Of a stretch of DNA of 64,000 nucleotides, positions 1 to 64,000 are shown one piece after another; positions within the stretch are counted from its first letter, which is position 1, and each line of letters starts with the position of its first letter. A program made the translations under genes and the position numbers. The notes under the pieces are model-generated. The model did not search any database, was not told the DNA's origin, and worked only from the letters and a program-made list of their open reading frames with translations. The stretch is taken from positions 62,001 through 126,000 of the forward strand of contig NZ_SLVX01000003.1 of assembly GCF_004341885.1 (NCBI RefSeq), in the 5' to 3' direction. This DNA comes from Shinella granuli. GTDB lineage: Bacteria; Pseudomonadota; Alphaproteobacteria; Rhizobiales; Rhizobiaceae.

Positions 1-303
<303 letters not shown>

Positions 304-448
304 CTATACTGTGTTGTCTTTGGGAATGCGACCCTGTTATGACGGCCGCAATCCGCTTTTTGCATGACATCTCGCGCTTTTTCGCCTTATGTGAGCCACC
401 TGCCGGCGCACCCCGCGCGCACCCTTCCACCCACCGGACCCAGCCACC

Positions 449-1342
449 TTGAACAGCAGAGCCTATTTCTACCTGTGCGTCACCTCGCTTTTCTGGGGCG
501 CGAACTCGGTGGCCGGCAAACTTGCCGTCGGCCATGTCAGCCCGATGGTGCTGACCACCTTCCGCTGGATCGTCGCGCTCAGCATCATCCTGATCCTCAT
601 GCTGCCGCAGGTGAAGCGCGACTGGCCGATGATCCGCCGGCACTGGCTGCAGTTGCTGCTCTACGGCGTCTTCGGCTTCACCGCCTTCAACGCCCTGCTC
701 TATACGGCGCTCGGCTACACCAGCGCCATCAACGCCGTCATCGAGCAGGCCGGCATCCCCATGCTGATCTTCGTCTTCAACTTCCTGCTGTTCCGCATCC
801 AGGCCTCGGCCGCACAGGTTCTCGGCTTCACCGTCACGCTGGTCGGCGTTCTTGTAACAGCCGCTCATGGCGAATTCTCGGCATTGGCCGAGCTCGAGTT
901 CAACGTCGGCGACGCGCTGATGCTCGGCGCCTGCATCGTCTATGCCGCCTATACGGTCTCGCTGCGCTGGAAGCCGGAAATGCACTGGCAGAGCTTCATC
1001 GCGGCGCCCGCCTTCGGCGCGCTCCTCAGCGCTATCCCCCTGTTCTTCTGGGAACTGTCGCGCGGCGCCGCCATCTTTCCGGATACGACCGGCTGGGCCG
1101 TCGTGCTTTATGCCGGCATCTTTCCTTCCCTGCTTTCGCAGGTGCTCTATGTGCGCGGCGTCGAGATGATCGGCGCCAACCGGGCCGGCCTCTTCATCAA
1201 TGCCATCCCGGTCTTCGGCACCATCCTGTCCGTGGTGCTGGTCGGCGAAACCATGCATGTGTTCCACATCTTCGCGCTTCTTCTCGTGCTCGGCGGCATC
1301 GCGATTGCCGAATGGGGACGGCCGAAAGAGAAAAACACCTGA
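449..1342 (+). CDS. EamA/DMT-family membrane transporter
   Basis: A 297-residue protein made almost entirely of hydrophobic helices (about ten), with the two-fold repeat of the drug/metabolite transporter superfamily. It opens with SLFWGANSVAGKLAV, the typical first EamA helix, and has the second-repeat core GALLSAIPLFFWEL. It probably exports or exchanges a small metabolite across the inner membrane; the substrate cannot be told. The start used is TTG at 449; no ATG in this frame lies early enough to keep the first helix, and the Shine-Dalgarno signal is weak, so the start may move by a few codons. It is monocistronic and divergent from purA. Confidence 0.85.
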   Translation: MNSRAYFYLCVTSLFWGANSVAGKLAVGHVSPMVLTTFRWIVALSIILILMLPQVKRDWPMIRRHWLQLLLYGVFGFTAFNALLYTALGYTSAINAVIEQAGIPMLIFVFNFLLFRIQASAAQVLGFTVTLVGVLVTAAHGEFSALAELEFNVGDALMLGACIVYAAYTVSLRWKPEMHWQSFIAAPAFGALLSAIPLFFWELSRGAAIFPDTTGWAVVLYAGIFPSLLSQVLYVRGVEMIGANRAGLFINAIPVFGTILSVVLVGETMHVFHIFALLLVLGGIAIAEWGRPKEKNT

Positions 1343-1453
1343 CAGATGCAAGAAATCACCCGCAAGAACCTGTATTCTCAGAAGGTTAACCCCTAAAACT
1401 CGGATGGACGCTTAAGTCTTGTTTAGATTTTTGATGTTGCAGTCGCTGGCAAC

Positions 1454-3289
1454 ATGGGTCTTTTCGAGTTTCAAATCGTGAAAAACATTCGTATTTCCAC
1501 CCGCATCTATCTGCTCACCGCCATGGCGCTGTTCTTCATGGCCGCCGCCATGATCTACAAGACACAGGCCGCCAACGAGGAGGTGAACGACGAGCGCCGC
1601 CAGATGCTGCGCAACGTCACGGAATCCGCCATCTCCGTCATCGCCTCCTACGAGAAGCTCGCCAGGGACGGCGCGCTTTCCGAGGAGGAAGCCAAGACGC
1701 GGGCCATCGCCGACGTCATGGCCATGCGCTTCGGTGAAGGCGGCTACTTCTTCATCAATTCCTTCGACGGCATGATGGTCGCCCATCCGCTGAACGCCAA
1801 GCTGATCGGCACTGATGTGCGCGGCCTGAAGGACACGCACGGCAAGGCCTTCAACATCGAGCTGATCCAGCTCTCCCAGAACCCCGGCAGCGGCTTCGTC
1901 GACTATTACTGGGACAAGCCGGGTCAGAGCCAGCCGGTCGAGAAGTTCTCCTATATCCAGGGCTTCAAGCCCTGGGGTTGGGGCATCGGCACCGGCGTCT
2001 ATGCCGACGACCTTGCCGCCAAGTATTACGCCTCGCTGACGACGACGATCGCCATCACGCTGCTTGCCGGCATCGCGACGCTTCTTGCCGCGCTCGCCAT
2101 CGGCCGCTCGATCAGCCGCCCGATCAACCGGCTGAAGGACGTGATGCTGGAAGTCTCGCGCAACGAAACACACTCGACCGTGCCGGACACCGATCGCAAG
2201 GATGAGATCGGCAACATGGCCGATGCGCTCGTCCTGCTGCGCAATTCCGTCATCGAGCGCAACGAACTGGAAATCCGCCAGCGCGAGCAGCAGGGCCTGC
2301 TCGACGGCGAGCGCAGCGCCAACGAGGAGCGCCAGGCCGCCGTTGCCCGCAGCCAGTCGCGTGTCGTCGAAACCATCGGCTCGGCGCTGGAACGCCTTGC
2401 CCAGGGCGACCTCACCGTCGAGGTGCCGGATCTCGGCCGCGATTATGAAAAGCTCCGCCGCGATTTCAACGGCGCCGTGGATGCCCTGAAGTCCACCATT
2501 GCGGCCATCGCGGAATCGACCGCCGTCGTCAACGGCAGCGCCGGCGAGATCAGCCGCGCGGCCAACGACCTCTCGCAGCGCACCGAGCAGCAGGCCGCCT
2601 CGCTGGAGGAGACCGCCGCCGCACTCGACGAGATCACCGCCGCCGTACAGAACTCCACCTCGCGTGCAGAAGAGGCCAAGCGCATGGTTTCCGAAGCCCG
2701 CGCCGGCGCCGCCAGGTCGAGCGAAGTCGTGCGCAACGCGATCGACGCGATGGGCCGCATCGAGCACTCCTCCTCCAAGATCGGCGAGATCATCGGCGTC
2801 ATTGACGACATCGCCTTCCAGACGAACCTCCTGGCCCTCAACGCCGGCGTGGAAGCGGCCCGCGCAGGCGAAGCCGGCAAGGGGTTTGCCGTCGTCGCCC
2901 AGGAAGTGCGTGAGCTCGCCCAGCGTTCGGCCAATGCCGCCAAGGAGATCAAGGCGCTGATCAATGCCTCCACGACGGAGGTTTCGGCCGGCGTCAACCT
3001 CGTCGAGGAAACCGGCAGCTCGCTCAGCGATATCGAACGCCGCGTCAACGATATCAACGAGCGCATCGTCGCCATCGCCACCGCCGCGCAGGAGCAGGCC
3101 GTCGGGCTTCGGGAAATCAACACGGCCGTCAACCAGATGGACCAGATGACCCAGCAGAACGCCGCCATGGTGGAAGAAACCTCGGCCGCCAGCCAGACGC
3201 TGGCGCAGGAAAGCGGCCAGCTCGCCGGCCGCATCGCCCACTTCCAGTTGACCGGCTCGGGCCGCGGCGAGATGCGCCGCGCCGCCTGA
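1454..3289 (+). CDS. Methyl-accepting chemotaxis protein with periplasmic Cache domain
   Basis: A 611-residue transmembrane chemoreceptor. TM1 is at about residues 16-36; a single-Cache sensor domain follows at about 40-190, with RFGEGGYFFINSFDGMMVAHP and a GWGIGTGVY end typical of sCache_2. TM2 is at about 195-218, then HAMP and a cytoplasmic signalling domain at about 340-600. The hairpin tip IDDIAFQTNLLALNAGVEAA, which contacts CheA and CheW, is intact. There is no C-terminal CheR-tethering pentapeptide (it ends GEMRRAA). sCache_2 domains often sense small organic acids, but the ligand is unknown. No other chemotaxis genes are near. A strong terminator follows. Confidence 0.93.
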   Translation: MGLFEFQIVKNIRISTRIYLLTAMALFFMAAAMIYKTQAANEEVNDERRQMLRNVTESAISVIASYEKLARDGALSEEEAKTRAIADVMAMRFGEGGYFFINSFDGMMVAHPLNAKLIGTDVRGLKDTHGKAFNIELIQLSQNPGSGFVDYYWDKPGQSQPVEKFSYIQGFKPWGWGIGTGVYADDLAAKYYASLTTTIAITLLAGIATLLAALAIGRSISRPINRLKDVMLEVSRNETHSTVPDTDRKDEIGNMADALVLLRNSVIERNELEIRQREQQGLLDGERSANEERQAAVARSQSRVVETIGSALERLAQGDLTVEVPDLGRDYEKLRRDFNGAVDALKSTIAAIAESTAVVNGSAGEISRAANDLSQRTEQQAASLEETAAALDEITAAVQNSTSRAEEAKRMVSEARAGAARSSEVVRNAIDAMGRIEHSSSKIGEIIGVIDDIAFQTNLLALNAGVEAARAGEAGKGFAVVAQEVRELAQRSANAAKEIKALINASTTEVSAGVNLVEETGSSLSDIERRVNDINERIVAIATAAQEQAVGLREINTAVNQMDQMTQQNAAMVEETSAASQTLAQESGQLAGRIAHFQLTGSGRGEMRRAA

Positions 3290-3312
3290 TCCCCAACGGC
3301 ACACACCAACGA

Positions 3313-3344
3313 AAAGGCCCGCCGGAGCGATCCGGCGGGCCTTT
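3313..3344. terminator. Bidirectional intrinsic terminator between the chemoreceptor and serA
   Basis: A perfect 14-bp stem (aaaggcccgccgga at 3313-3326 with its complement at 3331-3344) and a GCGA loop lies between two convergent genes. The A/T ends of the stem supply U-rich tracts on either strand, so it can end both transcripts. Confidence 0.85.
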
Positions 3345-3368
3345 CTGTTCGTCTTGGGAGGACGACGA

Positions 3369-4964
3369 TCAGTCGACGTTGAAGACCAGCGACTTCACCT
3401 GGCGGATCGCCGGGTTGGTACGCAGCTTGTTCAGGACGTCCTCCGACACGGCGGCGTCGACATAGAGCAGCGCGATGGCGTCACCGCCCTGCTTGTCGCG
3501 GCCGAGCTGGAAGTTGGCGATATTAACGCCGCCCTCGCCCAGCGTCGTGCCGATGAAGCCGATCATGCCGGGAACGTCGGTATTGGTGATGTAGACCATG
3601 TGGCTGCCAACATCGGCGTCGAGGTTGATGCCCTTGATCTGGATGAAGCGCGGCTTGCCGTCGGAGAACACCGTGCCGGCGATCGAGCGGGTCTGGTTGG
3701 CGGTCGTCACCGTCAGGCGGATATAGCCGTCGAAGACGCCCGACTTGTCGCGCTTGACCTCGGAGAGGATGATGCCCTTTTCCTTGATCATGATCGGCGC
3801 CGAGACCATGTTGACGTCGGCGACCTGCGTGCGGATGAGGCCGGCGAGCGCGGCGCTGGTCAGCGCCTTGGTGTTCATCGTCGCGGTCACGCCGTCATAA
3901 AGGATCTCGATTTCCTTGATCGCGCTTTCCGTGACCTGGCCGACGAAGGCGCCGAGCACGTCCGCAAGGCGGATGAACGGCTTCAGGATCGGCGCCTCTT
4001 CCGCCGTGATCGACGGCATGTTGATGGCGTTCGAAACGGCACCCTTGACGAGGTAGTCCGACATCTGCTCGGCGACCTGCAGGGCGACGTTCTCCTGCGC
4101 TTCCGTGGTGGAGGCGCCGAGATGCGGCGTGCAGACGACGTTCGGCAGGCCGAAGAGCGGGCTTTCCTTGGCGGGCTCGACCTCGAAGACGTCGAAGCCG
4201 GCGCCGGCGACCTTGCCGGACTTCAGCGCTTCGGCCAGATCGGCCTCGACGACGAGGCCGCCGCGGGCGCAGTTCACGATGCGCACGCCGTCCTTCATCT
4301 TGGCGATCGCCGCCGCATCGATGATGTTGCGGGTCTTGTCCGTCAGCGGCACGTGCATGGTGATGAAATCGGCTTCGGCGAACAGTTCGTCGAGTTCGAC
4401 CTTCTTCACGCCCATTTCCTCGGCGCGCTCCTTGGAGAGGAACGGGTCATAGGCGACGACATGCATCTTCAGGCCGATGGCGCGCGAGCAGACGATGGAG
4501 CCGATATTGCCCGCGCCGATGACGCCGAGCGTCTTGCCGGTGATCTCGACGCCCATGAACTTCGACTTCTCCCACTTGCCGGCCTGCGTGGAGGTGTCGG
4601 CGGCCGGAAGCTGGCGGGCGACGGCGAACATCAGCGCGATGGCGTGTTCGGCCGTGGTGATCGAGTTGCCGAAGGGCGTGTTCATGACGATGATGCCGCG
4701 GCGCGAGGCGGCCGGGATATCGACATTGTCGACGCCGATGCCGGCGCGGCCGATGACCTTGAGATTGGTCGCCGCCGCGATCAGCTTTTCCGTCGCCTTG
4801 GTGGCGGAGCGGATGGCAAGGCCGTCATAATTGCCGATGATCTCGGCGAGCTTGTCCTTGTCCTTGCCGAGCTGCGGCTGGAAATCGACGTCGACGCCGC
4901 GATCGCGAAAGATCTGGACGGCGGTTTCCGACAGTTCGTCGGATACGAGTACGCGAGGTGCCAT
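3369..4964 (-). CDS. serA: D-3-phosphoglycerate dehydrogenase
   Basis: 531 residues, the long bacterial form. The N-terminal catalytic and NAD domain carries LKVIGRAGIGVDNVD, the Rossmann loop GVIGAGNIGS, NCARGG (catalytic Arg region) and TPHLGAST (catalytic His). An intervening domain follows and a C-terminal ACT domain (about residues 455-531, TNTDVPGMIGFIGTTLGEGGVNI), which in this family binds serine or gives allosteric control. It oxidises 3-phosphoglycerate to phosphohydroxypyruvate, the first step of serine synthesis. It lies 75 bp downstream of serC on the same strand, so the two genes probably form the serC-serA operon under the leader RNA upstream of serC. Confidence 0.97.
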   Translation of the reverse strand: MAPRVLVSDELSETAVQIFRDRGVDVDFQPQLGKDKDKLAEIIGNYDGLAIRSATKATEKLIAAATNLKVIGRAGIGVDNVDIPAASRRGIIVMNTPFGNSITTAEHAIALMFAVARQLPAADTSTQAGKWEKSKFMGVEITGKTLGVIGAGNIGSIVCSRAIGLKMHVVAYDPFLSKERAEEMGVKKVELDELFAEADFITMHVPLTDKTRNIIDAAAIAKMKDGVRIVNCARGGLVVEADLAEALKSGKVAGAGFDVFEVEPAKESPLFGLPNVVCTPHLGASTTEAQENVALQVAEQMSDYLVKGAVSNAINMPSITAEEAPILKPFIRLADVLGAFVGQVTESAIKEIEILYDGVTATMNTKALTSAALAGLIRTQVADVNMVSAPIMIKEKGIILSEVKRDKSGVFDGYIRLTVTTANQTRSIAGTVFSDGKPRFIQIKGINLDADVGSHMVYITNTDVPGMIGFIGTTLGEGGVNIANFQLGRDKQGGDAIALLYVDAAVSEDVLNKLRTNPAIRQVKSLVFNVD

Positions 4965-5039
4965 GGGAGGCCTCCTTCAATAGGTCCGGGAAGATGAGAT
5001 CAAGGTGGCTTCGCCCTTGGGACGAAGCCAGTCGCAAAA

Positions 5040-6221
5040 TCAGGCCGCAGCCTTGGCAAGCGTCGCCTTCTGGGTCTCGAAAGCCCAGGTCAGCCAGGGC
5101 ATCAGCGCTTCGAGATCGGCGGTGTCGATGGTGGCGCCGGCCCAGATGCGCAGGCCCGACGGGGCATCGCGGTAGGCGCCGATATCAAAGGCGACACCCT
5201 GCTTGTCGAGGAGCGCGACGAGGCCCTTGGCAAAGGCTCCCTGAGCATCCGCATCGAGCGCCAGCACGTCCTTGTCCGCGATCGTCAGGCAGACGGAGGT
5301 GTTGGAGCGCGTTGCCGGGTCCTTGGCGAGGTTGGCGATCCAGTCGTTCGCCTCGACGAAGTCGAAGATCACCTTGGCATTGGCGTCGGCGCGGGCCATC
5401 AGCCCCTTGAGGCCGCCGACCTGCTTGGCCCAGTTGAGCGCATCGATATAATCTTCGACGCAGAGCATCGAGGGCGTGTTGATCGTCTCGCCCTGGAAGA
5501 TGCCTTCGATGACTTTGCCGCCCTTGGTCATGCGGAAGATCTTTGGCATCGGCCAGGCCGGCGTATAGCTTTCAAGCCGTTCGACGGCGCGGGGCGACAG
5601 GATGATGACGCCATGCGCGCCCTCGCCGCCCAGAACCTTCTGCCAGGAGAAGGTGACGACATCGAGTTTCGCAAAGTCGAGGTTTTGCGCGAAGGCGGCC
5701 GAGGTCGCATCGCAAATGGTCAGGCCCTGGCGGTCCGCCGGGATGAAATCGGCGTTCGGGACGCGGACGCCCGAGGTGGTGCCGTTCCAGGTGAAGACCA
5801 CGTCACGGTCGAAATCGATCGTGGAAAGGTCGGGCAGCAGGCCGTAGTCAGCCGTAATTTTACGGGTATCGGGGAGCTTCAGCTCCTTCACGACATCGGA
5901 AACCCAGCCCGAGCCAAAGCTTTCCCAGGCGACCATGTCGACGCCGCGGGGCCCGAGCAGCGACCACAGCGCCATCTCGACGGCGCCGGTATCGGAGGCC
6001 GGCACGATGCCGATGCGGTAATCCGCCGGCACTTCCAGGACGTCTCGGGTGAGATCGATGGCCTGCTTGAGCTTGGCCTTGCCGATCTTGGCGCGGTGCG
6101 AACGACCGAGCGCGGCATCGGAAAGCGCTTCGAGCGACCAATCGGGGCGCTTCGAGCAAGGGCCAGAAGAGAAATGGGTATTGTTCGGACGTACGTCCGG
6201 CGGCGTGACGGTCTTCGTCAT
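5040..6221 (-). CDS. serC: Phosphoserine aminotransferase
   Basis: 393 residues, a fold-type I PLP enzyme. The PLP-binding lysine is K195 in [14 protein letters not shown]. The N-terminal segment [16 protein letters not shown] is typical of the SerC form found in alphaproteobacteria and archaea rather than the E. coli form. It converts 3-phosphohydroxypyruvate and glutamate to phosphoserine and 2-oxoglutarate, the step after SerA. The ATG at 6219-6221 has GGAAGGA as Shine-Dalgarno sequence, and that sequence sits in the loop and 3' arm of a hairpin in the leader (see the leader feature). It is the first gene of serC-serA. Confidence 0.96.
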
Positions 6222-6270
6222 GATCGCTATCCTTCCAGATAGATAGCTCCTCGTTGGGGAGGAGTGTCCC
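6222..6270 (-). promoter_or_regulatory. Candidate serC-motif leader RNA (two tandem hairpins over the ribosome site)
   Basis: Read on the minus strand, the serC mRNA leader holds two back-to-back hairpins. The first is CTCCTC / GAGGAG (6 bp, plus-strand 6247-6264). The second is CTATC / GATAG (6242-6246 with 6227-6231), whose loop and 3' arm contain the Shine-Dalgarno sequence GGAAGGA (6230-6236). The start codon follows within five bases of the second stem. Position, strand and layout match the published serC RNA motif of alphaproteobacteria, as I recall it. The ligand or trigger of that motif is, to my knowledge, not established. Confidence 0.75.
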
Positions 6271-6350
6271 GCCGCCGTGAATATGGAAGAGCCATTTTGA
6301 AGTCAAGCGGATTATGTCGCGAACGAAAAATAATGCGGCGCAACGGAAAC

Positions 6351-6374
6351 GGCGCGCCGGTTTCCCGACGCGCC
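6351..6374 (-). terminator. Possible terminator after the first outer-membrane protein gene
   Basis: GGCGCG (6351-6356) pairs with CGCGCC (6369-6374) 25 bases after the stop codon at 6400; on the minus strand a short U-containing tract follows. The stem is GC-rich and the loop long, so this is a moderate call. Confidence 0.45.
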
Positions 6375-6399
6375 GCCGCACAAGCAAAGGATGAAGGTT

Positions 6400-7233
6400 T
6401 TACCAGGTGGAAACGCGGATACCGGCGCGGAATTCGTGCTTCTGGAACCCCTCGTCATGCCCCTTGACCCTGACCGTACCGACACCGGGTACCTCGGCGC
6501 TGCCGCCGAAGGCCTTGCCGCCCGCCATATCGGAGAAGCGGTAGCCGAGGTCCAGCTTGACGCGCTCGGTGAGGTCAATGGCGGCACCCGCCATCAGCGC
6601 ATAGGTGAAGCGCCAGTTGTCGTCGCCCTTCACGCGGATCTCGTCGAAGGTCGCGCCAGCGCAGGATCCCGTGTCGTTCCGGCAGTTCGCCTGGGTCCGG
6701 AAACTGTCCCATTTCATGTAGGTCACGCCCGCGCCCGCGCCGACATAGGGCGTGATCCCGGCATAGGTTCCGAGATCCACATAGCCGTTCGCGAGGAAAT
6801 TGGCCGCGCTGTAATCCGCCTTCTGGCCGAGGCGGCAGGTCGTGCCCGCCGGGGCCGCGATGCAGGGCGAATCGAGGCTCGTGCTGCCGCTCAGCGAACC
6901 GTTGAAGAAATCCGTCGTCAGGTCGGCGCGCAGGAAGTTGTTGAACTGATAGCCCATGCCGACGCCGTAGGAGACGGGCTTGGAGAAGCGGGCATTGTCG
7001 AAGTCGCCTTCCGCGAAGGTCGCGCCGAAGGCATCGATCCGGTAGTTCGGCTTGTCGTGCTTGACCCAGCCGGAATAACCGAGGTCGCCGCGGATGTACC
7101 AGCCCTCGGCGACCGTGCTGCCGGACACGTCGATTTCCGGCGCGTTGATGATGTCGAGATCGCTCGCCGTCGCGCTCGTCGCGATGAGGCCGGCAAGAAC
7201 GGCAATACCAAGCGGTGCAATGCGGCGGAACAT
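6400..7233 (-). CDS. Outer-membrane beta-barrel protein (Omp25/31-like porin-family)
   Basis: 277 residues with a signal peptide (MFRRIAPLGIAVLAGLIATSATAS, cleavage near residue 23) and then alternating amphipathic strands ending in an aromatic residue (RVSTW), as in the small outer-membrane barrels that rhizobia and Brucella carry in many copies. Typical strand pieces are GWYIRGDLGYSG, GMGYQFNNFLRADLTTDFF, ITPYVGAGAGVTYMKW and VKLDLGYRFSD. Two Cys pairs (about residues 121-130 and 180-187) could form extracellular-loop disulphides. It is probably a structural or surface protein; substrate passage is unproven. The next gene upstream is a paralogue with the same strand signatures. Confidence 0.85.
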   Translation of the reverse strand: MFRRIAPLGIAVLAGLIATSATASDLDIINAPEIDVSGSTVAEGWYIRGDLGYSGWVKHDKPNYRIDAFGATFAEGDFDNARFSKPVSYGVGMGYQFNNFLRADLTTDFFNGSLSGSTSLDSPCIAAPAGTTCRLGQKADYSAANFLANGYVDLGTYAGITPYVGAGAGVTYMKWDSFRTQANCRNDTGSCAGATFDEIRVKGDDNWRFTYALMAGAAIDLTERVKLDLGYRFSDMAGGKAFGGSAEVPGVGTVRVKGHDEGFQKHEFRAGIRVSTW

Positions 7234-7393
7234 GGTCTCGATCCCTCAAGGCCGGACGGGCCGGCGGTTGCGTGACCGGCGCAGGACTGCATATCCTTAA
7301 GAGATCGCTGCCCTACACCGTTGGTTAACCATAAATCTTAAGGCGTGAAGAAACGGTTAAATGACCGGAATTGCGACACGTCCGAAAATGCGA

Positions 7394-7416
7394 AAGGCCG
7401 CCCGGAGGGCGGCCTT
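7394..7416 (-). terminator. Intrinsic terminator of the second outer-membrane protein gene
   Basis: aaggccgccc (7394-7403) pairs perfectly with gggcggcctt (7407-7416) around a 3-base loop, 25 bases after the stop codon; the minus-strand 3' side runs into CCTTTCGCATTTT. Confidence 0.75.
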
Positions 7417-7440
7417 GCAAGACGGTCGGCGAGAAGCCGC

Positions 7441-8274
7441 TTATTTGTAGACGGGCTGCTCGATCGGGATTTCGGCCGGCGGGATATAGGCCTGCTGGTC
7501 GCAGCCGTTGAAGGCGTAGCGCAGACCGGCGCGTGCCTCGTGGCTGTAGAAGCCCTTGTCGTAGCCCGGGCCGCCGCCGGCATTGAAGCCGAACATGTCG
7601 CCCTTGGTGACATGGCGGAAACGGTAGCCGAGGTCGGCCTTCAGGTTGCAGGTGACATCGACGGAGGCGCCGGCCATCAGCGCATAGGTGAAGCGCCAGC
7701 TCTTCCGGCCGCGGTGATCGAAGGTCGGGTCGCAGTTCGTCGGATCGCCGGTTTCGCACGAGGTGTTCTTGAGGCTCTTCCAGTTCACATAGGTACCGCC
7801 GATACCCGCGCCGACATAGGGCGTGACGATGCCGTAGGTGCCGATATCGACATAGGCATTGGCGAGCAGGCTGAGGGCCGTCAGCGAGGAGACGTCGGTC
7901 GAGGTGCAGTTCACGGCAACGCCGCAGCCGCCCGTCGTCGAGCCCTTGAACTTGGACTTGAACATGTAGTCGAGCGTCACGTCCGTGCGGAAGTGATCGT
8001 TGATCTGGTAACCGACACCGCCGCCGATGGTGAAGCCGCTCTTCAGGCGCGTGGAATCGAAGCTGCGATAGGTGTCGTTCGACCCCTGGTAGAAACTGGC
8101 CCCGCGCATCTTGTTGTAGGACCAGCCCATGTCACCGCGCAGATACCAGCCGCCCGTCTCGATGACGGTTTCCTGCACCGGCGCCTCGATGACCTCCGGC
8201 TGGTAGACATCGGCCGCATAACCCGACGTGCCCGTCAGCAGGACGGCAACCACGCCACTCAAAACTTTCCTCAT
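7441..8274 (-). CDS. Outer-membrane beta-barrel protein, paralogue of the neighbour
   Basis: 277 residues from the ATG at 8272-8274; this start is chosen because GGAG lies six bases upstream and the signal peptide (MRKVLSGVVAVLLTGTSGYAADV) begins exactly there, although the frame stays open further. Barrel strands match the paralogue at 6400-7233: GGWYLRGDMGWSYN, YVDIGTYGIVTPYVGAGIGGTYVNW, WRFTYALMAGASVDV and LKADLGYRFRH. Unlike the neighbour it does not end in an aromatic residue but in EQPVYK after a short proline-rich tail. A perfect CtrA box (8362-8376) lies about 90 bp upstream, suggesting cell-cycle control. Confidence 0.85.
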   Translation of the reverse strand: MRKVLSGVVAVLLTGTSGYAADVYQPEVIEAPVQETVIETGGWYLRGDMGWSYNKMRGASFYQGSNDTYRSFDSTRLKSGFTIGGGVGYQINDHFRTDVTLDYMFKSKFKGSTTGGCGVAVNCTSTDVSSLTALSLLANAYVDIGTYGIVTPYVGAGIGGTYVNWKSLKNTSCETGDPTNCDPTFDHRGRKSWRFTYALMAGASVDVTCNLKADLGYRFRHVTKGDMFGFNAGGGPGYDKGFYSHEARAGLRYAFNGCDQQAYIPPAEIPIEQPVYK

Positions 8275-8361
8275 GGCCTTGCTCCAATAGGCTTTGCTTG
8301 GGTTGGCCGGCACGCCGGATTCCAAGTCCCTCGATCAGGCATGGATAATGGCGAGGAAAGG

Positions 8362-8376
8362 TTAAGGGGCGATTAA
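8362..8376 (-). promoter_or_regulatory. Predicted CtrA binding site upstream of the outer-membrane protein gene
   Basis: TTAA-GGGGCGA-TTAA followed by C is an exact match to the full alphaproteobacterial CtrA consensus TTAA-N7-TTAAC. It lies 88 bp before the ATG at 8274 in an AT-rich intergenic segment, where a regulator of that gene would be expected. The nearest other gene ends here (glmM terminator at 8489-8509), so the outer-membrane protein gene is the only plausible target. Confidence 0.65.
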
Positions 8377-8488
8377 CTACAAACATTTACCGTATTTGTT
8401 AACGGCCGTTCACGAATTCGGTAAACGACAAATAAAAACCACGGGATTTTCACAAGAGCCTCCGCTGCGACTTCACGGCAAAAGAAAA

Positions 8489-8509
8489 GGCCGAAGCAAT
8501 GCTTCGGCC
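8489..8509 (-). terminator. Intrinsic terminator of glmM
   Basis: GGCCGAAGC (8489-8497) and GCTTCGGCC (8501-8509) form a perfect 9-bp stem with a 3-base loop, followed on the minus strand by TTTTCTTTT. It lies 27 bases beyond the glmM stop codon and closes the long minus-strand block. Confidence 0.9.
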
Positions 8510-8536
8510 CTCTCGATGAATGTGGGGCAGAGACGT

Positions 8537-9889
8537 TCAGGCGGCGTTGCGCACCGCGCCGATAACGTCCACCAGCTCGTCGACGATGCGCTCCACCTGC
8601 GCCCGGTCGTCGCCTTCCGCCATGACGCGGATCAGCGGCTCGGTGCCGGAGGGGCGGATGAGGAGACGGCCGTTGCGGGCGAGCTCGCTTTCGGCATCGG
8701 CGATCGCCTGGCGCACCGTGGCGTCCTCCAGCGGCTGGCCGGCCTTGATGCGCACGTTCTTCAGCACCTGCGGCACCGGCTCGAAGCGGTTGCACACCTC
8801 GCTGACCGTCCTGCCGCTGCGCTTGACGCAGGCGAGCACCTGGAGCGCGGCGACAAGACCGTCGCCCGTCGTACCGAAATCGGACAGCACGATATGACCG
8901 GACTGCTCGCCGCCGACATTGTAGTCGTGCTGGCGCATGTGTTCGACGACATAGCGGTCGCCGACCTTGGTGCGCTGCAGGCCGAGCCCCTTGTCGGACA
9001 GGAAGCGTTCAAGGCCGAGATTGGACATGACGGTCGCGACGATGCCGCCGCCGCGCAGCAGGCCGTCTGCCGTCCAGCTTTCGGCGATGACGGCCATCAG
9101 CTGGTCGCCGTCGATGATCTTGCCGTTCTCGTCGACGATCTGCACGCGGTCCGCATCGCCATCGAGCGCGATGCCGATATCGGCGCGCACCTCGTGCACC
9201 TTGCGCTGCAAGGCTTCCGGATGGGTCGAGCCACAGTCGAGATTGATGTTGAGGCCGTCAGGCTCGTTGCCGATCGTCACCACGTCGGCGCCGAGTTCCC
9301 AGAGGGCGGCGGGGGCAACGCGGTAGGCGGCGCCGTTCGCGCAGTCGATGGCGACGCGCAGGCCCTTCAGCGTTACGTCGCGCGGCAGCGTGCGCTTGGC
9401 GTGTTCGATATAGCGGTCATGCACGCCGTCGATGCGCTTTGCCCGGCCGATCTCGGCGGACTTGGCGAGCTGCGCCGTGATATCCTTGTCGAGCAACTCC
9501 TCGATCTCCATCTCGATCTCGTCGGAGAGCTTGTAGCCATCGGGACCGAAGAGCTTGATGCCATTGTCGTAGAACGGGTTGTGCGAGGCGGAGATCATCA
9601 CACCGATATCGGCGCGCAGCGACCGCGTCAGCATGGCGACGGCGGGGGTCGGGATCGGGCCGAGGATGAAGGCATCGATGCCTGCGGCGGTGAAACCCGC
9701 CACCATGGCGTTTTCCAGCATGTAGCCGGAAAGGCGCGTGTCCTTGCCGATCACCACGCGATGGCGGTGCGCGCCGCGGCGGAAGATCGTGCCGACGGCG
9801 ATGCCGACCCGCATGGCAAGATCCGGCGTCATCGGGAAGATGTTGGATTGTCCCCGGATGCCGTCCGTGCCGAAATAACGACGTTTCAT
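8537..9889 (-). CDS. glmM: Phosphoglucosamine mutase
   Basis: 450 residues from the ATG at 9887-9889 ([13 protein letters not shown], the invariant GlmM start; the open frame upstream is not used). The phosphorylated catalytic serine is S102 in ISASHNPF, the metal-binding loop is DGDADRV and the phosphate-binding loop is [14 protein letters not shown] near the C-terminus. The enzyme turns glucosamine-6-phosphate into glucosamine-1-phosphate for UDP-GlcNAc, feeding peptidoglycan and LPS. It follows ftsH, as in many proteobacteria, but a terminator and a palindromic repeat lie between the genes, so it probably has its own promoter in 9890-10150. Confidence 0.97.
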
Positions 9890-10180
9890 GTCCACTCCTG
9901 AAAATCGCCGGCCTGGGCGGCGCATTGCGCTGCACCCTGCTCTGGCTCCCTGTCTCTACGCAATTCCGGACGCAAAACCGCTGCGCGCTTTTGCTGGAAC
10001 TGCTTCAGCGTGCATTCTGCCGCTCCGCGCGTCCATCTCAGGGCAGAGGGTAACGATAAATCCGCCCGGTAATCCAATCCTTAAAACGACGTAGAGCTAT
10101 CATCTTTCTTTGCCACAAAAGCCGGCAAAGGACAGCCACCCGACTATCAGAATTCATTACAGTCCGTTACCAAAGGAAAA

Positions 10181-10204
10181 CGGCCGGGATAGACTTCCCG
10201 GCCG
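10181..10204 (-). terminator. Intrinsic terminator downstream of ftsH
   Basis: CGGCCGGGA (10181-10189) pairs perfectly with TCCCGGCCG (10196-10204); on the minus strand the stem is followed by TTTTCCTTTGG. It separates ftsH from glmM. Confidence 0.85.
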
Positions 10205-10240
10205 CCAAAGTACTGAGAAAGCCCGCCCAACCTCTTCTTG

Positions 10241-10324
10241 CCGTGGTCGGGCTTGACCCGCCCCATGCCACCCGCCTCTCGCATTGCGATTGTGAATCCT
10301 CGGCTCAAGGCCGAGGATGACGGG
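10241..10324. repeat. Rhizobial intergenic palindromic repeat, copy A (diverged)
   Basis: It contains ggtcgggcttgacccg at the left and atcctcggctcaaggccgaggat at the right, the same two-palindrome layout as the copies at 24326-24400 and 31569-31643, but with a diverged middle and right arm. The element resembles RIME-type rhizobial repeats; the exact family name needs a search. It lies just 3' of ftsH. Confidence 0.75.
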
Positions 10325-10345
10325 TTAGGGTACAGGCAAGGTCGC

Positions 10346-12268
<1,923 letters not shown>

Positions 12269-12468
12269 CGAACGTTCCGGGCACTTTCCCGGCCGGAATT
12301 TCCCGGCCGCTTCTCTGTCGCCTAACATAGGGTCGCCATGCGGCCTTGCCAAGGCAAAGCGCACGGGGTCAGGGCTTTTCTCTCAATATCGTCAACGGCA
12401 CCGACGGTCCTGCGGCCGCCCGGCGTCGTCATGATCCCTATTCTAGCACAACGCCTTCGTGCGCGCCT

Positions 12469-13755
12469 TCATTCGTTCGGCGGAGACGAAAACGGCGCGC
12501 GGCCGAGAATTCCCGCAAGCGCATTGGCGAGCGGAAGGTCGAAATACGGCAGGAAACGGGCGTAAGGCGTGATGACTGGCTCCATGGCGGCACGATCGGC
12601 GGGCACGCGCGCCCCGTCCTCGAATTCCAGGCATGGTGCGGCGCGGCTGGCGCGCAAGGCAGGCCCGCCCAGCCCGGCGCCGTCACCCCGCCCTCCCCCG
12701 CTGCCGGCGGCAGAAACCGTGATCGTCCGGCCGGTGCGGTTGACCACACGGTATCGCCCGTCCCAGACGGCCGCCGCCCCCGCCGGCACGGCAAGGGCCT
12801 TAATGCCCCGGCACTCGCGATAGACGAAAAGGCCGTCACGCCGGCGATCGAAGACCACGCGGCCGGCGGTCAGCCGCGACAGTGTGCCGCTGGCAAGGAA
12901 TTTTCGCAGGCGCCCGGCCGATGCCGTTTCAAGGGCATGGACCCGCCCGCCCGCAACCGCCGCCAGCAGCAGCAGGCCGCGCCAGGCGCCAGCATCGGTG
13001 AGAAGCATATCGATCGCCGCCCGCTCCAGCGCGAAGGAGGCGCCCTCCACCCGGACGTTTTCGGCAAGGAAGGCGGCGGCGCGGCGGGAAAGCAGCATCC
13101 TGTCCTCGCCTGCAGGATCAGGCGAAACGCCACGCGCCCGGATGCGGACGCGCTCGAAGCGGGCATTGTCGTTGCTCGGATCGTCGCGCCAGCCTTCGCC
13201 CCGCGCAGCAAGGAAAGCGCGGATGGCCGCCCGGTCGATGGCGAGGAACGGCCGCAGCAGCCAGACCGCACCGTTCAGGAGAACGGCATCCGCCATCCCG
13301 GAAAGGCCGATGCCGTCCGCCGACCGGGCGGCGCGCATCGCCACCGTCTCGTTCTGGTCGTCGCGCGTATGGGCCGCAAGAACGGCATCGGCGCCCATCT
13401 CCACCGCGGCGGCAGCGAGAAGATCATAACGCTTGGCGCGGGCGGCGGCCTGCAAGCCGGAAACCGGCTTCACCCCTTCCCAGCGCCGGATGCTGTGCCC
13501 TATGCCGTGGCGCGCGCAAAGTGCGCCGACCCAGGCGGCCTCTTCGGCCGAGCCGGGGCGCAGATCATGGTCGATCGTGCAGGCGGAAAGGGTGATACCG
13601 GGAAAACGCCCGGTCGCGCAGAGCGTGGCGAGGGCCACGAGCAGCCCGGTCGAATCGCTGCCGCCGGAAATGGCGACCAGCAGATGCGCCGGGTGCTTGA
13701 AACTGTTCAGAAATCGGCCGGCTGCCTCAAGGGCGGGATCATCCGCGCGGGCCAC
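12469..13755 (-). CDS. tilS: tRNA(Ile)-lysidine synthetase
   Basis: 428 residues. The N-type ATP-pyrophosphatase PP-loop SGGSDSTG is at residues 30-37, followed by TIDHDLRPGS and AAHTRDDQNET, all typical of TilS. It adds lysine to C34 of the CAU-anticodon tRNA so that it reads AUA as isoleucine, and is essential in most bacteria. The C-terminal third is poorly conserved and was not assigned to domains. It starts 20 bases after cpoB stops; the cpoB-tilS-ftsH order is the usual one in Rhizobiales. Confidence 0.94.
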   Translation of the reverse strand: MARADDPALEAAGRFLNSFKHPAHLLVAISGGSDSTGLLVALATLCATGRFPGITLSACTIDHDLRPGSAEEAAWVGALCARHGIGHSIRRWEGVKPVSGLQAAARAKRYDLLAAAAVEMGADAVLAAHTRDDQNETVAMRAARSADGIGLSGMADAVLLNGAVWLLRPFLAIDRAAIRAFLAARGEGWRDDPSNDNARFERVRIRARGVSPDPAGEDRMLLSRRAAAFLAENVRVEGASFALERAAIDMLLTDAGAWRGLLLLAAVAGGRVHALETASAGRLRKFLASGTLSRLTAGRVVFDRRRDGLFVYRECRGIKALAVPAGAAAVWDGRYRVVNRTGRTITVSAAGSGGGRGDGAGLGGPALRASRAAPCLEFEDGARVPADRAAMEPVITPYARFLPYFDLPLANALAGILGRAPFSSPPNE

Positions 13756-13775
13756 GGCGTTTCTTCCGTCCGCAA

Positions 13776-14777
13776 TCAGCAGGACAGGCGGCTCTGTTCG
13801 GAGGAGACCTTGCTCTTCACGGCCTTGGAAGCATCGGGATAACGCTTGTTCACCTCGCGCAGCGTGGCGCAGGCGGTTTCGCGGTTGTCGAGCGCGGCGA
13901 GCGACATGCCGAGCTTCAGCAGCATCTCCGGCGCCTTCTTCGACTTGCTGAACGTCTGGTGGGCATTGAGGAAGGTCTTTGCCGCCTCGTTGAAATTGCC
14001 CTGCGAATACTGTGCCTCGCCCAGCCAGAAATTCGCATCTGCCGCCTTCTCGCCCTTCGGGAAGATGTCGAGATAGTCGCGGAATTCGCGTTCGGCAAGC
14101 TGGTAGTCGCCGGACAGGACATGGCCATAGGCCACCTGGTAGAGGTCGTCGGGATTGTCGAGCGAGGCGGAAGACGACTGCGAGGCCTGCGGCAGGCCAT
14201 CCTCGACGCCCGGCAGCGAATTGTCGTTGCCGATCGAGGCGCTCCGGTTGTCGAGATCCGGATTGGCGTCGGCGCCGATCGGGTTGCCGTTCTCATCGAA
14301 GCGGATCGAGCCGAGTTCCTGCGGAAGGGCACCGCCGCCGGTGCTCTGGTCAAGCGTGTCGGTCCCGGCGGTATCACCCGCCGGCACCCTGTTCGAGGCG
14401 ATCTGCTGGTCGGCAGTCCCGCCGTTCACCGGCTTGTCGAGGGCGCCGCTCTTGCCGGAGCCCCCGCTCTTGCCGCTTTCGAGATCCTGGAAGCGATACT
14501 CGTTGTCTTCCTGCGTCTTGCGAAGCTGCTCCTGCATCTGCAGGAGCTGGTAGCTCATTTCCTCGATCCGGCCGTTGAGGCTGCGGATCTGTTCTTCGAG
14601 TTGCCCGACGCGCGGATCCATGGCCTGAGCCAGGATCACATTACCCTTCTCCGCCCGCTCGCTTTGTGCCGGCAGGAAGCCGTTCGCAAGCGGGAAAAGC
14701 GGCGATGCGCTGATCGGCCCGACCATGCCTGCTACCGCTGCGAGACTGAAAACGCCTGCCGCGACAAGTTTCTTCAT
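13776..14777 (-). CDS. cpoB: Cell division coordinator CpoB (YbgF)
   Basis: 333 residues, periplasmic. Signal peptide at 1-25 (MKKLVAAGVFSLAAVAGMVGPISAS); a trimerising coiled coil at about 53-100 (VGQLEEQIRSLNGRIEEMSYQ); a low-complexity Gly/Ser/Asp-rich linker to about 205; then three TPR-like repeats ending CATLREVNKRYP. In E. coli the homologue binds TolA and tunes PBP1B so that peptidoglycan synthesis and outer-membrane constriction stay in step. It is the last gene of the tol-pal cluster; a terminator hairpin between pal and cpoB suggests partial uncoupling. Confidence 0.93.
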   Translation of the reverse strand: MKKLVAAGVFSLAAVAGMVGPISASPLFPLANGFLPAQSERAEKGNVILAQAMDPRVGQLEEQIRSLNGRIEEMSYQLLQMQEQLRKTQEDNEYRFQDLESGKSGGSGKSGALDKPVNGGTADQQIASNRVPAGDTAGTDTLDQSTGGGALPQELGSIRFDENGNPIGADANPDLDNRSASIGNDNSLPGVEDGLPQASQSSSASLDNPDDLYQVAYGHVLSGDYQLAEREFRDYLDIFPKGEKAADANFWLGEAQYSQGNFNEAAKTFLNAHQTFSKSKKAPEMLLKLGMSLAALDNRETACATLREVNKRYPDASKAVKSKVSSEQSRLSC

Positions 14778-14882
14778 CTATCTTCGTCCTGTTGGTCCCA
14801 TTGTACGCCGAAGCGCTGCCGAAGAGTTTTTCCAAATACTCTCAAAAAGCAACGGAGTTCGGCCAAAGTGTGTTGAAAAAAG

Positions 14883-14906
14883 AAAGGCGGCCTCTCGGCC
14901 GCCTTT
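14883..14906 (-). terminator. Intrinsic terminator downstream of pal
   Basis: AAAGGCGGCC (14883-14892) pairs perfectly with GGCCGCCTTT (14897-14906) around TCTC, followed on the minus strand by CTTTTTT. It stands 25 bases after the pal stop codon and before cpoB. Confidence 0.88.
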
Positions 14907-14930
14907 TCCCTGGTCCTTCCGGAGAAGGAA

Positions 14931-15467
14931 TTACATGCCGGCGCCGCCGAGAACGGTGACGGCGCGGCGGTTCTGCGACCAGCAGGAAATGTCGTCGCAG
15001 ACGGCGACCGGCTTTTCCTTGCCGTAGGAGATCGTCTTCATGCGGTTCGCCGGAACGCCGCGCGAAGCGAGGTACTGGCGGGTCGCGGCAGCACGGCGTG
15101 CGCCGAGCGCGAGGTTGTATTCACGCGTGCCGCGTTCGTCGGCATGGCCTTCGATCGTGATGGCGTAGTTCGGGTAGCGCTGCAGCCACTGGGCCTGACG
15201 ATCGAGCGTCGCGGCGGCATCGGCGCGAACCGACGAGGAGTCGGTGTCGAAGAAGATGCGGTCGCCGACATTGACGGTGAAGTCCTGCTGCGAGCCCGGC
15301 GTCGCGGCACCAGCGCCACCGTTGAGGCCGAGGTCGCCAGCATTGTTCGGCATGTTCTTCTTGGATGCGCAGCCGGCGAGCGCCAGCGTCATGAACAGGG
15401 CGATCATTGCCGGGTTGCGGGCGATGGTCTGCATGCGGCCAGCGGCCGGGGAATGAATGCGGCTCAT
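14931..15467 (-). CDS. pal: Peptidoglycan-associated lipoprotein
   Basis: 178 residues from the ATG at 15465-15467, which has AAGGAG eight bases upstream; an in-frame ATG 18 bp earlier is less well placed. The lipoprotein signal ends in LAGC, making the Cys the acylated residue. The C-terminal OmpA-like domain carries TIEGHADERGTREYNLALG, the peptidoglycan (diaminopimelate) binding signature. Pal anchors the outer membrane to the wall and is recruited to the septum by Tol. It follows tolB after a 240-bp gap that contains a long hairpin, so it may also have its own promoter. Confidence 0.97.
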   Translation of the reverse strand: MSRIHSPAAGRMQTIARNPAMIALFMTLALAGCASKKNMPNNAGDLGLNGGAGAATPGSQQDFTVNVGDRIFFDTDSSSVRADAAATLDRQAQWLQRYPNYAITIEGHADERGTREYNLALGARRAAATRQYLASRGVPANRMKTISYGKEKPVAVCDDISCWSQNRRAVTVLGGAGM

Positions 15468-15623
15468 GAGCCGGTCTCCTTGCATCAGTTCTGCGTCAAG
15501 TTCGTTGAAGCGTCGGTTTCAATCAGGGTTGCCAGACTGTAACCGCGGTCGGTTAATCCGCGTTCAACGATTATGGTTAACGATTGCTTGTAAGACCGTC
15601 CCCGGCCCCTCGCATAAAACAAA

Positions 15624-15693
15624 GACGGGCCTGCCACGTCTCGCCTGGCGCCTGATTTACAGGACTTTGCGGCAAGAACGCGGCAGGCCCGCC
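15624..15693 (-). terminator. Long-loop hairpin between tolB and pal
   Basis: Fifteen bases at 15679-15693 and 15624-15638 are complementary apart from two wobble or mismatch positions (core GGGCCTGCC/GGCAGGCCC). On the minus strand a TTTGTTTTATG tract follows. The 40-base loop is unusual; it may be an inefficient terminator that sets the tolB:pal ratio, or a processing site. Confidence 0.55.
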
Positions 15694-15709
15694 TCATTCA
15701 TATCTGTCG

Positions 15710-17014
15710 CTATTCCAGAAGCGGCGACCAGGCCGGGTCGGAGGCGAAGCCCTTGGTCTGGACGACCTGCTCGTTGTAGCCGGAAAGGTCGATCGAATAG
15801 ATCTGCGGGCCGCCGGCCCCGGCCGCCTGGCGGAAGAACATCAGCACGCGGCCGTTCGGCGCCCAGGTCGGGCCTTCATTGTGGAAGCCCGAGGTGAGGA
15901 TACGCTCGCCCGAACCGTCCGTCTTCATCACGCCGATCGAGAACTTGCCGCCCGACTGCTTGGTGAAGGCGATGAGATCGCCGCGCGGCGACCAGACCGG
16001 CGTGGAGTAGGAACCGTCGCCGAAGGAGATGCGGCGCTGGTTGGAGCCGTCGGCGCCCATCACGTAGAGCTGCGGCCTGCCGCCCCGGTCGCTTTCGAAC
16101 ACGATCTGCGTGCCGTCGGGCGAATAGGACGGCGAGGTGTCGATCGCCGCCGTCGAGGTGAGGCGCGTCGTGGTGCGCGAACGCAGGTCCATCGTGTAGA
16201 TGTTGGAATTGCCTTCCTGCTGCAGGCTCATGATGACCTTCTGGCCATCCGGCGAGAAGCGCGGCGAGAAGGTCATGCCCGGGAAGTTGCCGACCACCTC
16301 GCGCTGCCCCGTCTCGAGCTGGAGCAGGTAGACGCGCGGCTGGTTGCCCTCGAAGGACATGTAGGTGATTTCCTGGCGGTTCGGCGAAAAGCGCGGCGTC
16401 AGGACCAGCTCGTTGGCATTGGTGAGCGCACGCGCGTTGAAACCGTCCTGGTCCATGATGGCGAGCTGGCGCTTGCGGGCCGTCTTCGGGCCGCTTTCGG
16501 CGACATAGACGATGCGGGTGTCGAAATAGCCCTTCTCGCCCGTCAGGCTCTCATAGATCGCATCGGCGATGATATGCGCGACGCGGCGCCAGTTCTCCGG
16601 CTGGGTGTAGAACTGCTGGCCGGTGATCTGCTTGCCGGCAAAAGTGTCCCACAGGCGGAACTCGGCGCGCAAACGCCCGTCGCCTTCCTGCGTCACGCGG
16701 CCCGTGACGAGGGCCTGCGCATTGATGACCTTCCAGTCATCGAAGCGCGGCGCCTGGTTGGGGTTGGAGATCTTTTCGATGAAGGCCTGCTTGTTGATGG
16801 GCGCGAAGAGGCCGGAGCGCTTGAGGTCCGCCGCAATCACGTCGGTGATGCGCTGGCCGAGATCGCCGGCGGCGATGAAATCCGTCACCGCGATCGGCAG
16901 CGGTTCGACATTGCCCTTGTTGATGTTGATTTCCACGAGCGCCCAGGCCTGCGGCAGGGAGGCCGCAAGGCCGGTCAGCACGACCAGCAAACGGAGGAGA
17001 GTGCGTCTGAACAT
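15710..17014 (-). CDS. tolB: Tol-Pal system protein TolB
   Basis: 434 residues. Signal peptide at about 1-25, an N-terminal alpha/beta domain ([17 protein letters not shown]... [11 protein letters not shown]), then a six-bladed propeller with WD40-like repeats such as [13 protein letters not shown] and [19 protein letters not shown]. TolB is periplasmic and shuttles between Pal and TolA during constriction. It starts about 20 bp after tolA stops and belongs to the tolQRAB operon. Confidence 0.97.
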
Positions 17015-17035
17015 AAATCTAGGCCTTCCTAGTTC

Positions 17036-18148
17036 TTACATCATCTGGCTGGGGTCGAAGTTCACGACGACTTCGCTCCAGGCGTCATATTTTTCCGGCG
17101 GCAGGCCCTTGAAGGGCCGCGATTTCATGATGGCGCGGCGGGCACCGCCGGCAAGCGCACGGCGCGCGGTGTCCGAACCGCCCGTCGCCACCACTTCCGG
17201 CTCGCCGATGATGTCGCCGTTCTGGTCTAGCTGCATCGTGACCTTGATGCGCACGTCGGCGGCATCGGCAAGGCCGGGGATGATCGACCAGTTGTTCTGG
17301 ATCTGGCCGCGCAGCGCGTCCATCTCGCTCAAGGACAGCTTCGTGCCGCTCGTCGTCTTCTTGCCGCCGAGCGCGGCCTGTTCCTGCGAGCGCTTCGCGC
17401 CGCCGCCGGCCGCCTTTTCCTTGTTGAGAAGCGCGGAGATCTCGTCGGCGTTGAAGTCGCTGTCGTTCAGCGAACTCGCCTTTTCCTGCTTCTTCTTCTG
17501 GTCCTTCTTGCGGTCCGGCGTCTTGGCGGTCTCGGCCTTCGCCGTCTCGACCTTCTTCTCGGCCGGCTTTTCGGCGGTCTCCGTCTTCTTCGTCTCGACC
17601 TTCGGCTTCATCTCGGGAAGCGGGATCCTGTCCGGCAGCGCCTCGGCGTCCTCGACCTCGGCGGGCTTTTCCTCCGAAGGCGTCGCCTCGGGCTTCGGGT
17701 CGGGCTTGACCTCCTGCCTGGTCTCGGGAAGCGCGGCGACCTCGGTCGAGGGTTCGCTGGCAGGCTCTTCCTGCTTCACCTCTTCGACGGGCTTGGTATC
17801 CGGCGTCTGCACGACCTTCTCGGCCTTTTCCGGTGCGGCGGCGGTCTCGATGTCGCGCGGCTTTTCCTCCGGCGTCGGCAGGTTCTTCAGGTCGACGTCG
17901 TTTTCGCCGGCGTTTTCCGCATTCTCGACCGGCGTCTGTTTCTTGGTCGGAACAGGCGCCGCCTTTTCCTTCATTTCGGCTTTCTTGTCGCCCTGCTGGA
18001 TCTGCGTCAGTTCCTCGATCGACACGATATCGACCGGCAAGGCCTCGACATTGGCAACGTCGAAGCTTTCAGGACTGCCGAGCGAAACCAGCGCCCAGGT
18101 GAGGACCAGGGAGTGGATGACGGCGGATGTGGCGAGGCTGCCCTTCAT
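17036..18148 (-). CDS. tolA: TolA-like energy-transducing protein
   Basis: 370 residues. A single N-terminal membrane helix (about 5-24, with the Ser and His of SAVIHSLVLTWALVSL that contact TolQ/TolR) is followed by a long Lys/Glu/Pro-rich periplasmic arm (about 60-235) and a C-terminal TonB/TolA-like domain from about 270 (LRGQIQNNWSIIPG... VRIKVTMQLDQNGDIIG). The arm replaces the Ala-rich helix of the E. coli protein, which is usual in rhizobia. It passes proton-motive force from TolQR to TolB/Pal. Nine bases separate it from tolR. Confidence 0.92.
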   Translation of the reverse strand: MKGSLATSAVIHSLVLTWALVSLGSPESFDVANVEALPVDIVSIEELTQIQQGDKKAEMKEKAAPVPTKKQTPVENAENAGENDVDLKNLPTPEEKPRDIETAAAPEKAEKVVQTPDTKPVEEVKQEEPASEPSTEVAALPETRQEVKPDPKPEATPSEEKPAEVEDAEALPDRIPLPEMKPKVETKKTETAEKPAEKKVETAKAETAKTPDRKKDQKKKQEKASSLNDSDFNADEISALLNKEKAAGGGAKRSQEQAALGGKKTTSGTKLSLSEMDALRGQIQNNWSIIPGLADAADVRIKVTMQLDQNGDIIGEPEVVATGGSDTARRALAGGARRAIMKSRPFKGLPPEKYDAWSEVVVNFDPSQMM

Positions 18149-18157
18149 GGCGTGCGA

Positions 18158-18610
18158 TCACCTGTCCGGTTTCTGCTCGGTGACGAGGCCGATATTGGTG
18201 AACCCGCCCGCCTGGATGCGCGACATGACGTCGGCGATGACGCCGTAGGGCGCCGTGCCGTCGCCGCGCACGAAGACGCGCTCGGTATACCCCGTCGTCG
18301 CCACGGCCTGGAGCTTTGCGGCGATCTCGTCGATCGGGATCGGCGTTTCCTGCAGGTAGACCTGGCCGTCCGCCTTGACGGAAACGGTGATCGGCTGGGT
18401 GTCGGCGTTAAGGGCCTTCGCCTGCGTCTTCGGCAGGTCGAGCGGCACGCCGACCGTCATCAGGGGCGCGGCCACCATGAAGATGATGAGCAGCACGAGC
18501 ATGACGTCGACGAACGGCGTCACGTTGATCTCGCTCATCGGGGCCTTCCTGCCCCCGCCCCGGCGGCGGCGGCCACCGCCCGAATTCTTTGCACCGACTG
18601 ACATGCCCAT
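18158..18610 (-). CDS. tolR: TolR, ExbD-family proton-channel subunit
   Basis: 150 residues. A basic Gly/Arg-rich N-terminal tail (GGGRRRRGGGRK) precedes one membrane helix containing VTPFVDVMLVLLIIFMV; the Asp of this helix is the proton-carrying residue of the ExbD/TolR/MotB family. The periplasmic domain ends GGFTNIGLVTEQ, the standard TolR ending. It works with TolQ to energise TolA and sits between tolQ and tolA with short spacing. Confidence 0.96.
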   Translation of the reverse strand: MGMSVGAKNSGGGRRRRGGGRKAPMSEINVTPFVDVMLVLLIIFMVAAPLMTVGVPLDLPKTQAKALNADTQPITVSVKADGQVYLQETPIPIDEIAAKLQAVATTGYTERVFVRGDGTAPYGVIADVMSRIQAGGFTNIGLVTEQKPDR

Positions 18611-18641
18611 TGGGTCGTCTCCGTCTACTTCTTGCGGCCGG

Positions 18642-19358
18642 TCACTGCGCCGCGGCGCGCGGCTGCAGCTTCTCGTCGATCTGGCGCGAGAGGATGGCGG
18701 AGAATTCGTCCGCGAACCCTTCCATGCGCGCCGTCAGCTTGCCGGCATCGGCAGAGAACTTGTTGTAGGCAATAACCGCCGGAATTGCGGCAAGCAGGCC
18801 GATGGCCGTGGCAAGCAGCGCTTCGGCGATGCCGGGCGCCACGACCGCAAGGCTCGTCTGCTTGGAGCCGGCGATCGCCTGGAACGAGGTCATGATGCCG
18901 ACGACCGTGCCGAACAGGCCGACGAAGGGCGCCGAGGAGCCGATGGTGGCGAGCGAGCCGAGCCGCGCTTCCAGCGTCTCGGATTCGCGCGACAGCGTCA
19001 CGTCCATCGCCCGGTCGATACGCATCTGCAGGCCGATCGGCGAGCGGGCACCGCGCTCGAAACTCTTCTTCCATTCCCGCATCGCCGCCACGAAGATGGC
19101 GCTCATGCCCGAGGTCTGGCGATCGGAGAGCGTGCGATAGAGCTCCTCCAGCGACTGGCCCGACCAGAAGACCTGCTCGAAACTGTCGAGCTGGCGGCGC
19201 GCCTTCCCGTAGCTCACCGTCTTGTCGACGACGATGGCCCAGGTCCACACGGACGCGGCGATGAGGCCGAGCATGACCAGCTTCACGACGAACCCGGCCT
19301 GCATGAAGAGACCCCAAAGGGTCACACTATGCGCCGCTTCCAAACCCACTTGTTCCAT
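18642..19358 (-). CDS. tolQ: TolQ, ExbB/MotA-family proton channel
   Basis: 238 residues from the ATG at 19356-19358 (MEQVGLEAAHSVTLWGLF), giving the family length; the frame is open for 90 more codons upstream but that part is not TolQ-like. Three membrane helices: about 12-34, 135-158 (GSSAPFVGLFGTVVGIMTSF) and 170-195 (GIAEALLATAIGLLAAIPAV). The GLFGTVVGIM motif is the channel signature. It is the first gene of the tol operon, about 310 bp after ybgC. Confidence 0.96.
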   Translation of the reverse strand: MEQVGLEAAHSVTLWGLFMQAGFVVKLVMLGLIAASVWTWAIVVDKTVSYGKARRQLDSFEQVFWSGQSLEELYRTLSDRQTSGMSAIFVAAMREWKKSFERGARSPIGLQMRIDRAMDVTLSRESETLEARLGSLATIGSSAPFVGLFGTVVGIMTSFQAIAGSKQTSLAVVAPGIAEALLATAIGLLAAIPAVIAYNKFSADAGKLTARMEGFADEFSAILSRQIDEKLQPRAAAQ

Positions 19359-19669
19359 AGACCTATGTCCCCGAATCCAAACACCCGGCACGGGCCTTTG
19401 CGGCTCGAACCGGGTAACATTCACGCCGTCGCGGTCTCCTGGGAGGTGGATCTCGCATCGGCATTCACAAACAAGGCGTCGCTCGGAAGGATTTACTCCG
19501 CACCCGCTCCGCATGTCCGTCAAGAATGTCCGGTTGATGCCGCCGGCCGCCATGCCGGTCAAACGCTTACAACCTGCCTTCTTGACGGCAATTTTGGTTA
19601 AAGGATGACGTGCAGCGCACAAAATCATCCTCGTGAAGCGAGTAAGACATCATTATGGTTAAGGGAGTG
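19359..19669. other. 311-bp intergenic stretch between ybgC and tolQ
   Basis: No convincing ORF, terminator hairpin or repeat was found. The part near 19580-19660 is AT-richer and is the likely place for the tolQRAB promoter on the minus strand, but no clear -35/-10 pair was found. A near-consensus CtrA-like sequence (TTAA-N7-TTAC) at 19659-19673 overlaps the ybgC stop codon and is probably chance. Confidence 0.5.
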
Positions 19670-20146
19670 TTACTGCTTATGTAAGCCGGTCGCTTCCTGC
19701 GCTTTGGCAAGGAACCGCGCCGCAAGACCCTCCGGCAGCCGCCGCGGGCGACCGGACGCATTGATGACGGCGATGATGACGCGCGCGGCGATCAGCAGTT
19801 GCTCGCCGCGGCGGATCTCCTGGTTGAGGATCATCTTCGCCCCGCCGGCCTTTTCCGTGGCGGTGAGGATCGTCAGGACATCGTCCATGCGCGCCGGCGA
19901 CTTGAAGTCGATCTCCATGCGATGCACGACGAAGACCAGCCCTTCGCGATCCTCTTCCAGAACGAGGCTGCCCTGCTCGACGCCGAGCAGGCGCAGGTAG
20001 TCCGTGCGCCCGCGCTCCAGGAAATGCAGGTAGCGGGCGTGATAGACGACGCCGGAAAAGTCCGTGTCCTCGTAATAGACCCGCTGCACGAGCCGGTGGC
20101 CCGCATCGGTCAGTTCGCCGGAAAGATGATGGTTCGTTTCGCTCAT
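19670..20146 (-). CDS. ybgC: Tol-Pal associated acyl-CoA thioesterase (hotdog fold)
   Basis: 158 residues from the ATG at 20144-20146; a GTG two codons upstream is also possible. The 4-hydroxybenzoyl-CoA thioesterase signature VYYEDTDFSGVVYHARYLHFLERGRTDYL carries the catalytic Asp. YbgC hydrolyses short-chain acyl-CoA or acyl-ACP and travels with tol-pal genes across proteobacteria; its role in envelope function is unclear. It begins about 10 bases after ruvB stops, so it is likely read with ruvCAB. Confidence 0.92.
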   Translation of the reverse strand: MSETNHHLSGELTDAGHRLVQRVYYEDTDFSGVVYHARYLHFLERGRTDYLRLLGVEQGSLVLEEDREGLVFVVHRMEIDFKSPARMDDVLTILTATEKAGGAKMILNQEIRRGEQLLIAARVIIAVINASGRPRRLPEGLAARFLAKAQEATGLHKQ

Positions 20147-20155
20147 CGGCACAGC

Positions 20156-21196
20156 TCAGTCGTCTTCGGAAAAAAGCCGGAACTGGGTCGCCTCGAGATC
20201 CTTCGGCGGCGTCAGCCCGAGGTGCTTCCAGGCGTTCACCGTCAGGACACGGCCGCGCGGCGTGCGCTGGATGAAACCCTGCTGGATCATGTAGGGCTCG
20301 ATGATGTCCTCGATCGCATCGCGCGGCTCGGAAAGCCCCGCCGCAATGGTCTCGATGCCGACCGGCCCACCACCGAAATTGTGCGCGATCATCGAAAGAT
20401 AGCGCCGGTCGAGCTGGTCGAGGCCCATATTGTCGACGAGCAGCCGCGTCAGCGCCTCGTCGGCGATCTTTTGCGTCACCGCCTCCGCCCGCGCCACTTC
20501 GGCGAAGTCGCGCACGCGGCGAAGCAACCGCCCGGCGATGCGCGGCGTGCCGCGCGCACGCCGCGCGATCTCGCGCGCGCCCTCGTCCGTCATGCCGAGC
20601 CCCATCAACCTTGCACCGCGGCGCACGATCAGTTCCAGCTCCTCCACGGTATAGAAATTGAGCCGCACCGGAATGCCGAAACGGTCGCGCAGCGGCGTGG
20701 TGAGGAGGCCGAGGCGCGTGGTGGCGGCGACGAGGGTGAATTTCGACAGGTCGATCTTCACCGAGCGGGCAGCCGGGCCTTCGCCGATGATGAGGTCGAG
20801 CTGGAAATCCTCCATGGCCGGATAGAGGATTTCCTCGACCGCCGGGTTGAGGCGATGGATCTCGTCGATGAAGAGCACGTCGCGCTCTTCGAGATTGGTC
20901 AGCAGCGCTGCAAGGTCGCCGGCCTTCGCGATGACGGGACCGGAGGTCGAGCGGAAATTGACGCCGAGCTCCTTCGCCATGATCTGCGCCAGCGTCGTCT
21001 TGCCGAGGCCGGGCGGTCCGACGAAGAGCACATGGTCGAGCGCCTCGCCGCGGTTCTTCGCCGCCTCGATGAAGATCTTGAGGTTCGCGCGCGCTTCCGC
21101 CTGGCCGGTGAAATCGTCCAGCGTCTGCGGCCGCAAGGCGGTATCGATGTCCTCGCCGCGCTTTTCCGGCGAAAGCAGTCTGTTCTCGTCGCTCAT
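20156..21196 (-). CDS. ruvB: Holliday junction branch-migration helicase RuvB
   Basis: 346 residues, AAA+ motor. Walker A is [10 protein letters not shown], Walker B LFIDEIHR, sensor 1 AATTRLG with [11 protein letters not shown] after it, and the C-terminal winged helix ends [22 protein letters not shown]. It forms hexamers loaded on both sides of RuvA and drives branch migration. It lies 41 bp downstream of ruvA. Confidence 0.98.
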
Positions 21197-21237
21197 GAGC
21201 GCCTAATTCCCATTGTCGGCCAAGGAAGGCAACCGCA

Positions 21238-21855
21238 TCACCGCGACAATTCCTTGAGGCCGAGGCGGATGAGCTTGGCGCTGTCGGCCCCCTCCCCGCC
21301 ATTCTTCAGTGCCGCCGCGACCGCATTGGCGGCCTGGTCGCGCGAATAGCCGAGATTGGTCAGCGCCGAGACGGCATCGGAAACCGGCGCGGAGGCGACG
21401 CCCTCGCCGAGCTCCTGCTTGAGCCCGATCGAGGCGGACGCCTCCCCCGCGAAGGCCGGCGCCTTGTTGCGCAGTTCCGTGATGATGCGCACCGCCACCT
21501 TCGGCCCGACGCCCGGCGCGCGCGACACCGCCGTCTTGTCCTGCAACGCGATGGCGTTGGCGAGTTCCCCTGGCGTCAGGGTCGAGAGGACGGCCAGCGC
21601 CACCTTGGAGCCCACGCCCTGCACGCTCTGCAGCAGCCGGAACCATTCCCGCTCCAGCGCCGTCAGGAAGCCGAACAGCCTGAACTGGTCCTCCCGTACA
21701 TAGGTCTCGATGAACAGCACCGCCGCCTCGCCGCTCGAACCGAGCTTGCCGAGCGTGCGCGCCGAGCAGAAGGCGACGTAGCCGACGCCGTGCACGTCAA
21801 CGACCACATGGTCCTCGCCGATCTCGTCGATTGTGCCCTTGAGTTTGCCGATCAT
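21238..21855 (-). CDS. ruvA: Holliday junction DNA helicase subunit RuvA
   Basis: 205 residues from the ATG at 21853-21855 ([26 protein letters not shown], the standard RuvA start); the frame is open further upstream, where it overlaps the vapC gene in another phase. Domains: OB fold (1-62), tandem helix-hairpin-helix ([13 protein letters not shown] and [13 protein letters not shown]) and the C-terminal RuvB-binding three-helix domain ([20 protein letters not shown]). It recognises four-way junctions and loads RuvB. It lies only 11 bp downstream of vapC. Confidence 0.97.
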
Positions 21856-21866
21856 GAGAAAATCCG

Positions 21867-22283
21867 TCAGGGATGGGTTTCGGGGGAGATGATGTCGAGC
21901 GCGGGGAAATAGCTGCGATAGCGCGCGGCATCGCGGGTGAGCAGGCGGTGGCCCCGCGCTTCCGCCTGCGCGCCGACCAGGAAATCGGGAAGCGTGCGCT
22001 CGCGCAACCCGCCAGCCCGGCGATAGGCATAATGCGCCTTGCCGGCGGCGACGGCGGCTTCGTAGGACAGAGGTTCGCGCCGCATGCGCAGCCAGCCGAA
22101 GGCGAGGTTGAGTTCCAGTTCGCTGAGCGGCGAGGTCGCAAGCTCCGACCAGACGATGGGATTGAGGACCAGTTCCCCCTCTTCCAAGCATCGCTTCAGC
22201 GCGTTGAAGGACCAGTTCCGCTGTGGCCGATCCGGGCCCAGCATGTCGATGAGGATATTCGTATCAACGACGGTCGAGGTCAT
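21867..22283 (-). CDS. PIN-domain ribonuclease toxin, VapC-like
   Basis: 138 residues from the ATG at 22281-22283 (GGGGA seven bases upstream; a GTG one codon earlier is an alternative). The PIN-domain acidic residues are present: D in [12 protein letters not shown] in VWSELA and D in TLPDFLVGA, with a further Asp in [16 protein letters not shown]. VapC toxins cut tRNA or rRNA. It overlaps the antitoxin gene by about 20 bp, so the pair is translationally coupled. The pair sits between ruvC and ruvA, normally adjacent genes, so it looks like an insertion into the ruv operon. Confidence 0.9.
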
Positions 22284-22524
22284 CACGCGGTCCCCGCAGC
22301 CATTCGAAATATTCGTCCGGCGTCATGCCGTCCAAATCCCACGTCCCTTGGACACTGGCCGCCCAGGCTTCGAAATCATCAAAGCCGGGTTTGCCGTCGC
22401 CGACCTTGACGAGCATCACACCTTCATCCGACACGACGAAATCCACTTCCGAGCCAGGCTCGATGGCGAGCCGGTCGCGGATGGGTTTGGGGATCGTCAC
22501 CTGGCCTTTTTCCGTCACGCGCAT
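22264..22524 (-). CDS. AbrB/MazE-type antitoxin, VapB-like
   Basis: 86 residues. The N-terminal SpoVT/AbrB swapped-hairpin DNA-binding domain is clear (MRVTEKGQVTIPKPIRDRLAI, then GSEVDFVV and GVMLVKV). The acidic C-terminal half (DDFEAWAASVQGTWDLDGMTPDEYFEWLRG) is the likely toxin-neutralising tail. The ATG at 22522-22524 follows a GGAGG ribosome site in the centre of a perfect inverted repeat (22526-22546), the likely autoregulatory operator. It overlaps the toxin gene. Confidence 0.92.
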   Translation of the reverse strand: MRVTEKGQVTIPKPIRDRLAIEPGSEVDFVVSDEGVMLVKVGDGKPGFDDFEAWAASVQGTWDLDGMTPDEYFEWLRGPRDDLDRR

Positions 22525-22525
22525 G

Positions 22526-22546
22526 GTAATACCTCCAAGGTATTAC
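22526..22546 (-). promoter_or_regulatory. Palindromic operator over the antitoxin ribosome-binding site
   Basis: GTAATACCT-N3-AGGTATTAC is a perfect 9-bp inverted repeat with a 3-base centre; it ends two bases before the antitoxin ATG. On the mRNA the GGAGG Shine-Dalgarno sequence lies in the centre and 3' arm, so the same bases can serve as a DNA operator for the AbrB-type antitoxin and fold into a hairpin that limits translation. Confidence 0.8.
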
Positions 22547-22579
22547 TTAACGGCCAGACCGGAACAAGTCAAGAACAAA

Positions 22580-23092
22580 TCAGCCCGCGAGCTTGGCGAG
22601 GCGGCCGGAGAGGCCCTGGCGGTTGTGGGCATGGCAGATGGCGATGGCGAGCGCGTCGGCGGCATCGTTGCCGGTGAAGGTGGCCTTCGGCATCAGCACC
22701 TTCAGCATCATGTGGATCTGCTGCTTTTCGCCATGCCCGACGCCGATGACGGCCTTCTTTACCGCGTTCGGCGCATATTCCGCCACGCGCAGGCCCGCGC
22801 GCGCCGGCACCAGCATGGCGATGCCGCGCGCCTGGCCGAGCTTCAGGGTCGCCGTCGCATCCTTGTTGACGAAGGTCTGCTCCACGGCAGCCTCATGCGG
22901 CTGATGGCTGTGCACGACCTCGGAAAGGCCGTCATGAAGCTGGCAGAGGCGGGAGGCGAGGTCCATGTCACCATCGGAGGTGACGGTGCCGGACGCAACG
23001 AAGCGCAGTGAATTGCCGAGCGTCTCGATGATGCCCCAGCCGGTGCGGCGAAGCCCCGGATCGATGCCGATGATGCGAATCGTTTCCTGCAT
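22580..23092 (-). CDS. ruvC: Crossover junction endodeoxyribonuclease RuvC
   Basis: 170 residues, RNase H-like fold. Catalytic acids are seen in [14 protein letters not shown] (D11), [12 protein letters not shown] (Glu) and [16 protein letters not shown] (the two late Asp residues). It resolves Holliday junctions bound by RuvAB by paired nicks. In most proteobacteria ruvC directly precedes ruvA; here a toxin-antitoxin pair lies between, leaving about 55 bp between the ruvC stop and the antitoxin ATG. Confidence 0.98.
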
Positions 23093-23263
23093 GGCGAAAC
23101 CCTAATCTCCTGGGGCGGACCCTGCCAGCGAAATGTGAACAAAACAAAAACAGACCGACAATTCCATCCGGCGTCATGAAAACCCTCCGGCCGTCGCTTG
23201 GATTTCACGAAACTGAACCTACATGGGAGCACAATCAAATCCGCTTACAAAGAGGCCGCGGCC

Positions 23264-24259
23264 ATGGTGCCCTTTTCCATCCTCGATCTTTCCCCGATCA
23301 TCGAAGGCGGCACCGTCGCCCAGTCGCTCGAAAACTCCCGGCGCCTCGCGCAGGAAGCCGAAGCGCACGGCTACAAGCGCTTCTGGCTTGCCGAGCACCA
23401 CGGCATGCGCGGCATTGCCAGCGCGGCCACCTCGCTGGTCATCCAGCATGTGGCCGCGGGCACGGAAAGGATCCGCGTCGGCTCGGGCGGCATCATGCTG
23501 CCGAACCATTCACCGCTGGTCATCGCCGAGCAGTTCGGCACGCTCGCCGCGCTCTTTCCGGATCGCATCGATCTCGGCCTCGGCCGCGCGCCCGGCACCG
23601 ACATGCGCACCGCCCAGGCGCTCCGCCGCAATCTCGACAGCGCCGCCAACAACTTCCCGCAGGACGTCGTCGAGCTGATGCAACTGATGGGGACGGCAAG
23701 CCCCGAGCAGAAGGTCGTCGCCATTCCCGGCGCGGGCAGCAACGTGCCGGTCTGGCTGCTCGGCTCCAGCCATTATTCGGCGCATCTCGCCGGCATGCTG
23801 GGCCTGCCCTTCGCCTTCGCCTCGCATTTCGCGCCGGACATGCTGCTGACGGCGCTTGAAATCTACCGCGACCGCTTCGAGCCCTCGCAATATCTCGACA
23901 AGCCGCATGTCATGGTCGGCGTGATGGGCGCGGCCGCCGATACGGACGCGGAGGCCGATTATCTCTTCACCTCGATGCAGCAATCCTTCGTGCGCCTGCG
24001 CCGCGGCACGCCCGGCGCCTTCCCGGCGCCGGTCGACGACATGGATCCTCACTGGAGCGAGAACGAGCGCATCAATGTCGAGCACACGCTGCAATATGCC
24101 GTCGTCGGCGGACCGGAAAAGATCCGACGCCGCATCACCGATTTCCTGGCGCTGACCAGGGCGGACGAGCTGATCGTGTCGATGCCGGTCTACGACATGG
24201 AGGCCCGGCTGAAATCGGTGCGGCTTTTCGCCGAGGCGCGAGACGCGCTGGCGGCATGA
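23264..24259 (+). CDS. Luciferase-like (LLM-class) flavin-dependent oxidoreductase
   Basis: 331 residues from the ATG at 23264, with GAGG eight bases upstream; an upstream TTG in the same frame is less likely. It starts [24 protein letters not shown] and has the bacterial-luciferase TIM-barrel signatures [69 protein letters not shown] and [14 protein letters not shown]. Such proteins use reduced FMN to oxygenate an unknown organic substrate. It is divergent from ruvC and followed by a terminator and a palindromic repeat. Confidence 0.92.
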
Positions 24260-24261
24260 AA

Positions 24262-24289
24262 AAAGCCGAGACCTTCCAGCCTCGGCTTT
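24262..24289 (+). terminator. Terminator hairpin between the LLM oxidoreductase and yebC
   Basis: AAAGCCGAG (24262-24270) pairs with CTCGGCTTT (24281-24289), immediately after the stop codon. The two flanking genes converge, and the terminal A/T pairs could help on both strands. Confidence 0.7.
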
Positions 24290-24325
24290 CCTGAATGGTG
24301 TTCGTTCTCTCCAGCCTCCCCCGTC

Positions 24326-24400
24326 GTCATGGTCGGGCTTGACCCGACCATCCATGCCGTATCCGCGGCAGTGGATCCTCGGGGCAAGCCCGAGGATGAC
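24326..24400. repeat. Rhizobial intergenic palindromic repeat, copy B
   Basis: 75 bp bounded by gtcat and atgac. The left palindrome is ggtcggg-cttga-cccgacc, the right one is atcctcggg-gcaag-cccgaggat, and the two halves are themselves nearly complementary, so the unit can fold as two small hairpins or one long one. It matches copy C at 31569-31643 almost base for base in both arms. Confidence 0.88.
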
Positions 24401-24420
24401 GGAGAGGACAGGCGGACCGA

Positions 24421-25167
24421 TCAAGCCGAAAGCTTGGCCATCACTTCGTCGGAGACTTCGAAGTTTGAATAGACGTTCTGCACGTCGTCGTCGTCTTCCA
24501 GCGTGTCGATGAGCTTCATCAGCGACTGCGCCTTCTCCTCGTCGACCGGCACGGTGTTCTGCGCCTTCCAGATCGCCTTGACGGTCTCGGCTTCGCCGAG
24601 CTTGTCTTCCAGCGCCTTGGAGACCTCGCCGATATCCTCGAAGCCGCAGATGATCGTGTGGCCGTCCTCGTCGGTCGTCACATCCTCGGCGCCGGCCTCG
24701 ATGGCGGCTTCCATGACGGTGTCCGCGTCGCCGGCCGACAGCTTGTAGGTGATCTCGCCGACGCGGTCGAAGGAGAAGGAGACCGAACCGGTTTCGCCGA
24801 GCGCGCCGCCGGCCTTGGAGAAGGTCGAACGGACGGAGGAGGCGGTGCGGTTGCGGTTGTCGGTCAGCGCCTCGACGATGACGGCGACGCCGCCCGGGCC
24901 GTAGCCCTCGTAGCGCACTTCCTCATAGTTCTCCGCATCGCCGCCGGACGCCTTCTTGATGGCCCGTTCGATGTTGTCCTTCGGCATGGACTGCGCCTTG
25001 GCGTTCTGGATCGCCAGGCGCAGACGCGGGTTCATCGCCGGATCGGCCATGCCCGTCTTTGCCGCAACCGTGATTTCACGGGCGAGCTTGGAGAACATTT
25101 TCGACCGCACGGCGTCCTGCCGACCCTTGCGGTGCATGATATTCTTGAACTGTGAATGGCCAGCCAT
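24421..25167 (-). CDS. yebC: YebC/PmpR-family translation or transcription factor
   Basis: 248 residues, full family length, starting [19 protein letters not shown] and containing the conserved blocks [57 protein letters not shown] and [17 protein letters not shown]. The family was annotated as DNA-binding regulators (PmpR); recent work links YebC proteins to relief of ribosome stalling at proline stretches, so the old label should be treated with care. It is the usual upstream neighbour of ruvC, though here the LLM oxidoreductase gene separates them on the opposite strand. Confidence 0.95.
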
Positions 25168-25338
25168 GGCACCCCTGTCTCATCTTGCTTGGCGCCCTTT
25201 TCGTCGGTCGCCGGTCTCAGTGCGGGGCGTGTCGCCGCGGTGAAGCGTCGCCCTGCCGCCCCGATTTTCGGAATGCCGCCTTATAATTTCATTGCCGCCG
25301 CACGTCCAGCAGTCCGGCGAACAAAGCGATGGCCGGGT

Positions 25339-25833
25339 TCAGTCGGCGCGCAGGCGGGCACGGCTCAAAAGAAAGGAATGGCCGTCATTGCGCTCGCAGG
25401 TCAGCCCCGTGCGCTCCGAATAGCAGGTGAAGGGGCCGGCCGACCACGTTTCTCCATAGGGGATGGTCCTGTCGCCGCCGCAGCATCCCTGGTCGCCGAC
25501 ATTGGTGCGCACCACTGCCTTGCCGCTCCGGCCAAGCGTCGCGCGCACATATTTCGGCTCCACCCGGTCGCAGGAGAGTTCCGGGCCGCCATCGGCCGGC
25601 TGGTAGGTCTCCGTGCCGCCCTCGGGAATGTAGATGCAGCCGATATTGCCGGACGGCATGACAAAACTCTGCGCCGCGCCGAAGGCGCGTGCGGGCAGCT
25701 TTTCCACCGGCTGGGTCACGATCTCCCGCGGCTGGCTCGATTCCGCACCGGGACCACCCGGCGTCGGCGCGCCGCTTGCGAAGGCTAGGGCGCAGGAGAG
25801 CAGGACGGCGGGCACGGCAAGAAGGAAACGCAT
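25339..25833 (-). CDS. Small secreted protein, DUF6636-like
   Basis: 164 residues with a signal peptide (MRFLLAVPAVLLSCALAFAS). The mature part has FVMPSGNIGCIYIP, a Cys-rich middle (VGDQGCCGGDRTIPYGETW) and CYSERTGLTCERNDGHSFLLSRAR. The pattern of PSGNIGC, then GLTC and a GH-F-LSRA ending, resembles the DUF6636 group of exported proteins of unknown function. Six Cys residues suggest disulphides. It lies 16 bp downstream of the metallohydrolase gene, so the two may be cotranscribed. The function is unknown. Confidence 0.7.
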   Translation of the reverse strand: MRFLLAVPAVLLSCALAFASGAPTPGGPGAESSQPREIVTQPVEKLPARAFGAAQSFVMPSGNIGCIYIPEGGTETYQPADGGPELSCDRVEPKYVRATLGRSGKAVVRTNVGDQGCCGGDRTIPYGETWSAGPFTCYSERTGLTCERNDGHSFLLSRARLRAD

Positions 25834-25849
25834 GAAAAACTCCGGGGCA

Positions 25850-26680
25850 TCAGACGCCGGAGAGAATATGAATCGTCGGCCGCTTGGGCAAGTTGCGGAT
25901 CGACACGGTGACCGTCGCGTCGTCGTCGGTCACGGCGTCGAAGCCCTTGCCGAACATGGAGAGGAACTGGCTGATCGGCGGCCCGCGGCGGTGCATCGGC
26001 AGGATCAGCGCGGAGCGCAGGCGCTGCACCACGCGGCTCATGCTTTCCGCGCCCATGGTGAGCCCACCATCGACCGGCACCATCAACACGTCGAGCCGGC
26101 CGATCTCGGCATATTGCTTCTCCGTCAATTCATGATGCAGGTGGCCGAGATGGCCGATGCACAGGCCCGCCACCTCGAAGATGAAGATGGAATTGCCGTT
26201 CGGCTCCATCGCCCCGCCCCAGCCGCGGATATCCGTCGGCACGTTGCGGATATAGGTGTCGCCCACCACGACATCATGGTCCGCGCCCGTCTCCGAACCC
26301 TCCTGCCAGCCATGCAGCACATATTCGATGCCCGGCTCCGGGTTCGTCGTGTAGTGGCTGGAATGGGCCTTGTTCATCGTCACCACGGTCGGCAGCGCCG
26401 GCGGCTTGTACCAGCCGTTATAGTCCGTCGCGATCTTCACGCCGCCCGGCGTCTCGATGAAGAAGGTCGAGTGGCCGACATAGGTGATGCGCACCTCCTC
26501 GTTCGCCTTCGCCTGGACCCGCAAGGCGGCGCTTGCCGAAACGCTGGCGAAGGTGACGGCGGGAAGCGAGCGCGCGATCATCTGGCACTGGCTGACCGGC
26601 GTTTCGACCTGCGCGAGCGAGGCCCGCGGAGCGGCGAAGACCGCGAGGACGGCGAGGATCATGAGCAGGAGATGCGGCAT
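25850..26680 (-). CDS. Secreted metallo-beta-lactamase-fold hydrolase (UlaG-like)
   Basis: 276 residues with a signal peptide (MPHLLLMILAVLAVFAAPRASLAQ). The fold is recognised from ITYVGHSTFFIETPGGVKIATDYNG, TMNKAHSSHYT, GHLGHLHHELT and MVPVDGG. The metal motif is not the classical HxHxDH: the first box reads AHSSHYT, so metal content and activity may differ from standard members. Export to the periplasm is predicted. It is upstream of the DUF6636-like gene on the same strand. Substrate unknown. Confidence 0.85.
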   Translation of the reverse strand: MPHLLLMILAVLAVFAAPRASLAQVETPVSQCQMIARSLPAVTFASVSASAALRVQAKANEEVRITYVGHSTFFIETPGGVKIATDYNGWYKPPALPTVVTMNKAHSSHYTTNPEPGIEYVLHGWQEGSETGADHDVVVGDTYIRNVPTDIRGWGGAMEPNGNSIFIFEVAGLCIGHLGHLHHELTEKQYAEIGRLDVLMVPVDGGLTMGAESMSRVVQRLRSALILPMHRRGPPISQFLSMFGKGFDAVTDDDATVTVSIRNLPKRPTIHILSGV

Positions 26681-26846
26681 GGGCGGCTCCGTTCATTGGT
26701 CGGCGCGACTATGCGCCCGCGGCGCCGACGGGTCGAGATTGTGCGGCGGGCGGGCCGATCACAATCCGTTGAGCGCATGTTGAGCGGAACCTTGCCCGCC
26801 GCCTCACGTTCCCCGTCCATCAATCCAACGATTGCGAGGAGCAACC

Positions 26847-27383
26847 ATGTCCAACCTCACCCAGGCACGCGAAAACCCGAAGGAGCAGCTTTTCGACGAG
26901 ATCGACAGGATCCATGCCGGCATGCTCGGCGTCGACGGAAGCCACATGCACATGCAGCCGATGGCCCCCCAGCTCGATCGCCAGACCGCCACGATCTGGT
27001 TCTTCACCAAGACCGATGCGGAGATCGTCGAGGCCATTTCCCCAGGCGCACGCGCCCATTTCTGCGTGGTCGGCAAGGACCATGACTACCATGCCTGCCT
27101 TGCGGGCCGCATTTCCGTGCGCAAAGATCCGATCAAGATCGACGAATACTGGAGTTCCATCGTCGAAGCCTGGTTCGACCATGGCAAGGACGACCCGAAG
27201 CTCACCATGCTGGCGCTGGAAATCGAGGACGCGGAAGTCTGGGCCTCGACGGGCAGCAAGCTGAAATTCGGCTGGGAGATCGCCAAGGCCAACTTGAACC
27301 CCGACGAGGAACCGGATGTCGGCGTGAAGGCGCACCTCAATTTTTCAAACGGCCCGGCCGATCACCTGCGCCACATGATCTGA
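26847..27383 (+). CDS. Pyridoxamine 5'-phosphate oxidase-like FMN-binding protein
   Basis: 178 residues from the ATG at 26847, which has GAGGAG upstream. Recognisable segments are QTATIWFFTKTDAEIVEAI, ARAHFCVVGKDHDYHACLAGRISV, DPIKIDEYWSSIVEAWFDHGKDDPKLTMLALE and DAEVWAS, the general-stress-protein-26-like branch of the FMN-binding split barrel. Members bind FMN or F420 or act as redox stress proteins. It is divergent from the metallohydrolase and convergent with the YmdB-family gene. Confidence 0.85.
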   Translation: MSNLTQARENPKEQLFDEIDRIHAGMLGVDGSHMHMQPMAPQLDRQTATIWFFTKTDAEIVEAISPGARAHFCVVGKDHDYHACLAGRISVRKDPIKIDEYWSSIVEAWFDHGKDDPKLTMLALEIEDAEVWASTGSKLKFGWEIAKANLNPDEEPDVGVKAHLNFSNGPADHLRHMI

Positions 27384-27385
27384 CG

Positions 27386-28210
27386 TCAGGTCCAGAAATC
27401 CGGCAGCGTTTCGGCAAGGCGCGGGCCGAGGCGAAGCGGTGCGATCTTTTCGGCAAGGCCGGTGCGGTCGGAGATCTCGACCGCCAGGCCGCAGATCGTC
27501 GCCGGCCCGGAGGCCGCCTCGAAGCGGCCCTTCGGCATTTTCGAGATGAAGCGGTTGAGCGGCTCCTCCTTCTCCATGCCGAGGGAGGAATCGTAGTCGC
27601 CGCACATGCCGGCATCCGACATGTAGCCGGTGCCGCCGTTGAGGATCTGGCAATCGGCGGTCGGCACATGGGTGTGCGTGCCGACGACGACGCTGGCGCG
27701 GCCATCGACGAAATGGCCGAAGCACTGCTTCTCGCTGGTCGCCTCCGCGTGGAAATCGAAGATCACGGCGTCGGCCTGCTCGCCGAGCGGGCAGGAGGCG
27801 AGGATCGTCTCGCCCGCGGTGAAGGGGTCGTCGAGTTCCGGATGCATGAAGACCCGGCCCATGATGTTGGCGACGAGCACGCGTGCGCCGTTCCGCGCGA
27901 TGAAGAGGTTGGCGCCGCGGCCGGGCGTGCCGGCGGGATAGTTGGCGGGGCGAAGGAACTGGTCGTGCCGGCTGGCGAAGGTCACGGCCTCCTTCTGGTC
28001 CCAGACATGGTTGCCGGTCGTCACGACGTCGGCACCGGCATTGATGGTCTCAAGGAAGATGTCTTCCGTGATGCCGAAGCCACCGGCCGCATTCTCCCCG
28101 TTGACGACGACGAAATCCAGCTTGAGATCGCTGATCAGCCCCGGCAGGCGCTGCCAGACGGCGGTCCGCCCGGTCTTGCCCACCATGTCGCCGAGAAAGA
28201 GAAAACGCAT
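27386..28210 (-). CDS. YmdB-family metallophosphoesterase
   Basis: 274 residues. MRFLFLGDMVGKTGRTAV and NGENAAGGFGI form the first metal site, TTGNHVWDQ the second, and VVGTHTHVPTADCQIL the C-terminal His pair; together these match the YmdB/TIGR00282 group of cyclic-nucleotide phosphodiesterases. The B. subtilis and Deinococcus relatives cleave 2',3'-cAMP. It starts 9 bp after the 5-formyl-THF cyclo-ligase stops, so they are likely one transcript. Confidence 0.93.
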   Translation of the reverse strand: MRFLFLGDMVGKTGRTAVWQRLPGLISDLKLDFVVVNGENAAGGFGITEDIFLETINAGADVVTTGNHVWDQKEAVTFASRHDQFLRPANYPAGTPGRGANLFIARNGARVLVANIMGRVFMHPELDDPFTAGETILASCPLGEQADAVIFDFHAEATSEKQCFGHFVDGRASVVVGTHTHVPTADCQILNGGTGYMSDAGMCGDYDSSLGMEKEEPLNRFISKMPKGRFEAASGPATICGLAVEISDRTGLAEKIAPLRLGPRLAETLPDFWT

Positions 28211-28219
28211 CGAAGAACC

Positions 28220-28804
28220 TTACGAAACCTGTTGGAACAAACGAAGGCCGCTCTCGGTAAGGATCGCGTCCAGCGTGACGTCGTGCGGCTCCGCGGGTAC
28301 TGATGCCACTTCCTGGCAATCGAAAGCAATGCCGATCAGTCTCGGCACACGGCCTTTTGCCTTGAGGCGATCGATCGCCCGGTCATAGTGGCCGGCGCCG
28401 TAGCCGATGCGGTGCCCTGCCCGGTCGAAGGCCGAAAGCGGGACGAGAAGGATATCGGGATCGAGCACGGCCGCCTCCGGCCCCGGCCCGGTCGTGCCGA
28501 ATCCGGTCTTGATCACCGGCGCACCGGCGACCATCTCGCGGAAGATGATCGTCTCGCGGTCGAGCACGACGGGAAGGCAGAGCCGCGCCCCGCGCGTGCG
28601 AAGATGCGCCATCAGCGGGCGGATATCGGCCTCCGAACGGATCGGCCAGAAGCCCGAAATCACCGTGCCGGGCGCAAATTCGATGCGGTCGCCCGCAAGC
28701 TCCACCATGGCGAGGCTGCCCTCGATGCGCGCCTCGGGCGCCATCGCGTCGCGCAGCGCCAGCCGCTCGTTGCGGATCGCCGCCTTCTGTTCCTTGGGTG
28801 TCAC
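28220..28804 (-). CDS. 5-formyltetrahydrofolate cyclo-ligase
   Basis: 194 residues from the GTG at 28802-28804, chosen because GGAG lies six bases upstream and the family begins with a basic helix such as PKEQKAAIRNERLALRD; the frame is open for 57 more codons that do not resemble the family. ATP and substrate motifs: SGFWPIRSEADIRPLM, DILLVPLSAFDRAGHRIGYGAGHYDRAI and GIAFDCQEV. It recycles 5-formyl-THF to methenyl-THF. In many proteobacteria this gene (ygfA/fau) is next to 6S RNA and zapA; here those lie 3 kb away, separated by the HTH gene, the SorC regulator and tal. Confidence 0.94.
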   Translation of the reverse strand: MTPKEQKAAIRNERLALRDAMAPEARIEGSLAMVELAGDRIEFAPGTVISGFWPIRSEADIRPLMAHLRTRGARLCLPVVLDRETIIFREMVAGAPVIKTGFGTTGPGPEAAVLDPDILLVPLSAFDRAGHRIGYGAGHYDRAIDRLKAKGRVPRLIGIAFDCQEVASVPAEPHDVTLDAILTESGLRLFQQVS

Positions 28805-29025
28805 TGTCGTCTCCAGCCTTGCTGCGCGTGGCTTACCAGCTAGCAGTGCCGGAAGGCAAACCCCCATCCCGGTTGCGACGGCGGGAGGTCGCAGAAAACC
28901 GGCCGGCCCGCGGGAAAAGCCACCTGTGCCACATCGGGACAGCGCGGCGAAAAGCCGCCCCGGCCCGTTAAGCATTGAAACAGCTTGTGCTTTCGGCGGC
29001 AGGCTGCAGCGTTTAAGCGGGGCCC

Positions 29026-29247
29026 ATGTCCTCGGAAAATGATCTTTCCCCCCTCCCCGCCCTGACCGAGATCGAAAAGCGGTGCCTTGAACTTGCCGCC
29101 AACGGCAGGACGCCGGCCGATATCGTGCTCGAAACCGACATCGCCATGACGCGCGTGACGGACGCCATATGCAGCGCGATCGAAAAGCTCGGTGCCCGCA
29201 ACATCACCGGCGCGATCACCCGCGCGGCCCGCCTCAGGTTGATCTAG
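29026..29247 (+). CDS. Stand-alone LuxR/GerE-type helix-turn-helix protein
   Basis: 73 residues that amount to little more than a GerE DNA-binding domain: LTEIEKRCLELAANGRTPADIVLETDIAMTRVTDAICSAIEKLGARNITGAITRAARLRLI aligns in pattern with the four-helix LuxR C-terminus. There is no sensor or receiver domain. It probably binds DNA as a dimer or helps a partner; targets are unknown. It is convergent with the SorC regulator and stops 4 bp from its end. Confidence 0.82.
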   Translation: MSSENDLSPLPALTEIEKRCLELAANGRTPADIVLETDIAMTRVTDAICSAIEKLGARNITGAITRAARLRLI

Positions 29248-29251
29248 GGCC

Positions 29252-30277
29252 CTATGCGGCGGCGGAAGCCTCCGCCAGCCGCAGCATGGCGAGCGCCGCC
29301 CCCTCGTCTGTGATCAGCGTGTTGCAGCCGACGCGCCGGATGGTGGCGCGGATCGCCGGCGCTCGGTGCGCGCCGCCCGAAACGAGCACGATGTGGCGCG
29401 CTTTCTTCACCGTATCGAGATCGATGGACATGACCCGGTGGCGGATCGGATGGTCGATCGTATGGCCCTCCGCATCGAGGAAATTGCACATCGTATCGCA
29501 GACGCAGCCAGCCGCGATCAGCTCCTCCAGCTCGTGGCGGGCGATGAAATCGCGCGAGAGCGAGCTGGAACGCGGGCCGATGTCGCCACAGCTCACGACG
29601 GCGATGTCCATGTTCTCCGCCAGTTCGAACAGCGTCTTCAGGCCGCATTTCTCGATGAGGCTGCGCTTGGTCTCCCGCGAATCGACGAGCAGCGGCGCCA
29701 GGAACAGGTAGCACTCCGCCCCAAGCTGGCTCGCCAGCCGCCAGGTGTACTCGATCGGGTTGATATGGTGCGCCTCGACGACGCCGCCGAGCAGCGAGAC
29801 GACCTTCACCCGCTCGCGCCGCGCCGGGCGGAAGCTGGCGAGCGAGGCGGTGAGCGTGCGTCCCCAGCCGACGCCGATCGTGCAATCGTCCGGGATCGCC
29901 TCGGTGAGGAACTGGCCGAGCGCGAGGCCCACGCCCTTGGCGGTCGCCTCGGCGCTGTCGGCCGCCGGCACCACCACGGCCTCGTCGAGCCCATAGGCCT
30001 TCTCCAGCCGCACGGCGAGTTCGACGCAATCGGCGACACCCTCGTTGATCCAGATCTGCACCTCGGAGCGCTTCAACGCCTCGTCCAGCATGCGGATGAC
30101 CGTGGTGCGGCTGACGCCGATCTTCTCCGCCACGTCCTTCTGGGTGAGGCCCTGATTGTAATAGAGCCAGGCCGCCCGGAGGCGCAGTGCCGCCGATTCC
30201 GAATAGGCCGTATGTGTGTCGCGCCGGAGCCTTGCCACGTCGCCTCCATTCTTCTCTGCAATGTTCGGATGCACCAT
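29252..30277 (-). CDS. SorC/DeoR-family transcriptional regulator
   Basis: 341 residues. An N-terminal HTH (AAWLYYNQGLTQKDVAEKIGVSRTTVIRMLDEAL, residues 35-68) is followed by the SorC sugar-phosphate-binding domain (IGVGWGRTLTASL, VVSLLGGVVEAHHINPIEY, VSCGDIG, HPIRHRVMSIDLDTVKKARHIVLVSGG). Such regulators respond to phosphorylated sugars. It is divergent from transaldolase across 250 bp containing an inverted repeat (30319-30334), so control of tal by a pentose-phosphate intermediate is a reasonable inference. Confidence 0.9.
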   Translation of the reverse strand: MVHPNIAEKNGGDVARLRRDTHTAYSESAALRLRAAWLYYNQGLTQKDVAEKIGVSRTTVIRMLDEALKRSEVQIWINEGVADCVELAVRLEKAYGLDEAVVVPAADSAEATAKGVGLALGQFLTEAIPDDCTIGVGWGRTLTASLASFRPARRERVKVVSLLGGVVEAHHINPIEYTWRLASQLGAECYLFLAPLLVDSRETKRSLIEKCGLKTLFELAENMDIAVVSCGDIGPRSSSLSRDFIARHELEELIAAGCVCDTMCNFLDAEGHTIDHPIRHRVMSIDLDTVKKARHIVLVSGGAHRAPAIRATIRRVGCNTLITDEGAALAMLRLAEASAAA

Positions 30278-30318
30278 AACACAGGAAACGAAAAATGCGA
30301 CATATGTCCAAGAGATTG

Positions 30319-30334
30319 GTCAAAAGTACTTGAC
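30319..30334. promoter_or_regulatory. Inverted repeat between the SorC regulator and tal
   Basis: GTCAA-AAGTAC-TTGAC is a 16-bp palindrome with 5-bp arms and a palindromic AGTACT core, 42 bp upstream of the regulator ATG and 195 bp from the tal ATG. It is the best candidate operator in the divergent intergenic region. TTGAC of its right arm could also act as a -35 element for tal. Confidence 0.5.
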
Positions 30335-30528
30335 TTTTCCCTGCGGAAGCGATGATAGTCCGCCTCATATCGGCTGGCGGCACTTCGTCGGCAGATTGGT
30401 TGTGCCAGCCCGCGCGGCGACTGAAACAGGAAGCACAGTTGCCGGGCGCGCTTTCACGAGAAACATGGAGGAGGGCCCGAGCGTTCCAGCGCCCGGCGGC
30501 CCAGCAACAACCATTCGGGATATCGGAT

Positions 30529-31491
30529 ATGACGTCCAAGCTTGAACAACTCCGCGCGATGACGACCGTCGTGGCAGACACCGGCGACATCGAAGCCGTG
30601 CGCCGCCTGAAGCCGGTCGATTGCACCACCAACCCCACGATCGTCCTGAAGGCGCTCGGCACGCCGATGTTTTCCGACACCGTTGCGGAAGCCATCCGCT
30701 GGGGCCAGTCGCAGGGCGGCAACCGCGAGGGCGTCGTCTCGGCCGTGGCCGACCGCCTCGCCATCTCCGTCGGCGCCGCGCTTGCCGAACTCGTGCCCGG
30801 CCGCGTCTCGACCGAAGTCGACGCCGACCTCTCCTTCGACACCGAAGCCTCCATCGCCAAGGGCCGCGAGATCATCAAGGCCTATGAGGCGCGTGGCATC
30901 ACCCGCGACCGCATCCTCATCAAGCTCGCCTCCACCTGGGAAGGCATCCGCGCTGCGGAAGTCCTCCAGAAGGACGGCATTGACTGCAACCTGACGCTGC
31001 TCTTCAACAAGGCGCAGGCCATCGCCTGCGCCGATGCCGGCGTCTTCCTCATCTCGCCCTTCGTCGGCCGCATCCTCGACTGGCACGTCAAGGCCAGCGG
31101 CAAGACCTTCACGGCGGAAGAGGATCCGGGCGTGCTCTCCGTCCGCGCCATCTACGACTACTACAAGTCGAACGGCATCGACACGATCGTCATGGGCGCC
31201 TCCTTCCGCAACACCGGCGAGATCGAAGCCCTTGCCGGCTGCGACCGCCTGACGATCAGCCCGGCGCTGCTCGAAGAACTCGATGCGGCCGAAGGCACGC
31301 TGGAGCGCAAGCTCTCGCCGGAAAAGGTCGCCAGGGTTTCGCCGGTCAAGATCGACGAAAAGGCCTTCCGCTGGATGCTGAACGAAGACGCCATGGCCAC
31401 CGAAAAGCTCTCCGAAGGCATCCGCGCCTTCGCCAAGGACCTCGGGAGCCTCCGCGCCATGATCGACAAGGAACTGAAGGCCGCGGCGTAA
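30529..31491 (+). CDS. tal: Transaldolase
   Basis: 320 residues from the ATG at 30529, giving [24 protein letters not shown], the normal TalB-type start; the open frame upstream is leader. The Schiff-base lysine is K132 in [16 protein letters not shown], preceded by [19 protein letters not shown] is present as [18 protein letters not shown]. It moves a dihydroxyacetone unit between sedoheptulose-7-phosphate and glyceraldehyde-3-phosphate in the non-oxidative pentose phosphate pathway. Transketolase lies 1.4 kb away on the same strand. A strong terminator follows at 31683-31704 after a palindromic repeat. Confidence 0.97.
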
Positions 31492-31568
31492 GGCTTGCAG
31501 CGGGGGAAGCGCGGAGAAGCTCTCTGTTTCTCTGCTCTGCCCTCTCCTCCTCGCCATACCTCTCCTCC

Positions 31569-31643
31569 GTCATGGTCGGGCTTGACCCGACCATCCACAG
31601 CCGCAGGTGCCGCGTGGATCCTCGGGTCAAGCCCGAGGATGAC
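31569..31643. repeat. Rhizobial intergenic palindromic repeat, copy C
   Basis: 75 bp from gtcat to atgac. The left palindrome is ggtcggg-cttga-cccgacc and the right atcctcggg-tcaag-cccgaggat; the two loops are complementary to each other. It is nearly identical in its arms to copy B. It is located in the 3' untranslated region of tal. Confidence 0.9.
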
Positions 31644-31682
31644 CAAAGAGAGGGAGGAGACAAGGAGCAAACGGAAAACACG

Positions 31683-31704
31683 AAGGCCGCCCTTGGGCGG
31701 CCTT
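31683..31704. terminator. Terminator between tal and the 6S RNA gene
   Basis: AAGGCCGCCC (31683-31692) pairs with GGGCGGCCTT (31695-31704), followed on the plus strand by TTCGTTT. It can end tal and, on the other strand, transcripts running through ssrS; it lies about 30 bases beyond the predicted 6S RNA 3' end. Confidence 0.85.
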
Positions 31705-31732
31705 TTCGTTTGGCGAACGATTTCAGGAAAGT

Positions 31733-31888
31733 ACGATCCGCGACGACCGATGGAGAGTTACGATCCTGGGTGCCTACAAACGTAGGTGGGCACCGTGTGA
31801 CCAAGCCCACGGGCCGGGTCAGGGACAGCTCCCTTTGGATCGAGTATGGCCCCAGGGATTGTGGTTCCTGTCGGGAAGCGCAGATCGC
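31733..31888 (-). ncRNA. ssrS: 6S RNA
   Basis: About 156 nt immediately downstream of zapA, the classic 6S position. The minus-strand RNA begins GCGATCTGCG and ends CGCGGATCGT, which form a 9-bp closing stem with a single U-G pair. The interior has GGGCC/GGCCC pairing, a GGGA-GCTG-TCCC hairpin and the apical arm ACGGTGCC...CTAC-GTTT-GTAG-GCACC, whose CACGGTGCCCACCTACG stretch recalls the conserved apical strand of proteobacterial 6S RNAs. A TATATA -10 box at 31895-31900 puts transcription start at about 31888, exactly the start of the stem. 6S RNA binds the sigma-70 holoenzyme and mimics an open promoter. The call is strong on position and fold, but no covariance search was run. Confidence 0.85.
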
Positions 31889-31894
31889 ATCCGA

Positions 31895-31900
31895 TATATA
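31895..31900 (-). promoter_or_regulatory. -10 element of the 6S RNA promoter
   Basis: TATATA on the minus strand, seven bases before the predicted 6S RNA 5' end. The -35 region (TGGCGA with 17-bp spacing) is a weak match, so read-through from zapA may contribute. Confidence 0.55.
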
Positions 31901-31939
31901 GGCGCAAACCGGCGTCTTCGCCAGTGGCAATTCTGCCGC

Positions 31940-32311
31940 TCAGTTGACCGGCGGCTTGCCGGACAGTTTCGCCGCCATGCCCTGGATCTGGCTGGTCAGC
32001 TCGCCGAGCGCCTGGGCGATGGCATCCTCGTTGCGGGAGACCTCGCTCATCACGCCTTCGCGGCCCTTGCGCAGGTCCTCGGCCTCCGCCTCCAGCTTGG
32101 CCAGCCGGCGCTTGACGTCGTTGAGCTCGTCCATGACCATGATGCCGGCCATGACCGTCAGGCGCAGGTCGCCGATCTCGCCGAACTGGCTCTTCAGGTG
32201 CCCGACATATTGATCGAAACCGGAGGCGAGCTCTTCGAGATGCGCCTCCTGGCCCTCTTCGCAGGCCATGCGATAGGCCTTGCCATCGATCTGTACGGTT
32301 ACCTGTGCCAT
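31940..32311 (-). CDS. zapA: Cell division protein ZapA
   Basis: 123 residues. The N-terminal globular part VTVQIDGKAYRMACEEGQEAHLEELASGFDQYVG and the following coiled coil (VMDELNDVKRRLAKLEAEAEDLRK) are typical of ZapA, which cross-links FtsZ filaments and stabilises the Z ring. It lies 24 bp downstream of the DUF4164 gene and directly upstream of 6S RNA. Confidence 0.93.
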   Translation of the reverse strand: MAQVTVQIDGKAYRMACEEGQEAHLEELASGFDQYVGHLKSQFGEIGDLRLTVMAGIMVMDELNDVKRRLAKLEAEAEDLRKGREGVMSEVSRNEDAIAQALGELTSQIQGMAAKLSGKPPVN

Positions 32312-32334
32312 GCGGACGTTCCTGATTGCGGGGA

Positions 32335-32607
32335 TTAGCGGTCGAGCACGGCCCGGATGGTTTCCATGGCCGTGACGAGCCGGCGGGAGACCTCGCGGTT
32401 GACCTCCTCCAGGCGGTTTGCACGGAATTCGGACTGGTCGAGCTCTTGGGCGAGCCGCGAGCGATCGGCATTGACCCGCCGCACCTCGCCTTCGACCTCG
32501 CCATGGTCGCGCTCGCGGTCGAAGCGCATGTCGAGCGCGTTGTCGAGAGTGCTGATCGCCCTGCGAAGCTCCTCGATCGCCGCCTTGACTGTTTCCCCGT
32601 TCGTCAT
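32335..32607 (-). CDS. DUF4164-type coiled-coil protein upstream of zapA
   Basis: 90 residues, one long predicted coiled coil (VKAAIEELRRAISTLDNALDMRFDRERDHGEVEGEVRRVNADRSRLAQELDQSEFRANRLEEVNREVSRRL is cited here only as separate heptads: IEELRRAI, LDNALDMR, VRRVNADR, LAQELDQS, RLEEVNRE). The pattern matches the rhizobial DUF4164 family. Its place directly before zapA, with 24 bp between, suggests a division-related partner, perhaps in the manner of ZapB; this is inference. It begins the DUF4164-zapA-ssrS transcript. Confidence 0.75.
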   Translation of the reverse strand: MTNGETVKAAIEELRRAISTLDNALDMRFDRERDHGEVEGEVRRVNADRSRLAQELDQSEFRANRLEEVNREVSRRLVTAMETIRAVLDR

Positions 32608-32674
32608 AAAGCCTTCACCGGCACTCTCAAAAAACGCGAATCGCCGCCGCCAGCGCCGGTTCTCTCCCGTTGAC

Positions 32675-32702
32675 AGTATTCAACTGCGGGCCTGAGCGTC
32701 AA
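32675..32702 (-). promoter_or_regulatory. Predicted sigma-70 promoter of the DUF4164-zapA unit
   Basis: On the minus strand TTGACG (32697-32702) and AATACT (32675-32680) are separated by 16 bp, about 70 bp before the DUF4164 ATG. Both hexamers match the rhizobial consensus well. Confidence 0.55.
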
Positions 32703-32841
32703 CAGCGCGGCCCCTGCGGCGGGAAACCCGCTGTGGATCAGCGTCGCGGCGGGTTGCGCAGGTCGCCCGACACAGCCCCGCCGCCGCGGCAAAAAAGCCG
32801 CCGGAATCACCCCGCAAAGGCCGGAAAAACCGCCGAATTCG

Positions 32842-32869
32842 TTGACTCCGACGGCTTACCTGCTATGTG
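32842..32869 (+). promoter_or_regulatory. Predicted sigma-70 promoter of tkt
   Basis: TTGACT (32842-32847) and TATGTG (32864-32869) with a 16-bp spacer, giving a leader of about 60 nt before the tkt ATG. Confidence 0.55.
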
Positions 32870-32936
32870 TCACCCGCTTCCTAACCGATGCCCGAAACGG
32901 CACCGGCCCTGACACCCCGAAGAATACGGAACAGTC

Positions 32937-34919
32937 ATGATCTCTCGCGAAAAACACGACCGGATGGCGAACGCAATTCGCTTCCTTTCCATGGATGCCG
33001 TGGAAAAGGCGAACTCGGGTCACCCCGGCCTGCCCATGGGCGCAGCAGACATCGCAACGGTTCTTTTCACCCGCTTCCTCTCCTTCGATCCGAAGACCCC
33101 GTCCTGGCCGAACCGCGACCGTTTCGTGCTCTCGGCCGGCCACGGCTCGATGCTCCTCTATTCGCTCCTGTACTTGACGGGCTACGAGGACATCACGATC
33201 GACGAGATCAAGAACTTCCGCCAGCTCGGCGCGCGCACCGCCGGCCACCCGGAATACGGCCACGCCGCCGGCATCGAGACGACCACCGGTCCGCTCGGCC
33301 AGGGCATCGCCAACGCCGTCGGCATGGCGCTCGCCGAGCGCAAGCTGCGCGACGAGTTCGGTTCCGACCTCATCGAACACTACACCTACGTTCTCGCGGG
33401 TGACGGCTGCCTCATGGAGGGGATCAGCCAGGAAGCAATCTCGCTCGCCGGCCACCTGAAGCTCAACAAGCTGATCGTGTTCTGGGACGACAACAACATC
33501 TCCATCGACGGCCCGATCTCGATCGCCGACTCGACCGACCAGCACGCCCGTTTCCGCGCCTCGAACTGGCACACCATCGCCGTCGACGGCCATGACCCGG
33601 ATGCGATCGCCGCCGCCATCGAGGAAGCCCAGAAGTCCGACAAGCCGACCATGATCGCCTGCAAGACGACGATCGGCTGGGGCGCCCCCAACAAGGCCGG
33701 TACGCACAAGGTGCACGGTTCGCCGCTCGGCGCCGAAGAGATCGCCGCCACCCGCAAGGCGCTGAACTGGGAATCGGAAGCCTTCGTCGTTCCCTCCGAC
33801 GTGCTCGACGCCTGGCGTCTCGCGGGCCTGCGCTCGGCCAAGACCCACAAGGAATGGGAAGCGCGCCTCGAAAAGACGGACGCCGAGAAGAAGGCCCAGT
33901 TCGTCCGCCGCTTTGCCGGCGAGCTCGAAAGCGGCCTCGAACCGGCGATTGCCGCCTACAAGAAGAAGCTTGCCGAAACCCGGCCGAACCCGGCGACCCG
34001 CAAGGCTTCGGAAGACGCCCTCGAAGTCATCAACGGCGTTCTCCTCGAAACCATCGGCGGCTCGGCCGACCTCACGGGCTCGAACAACACCAAGACCAGC
34101 CAGACCAAGTCGATCACCCCGACCGACTTCTCCGGCCGCTACATCCACTACGGCGTGCGCGAGCACGGCATGGCGGCGGCGATGAACGGCATGGCGCTGC
34201 ATGGCGGTCTCATCCCCTATTCCGGCGGCTTCCTGATCTTTTCCGATTACTGCCGTCCGTCGATCCGCCTCGCCGCACTGATGGGCATCCGCGTCATCCA
34301 TGTCCTGACGCACGATTCCATCGGCCTTGGCGAGGACGGTCCGACGCACCAGCCGGTCGAGCACATGGCGGCGCTGCGCGCCATCCCGAACCTGCTCGTC
34401 TTCCGCCCGGCCGACGCCACGGAAACGGCAGAGTGCTGGCAGCTTGCGCTGGAAAGCCACAACCGCCCGTCGGCCATCGCGCTCACCCGCCAGAACCTGA
34501 TGCCGGTGCGTCTGGAATACGAGGAAGAGAATCTTTGCGCCCGCGGCGCCTACGATCTCGTCTCGGCCAGCGATGCTCAGGTGACGCTCTTCGCCTCCGG
34601 CTCGGAAATCGAGATCGCGGTGAAGGCCCAGCAGGCGCTCTCCGCCAAGGGCATTTCGACCCGCGTCGTCTCCGTGCCCTGCGTCGAGCTTTTCGCCGAG
34701 CAGCCGGAAGCCTACCAGCAGGCGGTCATCGGCAATTCGCCGGTCAAGATCGCCGTCGAAGCCGGCATCCGCCAGGGCTGGGATCACTTCATCGGCTCGG
34801 ACGGCATCTTCATCGGCATGTCCTCCTTCGGCGCGTCCGGTCCCTACAAGGACCTCTACAAGCACTTCGGCATCACGCCGGAGGCCGTCGTCGCCGCCGC
34901 GGAAGCCAAGCTCGCCTGA
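32937..34919 (+). CDS. tkt: Transketolase
   Basis: 660 residues. The N-terminal TPP domain has [53 protein letters not shown] and the TPP motif [33 protein letters not shown]; the central pyrimidine domain has [24 protein letters not shown] and [17 protein letters not shown]; the C-terminal domain is complete. It moves two-carbon units in the non-oxidative pentose phosphate pathway. The tkt-gap-pgk order is shared with Calvin-type and rhizobial glycolytic clusters; gap starts 65 bp downstream. Confidence 0.98.
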
Positions 34920-34984
34920 GTGCGTAGGGCGCGCCTGTCGCGCCCTCCCCCCGCCAAACGTTTATTGATAGGGAGAGACCCCAC

Positions 34985-35986
34985 ATGACTGTGAAAGTTG
35001 CCATCAACGGTTTTGGCCGCATCGGCCGCAACGTTCTGCGCGCCATCGTCGAATCCGGCCGCACCGACATCGAAGTCGTCGCCGTCAACGACCTCGGCCC
35101 GGTCGAGACCAACGCGCATCTCGTTCGTTACGATTCCGTGCACGGCAAGTTCCCGGGCACCGTCACCGTTTCCGGCGACACGATCGACGTCGGCCGCGGC
35201 CCGATCCGCGTCACCGCCATCCGCGACCCGAAGGAACTGCCCTGGGGCGACGTCGACATCGCGCTGGAATGCACCGGCCTGTTCACGACGAAGGAAAAGG
35301 CCGGCGCGCACCTTGCCAACGGCTCCAAGCGCGTCATCGTTTCGGCCCCGTGCGACAATGCCGACAAGACCATCGTCTTCGGCGTCAACCACAACACGCT
35401 GACCAAGGACGACCTCGTCATCTCCAACGCCTCGTGCACGACGAACTGCCTTGCGCCGGTCGCCTACGTGCTCGACAAGGCCTTCGGCATCGAGAAGGGC
35501 TACATGACGACGGTTCACTCCTACACGGGTGACCAGCCGACCCTCGACACCATGCACAAGGACCTCTACCGCGCCCGCGCCGCTGCCTTGTCGATGATCC
35601 CGACCTCCACCGGCGCCGCCAAGGCCGTCGGCCTCGTGCTGCCGCAGCTCAAGGGCAAGCTCGACGGTTCGGCCATCCGCGTGCCGACCCCGAACGTCTC
35701 GGTCGTCGACCTGAAGTTCGTGCCGAAGCGCAACGTCACCGCGGAAGAAGTCAACGCCGCCATCAAGGAAGCCGCCGAAGGCGAGCTGAAGGGCATCCTC
35801 GACTACGTCACCGGCCCGCTCGTCTCGATCGACTTCAACCACGACAGCCACTCCTCGAACTTCGCCGCCGACCAGACCAAGGTCCTCGACGGCAACCTCG
35901 TGCGCATCCTCTCCTGGTATGACAACGAGTGGGGCTTCTCGAACCGCATGTCCGACACGGCCGTCGCCCTCGGCAAGCTGATCTAG
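34985..35986 (+). CDS. gap: Glyceraldehyde-3-phosphate dehydrogenase, type I
   Basis: 333 residues. NAD-binding [14 protein letters not shown] at 7-20, catalytic Cys C151 in [18 protein letters not shown], the [11 protein letters not shown] loop with the catalytic His, and [12 protein letters not shown] near the C-terminus. It catalyses the reversible oxidation and phosphorylation of glyceraldehyde-3-phosphate. An AGGGAGA ribosome site precedes the ATG. It lies between tkt and the glycolipid-binding-like gene; only 11 bp separate it from the latter. Confidence 0.98.
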
Positions 35987-35997
35987 GGACGCCAAAC

Positions 35998-36561
35998 ATG
36001 TTCCCGCCCCTTGTCCTCAAGACGGTCCGCTGGCGTCCGTTGGAGGGCGAGGGGCTGGAACACCTGACCGTGCGCGCCGTCGACGGCGGCCTTCGGGCCG
36101 AAAGCACCGTGATCGGCGACCACGGCAACCGGCCCTTCGGCGTTCGCTACCGCATCGATCTCGATACCGCCTGGCGAGTCCGCGCCTTCCTCGTCGAAGA
36201 CATGGCCGGCCGGCGCATCGCGATGACATCGGATGGCGAAGGCCACTGGAGCGGAGAGGACGGAAAACCCCTCCCCGCCTTCGATGGCTGCATGGACATC
36301 GATCTCGCCGGCTCGCCCTTCACCAACACGTTGCCGATCCGGCGGCTGGGTCTTTCCGTCGAACATGGAAAGACGACGCTGGCCATGGTCTACGTCCCGT
36401 TCGATACGTTCGTGCCCTTCGTGGACGGCCAGCACTATACCTGCCTCGCGCCGGCGAGCCGTTACCTCTATGAAGCGGCGGATCGCACATTCAGCGCGGA
36501 GCTTCCGGTCGATGCCGACGGCTTCGTGACCGACTACCCCACCCTATTCGCAAGACTTTGA
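35998..36561 (+). CDS. Putative glycolipid-binding domain protein (PF06475-like)
   Basis: 187 residues from the ATG at 35998. Segments [85 protein letters not shown] and QHYTCL match the putative glycolipid-binding family of Pseudomonas and rhizobia. There is no signal peptide or membrane segment. It is wedged between gap and pgk, 11 bp after one and 16 bp before the other, so it must be cotranscribed with glycolytic genes; why is unknown. Evidence for actual glycolipid binding is weak even for the family. Confidence 0.8.
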
Positions 36562-36577
36562 CGGGAGCCCACTCCTC

Positions 36578-37777
36578 ATGACCTTCAAGACCCTCGACAA
36601 CCTCACCGACATCGCAGGCAAGCGCGTGCTCGTCCGCGTCGATCTCAACGTTCCGGTCAAGGACGGCAAGGTCACCGATGCGACCCGCATCGAGCGCGTC
36701 GCCCCGACCATCCGCGAACTCTCGGAAAAGGGCGCGAAGGTCATCCTGCTCGCCCATTTCGGCCGACCGAAGGGTGAGGTCGTCACTGAGATGTCGCTGG
36801 AGCAGATCCTGCCCGCCGTCAACGACGTCCTCGGCAGGAAGGTCGGCTTTGCCGCCGATTGCATCGGCGAGCCGGCCGCCGCCGCCATTGCCGCGATGGG
36901 CAACGGCGATATCCTGCTTCTGGAAAACACCCGCTTCCACAAGGGCGAGGAGAAGAACACCCCGGACTTCACCGCCGCTCTGGCCGCGAACGGCGACATC
37001 TACGTCAACGACGCCTTCTCCGCCGCCCACCGCGCTCATGCCTCCACCGAGGGCTTGGCGCACCTCCTGCCCGCCTATGCCGGCCGCACCATGCAGGCCG
37101 AGCTGGAAGCCCTCGAAAAAGGCCTCGGCAATCCGGCCCGCCCGGTCGTCGCCATCGTCGGTGGCGCGAAGGTCTCCACCAAGATCGACCTCCTGATGAA
37201 CCTCGTGAAGAAGGTCGACGCGCTGGTCATCGGCGGCGGCATGGCGAACACCTTCCTCGCCGCCCGCGGCACCAATGTCGGCAAGTCGCTCTGCGAGCAT
37301 GACCTCGCAGACACCGCCAAGCAGATCATGATCGAGGCGGCGACCGCAACCTGCGCCATCGTGCTGCCGGAAGACGGCGTCGTCGCCCGCGAGTTCAAGG
37401 CCAATGCCGAGAACGAGGTGGTCGACGTCAACGCCATCCCGGCCGATGCCATGATGCTCGATGTCGGCCCAAAGACGGTCGAGGCGGTCAATGCCTGGAT
37501 CTCGCGTGCCGCGACGCTCGTGTGGAACGGTCCGCTCGGCGCCTTCGAGATCGCGCCCTTCGACGCCGCGACGGTCTCCGCCGCCAAGCACGCCGCTGCC
37601 CGCACCAAGGAAGGCAAGCTGGTTTCCGTCGCCGGCGGCGGCGATACGGTCGCCGCCCTCAACCATGCCGGCGTCGCGGATGATTTCACCTATGTCTCGA
37701 CCGCCGGCGGCGCCTTCCTGGAATGGATGGAAGGCAAGCCCCTGCCGGGCGTCAACGTCCTGCACCAGCAGAAATAA
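36578..37777 (+). CDS. pgk: Phosphoglycerate kinase
   Basis: 399 residues. [20 protein letters not shown] and [10 protein letters not shown] in the 3-PG-binding domain, [28 protein letters not shown], then the nucleotide domain with [49 protein letters not shown] and [11 protein letters not shown]. It makes ATP from 1,3-bisphosphoglycerate. It is the last enzyme gene of the tkt-gap-pgk group; the fructose-bisphosphate aldolase gene that often follows in related rhizobia is not here. Confidence 0.98.
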
Positions 37778-37787
37778 CGTCGGGGGG

Positions 37788-37816
37788 CTTGCGCCCGGCC
37801 GCAGATCGCCTACATT
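37788..37816 (+). promoter_or_regulatory. Possible promoter of the post-pgk mini-gene
   Basis: CTTGCG (37788-37793) and TACATT (37811-37816) with a 17-bp spacer, starting 11 bp after the pgk stop codon. It would give the 24-codon ORF its own transcript with a leader of about 30 nt. The match is moderate. Confidence 0.4.
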
Positions 37817-37854
37817 TCCATTCAGTGTCAACGAACAGAAAGGAAGGTGATCCA

Positions 37855-37929
37855 ATGTCTAATGAGATTTCGGTCTTGGCTTCGGGCATGGGAATTGTGG
37901 TGAACGAAACGAGGCAGCCCTCGTTCTGA
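37855..37929 (+). CDS. 24-codon mini-ORF, possible leader peptide
   Basis: A short frame encodes MSNEISVLASGMGIVVNETRQPSF, with a very good ribosome site (AAGGAAGG, 37840-37847) seven bases before the ATG. Right after the stop codon, CCTTCCTT (37936-37943) is the exact complement of that ribosome site; then come two perfect 6-bp hairpins and a terminator. The peptide shows no recognisable domain and no run of a single amino acid that would suggest classical attenuation. It could be a leader peptide, a small functional protein or the coding part of a dual-function sRNA. No downstream gene on this strand lies close enough to be an obvious target except the MFS gene at 38352. Confidence 0.5.
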   Translation: MSNEISVLASGMGIVVNETRQPSF

Positions 37930-37935
37930 TCCCCG

Positions 37936-38009
37936 CCTTCCTTCGGGTCCAAAGACCCGGGTCCGCACCGGACCAAACCTCATGGGGGCCACCTTCGGGT
38001 GGCCCTTTT
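37936..38009 (+). promoter_or_regulatory. Structured RNA 3' of the mini-ORF: anti-SD, two hairpins, terminator
   Basis: In order: anti-Shine-Dalgarno CCTTCCTT (37936-37943); hairpin CGGGTC-CAAA-GACCCG (37944-37959); hairpin GGTCCG-CAC-CGGACC (37960-37974); terminator GGGCCACC/GGTGGCCC (37986-38005) followed by TTTT. All stems are perfectly paired. The arrangement suggests that ribosome occupancy of the mini-ORF decides whether its own start site pairs with the 3' segment. Confidence 0.6.
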
Positions 38010-38044
38010 GCGTTTCAGAGCTCGCCCTGGGCGGACGGCTCGCT

Positions 38045-38200
38045 TCAAGGCCGGATCAGAACGGTCAGCATCATCAGCGCGATGGCGACGACGGCGATCT
38101 TCCAGAAATCGGCACGCCGTTTCAGCCCCGGCAGGCCGAGGGGCCGGATGAGATGCAGCAGCATGACGGCGAGGAGCAGGGCGGGAAGGATTTTCGACAT
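38045..38200 (-). CDS. Small two-helix inner-membrane protein (51 aa)
   Basis: An overlooked frame from the ATG at 38198-38200 to the TGA at 38045-38047 encodes a 51-residue protein. It starts MSKILPALLLAVMLLHLIRP (first membrane helix), then a short loop LGLPGLKRRADFW with a basic patch, then a second helix KIAVVAIALMMLTVLI and ends RP. GGAG lies upstream of the ATG. The hairpin shape with a KRR loop indicates a small inner-membrane protein. No family name can be given. It faces away from the MFS gene and converges on the terminator at 37986-38009. Confidence 0.75.
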   Translation of the reverse strand: MSKILPALLLAVMLLHLIRPLGLPGLKRRADFWKIAVVAIALMMLTVLIRP

Positions 38201-38351
38201 GGCGGCCTTTCTCCAGCCTTCCTGTCACACCTCAGACACTTTTCCAAGCGAACAGCGTGAGGCCTGAAAATCATTCGCCCGCGCGCTTTGCATCTGGCAA
38301 TCGGTAGCAGGTACGCTATTCCTTACCCATTGGCGAAACTCACGAAACCTC

Positions 38352-39629
38352 ATGCGTAAAAACCTCATATCCGTCTTCGCGCTTCTCATGGGCACGCTGT
38401 TCCTCTTCCTCGGGAACGGCCTGCATGGCCTGCTCCTGCCCATGCGCGGCGCCTTCGAGGGCTATGAGACGACGATGCTCGGCCTGCTCGGCACGTCCTG
38501 GGCGTCGGGCTTCGTTCTCGGCTGCCTTCTGGCACCCACCGTCGTCAAGCGCATCGGCCATGTGCGGGCCTTTTCCGGCTTCGCCTCGCTGATCGCCATC
38601 ATCGCGCTTTTGACGGGCATGCTGGTCGATCCCTTCTGGTGGATCGCGCTGCGCGCCGTCACCGGCTTCTCGATCGCTGGCACTTCGATGATCATCGAAA
38701 GCTGGCTGAACGAGCGCGCCACCAATGAAAGCCGCGGGCTGATCTTCTCGCTCTACATCGCCATCACCCTCGTCGGCACCGTCGGCGGCCAGATGACCGT
38801 GGCGCTGGGTGACGTCACGACGCCGCTGCTCTTCATGTTCGCCGGCATCCTCTACTGCCTCGCCATGCTGCCGACGACGCTCTCCACCGCCGCCTCGCCG
38901 CAGCCACTGAAGCAGGTCAGGCTCGACATCCCCGCCCTCTACCGCACCTCGCCGGTCGCCAGCGTCGGCATCGTGCTGATCGGCATCGCCAACGGCGCCT
39001 TCGGCACGCTCGGCGCGGTCTTCGGCACCAATGCCGGCCTCTCCTCCAGCACGATCGCCATCATGATGAGCGTCGCCATCTTCGCCGGCGCCGTCATGCA
39101 GCTGCCCGCCGGCCGTCTGTCCGACCGGGTCGACCGGCGCATCGTGCTCGCCGCGCTCTCGGCCATCGCCGCGGCAGCGGGCCTGTCGCTCTTCGTCTTC
39201 CAGCCGGCCTCCGTCACCATGCTCCTGGTGCTGACGGCCCTCTACGGCGCTATGGCGAACGCGCTCTACCCGATCGCCGTTTCGCACGCCAACGACTTCG
39301 CCAGCCCCGAGGACTTCGTCAAGGTTTCCGGCGGGCTGCTGCTACTCTATGGCGTGGGCACGATCATCGGCCCGACGCTCGGCGGCCCGATCATGTCGGC
39401 GGTCGGTCCCTATGCGCTGTTCATGGTCACCTGCTGGGCGCATATCCTGATCACCGCCTATGCCATCTTCCGCAGCCGCCGCCGCGCTGCCCTGCCGGCC
39501 GAGATGCGCGACTCCTACACGACCATCAATCCCGGCACGCTCACCACGCCGGAAAGCCTTCAGCTTTCGCCGCGCGCCCTCGCCCAGCCGCAGGCCGCCG
39601 ACGAGCAACAGGAGGACCGTCCCACATGA
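38352..39629 (+). CDS. MFS transporter, YcaD-like
   Basis: 425 residues with twelve predicted membrane helices. The TM2-TM3 loop reads APTVVKRIGHVRAFSGFAS, and the second-half repeat is LPAGRLSDRVDRRIVLAALS, both major-facilitator signatures; GTSMIIESWLNERATNESRG resembles the YcaD/CsbX group. The long C-terminal tail is Gln/Ala-rich. Substrate unknown. Its stop codon overlaps the DUF1192 start (ATGA), so the two genes are translationally coupled. Confidence 0.9.
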   Translation: MRKNLISVFALLMGTLFLFLGNGLHGLLLPMRGAFEGYETTMLGLLGTSWASGFVLGCLLAPTVVKRIGHVRAFSGFASLIAIIALLTGMLVDPFWWIALRAVTGFSIAGTSMIIESWLNERATNESRGLIFSLYIAITLVGTVGGQMTVALGDVTTPLLFMFAGILYCLAMLPTTLSTAASPQPLKQVRLDIPALYRTSPVASVGIVLIGIANGAFGTLGAVFGTNAGLSSSTIAIMMSVAIFAGAVMQLPAGRLSDRVDRRIVLAALSAIAAAAGLSLFVFQPASVTMLLVLTALYGAMANALYPIAVSHANDFASPEDFVKVSGGLLLLYGVGTIIGPTLGGPIMSAVGPYALFMVTCWAHILITAYAIFRSRRRAALPAEMRDSYTTINPGTLTTPESLQLSPRALAQPQAADEQQEDRPT

Positions 39630-39814
39630 GCTTTTTCGAAGACGACCGCCCCGTAAAGAAGATCGCCCACGAGATTGGCAGCGACCTCTCGCTACTTTCC
39701 GTTGACGAGCTTGCCGCCCGAATCGACCTGCTGCGCGCGGAAATCGAACGGCTGGAGGCGGAGAAGCTGAAGAAGGGCGCCAGCCGCTCGGCGGCGGAGA
39801 ACCTGTTCCGCTGA
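39626..39814 (+). CDS. DUF1192 protein
   Basis: 62 residues: an N-terminal MSFFEDDRPVKKIAHEIGSDLSLLSVDELAARI followed by a helix that ends IERLEAEKLKKGASRSAAENLFR. Both parts are the hallmarks of the alphaproteobacterial DUF1192 family, which has a predicted coiled coil and no known function. It overlaps the MFS gene by four bases. The MFS-DUF1192 pair precedes the rcdA region. Confidence 0.9.
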   Translation: MSFFEDDRPVKKIAHEIGSDLSLLSVDELAARIDLLRAEIERLEAEKLKKGASRSAAENLFR

Positions 39815-39877
39815 ACCCGCGCCGGATTGTCGCAGCCTTGCCGAAAAGGCACAGGCACGAGCAAACCGGCAATAGAG

Positions 39878-39892
39878 TTAACCGGCCATTAA
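39878..39892 (+). promoter_or_regulatory. Predicted CtrA binding site 1
   Basis: TTAA-CCGGCCA-TTAA, a perfect TTAA-N7-TTAA match. TTATTA at 39903-39908 could be the -10 element of a start at about 39912, so the box would lie at about -34 to -20, in the promoter region. Confidence 0.7.
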
Positions 39893-39910
39893 GCCTTCCC
39901 TGTTATTACT

Positions 39911-40015
39911 TGAACATCCGGTCCTTCCGGGTTCAGACATTTTTCCCCTCGGGGTTTCGGTCTGATTTTTCTCCCTGTTTTACCTTGAGAGCCGCTTTCC
40001 GCGGCTCTTTTTTTG
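39911..40015 (+). ncRNA. Candidate CtrA-linked small RNA
   Basis: About 105 nt with three structures. Hairpin 1: TGAAC/GTTCA and CCGG/CCGG enclosing a TCCTT loop (39911-39935). Hairpin 2: GAC/GTC around CCCC-TC-GGGG (39936-39962), whose stem can extend to TCAGAC/GTCTGA at the cost of hairpin 1. Then a U-rich single-stranded stretch and the terminator AGAGCCGC-TTTCC-GCGGCTCT followed by TTTTTT (39988-40015). The pyrimidine-rich loops look like anti-Shine-Dalgarno seeds, as in the rhizobial alpha-r sRNA families. It may be a known family that I could not name with certainty. Confidence 0.6.
39988..40015 (+). terminator. Strong intrinsic terminator of the candidate sRNA
   Basis: AGAGCCGC (39988-39995) pairs with GCGGCTCT (40001-40008), followed by seven T residues: a textbook terminator, facing rcdA and about 50 bp before CtrA box 2. 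Confidence 0.9.
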
Positions 40016-40061
40016 TTTGCCCGCTCCGTGCGCGCGACCTGTCCCGAAAGAATTGTGGAGA

Positions 40062-40076
40062 TTAACCCTTTCTTAA
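40062..40076 (+). promoter_or_regulatory. Predicted CtrA binding site 2, upstream of rcdA
   Basis: TTAA-CCCTTTC-TTAA, a perfect consensus match 119 bp before the rcdA ATG and beyond the preceding terminator, so rcdA is its natural target. Confidence 0.75.
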
Positions 40077-40194
40077 GAATACTCTTGCGCGAATTGGGTT
40101 ATGGGATCATCCTCACGACATAAAACGGCCGATTGGAACACCACGGACCGACCTTCCGTTACCTGCATGTGATGCGTTCAACAGGGATGAAACC

Positions 40195-40713
40195 ATGTCC
40201 GAAAGAGGATTGAATACCGTCAGCTTCGCTGGCCACGTTGCGTCGTCGGCGCAATTCAAGTCCCTGTACGCCGAGGGCATGGGTCTGGTCGAGGAAACCG
40301 CAAGCTACCTTGACGGCGTCGGCCGCCAGGCTTCCAAGGTGCTGCCCCGCATGGCCTCGGTGCTCTATGCGGCCGAATCGATGCGCCTCACTACCCGCCT
40401 GATGCAGATGGCCTCCTGGCTGCTCCTGCAGCGGGCCGTCAACAATGGCGAGATGAGCCGCGACCAGGTGCTTTCGGAGAAGAACAAGGTCCGCCTCGAC
40501 AGCTTCAACGTCGACAAGACCGCGCCCGGCTGGAACGACCTGCCGGAGGCCTTCCGCGACCTCATCGAACGCTCGCTGCGCCTGCAGAACCGCATCGCCC
40601 TGCTGGACCGCGAGATCTACCGCCCGCAGGAGGTCCAGACCTTCGCGCCGGACAACCAGAACAGCGTGCAGGCCCAGATCAACCTGCTGCAGACGGCTTT
40701 CGGCAGCAACTGA
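40195..40713 (+). CDS. rcdA: RcdA-type protease adaptor (DUF1465)
   Basis: 172 residues, largely helical, without signal peptide. The core YAEGMGLVEETASYLDGVGR, MRLTTRLMQMASWLLLQRAVNNGEMS and LIERSLRLQNRIALLDREIY matches the DUF1465 family that includes Caulobacter RcdA, the adaptor that helps ClpXP degrade CtrA and other cell-cycle proteins. The disordered C-terminal tail (EVQTFAPDNQNSVQAQINLLQTAFGSN) fits RcdA, whose tail recruits cargo. The perfect CtrA box upstream agrees with CtrA controlling its own degradation factor. The gene is monocistronic, with its own terminator. Confidence 0.82.
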   Translation: MSERGLNTVSFAGHVASSAQFKSLYAEGMGLVEETASYLDGVGRQASKVLPRMASVLYAAESMRLTTRLMQMASWLLLQRAVNNGEMSRDQVLSEKNKVRLDSFNVDKTAPGWNDLPEAFRDLIERSLRLQNRIALLDREIYRPQEVQTFAPDNQNSVQAQINLLQTAFGSN

Positions 40714-40736
40714 GCAAAGACGGCAACGCCTGATGG

Positions 40737-40762
40737 AACCCGGCTTCGGCCGGGTTTTTTAT
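40737..40762 (+). terminator. Intrinsic terminator of rcdA
   Basis: AACCCGGC (40737-40744), TTCG loop, GCCGGGTT (40749-40756) and then TTTTATTTT. A very similar hairpin (40961-40982) lies on the other side of the following repeat. Confidence 0.92.
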
Positions 40763-40773
40763 TTTGCGGAGAC

Positions 40774-40934
40774 CACCCCTCATCCCCCTGCCGGGACCTT
40801 CTCCCCGCAGGCGGGGAGAAGGGGGTGTCGCGCCGGTTTCCCTACTTCTGCGGGTAAGCGATTGTGGGAAACGGCGCGCCCAGCCTTCCTCGCCCCGCTT
40901 GCGGGGAGAGGATGCCGGCAGGCAGGTGAGGGGC
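40774..40934. repeat. 160-bp nested palindromic repeat element
   Basis: The outer arms CACCCCTCATC.../...GGTGAGGGGC and CTGCC/GGCAG are complementary; inside them lie two local hairpins, CCTTCTCCCCGC/GCGGGGAGAAGG (about 40796-40821) and CTCGCCCCGC/GCGGGGAGAG (about 40889-40910), and between those GCGCCGGTTTCCC and GGGAAACGGCGC are complementary. The whole element can form one long branched cruciform. This kind of sequence is common between genes of rhizobia and their relatives; it is a second family, distinct from copies A-D. Confidence 0.85.
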
Positions 40935-40960
40935 GATCATCTGCGCCATAAGCAACAAAA

Positions 40961-40982
40961 AAACCCGGCCGAAGCCGGGTTT
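40961..40982 (-). terminator. Intrinsic terminator of rpmE
   Basis: AAACCCGGC (40961-40969) pairs with GCCGGGTTT (40974-40982) around CGAA; on the minus strand TTTTTTTGTTG follows, 25 bases after the rpmE stop codon. Confidence 0.92.
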
Positions 40983-41007
40983 TGTAAATTCGTCCGAAGC
41001 AGGCGGA

Positions 41008-41229
41008 TTAAAGGCCGAGGCCTTCGAAGCGCTTCTTGAACTTGGAGACGCGGCCGCCGCGGTCCATGAGCTGCTGGTTGCCGCCGGTCCAGGCCGGGTG
41101 CGACTTCGGGTCGATTTCGAGGTTCATCGTTGCGCCTTCCGAACCCCAGGTCGAACGGGTTTCGTACTCGGTGCCGTCGGTCATCACGACCTTGATGGTG
41201 TGGTATGCGGGATGAATATCAGCCTTCAT
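41008..41229 (-). CDS. rpmE: 50S ribosomal protein L31
   Basis: 73 residues from the ATG at 41227-41229 ([19 protein letters not shown]); the upstream open frame is not part of the protein. Conserved blocks are [22 protein letters not shown] and [13 protein letters not shown]. There is no cysteine at all, so it is the zinc-free form. Together with the Cys-free L36 in this window, it shows a zinc-independent ribosome periphery. Confidence 0.97.
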
Positions 41230-41419
41230 GACAACTTTCCTGCCTGTTCCGGGGGCCAATTGTCGCAATGGATTGCGACAGCGGGGCCAAAGACGTAAAT
41301 GAAGCCGCGGTCGGTCGGACCTACGGCTTCCCAATTCGATGGCGAGCCTATACATGAAGGCCGTCCGGATAACAAGAGCCGAAAGACAATTCGTGCCTGA
41401 AGGCGCTGGAAACGGGGGT

Positions 41420-43243
<1,824 letters not shown>

Positions 43244-43319
43244 ACGCCGGCTCTTGCCGGAAGGGCCGGGCGCCCTATCCTGAGGGGGCGGACTTCACGT
43301 CACCTCGGGAGGAAACAAC

Positions 43320-44312
43320 GTGACATTTTCGACGCTCACCCGCCGGACCCTCATGGTCCTCGGCACCACCGTGCTCGCATCGCTGGCGCTCGGCCTGCCC
43401 GCCAGCGCCCAGCAATTCCCCGACCGGACGATCACGCTCGTCGTGCCCTTCGCCGCCGGCGGCTCGACGGATGTCGTCGCGCGCATCATCGCGCAGAAGA
43501 TGGGCGACATCCTCGGCCAGCAGATCGTCGTGGAAAATGTCGGCGGCGCGGGCGGCAGCCTGGGCGCCGACCGCGTGGCACGCGCCGAGCCGGACGGCTA
43601 CACGATCCTGATGGCGACCGTCGCGACACACGCGCTGAACCCGCTGATCCTCAAGACCAAGCCCTACGATGCGGAGAAGGACTTCGCGCCGGTCTCGCTG
43701 CTCGTCATCGTGCCGAACGTGCTGGTGGTGAACCCGGAACTGCCGGCCAAGAGCGTCGAGGAACTGCTGGCGCTGCTGAAGGCCGATCCGGAAGGCTACA
43801 GCTATGCCTCCTCCGGCAATGGCACGCCGCTGCACCTGTCCGGCGAACTCTTCAAGTCGATGGCGGGCGTCAACATGCAGCACGTGCCCTACAAGGGCTC
43901 CGGCCCGGCGCTGAACGATGTCATCGGCAACCAGATCCCGATCATGTTCGACAACCTGCCCTCCTCCTCCGGCCACATCAAGGCCGGCACGCTGCGTGCG
44001 CTCGCCGTCACCACGAAGGAGCGCGCCGCCTCCTTCCCGGATGTGCCGACGGTCGCCGAATCGGGCATTCCCGGCTACGAGACCTACACTTGGAACGCGC
44101 TCTTCGCCCCGGCCGGTACGCCGGATGACGTCGTCGCAAAGCTGAACGAGGCGGCCAATGCAGCACTGAAGGACCCTGCCGTCGCCGAGCGCATGAAGGA
44201 GTTCAGCGCCACAATCGTCGGCTCGACGCCGGAAGAACTCGGCAAGCACGTCACGGAGGAGCTTGCCAAGTGGAAGCCGGTGGTCGAGGGCGCCAACATC
44301 CAGATGGACTGA
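43320..44312 (+). CDS. Bug/TctC-family periplasmic solute-binding protein
   Basis: 330 residues, GTG start at 43320. A signal peptide with a twin-arginine-like RRTLMVLGTTVLASLALGLPASAQ is followed by the Bug signatures PDRTITLVVPFAAGGSTDVVARIIAQKM, VVENVGGAGGSLGADRVARAEPDGYTI, NGTPLHLSGELFKSMAGVNMQHVPYKG, FDNLPSSSGHIKAGTLRALAVT and DVPTVAESGIPGYE. Such proteins deliver carboxylates to tripartite tricarboxylate transporters, but no tctA or tctB gene lies nearby, so it is an orphan. It is convergent with the OmpA-like gene and only one base separates them. Confidence 0.92.
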   Translation: MTFSTLTRRTLMVLGTTVLASLALGLPASAQQFPDRTITLVVPFAAGGSTDVVARIIAQKMGDILGQQIVVENVGGAGGSLGADRVARAEPDGYTILMATVATHALNPLILKTKPYDAEKDFAPVSLLVIVPNVLVVNPELPAKSVEELLALLKADPEGYSYASSGNGTPLHLSGELFKSMAGVNMQHVPYKGSGPALNDVIGNQIPIMFDNLPSSSGHIKAGTLRALAVTTKERAASFPDVPTVAESGIPGYETYTWNALFAPAGTPDDVVAKLNEAANAALKDPAVAERMKEFSATIVGSTPEELGKHVTEELAKWKPVVEGANIQMD

Positions 44313-44313
44313 G

Positions 44314-45345
44314 TTATCTTTCGGTGAGTTTCAGCTCGATGCGGCGGTTGGTTGCCCGCGCCGCGTCGTCGCTGCCCTCGGTGATCGGCTGGAACTCGCC
44401 GAAGCCCGCCGCGACCAGCCGGTTGGCCGGCACACCCCGGGAAATCAGGAACTTGACGACCGACGTCGCGCGGGCGGAGGAAAGCTCCCAGTTGTCGCGG
44501 TAGCGGCCCGTGCCGGAAAGCGGCACATTGTCCGTATGGCCGTCGACGCGCAGCACCCAGTTGATCTCGGAGGGTATCTCCCGGGCGAGATCGAGCAGCG
44601 CGGTGGCGAGCTTGCCCATCTCCGCCTGCCCCGCCTCGTTGAGATCGCTGCCGCCCGAGGGAAACAGCACCTCCGACTGGAAGACGAAACGGTCGCCGAC
44701 GATGCGGATGTTCTCCCGGTCGGAAAGAATCTCGCGCAGGCGCCCGAAGAAGTCGGAGCGGTACCGGTTGAGCTCCTGCACGCGCTGTGCCAGCGCGACA
44801 TTGAGGCGGCGACCGAGATCGGCGATCTTCGCCTGCGAGGACTTGTCCTTGGCCTCGGAAGCCTGCAGCGCCTCCTCGACGGCGGCGATCTGGCTGCGCA
44901 GCGCCGCGATCTGCTGGTTGAGCAGCTCGATCTGGCTCATGGCCCGCGCGCTCACCTGCTTTTCCGAATCGAGCTCGCCCTCCAGCGTCGTGACGCGGGC
45001 ATTGGCGGCATCGGAAGCGCCGGCCCCGCTGTCGAGCAGTTGCTGGAGGCGGGTGCGGTCGCTTTCCGACTGGGCAAGCGAAGCCTGGAGATTGGCGAGT
45101 GCGTCCTCCAGATCCTGCTTGCCGCTCTTCTCCAGTGCGAGAAGCTGGGTCAGTTCGTTGATCTGGCTCGTCAGCCGGTTGAGCACGTCGTCCTTGCCGG
45201 AAATCTCGCGGCTGAGGAAGAACTGCGCCAGCACGAAGACCGTGAGCAGGAACATGATGGCGAGCAGCAGCGTCGACAGCGCATCGACGAAGCCCGGCCA
45301 GTAATCGACCGCGCGCTGGCTGCGCCGGTTGCGGGCGAGCGCCAT
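44314..45345 (-). CDS. MotB-like protein: membrane helix, coiled coil, OmpA peptidoglycan-binding domain
   Basis: 343 residues. One N-terminal membrane helix with YWPGFVDALSTLLLAIMFLLTVFVLAQFF, the Asp (FVDA) being the likely proton-carrying residue as in MotB and ExbD; a coiled coil at about 50-195 (many Gln/Glu/Leu heptads); and a C-terminal OmpA-like domain with VLRVDGHTDNVPLSGTGRYRDNWELSSARATSVVKFL and ATNRRIELKL, which binds peptidoglycan. It starts two bases from the end of the MotA/ExbB-like gene. No flagellar gene is present, so this pair is a wall-anchored proton-driven machine of unknown output. Confidence 0.85.
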   Translation of the reverse strand: MALARNRRSQRAVDYWPGFVDALSTLLLAIMFLLTVFVLAQFFLSREISGKDDVLNRLTSQINELTQLLALEKSGKQDLEDALANLQASLAQSESDRTRLQQLLDSGAGASDAANARVTTLEGELDSEKQVSARAMSQIELLNQQIAALRSQIAAVEEALQASEAKDKSSQAKIADLGRRLNVALAQRVQELNRYRSDFFGRLREILSDRENIRIVGDRFVFQSEVLFPSGGSDLNEAGQAEMGKLATALLDLAREIPSEINWVLRVDGHTDNVPLSGTGRYRDNWELSSARATSVVKFLISRGVPANRLVAAGFGEFQPITEGSDDAARATNRRIELKLTER

Positions 45346-45347
45346 CC

Positions 45348-46427
45348 CTATTCGCCCCCGGCCTTATGGGCCTTTTCCGTCGCGCGCTCCGGCAGGCGCT
45401 CGACGTTCTTCTCCCCGCTGCGGGCAGCGAGCCGATCGAGCGTGCGGCGCAGCGCCTTCGATTCTTCCTGCTGCGCCTCGATCCAGTCGCGCAGCATCTG
45501 CTGCTCGCTGCGCATGTTCTTGACGAGGCCCTGGATACCCTCGGCAAGGCTGGCCATGGCCGCCGTCGAGCGGCCGCCGCCACCCTCCTGCGCCAGTTTC
45601 AGGATCTGCTGGGCAAGCGCCTGCACATCGGTGGAGGAACTGGATGCCATGTCGACGACCGGCTGCAGTTCCGAGCCGACATCGGTGACGGAAGAGAGCC
45701 AGTTCTCCAGCTCCGTATAGAAACGGTTCTGCGCACGGCCGGCCTGCAGGTCGAGGAAACCGAGGATCAGCGAACCGGACAGGCCGAAGAGCGAAGTCGA
45801 GAAGGCGGTGCCCATGCCGTCGAGCGGCGCGGAAAGGCCTTCCTTCAGGGCGTTGAGGATGTCATTCGCGGTGCCGCCGCCAGCATCGAGCGACTGGATG
45901 ACCTGGCTGATCGAGCCGATGGTGCCGAGAAGGCCCCAGAAGGTGCCGAGAAGGCCGAGGAAGACGAGAAGGCCGATGAGGTAGCGGGACGTGTCGCGCG
46001 ATTCGTCGAGGCGGGTCGCGATGGAATCGAGGATCGAACGCAGCGCGGTGGCGGAGAGCGCCACGGAATGCCGCCGGCCGATCAGGGCGCGCATCGGCGC
46101 CAGCAGCACGGGATCGCGCCCGACCTTCTCGGCGCTGCCGGCGGCGCGGAAGGAATTGAACCAGCGCACTTCCGGCCTCAGCGCCAGCACATGGTTGAAG
46201 ACCAGGAGGATGCCGATCAGCAGCACGCCGAGGATGAGGCCGTTGAGGCCGGGATTGCTGAGGAAGGCCGATTGCGCCTGGCGGAAGAGGATGGCGGCCA
46301 CGAAGCCGACGATGATGAGGAAGATCACCATCGTCCAGAAGAAGGCCATGGGGCTTGAGAGTTTGTGGGGATAATCCTCCCCGGTCTCGGGCGACCCTCC
46401 CCAACCCGACAGCCCAAGCTTCGCCAT
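45348..46427 (-). CDS. MotA/TolQ/ExbB-like proton-channel protein
   Basis: 359 residues from the ATG at 46425-46427 (MAKLGLSGWGG). Membrane helices at about 26-48 (AFFWTMVIFLIIVGFVAAILF), 60-80 and two close to 150-215, with the channel core LVFLGLLGTFWGLLGTIGSISQVI and MGTAFSTSLFGLSGSLILGFLDL. The C-terminal 120 residues are a soluble coiled coil. It pairs with the downstream OmpA-domain protein as MotA does with MotB. Zorya defence systems use similar ZorA/ZorB pairs, but no zorC, zorD or zorE gene is found here and the tail is much shorter than that of ZorA. Confidence 0.85.
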   Translation of the reverse strand: MAKLGLSGWGGSPETGEDYPHKLSSPMAFFWTMVIFLIIVGFVAAILFRQAQSAFLSNPGLNGLILGVLLIGILLVFNHVLALRPEVRWFNSFRAAGSAEKVGRDPVLLAPMRALIGRRHSVALSATALRSILDSIATRLDESRDTSRYLIGLLVFLGLLGTFWGLLGTIGSISQVIQSLDAGGGTANDILNALKEGLSAPLDGMGTAFSTSLFGLSGSLILGFLDLQAGRAQNRFYTELENWLSSVTDVGSELQPVVDMASSSSTDVQALAQQILKLAQEGGGGRSTAAMASLAEGIQGLVKNMRSEQQMLRDWIEAQQEESKALRRTLDRLAARSGEKNVERLPERATEKAHKAGGE

Positions 46428-46536
46428 GTCGTCGTCTCTCCACTTCCTTGTCGGCCGGGAGACTAGAGGAAGATTGCGCCGAATTGAAGGGCTTAGCGGC
46501 AACAGCGGCGCGGAATGCGCCGCCCATTTCCGGGTC

Positions 46537-47337
46537 TTAGCGCGTCGGCACCGGGCGGTGCACGACTTCGCTGAGCGCCTTGTGGATATATTCGTTGCCG
46601 GCGATGACCGTGCCGGTGTCGAGCATGGCGCTGCCGCCGGTCAGATCGGTCGCGTAGCCGCCGGCTTCGCGAATCAGGAGAATGCCGGCCGCCAGATCCC
46701 ACGGCGCCAGGTCACGCTCCCAGAAACCGTCGAAACGGCCGGCGGCGACATAGGCGAGATCGAGCGAGGCCGAGCCGAGGCGGCGCATGCCGGCGACCTC
46801 GCCCATGACATGGCGCAGCTCGATGAGGAACTTGCCGTGGTTGCCGCGGCCGAGATGCGGCATGCCGCAACCGATGACGGCGTCCGACAGGTTCTTTCGG
46901 GCCGCGACGCGCAGGCGCCGGTCGTTGAGGAAGGCACCGCCGCCGCGCTCGGCGGTGAAGAGCTCGTCCGTCGCCGGATTCAGCACGACGGCGGCGACGA
47001 TCTCGCCGTTCCGCTCCAGCGCGATCGAGATGGCGAAGGCGGGAATGCCGTGCAGGAAGTTGGTCGTGCCGTCGAGCGGATCGACGATCCAGCGATGCGC
47101 GCCGTCGGTGCCGATGATCTCGTCGGATTCCTCGCCGAGGAAGCCGTAGGTCGGGCGGGCCTTCATCAGGTCCTCACGGATCAGCTTCTCCGCCTTGCGG
47201 TCGGCCTGCGAGACGTAGTCGCCCGGCCCCTTGAGCGAAACCTGCAGGTTCTGCACTTCGCCGAAATCGCGCGCAAGCGACTTGCCGGCCTTGAAGGCGG
47301 CCTGAACCATGACGTTGAGAAGAGCTGAACGAGCCAT
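46537..47337 (-). CDS. suhB: Inositol-1-monophosphatase family protein
   Basis: 266 residues from the ATG at 47335-47337 (MARSALLNVMVQAAFKAGK). Metal motifs: GEESDE, WIVDPLDGTTNFLHGIPAFAISIAL and the C-terminal APWDLAAGILLIREAGGYATDLTG. This family hydrolyses inositol monophosphate and, in enterobacteria, SuhB also binds RNA polymerase antitermination complexes. The upstream leader contains two GC-rich hairpins. Confidence 0.93.
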   Translation of the reverse strand: MARSALLNVMVQAAFKAGKSLARDFGEVQNLQVSLKGPGDYVSQADRKAEKLIREDLMKARPTYGFLGEESDEIIGTDGAHRWIVDPLDGTTNFLHGIPAFAISIALERNGEIVAAVVLNPATDELFTAERGGGAFLNDRRLRVAARKNLSDAVIGCGMPHLGRGNHGKFLIELRHVMGEVAGMRRLGSASLDLAYVAAGRFDGFWERDLAPWDLAAGILLIREAGGYATDLTGGSAMLDTGTVIAGNEYIHKALSEVVHRPVPTR

Positions 47338-47375
47338 GTAGAAAAAATCCTTCGGGAATGTCCGGCGCTTCGAAA

Positions 47376-47404
47376 CGGCTGAGCCGCGGCGCGAAAGCGC
47401 GCCG
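47376..47404 (-). promoter_or_regulatory. Two adjacent hairpins in the suhB leader
   Basis: On the minus strand CGGCGCG-CTTT-CGCGCCG (47387-47404) and the small stem CGGC-TCA-GCCG (47376-47386) lie next to each other, 40-70 bases before the suhB ATG; a T-rich stretch (GGATTTTTTC) follows just before the start. A suhB-associated RNA motif is described in Rhizobiales; I cannot confirm that this is it. The stem could also end a transcript from upstream. Confidence 0.4.
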
Positions 47405-47517
47405 GGACCGGAATATGTGGCCTCAAAACCACAAATCCCCCGAAGTTTCAAGCCTTCGCCCCCTGCAAGGGCTGCAATGCAGGGGCCTCGATGCTGCAAA
47501 GGGTAAACGGGGTGGCG

Positions 47518-48657
47518 TCAGGAGCCGGAACGGTACTTGTTCGCCGCGTCGACCGCCGCCTTCTGCTGCGCGTCGCTGAGGCCGAGATAGAAGTCCTCCA
47601 GCGAGGGGTCGTTGAGCCCGGCGCGACGCGCGAGAACGAACCACTTGGCCGCCTCGACCGGATCGGCCTTCGTGCCGATGGCGTGGATGTAGAGCTGGGC
47701 AAGCTTGCTTTGCGCAACGACATTGCCGCCGCCGGCCGCCCGCCTCAGCCATTTGAAGCCGGCCTCGTAGTCGCGCTCGCCGCCTGTGCCGTTGACCAGC
47801 CACATGCCGAGATCGAGCTGGGCCGTATCGAAGCCGGCGCGCGCCGCGCGCAGCAGCCATTCACGGGCGCGCCGGGTCTTCTCCTCCGGCAGGTCCTTCA
47901 GGCTGATATAGATCTGCGAGACGGCATATTGCGCATCCGCAATGCCCTGCTCGGCGGACTTCTCGTAATAGGGCAGCGCGGCGCGCAGGCCTTTTTCCCC
48001 CGGAGAATCGGCCACCAGCACCTGTGCGTAGTTGAACTGCGCGGAGGCATTGCCGAGATCGGCCGACTTCTTCATCAGCTCGTCCGCCTTGGCGCGGTCC
48101 TCCTTCGAGCGGGAGCGCTCCATCAGCAGGATCGCATATTTGAACATGCCGGTGGGATCGCCGCCATTGGCGGCCTGCTCGTACCAGAACATCGCCTGTT
48201 CGCGGTTCCGCTTGACACCGAGGCCGCGGTCGAGGACCTCGGCCACCAGCGTCTGCGCGGCCGGATCGCCAAGCTGCGCGCGTGGCAGGGCCAGTTCCAT
48301 CGCCGTCAGGTAGCGGCCGCGCTGGAAGGCGCCGTAAGCTTCGTCGATCTTGCCGGTGAAGGGTTTTTCCGCCGGCAGGTCCGGCAGGTCCGCCCCCATG
48401 CGGTCGAGCACGGAGAGACCCGTCGAGGGGCCGTCGGCCGGCTTGTCCTTCTCCGCCGTCGCGGCAGGCTGGTCGTCGACCGATGCGGGCTCGGCCTCGC
48501 TTGCCGGATCCGTGACGGCGGTCTCAGCGCTGCCGGCCGTCACGGACGGTCCCTTCTTCGCCGGCTCCGCCAGGGCGGGCGCGGCCACGACGACGCCGGT
48601 GGCGAGCAGCGCCACCGGCACTATGCGGCAAGCTTGGATGAGAACGGCCCTGATCAT
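47518..48657 (-). CDS. Secreted Sel1-repeat protein
   Basis: 379 residues. A signal peptide (cleaved near APALA-EP, residue 30), a 70-residue Ala/Pro/Glu-rich low-complexity segment, then about six Sel1-like repeats (GRYLTAMELALPRAQLGDPAAQTLVAEVLDRG; QAMFWYEQAANGGDPTGMFKYA; LMKKSADLGNASAQFNYAQVL; PYYEKSAEQGIADAQYAVSQIY; FKWLRRAAGGGNVVAQSKLAQLY). These form a superhelical scaffold for protein contacts; in rhizobia such proteins (for example ExoR) can act as periplasmic regulators. A specific role cannot be assigned. It is followed on the same strand by suhB. Confidence 0.88.
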   Translation of the reverse strand: MIRAVLIQACRIVPVALLATGVVVAAPALAEPAKKGPSVTAGSAETAVTDPASEAEPASVDDQPAATAEKDKPADGPSTGLSVLDRMGADLPDLPAEKPFTGKIDEAYGAFQRGRYLTAMELALPRAQLGDPAAQTLVAEVLDRGLGVKRNREQAMFWYEQAANGGDPTGMFKYAILLMERSRSKEDRAKADELMKKSADLGNASAQFNYAQVLVADSPGEKGLRAALPYYEKSAEQGIADAQYAVSQIYISLKDLPEEKTRRAREWLLRAARAGFDTAQLDLGMWLVNGTGGERDYEAGFKWLRRAAGGGNVVAQSKLAQLYIHAIGTKADPVEAAKWFVLARRAGLNDPSLEDFYLGLSDAQQKAAVDAANKYRSGS

Positions 48658-48666
48658 GGGCGCCTA

Positions 48667-49320
48667 CTATTGCTCAAACCGTGGCGCTTTTTCGTCAAGA
48701 AGCGCGTTGACCGCCGCAACCACATGAGGCGCCTGCGCAGGATCGGCGAAAACCGCCTTGTCGAGCGCCACGAACTCCGCGCCGGTCTCGGCCGCGGCAA
48801 GGGCGGACTGCGGATCCGTGCCACCGAGCACGATGCAGGGGATCTCCACCATGGAGGCCCACCATTCGGCAAGCGCGAGGTTCTTCGGATGCGCCTCCGG
48901 CTTGATGTCGCCGCCGATCTTGCCGAAGAAGATGTAGTCCGGCTGCACCTCGCCGATCTCCAGCGCCCTGTGCCGGTCCGTCGCATTGCCGCCGCCGACG
49001 ATGAGCTTCGGCGTGAACTTCTCGATGGCCTCGCCCAGTTCCTCGATCCCGCCGGTAATGTGGATGCCGTCGGCCTTCGCCCGGCCGGCAACGCGGGTAT
49101 CGCCGGCAACGAGCGCCGCGGCGCCCGCCTGCTGGACGATCGGCACCAGGGTTTCGGCATGCTTCTGGAACTGGCCGTCATCCAGCCCGTATTGCGGCAG
49201 GATCACCGAGGCGACGTCGCCGCCCTTCAGCGCGCCTTCCAGCATCGCGGCGCGGGCGGAAAGGTCCTCGCCCTCGGGGAGGATCAGCACCAGGCGGCAG
49301 CGGGGTTCGGCATCGGACAT
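48667..49320 (-). CDS. Thiamine-phosphate-synthase-like TIM-barrel protein
   Basis: 217 residues. LVLILPEGEDLSARAAMLEGALKGGDVASVIL, VQQAGAAALVAGDTRVAGRAKADGIHITGG, FFGKIGG and IPCIVLGGTDPQSALAAAETGAEFVALDKAVF follow the ThiE fold, with the phosphate-binding GG at the end. Rhizobia carry this as a second, diverged ThiE-like protein; residues that bind the HMP moiety are not all obvious, so activity as a true thiamine-phosphate synthase is not certain. Nine bases separate it from the Sel1-repeat gene, so they are likely cotranscribed. Confidence 0.8.
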   Translation of the reverse strand: MSDAEPRCRLVLILPEGEDLSARAAMLEGALKGGDVASVILPQYGLDDGQFQKHAETLVPIVQQAGAAALVAGDTRVAGRAKADGIHITGGIEELGEAIEKFTPKLIVGGGNATDRHRALEIGEVQPDYIFFGKIGGDIKPEAHPKNLALAEWWASMVEIPCIVLGGTDPQSALAAAETGAEFVALDKAVFADPAQAPHVVAAVNALLDEKAPRFEQ

Positions 49321-49409
49321 GGATGGACTTCCTTAGAATACGGCACTCGGGCTCGTCATAACAGATCAAAGCGGATAGACGGAAGGACGAACAGGATCAA
49401 CCGCCCTCC

Positions 49410-50180
49410 ATGCCCATCGACCCCACCATCTACTATGCCGCCATCCCCGCAGTCCTCCTTGTCGGCCTGACGAAAGGCGGCATGGGCGAGGCACTGGCCC
49501 TGATGGGCGTGCCGCTGCTTGCCATGGCCGTTCCCCCGGTGCAAGCCGCCGCCATCCTGCTGCCCATCCTCGTGGTGATGGATTGCGTCTCGCTCTGGAT
49601 CTGGCGCCAGCACAACGACCGCACGCTGCTGAAGATGCTGCTGCCCGGCGCCCTCATCGGCATCGCGATCGGCTGGGCGACATCGGCCTATGTGCCGCGC
49701 GATGCGCTGCGCCTCATCATCGGCCTCATCACCGTGCTCTTCGTCGCCCGCTACTTCTACAATAGCTGGCGGGCACGGTACGGCTACATCGTCCCGGCCA
49801 GGCCGCACCGGCTGCTGCCCGCCGCCTTTCTCGGCACGCTGTCCGGCTATGGCAGCTTCGTCGCCCATGCCGGCGGCGCGCCCTTCCAGGTCTACGGCCT
49901 GCCGCTGAAGCTTCCGCCGCGCGACTATACCGGCGCGGGCGTACGCTTCTTCGCCATCCTCAACGCCATCAAGCTCGGCCCCTATTTCGCCCTCGGCCAG
50001 CTCGACACGACCAACCTGACGATATCGGCCACGCTGGTGCCGCTCGCCATTGCCGCAACGGCCGTCGGCGGCTTCCTCGTCAAGCGCATGAAGCCGGATG
50101 TCTTCTATCCCTTCATGTATGCCATGGTCCTCGTCGCCGGCCTGAAACTCGTCTATGACGGCGTTCTCGCCTTTCTGTGA
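49410..50180 (+). CDS. TauE/SafE-family sulfite exporter-like permease
   Basis: 256 residues with about seven or eight membrane helices. The repeat signatures are GLTKGGMGEALALMGVPLLAMAVPPVQAAAILLPILVVMD (first half) and GTLSGYGSFVAHAGGAPFQVYGLPLKLP (second half). Family members export sulfite, sulfoacetate or related anions; the substrate here is unknown. It is followed 70 bp later by an ArsR-like regulator on the same strand. Confidence 0.9.
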   Translation: MPIDPTIYYAAIPAVLLVGLTKGGMGEALALMGVPLLAMAVPPVQAAAILLPILVVMDCVSLWIWRQHNDRTLLKMLLPGALIGIAIGWATSAYVPRDALRLIIGLITVLFVARYFYNSWRARYGYIVPARPHRLLPAAFLGTLSGYGSFVAHAGGAPFQVYGLPLKLPPRDYTGAGVRFFAILNAIKLGPYFALGQLDTTNLTISATLVPLAIAATAVGGFLVKRMKPDVFYPFMYAMVLVAGLKLVYDGVLAFL

Positions 50181-50253
50181 CGGCCGGGAAACCGGGCTCT
50201 TCGCAGCGCACAAAACGCTTGCCGCAAATGCTGCTTTGCCATAGCTTTCGGCC

Positions 50254-50514
50254 ATGGCGCACCCGGACCCCTTCACGGCGATTGCCGATCCCAACCGCAG
50301 GTTCCTGCTGGAGGAGCTGCGCCGCGCGCCGCGTACGGTCAACGAGCTGTCCGAAGGCCTGCCGATCAGTCGCCCGGCGGTCTCGCAGCACCTGAAGGCC
50401 CTGCTCGACTGCAATCTCGTCAGCGTCAAATCCGAAGGCACGAAGCGCATCTACGCCATCAACGCGAAGGGTTTCGACCGGCTCAATCTCTGGCTCGACC
50501 AGTTCTGGTCGTAA
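50254..50514 (+). CDS. ArsR-type winged-helix regulator
   Basis: 86 residues, little more than the winged helix: IADPNRRFLLEELRRAPRTVNELSEGLPISRPAVSQHLKALLDCNLVSVKSEGTKRIYAINAKGFDRLNLWLDQFW. The recognition helix is RPAVSQHLKALL. No metal-binding Cys motif of ArsR or SmtB is present (the single Cys is in LLDCNLV), so it belongs to the metal-independent branch, often paired with SRPBCC/AHSA1 genes, though none follows here. Targets are unknown; the TauE gene upstream is a candidate. Confidence 0.88.
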   Translation: MAHPDPFTAIADPNRRFLLEELRRAPRTVNELSEGLPISRPAVSQHLKALLDCNLVSVKSEGTKRIYAINAKGFDRLNLWLDQFWS

Positions 50515-50702
50515 CGCCGACGTCCCATCCTGAAACAGGACGCCCCGGCGCGCTATCATGGCGGCCAGGGCGTCTCGACATCTAAGGTTTTCGTGTACCG
50601 GGAGCGGTTTCGCGAATTGGGCTCCTACCCTGGTCCTCCCATACAGACCAACTGTTCCGCGACCCTCACCCCTTCTGTAACTTTGGAAAAATCCCTGTCC
50701 TT

Positions 50703-50876
50703 TCAGTGAGACGAGCCGCGAAGGCGCTCGATCTCGTCCTTGATGCGCAGCTTGCGACGCTTGATGTCTGCAATCGTCTGGTCCTCGGAGGAGGGCTGAT
50801 TCATTGCAGCGTGCAGCTCTGCCTCCAGAGCGAAGTGCTTCTTTTCGAGCGTGGCCAGATGAGCCTCAATCGTCAT
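50703..50876 (-). CDS. YdcH-family (DUF465) small protein
   Basis: 57 residues from the ATG at 50874-50876. MTIEAHLATLEKKHFALEAELHAAMNQPSSEDQTIADIKRRKLRIKDEIERL is the typical two-helix YdcH/DUF465 hairpin, with the family hallmarks LEKKHFALE, a short loop and LKRRKLRIKDEI. The family is of unknown function. A second member lies divergently 218 bp away. Confidence 0.9.
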   Translation of the reverse strand: MTIEAHLATLEKKHFALEAELHAAMNQPSSEDQTIADIKRRKLRIKDEIERLRGSSH

Positions 50877-51093
50877 GTGACAGTTCCTTCCTTTTGCTTG
50901 CACCCGGTCATTTGCATGCCGGGTGATCCAGGTTGCAACAGAACCAGTGTGCCATGTCATTTTTCATTTGTCGAAGGCGAAAACGTGGCAAGGGATAACT
51001 TCCCGTTACCAGGGGTTTCGTGGTAGGAGCAGCCTTCATACAAGCTGGAGGATCGCGGCTCGGCCGCGTCGCCGACGACGGGGAAAGAATAGC

Positions 51094-51297
51094 ATGGCCG
51101 ACCAGGAACAGGCTGAATTGCGGCTTGCAGCCGCACGGCTTCGCCAGGAGCACGAAGACTACGATGCCGCTATCAACGCAATGATCCAGGTCGGCTGCGA
51201 AGCCCTCAGAATCCAGCGCATGAAGAAGAAGAAACTGGTCCTCAAGGACAAGATTTCCAAGCTGGAAGACCAGATCATCCCCGACATCATCGCCTGA
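51094..51297 (+). CDS. YdcH-family (DUF465) small protein, second member
   Basis: 67 residues from the ATG at 51094. [61 protein letters not shown] has the same helix-loop-helix pattern as the neighbour, with a positively charged KKKK centre and PDIIA ending. It lies 16 bp upstream of purE, so it may be cotranscribed with purEK. Confidence 0.9.
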
Positions 51298-51313
51298 AAG
51301 CGGGAAAGACGCC

Positions 51314-51813
<500 letters not shown>

Positions 51814-51817
<4 letters not shown>

Positions 51818-52872
51818 GCACCCGCACGATCGGCATCATCGGCGGCGGTCAGCTCGGCCGCATGCTGGCCATGGCGGCTGCCCGGCTGAACCTCAGGACC
51901 GTCATCCTCGAACCGCAAGCCGATTGTCCGGCCGCGCAGGTCGCCAACGCCCAGATCGTCGCGGCCTATGACGATGCGGATGCGCTGGCGGAACTTGCCC
52001 GCGTCTCAGACGTCGTCACCTACGAGTTCGAGAACGTGCCCGTCTCCGCCGCCGAGGCGCTCGCCGCGGCCGTTCCGGTCTATCCGCCGCCGCGCGCGCT
52101 GGAGGTCTCGCAGGATCGGCTTATCGAAAAGCGCTTCATCCGCGACTGCGGCATCCGCACCGCCGATTTTGCCGCCGTGGACAGCCAGGCCGACCTCGAA
52201 GAGGCGCTCGACCGTTTCGGCGGCGTCGGCGTCCTGAAGACGCGCCGGCTCGGCTATGACGGCAAGGGCCAGCGGCTTTTCCGTTCCCCCGCGGAGGAAC
52301 GCGACGGCGCCTTCGAGGCGCTCGGCGGCGTGCCGCTGATCCTCGAAAGCCTGGTGCCGTTCGAGCGGGAAGTCTCCATCATCGCCGCGCGCGACCGCGA
52401 CGGCACGATCGCCTGCTACGACCCGGCGGAAAACGTCCACCAGAACGGCATCCTGCACACTTCCACCCTGCCCGCCCGCATCAACGAGGCGACCGCCGAC
52501 CAGGCCCGCAAGGCCGCGCGCGCCATACTCGACCAGCTCGGCTATGTCGGCGTCATCGGCGTGGAATTCTTCGTGTTGCAGGATGGCGGGCTCGTGGCCA
52601 ACGAGATCGCACCGCGCGTGCACAATTCCGGCCACTGGACGGAGGCGGCCTGCATCATCTCGCAGTTCGAGCAGCATATCCGCGCCGTTGCCGGCCACAC
52701 GCTCGGCGATCCCCGCCGCCATTCGGACTGCGTGATGCAGAATCTCGTCGGCGACGACATCGAGGACGTTCCCGCCTGGCTCACCAGACCCGGCGTGCTC
52801 GTCCATCTCTACGGCAAGACCGAGGCCCGGCCGGGTCGGAAAATGGGGCATGTCACGCAGATTCTGGACTGA
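51814..52872 (+). CDS. purK: N5-carboxyaminoimidazole ribonucleotide synthase
   Basis: 352 residues, ATP-grasp fold, starting [76 protein letters not shown] and [39 protein letters not shown] are diagnostic. It makes N5-CAIR from AIR, bicarbonate and ATP, the substrate of PurE. It is translationally coupled to purE by a four-base overlap. Confidence 0.97.
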
Positions 52873-52924
52873 CGCAATTCCAGGAAAACTGTGCGTAAAA
52901 GCCTCCCAAGCCCGCCACAAATGG

Positions 52925-52953
52925 TTGACAGCACAAAAGCGACAAGGTACATG
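52925..52953 (+). promoter_or_regulatory. Predicted promoter of rpmJ
   Basis: TTGACA (52925-52930), a perfect -35 element, and TACATG (52948-52953) with 17-bp spacing. The transcript would start near 52960 and run into the hairpin at 52969-52992. Confidence 0.55.
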
Positions 52954-52968
52954 CCTGCTAACCCGAGA

Positions 52969-52992
52969 GCGCGCCCGAAACGGCGCGTTTTT
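52969..52992 (+). terminator. Attenuator-like terminator in the rpmJ leader (or purK terminator)
   Basis: CGCGCC (52970-52975) pairs with GGCGCG (52982-52987) and TTTTT follows. It is about 100 bp after the purK stop and 54 bp before the rpmJ ATG, downstream of the predicted rpmJ promoter, so it could end purK transcripts or attenuate rpmJ. Confidence 0.65.
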
Positions 52993-53045
52993 GATTGAGG
53001 AAATCCGGCGAACTCGAGTCGCCCTGCAATACGCGGATCAGAAAA

Positions 53046-53171
53046 ATGAAGATCAAGAATTCGCTCAAGTCGCTCAAGGCTCGTCATCGCGAGAACCGCC
53101 TTGTTCGCCGTAAGGGCCGCATCTACATCATCAACAAGCAGAACCCGCGCTTCAAGGCTCGCCAGGGCTGA
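53046..53171 (+). CDS. rpmJ: 50S ribosomal protein L36
   Basis: 41 residues, overlooked because of its size. It starts [20 protein letters not shown] and continues with the conserved [21 protein letters not shown]. It lacks the three Cys and one His of zinc-binding L36, so it is the Cys-free form common in alphaproteobacteria. The gene is preceded by a strong -35 element and a terminator-like hairpin in the leader. Confidence 0.95.
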
Positions 53172-53261
53172 TTGGCGTCGTGGTCGCCATCCCGCGAGCG
53201 GGATGTGATGATCGAGAAATATTGATTTGAAGTTGGGCCATGGCGGTTTACCATAACCGCC

Positions 53262-53870
53262 ATGCGCTTTTTTATGCTTTCAGCACTCTGTCTTTCCCTC
53301 GCCATGATCGGTACCGCACCGACCGCTGCGCTTGCGCAGGCGGTGGACAAGGCATCAGTCGATCCCGCCTCCAGCACCTTCACGACCCAGGCGCAGCGCC
53401 TCGACAAGCTCTTCACCGAGCTGAAACACGAGGGCAATGCGGATACGGCCCGCGGCATTGCCGACCAGATCCGCCGGGAATGGCAGGAATCGGGCAGCGC
53501 CAGCATCAACCTTCTTATCCGGTGGGCCGACAAGGCCATTTCAGAGGAAAAGAACGCCGCAGCGCTCGATTTCCTCGACGAGGCGATTCGCCTGAAGCCC
53601 GATTATGTCGAGGGCTGGAACCGGCGCGCGACGCTGCATTTCAAGATGGGCAACTATCGCAAGTCGATGTCCGACATCAACCGGGTGCTGGCCATCGAGC
53701 CGCGCCACTTCGGCGCGCTCGCCGGCATGGCGGCGATCCTCGCGCAGTCGGGCCGGGACGAACTGGCGCTGAGGGCCTGGGAACGCTTCCTCGACATCTA
53801 TCCGAGCGAGCGGCAGGCGCAGAAGGAAATGGGCAACCTCGCCGAAAAGCTGACCGGCCAGCGCACATAG
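53262..53870 (+). CDS. Secreted TPR protein
   Basis: 202 residues. Signal peptide MRFFMLSALCLSLAMIGTAPTAALAQ, then TPR repeats at about 60-195 (AALDFLDEAIRLKPDYVEGWNRRATLHF; KSMSDINRVLAIEPRHFGALAGMAAIL; ELALRAWERFLDIYPSERQAQKEMGNL). The pattern of Asn/Arg in NRRATL and the acidic EAIRLKPD are canonical. Partner and process are unknown. A possible weak stem (53973-53998, no U tail) lies between it and pyk, which converges. Confidence 0.85.
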   Translation: MRFFMLSALCLSLAMIGTAPTAALAQAVDKASVDPASSTFTTQAQRLDKLFTELKHEGNADTARGIADQIRREWQESGSASINLLIRWADKAISEEKNAAALDFLDEAIRLKPDYVEGWNRRATLHFKMGNYRKSMSDINRVLAIEPRHFGALAGMAAILAQSGRDELALRAWERFLDIYPSERQAQKEMGNLAEKLTGQRT

Positions 53871-54019
53871 CCTGCGGCGAGGAACCCGCCTGGATCGACA
53901 CTCTCGCCACAAACCGGACTACACCGTCACGGACCTTGCCATCTGGGCGCTGGAGAAGGTCGTCAGGAATCGGCAAGGCGGGCCGAGGCCCGCCTTGCGA
54001 GGGTTCATGAAGAACAGGC

Positions 54020-55459
54020 TCAGACGCCGCTGACGCCGTCCGCGCCGATATAGGCGATGCGCAGCATGTTCGTCGCGCCGGGCGTGCGCAGCGGCACGCC
54101 GGCCGAGATGATGATGCGGTCGCCCGGCTTGCCGAATTCTTCCGCGACGACGATGCGGCAGGCGCGGTTCACCATGTCGTCGAGGTCTTCCGCATCGCCC
54201 GTGACGACGCAGTGCAGGCCCCAGACGACCGAGAGGCGGCGGGCCGTTTCGATGACCGGCGAGAGCGCCAGGACCGGCACTTCCGGCCGCTCGCGCGCGG
54301 CGCGCAGGCCCGTCGTGCCCGACGAGGTGTAACAGACGATGGCCGACAGTTTCAGCGTCTCGGCGATCTGGCGGGCGGCGAGCGAGATGGCGTCGGCGCC
54401 CGTGGCTTCCGGCGTCGAACGCTGGGCATAGATGATGCCCGGATAGTGCGGGTCGCGCTCGACCTTGCTGGCGATCGAAGCCATGGTGGAGACAGCTTCG
54501 ACCGGATAGTCGCCGGAGGCGGATTCGGCCGACAGCATCACGGCGTCCGCGCCTTCGAAGACGGCGGTCGCGACGTCAGAGACCTCGGCGCGGGTCGGCA
54601 CGGGGGCGGAGATCATCGATTCCAGCATCTGCGTTGCGACGACGACCGGCTTGCCGGCGCGGCGGCAGGCGCGGATGAGCTGCTTCTGCAGGCCCGGAAC
54701 GGCTTCCAGTGGCATTTCCACGCCGAGGTCGCCGCGCGCCACCATGAGCGCGTCGGACAGTTCGATGATCTCGTCGATGCGCTCGATCGCCTGCGGCTTC
54801 TCGATCTTCGACATCAGGCCGACGCGGCCGCGGGCGACCTTGCGCACCTCGGCAAGGTCTTCCGGGCGCTGGATGAAGGAGAGCGCCACCCAGTCGACGC
54901 TGCCGGTCGCCAGAACCGCATCGAGATCGACGCGGTCCTTCTCGGTCAGCGCGCCGACACCGAGCAGCGTATCGGGCAGGCTGACGCCCTTGCGGTCGGA
55001 GATCTTGGTGCCGGAGACAACGGTGCAGACGATGGATTTGCCGTCCGAGCTTTCGGCGCGCAGGTGCAGCTTGCCGTCGTCGATCAGCAGGCGATGGCCG
55101 GGCTTGACGGCTTCCAGGATTTCCGGATGAGGCAGGTAGACGCGCGTGTTGTCGCCGGGCACGTCCTTGTTGTCGAGCGTGAAGGTCTGGCCGGGTTTCA
55201 GCTCTTCCGATCCGTTGGCGAACTTGCCGACACGCAGCTTCGGGCCCTGGAGGTCGGCGAGGATGCCGATCGGGCGGCCGCAGCGGGCTTCCACGGCGCG
55301 GATGCGGCTGATCAGCGTGCGCATCACGTCATGGCTGGCATGGCTCATATTGATGCGGAACAGATCGGCCCCGGCCTCATGCAGCTTCTGGATCATCTGC
55401 TCGTCGGACGATGCGGGTCCGAGCGTGGCGAGGATTTTGACTTTTCTGTTCCGTCTCAT
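54020..55459 (-). CDS. pyk: Pyruvate kinase
   Basis: 479 residues. KILATLGPASSDEQMIQKLHEAGADLFRINMSH at the start, GILADLQGPKLRVG, the active site MSKIEKPQAIERIDEIIELSDALMVARGDLGVEMP with the catalytic Lys, and GADAVMLSAESASGDYPVEAV. The C-terminal allosteric domain is present. It makes pyruvate and ATP from phosphoenolpyruvate. Its start codon overlaps the stop of the DUF1036 gene (TGATG), so the two are translationally coupled. Confidence 0.98.
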   Translation of the reverse strand: MRRNRKVKILATLGPASSDEQMIQKLHEAGADLFRINMSHASHDVMRTLISRIRAVEARCGRPIGILADLQGPKLRVGKFANGSEELKPGQTFTLDNKDVPGDNTRVYLPHPEILEAVKPGHRLLIDDGKLHLRAESSDGKSIVCTVVSGTKISDRKGVSLPDTLLGVGALTEKDRVDLDAVLATGSVDWVALSFIQRPEDLAEVRKVARGRVGLMSKIEKPQAIERIDEIIELSDALMVARGDLGVEMPLEAVPGLQKQLIRACRRAGKPVVVATQMLESMISAPVPTRAEVSDVATAVFEGADAVMLSAESASGDYPVEAVSTMASIASKVERDPHYPGIIYAQRSTPEATGADAISLAARQIAETLKLSAIVCYTSSGTTGLRAARERPEVPVLALSPVIETARRLSVVWGLHCVVTGDAEDLDDMVNRACRIVVAEEFGKPGDRIIISAGVPLRTPGATNMLRIAYIGADGVSGV

Positions 55460-56001
55460 CAGTTCTGGCTTTCCTGGGTCCCTGGCGTATCTGAGAGCTG
55501 CACCATCCAGCTCCCCTGTCGGCCCGTGTCATATTCCTTGAAGCCCATGCGCTGGAAACCGCGTGCGAAGCAGTCCTGCACGCCGGTGATCTTGAACTCG
55601 TTCTCGGCGACGCACATGTTGACGTCGCCGGTCCAGCGGCCGCCGCGGGCGGCATCTTCGGCATAGAGGTAATAGTAGCGCGACTGCAGCTCGCCCTCGA
55701 TCAGCGTGGCGCAGGTGGTCGCGGGAACCTGCCACCAGCCTTCGGTGATCCAGCCTTCCTTGGCGCGGTAGCCGATGGCGACACCGACAAGGTTCTGCGT
55801 GCCGTTGCAGACGCGGAAATCGGCTCTTGCCGTATCCGGCACGGAAAGGGCGGCAAACCCTGCGAAAGCAAAGAGGCCGGCCTGGACTAGGCCGCGGGCT
55901 TTCGGGAAAAACGGGCGATGGCTCTTGGCTCTCACGGCTTCCGATGCAACTCCGTTGATTTGATCTCGCGCTTTCTTGCGACGGCGGGGCATGAATGTCA
56001 A
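55459..56001 (-). CDS. DUF1036 membrane/periplasmic protein
   Basis: 180 residues. A basic N-terminal stretch and a signal or anchor helix (GLVQAGLFAFAGFAALSVPDTARA) are followed by DFRVCNGTQNLVGVAIGYRAKEGWITEGWWQVPATTCATLIEGELQSRYYYLYAEDA, RWTGDVNMCVAENEFKITG and CFARGFQRMGFKEYDTG, which define DUF1036. Four Cys residues are conserved in position. The unusually long pre-signal region may mean that a start further downstream is used. It is coupled to pyk in rhizobia; the link is unexplained. Confidence 0.88.
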   Translation of the reverse strand: MTFMPRRRKKARDQINGVASEAVRAKSHRPFFPKARGLVQAGLFAFAGFAALSVPDTARADFRVCNGTQNLVGVAIGYRAKEGWITEGWWQVPATTCATLIEGELQSRYYYLYAEDAARGGRWTGDVNMCVAENEFKITGVQDCFARGFQRMGFKEYDTGRQGSWMVQLSDTPGTQESQN

Positions 56002-56103
56002 CGCAACACTAATCGATTACAATTTCACGACGAGAGAAGGATTCTTTCCCGAAAGGCGAGGCACTGCGCTTGCGGCTCCCATTGCCCCATGCGATCAGTC
56101 GGC

Positions 56104-56919
56104 ATGAGCGATGCACATTCGGCAAAAGGCATGCAGGATCACTCCCCCTTCGAAATCATCGACGGCGACCTCGGCCTCGGGCTCGTCATCCTGGCGGACC
56201 ACGCCACCAATCGTCTTCCCGAACGCTACGGTCGCCTTGGCCTGCCGGACAGCGCCTTCGAGCGCCACATCGCCTACGATATCGGCGTCGAGGGCGTGGT
56301 ACGCGGCCTGAACGCCCGGCTGAACGCGCCTGTCGTCATGAGCCGCTTTTCCCGCCTCCTGATCGACCCCAACCGCGGCGAGGACGATCCGACGCTGGTG
56401 ATGCGCATTTCCGACGGCGCGATCATTCCAGGCAATCACCCAATCACATCAGAAGAATGGCAATACCGGCTGGAAGCCTTCCATCGCCCCTACCACGATG
56501 CCGTGTCCCGGACGATAAAGGCCGTCGCGGAAAAGACCGGCAGGGCGCCGCTCGTCCTCTCCATGCATTCCTTCACGCCGGCCTGGAAGGGGGTTGCCCG
56601 GCCCTGGCAGGTGACCGTGCTCTGGGACAGCGACCCGCGCGCCGTCCAGCCGCTGCTGGCCGGGCTCGAGGCGCAAGGCGACGTCGTGGTGGGCGACAAC
56701 GAACCCTATGACGGGGCGCTGCGCGGTGACACGATGTTCCGCCATTGCATGCGGCCCGGCATCCCGCATGCCCTCATCGAAATCCGCCAGGACGAGATCG
56801 CCGAACCCGCCGGTATCGCCCGCTGGGTGGAGCGGCTCGCGCCGATCTTCGCCCGGTTGAATGCGGACGAGACGCTGCACACCTATACCGTATTTCCCTC
56901 CCGCACGGGACCCTATTGA
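56104..56919 (+). CDS. N-formylglutamate amidohydrolase family protein
   Basis: 271 residues from the ATG at 56104; ATGs at 56089 and 56131 are also possible. LGLVILADHATNRLPERYGRLGLP, IAYDIGVEGVVRGLNARLNAPVVMSRFSRLLIDPNR, LVLSMHSFTPAWKGVARPWQVTVLWDSDPR and PHALIEIRQDEI follow the FGase/HutG-like pattern, with metal residues in DHATN, SMHSFTP and EIRQDE. Despite the family name, many members act on other N-acyl or cell-wall substrates. It runs on directly (11 bp) to the DUF1244 gene. Confidence 0.9.
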   Translation: MSDAHSAKGMQDHSPFEIIDGDLGLGLVILADHATNRLPERYGRLGLPDSAFERHIAYDIGVEGVVRGLNARLNAPVVMSRFSRLLIDPNRGEDDPTLVMRISDGAIIPGNHPITSEEWQYRLEAFHRPYHDAVSRTIKAVAEKTGRAPLVLSMHSFTPAWKGVARPWQVTVLWDSDPRAVQPLLAGLEAQGDVVVGDNEPYDGALRGDTMFRHCMRPGIPHALIEIRQDEIAEPAGIARWVERLAPIFARLNADETLHTYTVFPSRTGPY

Positions 56920-56929
56920 GGCCAAGACG

Positions 56930-57235
56930 ATGACCGACCTGAGCAAGGAACAGCAGACCGAATTCGAGGCCGCCGCCTTCCGGCGCCTCATCAGGCACCT
57001 CGCCGAGCGCAGCGATGTGCAGAACATCGACCTGATGAACCTTGCCGGCTTCTGCCGCAACTGCCTGTCGAACTGGTACCGCGAGGCGGCGAACGAAGCG
57101 GGCGTGCCCCTCGACAAGGAGGCCTCGCGCGAGATCGTCTATGGCATGCCCTATGAGGAATGGCGTGCGCGCCACCAGCGCGAGGCGAGCGAGGCGCAGA
57201 AGGCCGCCTTCGAGGTGAACCGCCCGAAGGAATGA
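56930..57235 (+). CDS. DUF1244 protein
   Basis: 101 residues: [47 protein letters not shown] and [22 protein letters not shown] are the conserved core of DUF1244, a small helical family with a structurally determined but functionally unknown fold. The CRNC motif could hold a metal. It lies 11 bp after the amidohydrolase gene and 98 bp before gapR. Confidence 0.93.
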
Positions 57236-57333
57236 GCCTTACCCCCGTGAAAATCGGGGAGCAGGCCTTGATCTTGCCGGAAGTTCGCGGCAAGTCACGG
57301 CCTTCGAATTTTATCCCATCCAAGGAGAAGACC

Positions 57334-57597
57334 ATGTCGGATGCCCACGGCGTCGCCCGCGACCAGCTTCGCGCGTTCATCGAGCGGATCGAGCGCCTCG
57401 AGGAAGAAAAGAAAACCATCGCCGACGACATCAAGGACGTCTATGGCGAGGCCAAGGGCGTCGGCTTCGACACCAAGATCCTGCGCAAGGTCATCCAGAT
57501 CCGCAAGCAGGACAAGGACGAGCGCATGGAGCAGGAAGCCATCCTCGACACCTATCTCCAGGCCCTCGGCATGGTCGAGCTGCCGCCGGACGCGTGA
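57334..57597 (+). CDS. gapR: GapR-family nucleoid-associated protein (DUF2312)
   Basis: 87 residues from the ATG at 57334, which has AAGGAGAAG upstream. [67 protein letters not shown] is nearly invariant in alphaproteobacteria. GapR in Caulobacter binds overtwisted, AT-rich DNA ahead of replication and transcription and stimulates topoisomerases. The length and motifs fit completely. It is followed by a short palindrome and a strong bidirectional terminator. Confidence 0.93.
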
Positions 57598-57623
57598 TAC
57601 GCCGTCAAGCATCCTGGAATTCT

Positions 57624-57658
57624 CCCGTCATGCTCGGGTCGAGCCAGAGGATGACGGG
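57624..57658. repeat. Short palindromic repeat, truncated relative of copies A-C
   Basis: 35 bp with perfect 8-bp ends CCCGTCAT and ATGACGGG and a middle containing GCTCGGGTCGAGCC, so it retains the ends (gtcat, atgac) and the cggg/gtc core of the longer elements but not the two-palindrome body. It lies in the 3' region of gapR. Confidence 0.65.
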
Positions 57659-57687
57659 AGTCGGCGAGCAAGGCCGATCAATAAAAA

Positions 57688-57716
57688 ACCCGCCGGATCA
57701 CTCCGGCGGGTCTTTT
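57688..57716. terminator. Bidirectional terminator between gapR and the DUF882 gene
   Basis: ACCCGCCGGA (57688-57697) pairs with TCCGGCGGGT (57702-57711) around TCAC; TTTT follows on the plus strand and TTTTTTAT on the minus strand. Confidence 0.9.
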
Positions 57717-57736
57717 GTTGGGAATGAACCCAAATC

Positions 57737-59524
57737 TCAGTTCTCGGCGCTCTGGAACTTGCGCACTTCCATGAAGTTCACAGCAGTTCCGCTGAAGCGG
57801 CCGGCGTCGATGGATTTCTCCTCCGGCTGGAAGCCGGCCATGTAGACGGTCGTCGGCGCGGCGCGCAGCGTGCGGCTGACAAAGCGCGGCGCCTTGACGG
57901 GCTTGGAGAACGTCGCGACGCGGCCCTGGGTCAGCGCCCATTGCGAGATGATCTTCTGCGTCAGCTTCGGCTCGGTGCGGATGGCACCGCGGCTCGCCGC
58001 ATCGGCATCCTTCTTCTTCGGGCGGCCGCCCTTGGACATCGTTTCTTCAGCCGGCTTGCCGTCGAAGGCATCGAGCCCTGCCAGCGAACGCGTGCCGCGG
58101 GCATTGGTGGAGACGAGCGCCGCCATTTCGACCGGGCCGCCCGCAGTGCCATCCGCCGTCGGATCGGCAAGCGCGGCAAGGCCGGAGCGATCGGCAGCAA
58201 TGGGCAGGGCGACATCGGCTTCCGCGGCGGCCATCAGCGCGGTCTGCGACTGGTCGAGCGAGACCTCGGGACGCAGGCCCGGCACCGGCACCATGGCCAG
58301 TTCTTCCGCATCCTCGACGGCCGCTTCCGCGGTCATGATCGCGGCCGGCTCGGCATCGCCAGGTTCGGTGCGCGCACCGAGCAGGACGGGAAGCGGGATC
58401 TTGTAGGCCGCAAGGTCCTCGAATTCAGGCTTCTGCTCTTCGGTCGTCGCCGCTTCGAGGGCCGCAACGGCGGTGCTCGTCGTCGGGGCGACAAGGGCAA
58501 GCTCGTTCGCCGTCTCGGCGGCCTTGAAGGCAGGGCGGCTGCCCGGCACCGGCGCGGTGAAGGCAAGCTCCGTCTCGACTTCCGTCACGACCGGCTTCTT
58601 CTCCTCGACGACCTTCCTCTTCGCGCCCGCGCCGCCTTCGTCGAAGTTGTCGGCAATGGTAGCGCTGCTGGCGATCATTTCGGGTTCTTCATCCTCGTCG
58701 CCGCCGCCACCGAAGAGGGCAGCCAGGAAGCCGCCCTTGCGCTTGGACGCCGCCGGGGTGGAACCGCCGCCGGCCACCTGGATCGTGTCCGCGCCGACGC
58801 GGCGCCTGTAGTCGGCAACCGCCTGCTGGTAGCCCGGCAGCGGCTTGCCGTCCGTCGGAACGTGCATGGTCTTGCCGTCCGGGAACAGGCTGACCAGTTC
58901 CTGGCGGCTCATGCGCGGCCAGGCGCGCACGCTGCCGACGTCGAGATGCACGAAGGGGGAGCCGGAGGTCGGATAATAGCCGACGCCGCCGACCTGGAAT
59001 TTCATGGCTGTGGCGCGCAGCGTCGCGAGCTTGACGCCCGGAATGTAGAAGTCCATCGCCTTGCCGAGCATATGCTGGCTCTTCTTGGCGACACCCTTGG
59101 AGCGCGAGCGCAGCATGCCGTTGGTCGCCGGCGAGCGATAAGCCGAGACGACGTTGATGTAACCGGTCGCGCCGACCTTCTGGTAGACTTCCCAGACGAG
59201 GTCGAGGAGCCGCGGATCCATCTTGGTCGGCTCGTTGCGGCGCCAGTCGCGCAGGAACTGGTTGATCTGCTTCAGGCCGCGCGCATCATAGCGCCCGTTG
59301 CGCTTGAAGGTGATCTCGGCCTTTTCCTTGGTGTGGATGAAATAGAGCTTCAGCGTCCGGCTGCCGCTTTCGGCCTGGACCGTGGCGGGAATGGCCGTGG
59401 GCAGGATGAGGGCAGCAGACAGCACAGCCGTGGACAAAGCCTTAGGCAGCTTTTGCAACACTGTCTTGCAGAGGCTGCCCAGGGATGCCCCGGGGCGCTT
59501 CATCGATGCGAACAAATTTGCCAA
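57737..59524 (-). CDS. DUF882/M15-type D,D-carboxypeptidase-like protein with long tail
   Basis: 595 residues from a TTG at 59522-59524 that has GGGGA upstream; an ATG seven codons later is the alternative. A signal peptide (ending TVQAES, about residue 52) precedes the zinc D,D-peptidase domain of the YcbK/DUF882 type (about 55-235), with SAYRSPATN, SQHMLGKAMDFYIPG (His and Asp metal ligands) and FVHLDVG. The rest (about 250-595) is a low-complexity Ala/Glu-rich extension without a domain, twice the usual length of such proteins. It probably trims peptidoglycan in the periplasm. Convergent with gapR. Confidence 0.85.
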   Translation of the reverse strand: MANLFASMKRPGASLGSLCKTVLQKLPKALSTAVLSAALILPTAIPATVQAESGSRTLKLYFIHTKEKAEITFKRNGRYDARGLKQINQFLRDWRRNEPTKMDPRLLDLVWEVYQKVGATGYINVVSAYRSPATNGMLRSRSKGVAKKSQHMLGKAMDFYIPGVKLATLRATAMKFQVGGVGYYPTSGSPFVHLDVGSVRAWPRMSRQELVSLFPDGKTMHVPTDGKPLPGYQQAVADYRRRVGADTIQVAGGGSTPAASKRKGGFLAALFGGGGDEDEEPEMIASSATIADNFDEGGAGAKRKVVEEKKPVVTEVETELAFTAPVPGSRPAFKAAETANELALVAPTTSTAVAALEAATTEEQKPEFEDLAAYKIPLPVLLGARTEPGDAEPAAIMTAEAAVEDAEELAMVPVPGLRPEVSLDQSQTALMAAAEADVALPIAADRSGLAALADPTADGTAGGPVEMAALVSTNARGTRSLAGLDAFDGKPAEETMSKGGRPKKKDADAASRGAIRTEPKLTQKIISQWALTQGRVATFSKPVKAPRFVSRTLRAAPTTVYMAGFQPEEKSIDAGRFSGTAVNFMEVRKFQSAEN

Positions 59525-59699
59525 CTCTTTCCCCGTCCGAAGGACAACGAACGTCCGTTATCCCAGATGACTGCCAATTGCGGTGAGAGCATGGCAAATA
59601 CGCCACACTCGTCGTCGCGCACCCGTTATAGTGAACAATCCACTAACAGGGAATAAACGGCAATCGAGAAATCGCAAGTGGCCGGGATTCCAAGGGTTT

Positions 59700-61232
<1,533 letters not shown>

Positions 61233-61401
61233 TGGAACCTCCTTGCCTAAAGGCGTGCGTCATGCACGCCCCAAGGGAACTAGACACCAGCGGACCATGG
61301 CAGAAAGGGTTGAACATGCCGTTTTGAGAAAGGCTTGCATTTTAACCATTGCCGACGCAAGCAAGGGGCCGATCCGCCCATCCCCGGAAGAGAGACAGAC
61401 G

Positions 61402-63249
61402 ATGACCCGATTTTCCCGATCCCCCCGCATCGCCTTCGCGCCGGCCGACGCCGCCGCAGCCGCTGAACTGGGCGATCTTCCCGGCTGGAACCTTGCCGAT
61501 CTCTATCCCTCGCAGGCGTCCCCGGAATTTGAGGGCGACATGAAGAAGGCCGAGGCCGATGCGCTCGCCTTCGAGGCGAAATGGAAGGGCAGGCTGGACG
61601 CCGCGACGGAAAAGACGGGCGACGAGGGTATCGGCGCGGCCATCCGCGAATTCGAGGCGCTGGAAGACGTGATGGGCCGCCTCATCTCCTTTGCGGGCCT
61701 TACCTATTTCACCAACACGACCGATCCGGCGAACGGAAAATTCTACGGCGACATTCAGTCGAAGCTGACCGATCTCGGCGCGCATCTTTTGTTTTTCTCG
61801 CTTGAACTCAACAGGATAGCGGGCGAGCGCATCGAGGCAGCGCTGGCAAATGACGCCCTTGCAGCGCACTACCGCCCGTGGATCGAGGACCTGCGCAAGG
61901 ACAAGCCCTACCAGCTCGACGACAAGACGGAACAGCTCTTCCTCGAAAAATCGATGACCGGTGCGGCGGCCTGGAACCGGCTCTTCGACGAGACCATGGC
62001 CTCGCTGCGCTACACGATCGACGGCGAGGAGGTGCCGCTGGAAATCGCCCTCAACCAGCTCCAGTCGCCGAACCCGGACGACCGCCGCGAGGCGGCGCAA
62101 GCGCTGGCGAAAACCTTCAAGGACAATATCCGCACCTTCACGCTGATCACCAACACGCTCGCCAAGGACAAGGAAATCTCCGACCGCTGGCGCGGCTTTT
62201 CCGACATCGCCGACAGCCGGCACCTTGCCAACCGCGTCGAGCCGGAAGTCGTCGCAGCCCTGGCCGCGGCCGTACGCGAAGCCTATCCACGCCTCTCACA
62301 CCGCTACTATGCGATGAAGGCGAAGTGGCTCGGAATGGAGCAAATGGACTATTGGGATCGCAACGCGCCCCTTCCCGAGACACCCGACGCGGTGATCCCC
62401 TGGAACGAGGCACGCGACACCGTGCTCTCCGCCTACAGCGCCTTCGCGCCCGAAATGGCCGACATCGCCAAAGAATTCTTCGACAAGGGCTGGATCGACG
62501 CGCCGGTGCGTCCCGGCAAGGCCCCGGGCGCCTTCGCCCATCCGACGGTGCCCTCCGCGCACCCCTATGTGCTCGTCAACTATATGGGCAAGCCGCGCGA
62601 CGTGATGACACTCGCCCACGAACTCGGCCATGGCGTGCACCAGGTGCTTGCCGGCGGCCAGGGCGCTCTGATGGCCTCGACGCCGCTGACGCTGGCCGAG
62701 ACCGCCTCCGTCTTCGGCGAGATGCTGACCTTCCGCAGCCTGCTCGACAAGACGAAGGACAAGCGCGAGCGCAAGGCGATGCTCGCCCAGAAGGTCGAGG
62801 ACATGATCAACACGGTCGTGCGCCAGATCGCCTTCTACGAATTCGAGCGCAAGGTGCACACCGCCCGCAAGGAAGGCGAACTCACCGCCGACCGGATCGG
62901 CGAACTCTGGCTTTCCGTGCAGGAGGAAAGCCTCGGCCCGGCCATCCGTATTTCGGAAGGCTACGAGACCTACTGGGCCTATATCCCCCACTTCATCCAC
63001 TCGCCCTTCTATGTCTATGCCTATGCCTTCGGCGATTGCCTGGTGAACTCGCTCTATGCCGTCTACCAGCGGGCGGAAGCCGGCTTCCAGGCGAAGTATT
63101 TCGACCTGCTCAAGGCCGGTGGCACCAAGCATCATACCGAGCTGCTGAAGCCGTTCGGCCTCGATGCGAGCGATCCGTCGTTCTGGAGCAAGGGACTGTC
63201 GATGATCGAAGGGCTGATCGACGAACTGGAAGCGCTTGATAAGGCCTGA
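61402..63249 (+). CDS. pepF: Oligoendopeptidase F (M3 family)
   Basis: 615 residues from the ATG at 61402. The zinc site is HELGH (residues 406-410) with the third ligand Glu in LAETASVFGEML; EGYETYWAYIPHFIHSPFYVYAYAFGDCLVNSLYAVY is the M3B substrate-binding signature. It is cytoplasmic and cleaves peptides of about 7-17 residues. It is divergent from the NtrC-type regulator and 21 bp before pabB. Confidence 0.96.
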   Translation: MTRFSRSPRIAFAPADAAAAAELGDLPGWNLADLYPSQASPEFEGDMKKAEADALAFEAKWKGRLDAATEKTGDEGIGAAIREFEALEDVMGRLISFAGLTYFTNTTDPANGKFYGDIQSKLTDLGAHLLFFSLELNRIAGERIEAALANDALAAHYRPWIEDLRKDKPYQLDDKTEQLFLEKSMTGAAAWNRLFDETMASLRYTIDGEEVPLEIALNQLQSPNPDDRREAAQALAKTFKDNIRTFTLITNTLAKDKEISDRWRGFSDIADSRHLANRVEPEVVAALAAAVREAYPRLSHRYYAMKAKWLGMEQMDYWDRNAPLPETPDAVIPWNEARDTVLSAYSAFAPEMADIAKEFFDKGWIDAPVRPGKAPGAFAHPTVPSAHPYVLVNYMGKPRDVMTLAHELGHGVHQVLAGGQGALMASTPLTLAETASVFGEMLTFRSLLDKTKDKRERKAMLAQKVEDMINTVVRQIAFYEFERKVHTARKEGELTADRIGELWLSVQEESLGPAIRISEGYETYWAYIPHFIHSPFYVYAYAFGDCLVNSLYAVYQRAEAGFQAKYFDLLKAGGTKHHTELLKPFGLDASDPSFWSKGLSMIEGLIDELEALDKA

Positions 63250-63270
63250 CATCGAAAGAAGAAGCCGCGC

Positions 63271-64000
63271 ATGACCGACCGCGAACGCTTTGTGCTCCTC
63301 AGGGACGACCGTGAGGACCGGACGGTGGTTTTCGCCGAGCCGCTTGGCGTCGTCACCGTGCGCGAGCGCGCCGGCTTCGAGCCCGCCTTCGCGGCCTTGC
63401 AGGCGGCACATGCGAAAGGCCACTGGATCGCCGGCTTCATGAGCTACGAGGCCGGCCATCTCTTCGAGGAGAAGCTCGCTCCCTTCGCCGTGGAGAACCG
63501 CCCGACGCCGCTGATGAGTTTCGGCATCTTCGAAAAGCCGGCGGACGACCACCCGCTGGCAAAACCCCGCCAGCGCACTGAAAACGAACCCTTCCTCACC
63601 GAGCCGAAAGCCGGCTGGGATTTCGAGACCTACCGCGGCCGCTTCGACCGCCTGCACCAGCATCTGCGCCAGGGCGACTGTTACCAGGCCAATCTCACCA
63701 TGCCGATCCGCGCCCGCTGGGCCGGCGACCCGCTCGCCGCCTTCTGGTCACTGATCGAGCGCCAGCCCGTGCGCTACGGCGCCTTCGTCTCGCTCGACGG
63801 GCCGCAGCTCCTCTCCCGCTCGCCGGAACTCTTCTTCGACGTCGACAAGGACGGCTGGATCGAGACGCATCCGATGAAGGGCACCGCGCCGCGCGGAACG
63901 AGCGTAGCGGAAGATGCCGAGATCATCGCCGCCATGCAGGCCGATCCGAAGTCGCAGGCGGAAAACCGCATGATCGTCGATCTGCTGCGCAACGACATCT
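63271..64000 (+). CDS. pabB: Aminodeoxychorismate synthase component I, N-terminal part (cut by window edge)
   Basis: 243 codons are visible; the frame runs off the right end. HWIAGFMSYEAGHLFEEKL is the N-terminal PabB/TrpE-like segment. The start of the chorismate-binding domain reads FETYRGRFDRLHQHLRQGDCYQANLTMPI, then LLSRSPELFF, THPMKGTAPRG and AENRMIVDLLRND. In PabB the residue following PIKGT is typically R-P-R; here it is A-P-R. The product combines chorismate with ammonia for 4-aminobenzoate (folate). The missing C-terminus may include a fused aminotransferase (pabC) domain. Confidence 0.9.
   Translation, partial: MTDRERFVLLRDDREDRTVVFAEPLGVVTVRERAGFEPAFAALQAAHAKGHWIAGFMSYEAGHLFEEKLAPFAVENRPTPLMSFGIFEKPADDHPLAKPRQRTENEPFLTEPKAGWDFETYRGRFDRLHQHLRQGDCYQANLTMPIRARWAGDPLAAFWSLIERQPVRYGAFVSLDGPQLLSRSPELFFDVDKDGWIETHPMKGTAPRGTSVAEDAEIIAAMQADPKSQAENRMIVDLLRNDI

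Follow-up and report, generated by a model that had tools for sequence, protein, structure and literature searches.

CtrA is the central cell-cycle regulator of alphaproteobacteria. Promoters that it activates carry the CtrA box at about −37 to −23, and CtrA boxes near −35 are able to repress as well as to activate. To our knowledge, CcnA of Caulobacter is the sole small RNA (sRNA) tied to CtrA by a promoter site, and the cuckoo family of sRNAs is distinguished by its C-rich anti-Shine-Dalgarno motif. The sRNA described here shares with the cuckoo family, and with suhB/MmgR (RF00519), an unpaired CUCCC between a hairpin and the terminator, but it scores 23.5 bits against RF00519, below the cut-off of 41 for that model. 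CcnA (CCNA_R0094) of Caulobacter crescentus combines a predicted CtrA promoter site with an exposed C-rich element (PMC8959179; here and below, published reports are drawn on for the portions of text available to us), and in both respects our sRNA resembles it. CcnA differs in that it sits at the replication origin and binds the 5′ UTRs of ctrA and gcrA through CCCC, whereas pairing of the core of our sRNA with these two mRNAs is unsupported. EcpR1 and GspR of S. meliloti are trans-acting sRNAs on cell-cycle genes as well; EcpR1 is stress induced and GspR represses ctrA and cspA5 (PMC4414408, PMC5928217), but the loci and sequences of both differ from those of the sRNA studied here.

A closer counterpart has been catalogued in S. 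meliloti as Sm84, SmelC671 or SMc06875 (family RFM_SmelC671) and in R. etli as ReC71. The S. meliloti gene order is SMc03988> sm84> SMc03989>, and the northern band of sm84 is ~80 nt (PMC2573895 Table 1); RNA-seq gives SmelC671 a length of 100 nt (PMC2873474), and CUCCCUGU lies within a long single-stranded domain of this RNA (PMC2873474, PMC2573895, PMC3927594). The sm84 promoter was reported to resemble closely the constitutive S. meliloti consensus (s70), and the RNA gave an array signal in each of the six stresses applied (PMC2573895). A flattened table in PMC7143759 appears to give no sigma-factor motif for SmelC671 and to place its expression in nodule zone II; in the available portion of that paper, which also names the SmelC671 family, CtrA is mentioned for EcpR1 and GspR. 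CtrA control is not reported for Sm84 in the texts that we found, and in the open full-text literature we found no text linking CtrA to Sm84, SmelC671 or BjrC1505, with an earlier mention elsewhere being possible. What is new here is a conserved, putative CtrA box in the predicted promoter of an already known RNA.

The window, the whole 64-kb stretch of Shinella granuli DNA that we analysed (64,000 nucleotides), contains three TTAA-N7-TTAA sites, against a mean of 0.02 and a maximum of 1 in 100 shuffles. Two of them, which the earlier note had read as perfect and which are indeed exact, flank a predicted sRNA, the second standing in front of rcdA as that note had said (Table 1), and both are conserved in Rhizobiaceae. 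A promoter scanner found no sigma-70-like site in 39300–40800. The product of the rcdA gene is 92–99% identical to 12 Shinella records. RcdA is a DUF1465 protein, and the PF07323 model matches Caulobacter vibrioides among 14 control genomes.

Table 1. Features of the sRNA–rcdA locus, with positions counted from the first base of the window.
Feature	Position	Strand	Basis and remarks
DUF1192 gene	39626..39814	+	Pfam PF06698, E 9.5e-22; corresponds by position to SMc03988
CtrA box 1, TTAACCGGCCATTAA	39878-39892	+ (palindromic motif)	exact TTAA-N7-TTAA; −35 region of the predicted sRNA promoter
Candidate −10 element, TGTTAT	39901..39906	+	weak, read from the sequence
sRNA, Sm84/SmelC671/BjrC1505 family	39915..40014	+	fold and RF02356 alignment; predicted 5′ end, +/- few bases
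Hairpin 1, TCCTT loop	39916..39932	+	folding
Hairpin 2, UCAGAC...GUCUGA, C-rich inner part	39933..39965	+	folding
Invariant core CUCCCUGU, anti-Shine-Dalgarno-like	39971..39978	+	conservation
Intrinsic terminator, GAGAGCCGC...GCGGCTCTT plus T-run	39987..40014 (stem 39987-40009)	+	terminator scan, folding
CtrA box 2, TTAACCCTTTCTTAA, before rcdA	40062..40076	+	exact TTAA-N7-TTAA
AACAGGGA in the rcdA leader, candidate pairing site	40180..40187	+	complement of UCCCUGUU within the sRNA core
rcdA (DUF1465)	40195..40713	+	PF07323, E 1.7e-59; CtrA-degradation adaptor by family

The RNA is predicted to fold stably, with 39912–40017 reaching −37.8 kcal/mol against −23.71 (s.d. 3.08) for shuffled sequences (z −4.57; 0 of 200 as good). 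The TCCTT-loop hairpin, C-rich hairpin, U-rich stretch and terminator described in the earlier note were all found between the boxes, the U-rich stretch forming the linker between hairpin 2 and the terminator. The same note's 105-nt unit holds up as a predicted stable, terminated RNA, but its length is likely ~100 nt (~39915–40014). A coding reading was rejected: a 75-aa ORF with a TTG start (39838–40065) spans the RNA, but the lengths of relatives differ by non-multiples of three and their stems show compensation.

Relatives were collected with a model of the RNA only (R1), built from 27 of 75 distinct Rhizobiaceae RNAs and including neither promoter nor rcdA. Among 297 genomes of the order, R1 matched 79, once in each, from 39 of 118 genera; filters were strict and the sensitivity of the model is incomplete, with 218 genomes giving no match, which makes 79 a lower bound, and as these genomes are related by descent the counts are not independent events. 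A further 80 Rhizobiaceae loci were gathered through rcdA. Hairpin 1 keeps its form across the 79 R1 members with 39 different stem sequences (by a simple stem finder), and in 27 aligned Rhizobiaceae sequences its columns 12–22 show GC, AU and GU pairs with 8 double changes. Hairpin 2 has other stems, e.g., GAGUGG...CCACUC, in most members, and the terminator stem is identical in all 27 aligned sequences. Alignment A2 took in 38 of the 79 members; RNAalifold on a diverse MAFFT alignment gave 12 pairs with the hairpins misaligned, and model R2 was therefore not used.

The core CUCCCUGU is present in all 79 R1 members and, as CUCCCUGUUUUACC, in all 80 loci found through rcdA. In 75 of the 79 R1 members, each of the five bases of CUCCC is predicted to be unpaired with P ≥ 0.7. 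Among 15 fully folded members, it is displayed in a free linker in three close relatives and in a clear hexaloop in 7 of the 12 others; this hexaloop form, CCUCCC, is often seen in other families. The earlier note had proposed the TCCTT loop as the seed for target prediction, but this loop occurs in just 19 of 80 related loci and therefore cannot be a conserved seed; the conserved exposed element is instead CUCCC in the linker.

The earlier note had also suspected membership in a known rhizobial family and proposed an Rfam search, and the membership proved right. At a lax threshold, RF02356 (BjrC1505) aligned over its full length (1–140 of 140) with positions 39870–40014 at 34.9 bits (E 4e-5), below the gathering cut-off of 50 bits. 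Scanning of 20 of the 79 R1 loci gave matches above this cut-off in 15, at the same place before rcdA; the five misses were three Rhizobiaceae and two members of another family (f37). The window's RNA is thus linked to RF02356 members above the cut-off by homology over the full length and by orthology. With the S. meliloti RNA it shares a single-stranded domain carrying CUCCCUGU between the hairpin(s) and the terminator, and it is likewise a plus-strand RNA of ~100 nt between genes at the positions of SMc03988 and SMc03989, the latter being rcdA as inferred from gene order. This comparison used S. meliloti 4H41 instead of strain 1021; the 4H41 locus (L062) has the RNA in the corresponding position. 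The 4H41 6S RNA lies ~12 kb from the sRNA locus, compared with ~14 kb in strain 1021 (table in PMC2873474), and serC leader, 6S RNA and sRNA share order and orientation in S. meliloti and the window. By sequence and position, then, the window's sRNA is most likely the S. meliloti Sm84/SmelC671 RNA and the Rfam BjrC1505 RNA, an already catalogued RNA whose two names are united here.

The box upstream of the RNA is conserved along with it. Counted as the best of nine start positions in the 79 R1 loci, box 1 has no mismatch in 61, one in 17 and two in one, whereas the same count 60 nt further upstream gave two mismatches in one locus and at least three in 78. Column conservation is 90–100% in the half-sites and 37–63% in the spacer, with 34–67% in the eight bases upstream and 75–84% in the two bases downstream. 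The 80 Rhizobiaceae loci have zero (53), one (19) or two (8) mismatches, and in every one of them the distance from box 1 to the core is 91–97 nt. Relative to the predicted RNA 5′ end, box 1 thus covers the −35 region at a constant distance, as is the case in CtrA-activated promoters. Box 2 is perfect in all 80 of these loci, 170–278 bp from box 1; in a comparison across the order, a perfect copy was present in all 14 genomes from the own family but in 4 of the 64 others. The place of the sRNA before rcdA is, from these comparisons, kept throughout the order (in 78 of the 79 R1 loci the sRNA is followed by rcdA in the same orientation, with a median gap of 180 nt). Because box 1 stays with the RNA order-wide and box 2 is perfect in only those 4 of 64 genomes outside the family, we regard the box before rcdA as a family trait and the RNA as the older predicted CtrA target.

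In a class-wide search of 387 genomes, RF02356 had matches (E ≤ 0.001) in 45, of which 18 exceeded the cut-off and 5 belong to the own order; it gave none in the 14 control genomes, among them Caulobacter vibrioides. The exact core was present in 27 of 30 class loci read, and these carried the box with no mismatch (13), one (13) or two (1); the three loci without the exact core, two of which adjoin DUF1465, were excluded from the box counts. An rcdA ORF was found in 16 of the 27 and was absent from the stretch read in 11, which come from four families and include one (L181) that ends ~200 nt downstream. All 11 keep the box, perfect in seven and with one mismatch in four. A gene for a Cys/Met-metabolism PLP enzyme lies downstream of the sRNA in three of five rcdA-less loci examined (L168, L172 and L183, from three families).

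RF02356 itself contains the box, so that box counts in the loci it finds are not independent; the search was therefore repeated with an RNA-only pattern, and we rely on the RNA-only searches. The pattern matched 21 of 289 genomes outside the order (the set includes four of the own order, none of which matched), and the reversed pattern matched 0. Ten of these loci were read, seven in genomes that RF02356 had likewise picked up: the box has no mismatch in three and one mismatch in six, and the tenth, a chance match in a coding sequence, has five; control windows for the ten gave two mismatches once and otherwise three to five. The box is ~20 nt closer in two of the nine loci than in the others. 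In other orders, on this evidence from sequence, the RNA keeps its box also where rcdA is not close by. A conserved CtrA box thus accompanies the RNA, not the neighbouring protein gene, across orders, and a catalogued RNA of no known function thereby gains a likely regulator.

We consider it probable that the locus encodes a CtrA-activated sRNA of the Sm84/BjrC1505 family that acts through its exposed CUCCC on ribosome-binding sites. CtrA most likely switches on the sRNA promoter, from a box at about −37 to −23 relative to the RNA 5′ end, and activation by CtrA is the likely part of this reading. Pairing with ribosome-binding sites is what we infer from an anti-Shine-Dalgarno-like element that is both exposed and invariant; it would most likely provide CtrA with a post-transcriptional arm.

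Other readings of the locus can be weighed against these data. A housekeeping sigma-70 promoter could drive the sRNA, with box 1 serving as a repressor site or as the partner of box 2 in rcdA control, which we judge unlikely. Repression from a CtrA box near −35 would be possible in principle. The s70 promoter given for sm84 (PMC2573895) also speaks for this reading, but the position of the box is fixed, the scanner found no consensus promoter, and box 2 is absent from most other families, so that a partnership of the two boxes is not general. It is more doubtful still that the region is a long regulated rcdA leader in which the transcript from box 1 ends at 40014 or reads into rcdA (cis attenuation): a second CtrA box lies between the terminator and rcdA in all 80 Rhizobiaceae loci, the gap from sRNA to rcdA varies from 111 to 1398 nt, RNA and box are kept in the 11 class loci with no rcdA in the stretch read (L181 with its short downstream sequence among them), and the S. 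meliloti RNA is a discrete species of 80–100 nt (PMC2873474, PMC2573895). Its location on the rcdA strand, at a median gap of 180 nt, would nonetheless suit a leader, as would the several TSSs and the possible CtrA site described upstream of agrobacterial rcdA (atu3742; PMC10469942). That TTAA-N7-TTAA is part of the RNA itself is very improbable, since, although RF02356 aligns with the box included, the 100-nt S. meliloti RNA fits a start after the box (PMC2873474), and the spacer bases vary while the half-sites are constant. The BjrC1505 model differs from our delimitation of the RNA in covering the stretch with the CtrA box; its 5′ third (window 39870–39914) appears to take in promoter DNA, and the 5′ boundary of RF02356 is therefore probably wrong.

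An activating box 1 would also bear on what is known of rcdA in S. meliloti, where a CtrA ChIP-seq peak lies at the rcdA promoter region, rcdA mRNA is unchanged on CtrA depletion and overproduction of RcdA lowers CtrA (PMC4433202); a known CtrA motif also precedes rcdA there (PMC3616915). Because the mRNA is unchanged despite CtrA binding, it is doubtful whether CtrA controls the adaptor for its own degradation in S. meliloti, the one relative tested. A CtrA-activated sRNA offers a possible reading of this puzzle: in that case, the sRNA would account for the ChIP peak no less than rcdA does. In Rhizobiaceae, the sRNA may moreover lower RcdA through the rcdA leader, and CtrA would then slow its own degradation, in that CtrA would raise the sRNA, RcdA would fall and CtrA would last longer.

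Complementarity at the ribosome-binding site makes rcdA a possible target of the sRNA in Rhizobiaceae, since the 35-nt rcdA leader contains a complement to the core of at least 8 bases in 36 of 80 loci versus 25 of 1600 shuffles. At least 6 bases are complementary in 72 of 80 loci versus 296 of 1600 shuffles, and the upstream DUF1192 leaders used as a control (obtained from 72 of the 80 loci) reach at least 8 bases in 6 of 72 and at least 6 in 27 of 72; the rcdA complementarity is partly the Shine-Dalgarno sequence itself, and the 80 loci are closely related. In the window, AACAGGGA begins 15 nt before the ATG of rcdA. The effect is weak across the order, where the mean longest run in 25 genomes is 5.16 for rcdA versus 4.87 for ctrA, 4.55 for gcrA and 5.38 for cdnL. 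Pairing of the core with mRNA regions from −150 to +30 (60 shuffles) shows a slight shift for rcdA (mean z −0.53; z < −2 in 2 of 25 genomes), is unsupported for ctrA (mean z −0.08; 2 of 30) and gcrA (mean z −0.27; 2 of 29), and gives no signal for cdnL (mean z −0.17; 1 of 29). We put forward only tentatively, and think it rather doubtful, that the sRNA is a class-wide ancestral RNA and a core CtrA target, a rhizobial counterpart of CcnA whose CUCCC would silence mRNAs including rcdA and so protect CtrA.

Candidates outside the locus were also considered. In several Rhizobiaceae (L202–L205), the leader of cdnL/carD is conserved and has ACAGGGAG ahead of the ATG, a position at which it was seen in 4 of 6 Rhizobiaceae. 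As a target, cdnL was nevertheless rejected, since of 30 further cdnL loci 1 contained ACAGGGAG and 3 contained AGGGAG. AACAGGGAGG occurs before an ATG in at least 88 of 120 genomes scanned. The 70 loci with AACAGGGAGG (55 ORF entries of at least 60 aa, alternative starts counted) were rejected as common targets, matches between genomes having only 20–33% identity. Many of the encoded products resembled solute-binding proteins, which were likewise rejected as AACAGGGAGG targets: a control with CA replacements was no poorer in signal-peptide-like proteins (17/41 vs 31/59), as counted by a crude regular expression with ORFs of less than 60 aa left out.

Several further features were observed in the same genome and its relatives. 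The third TTAA-N7-TTAA site, at window positions 8362–8376, precedes a minus-strand ORF (7441–8325) by ~36 nt; the product of this ORF, which is perhaps another CtrA target, resembles, by eye, an outer-membrane beta-barrel protein. On the minus strand, the window also contains a serC leader at 6222–6274 (68.4 bits) and a 6S RNA at 31731–31889 (73.6 bits), both above their Rfam cut-offs. The ctrA gene is on the same contig (G000:C3, 50429–51100) as the sRNA (101910–102014), ~51 kb from the sRNA/rcdA pair. In other orders, a few genomes (G612, G298 and G473) carry two copies of the sRNA, and those in G612 are in tandem (C6:79514–79860, L190).
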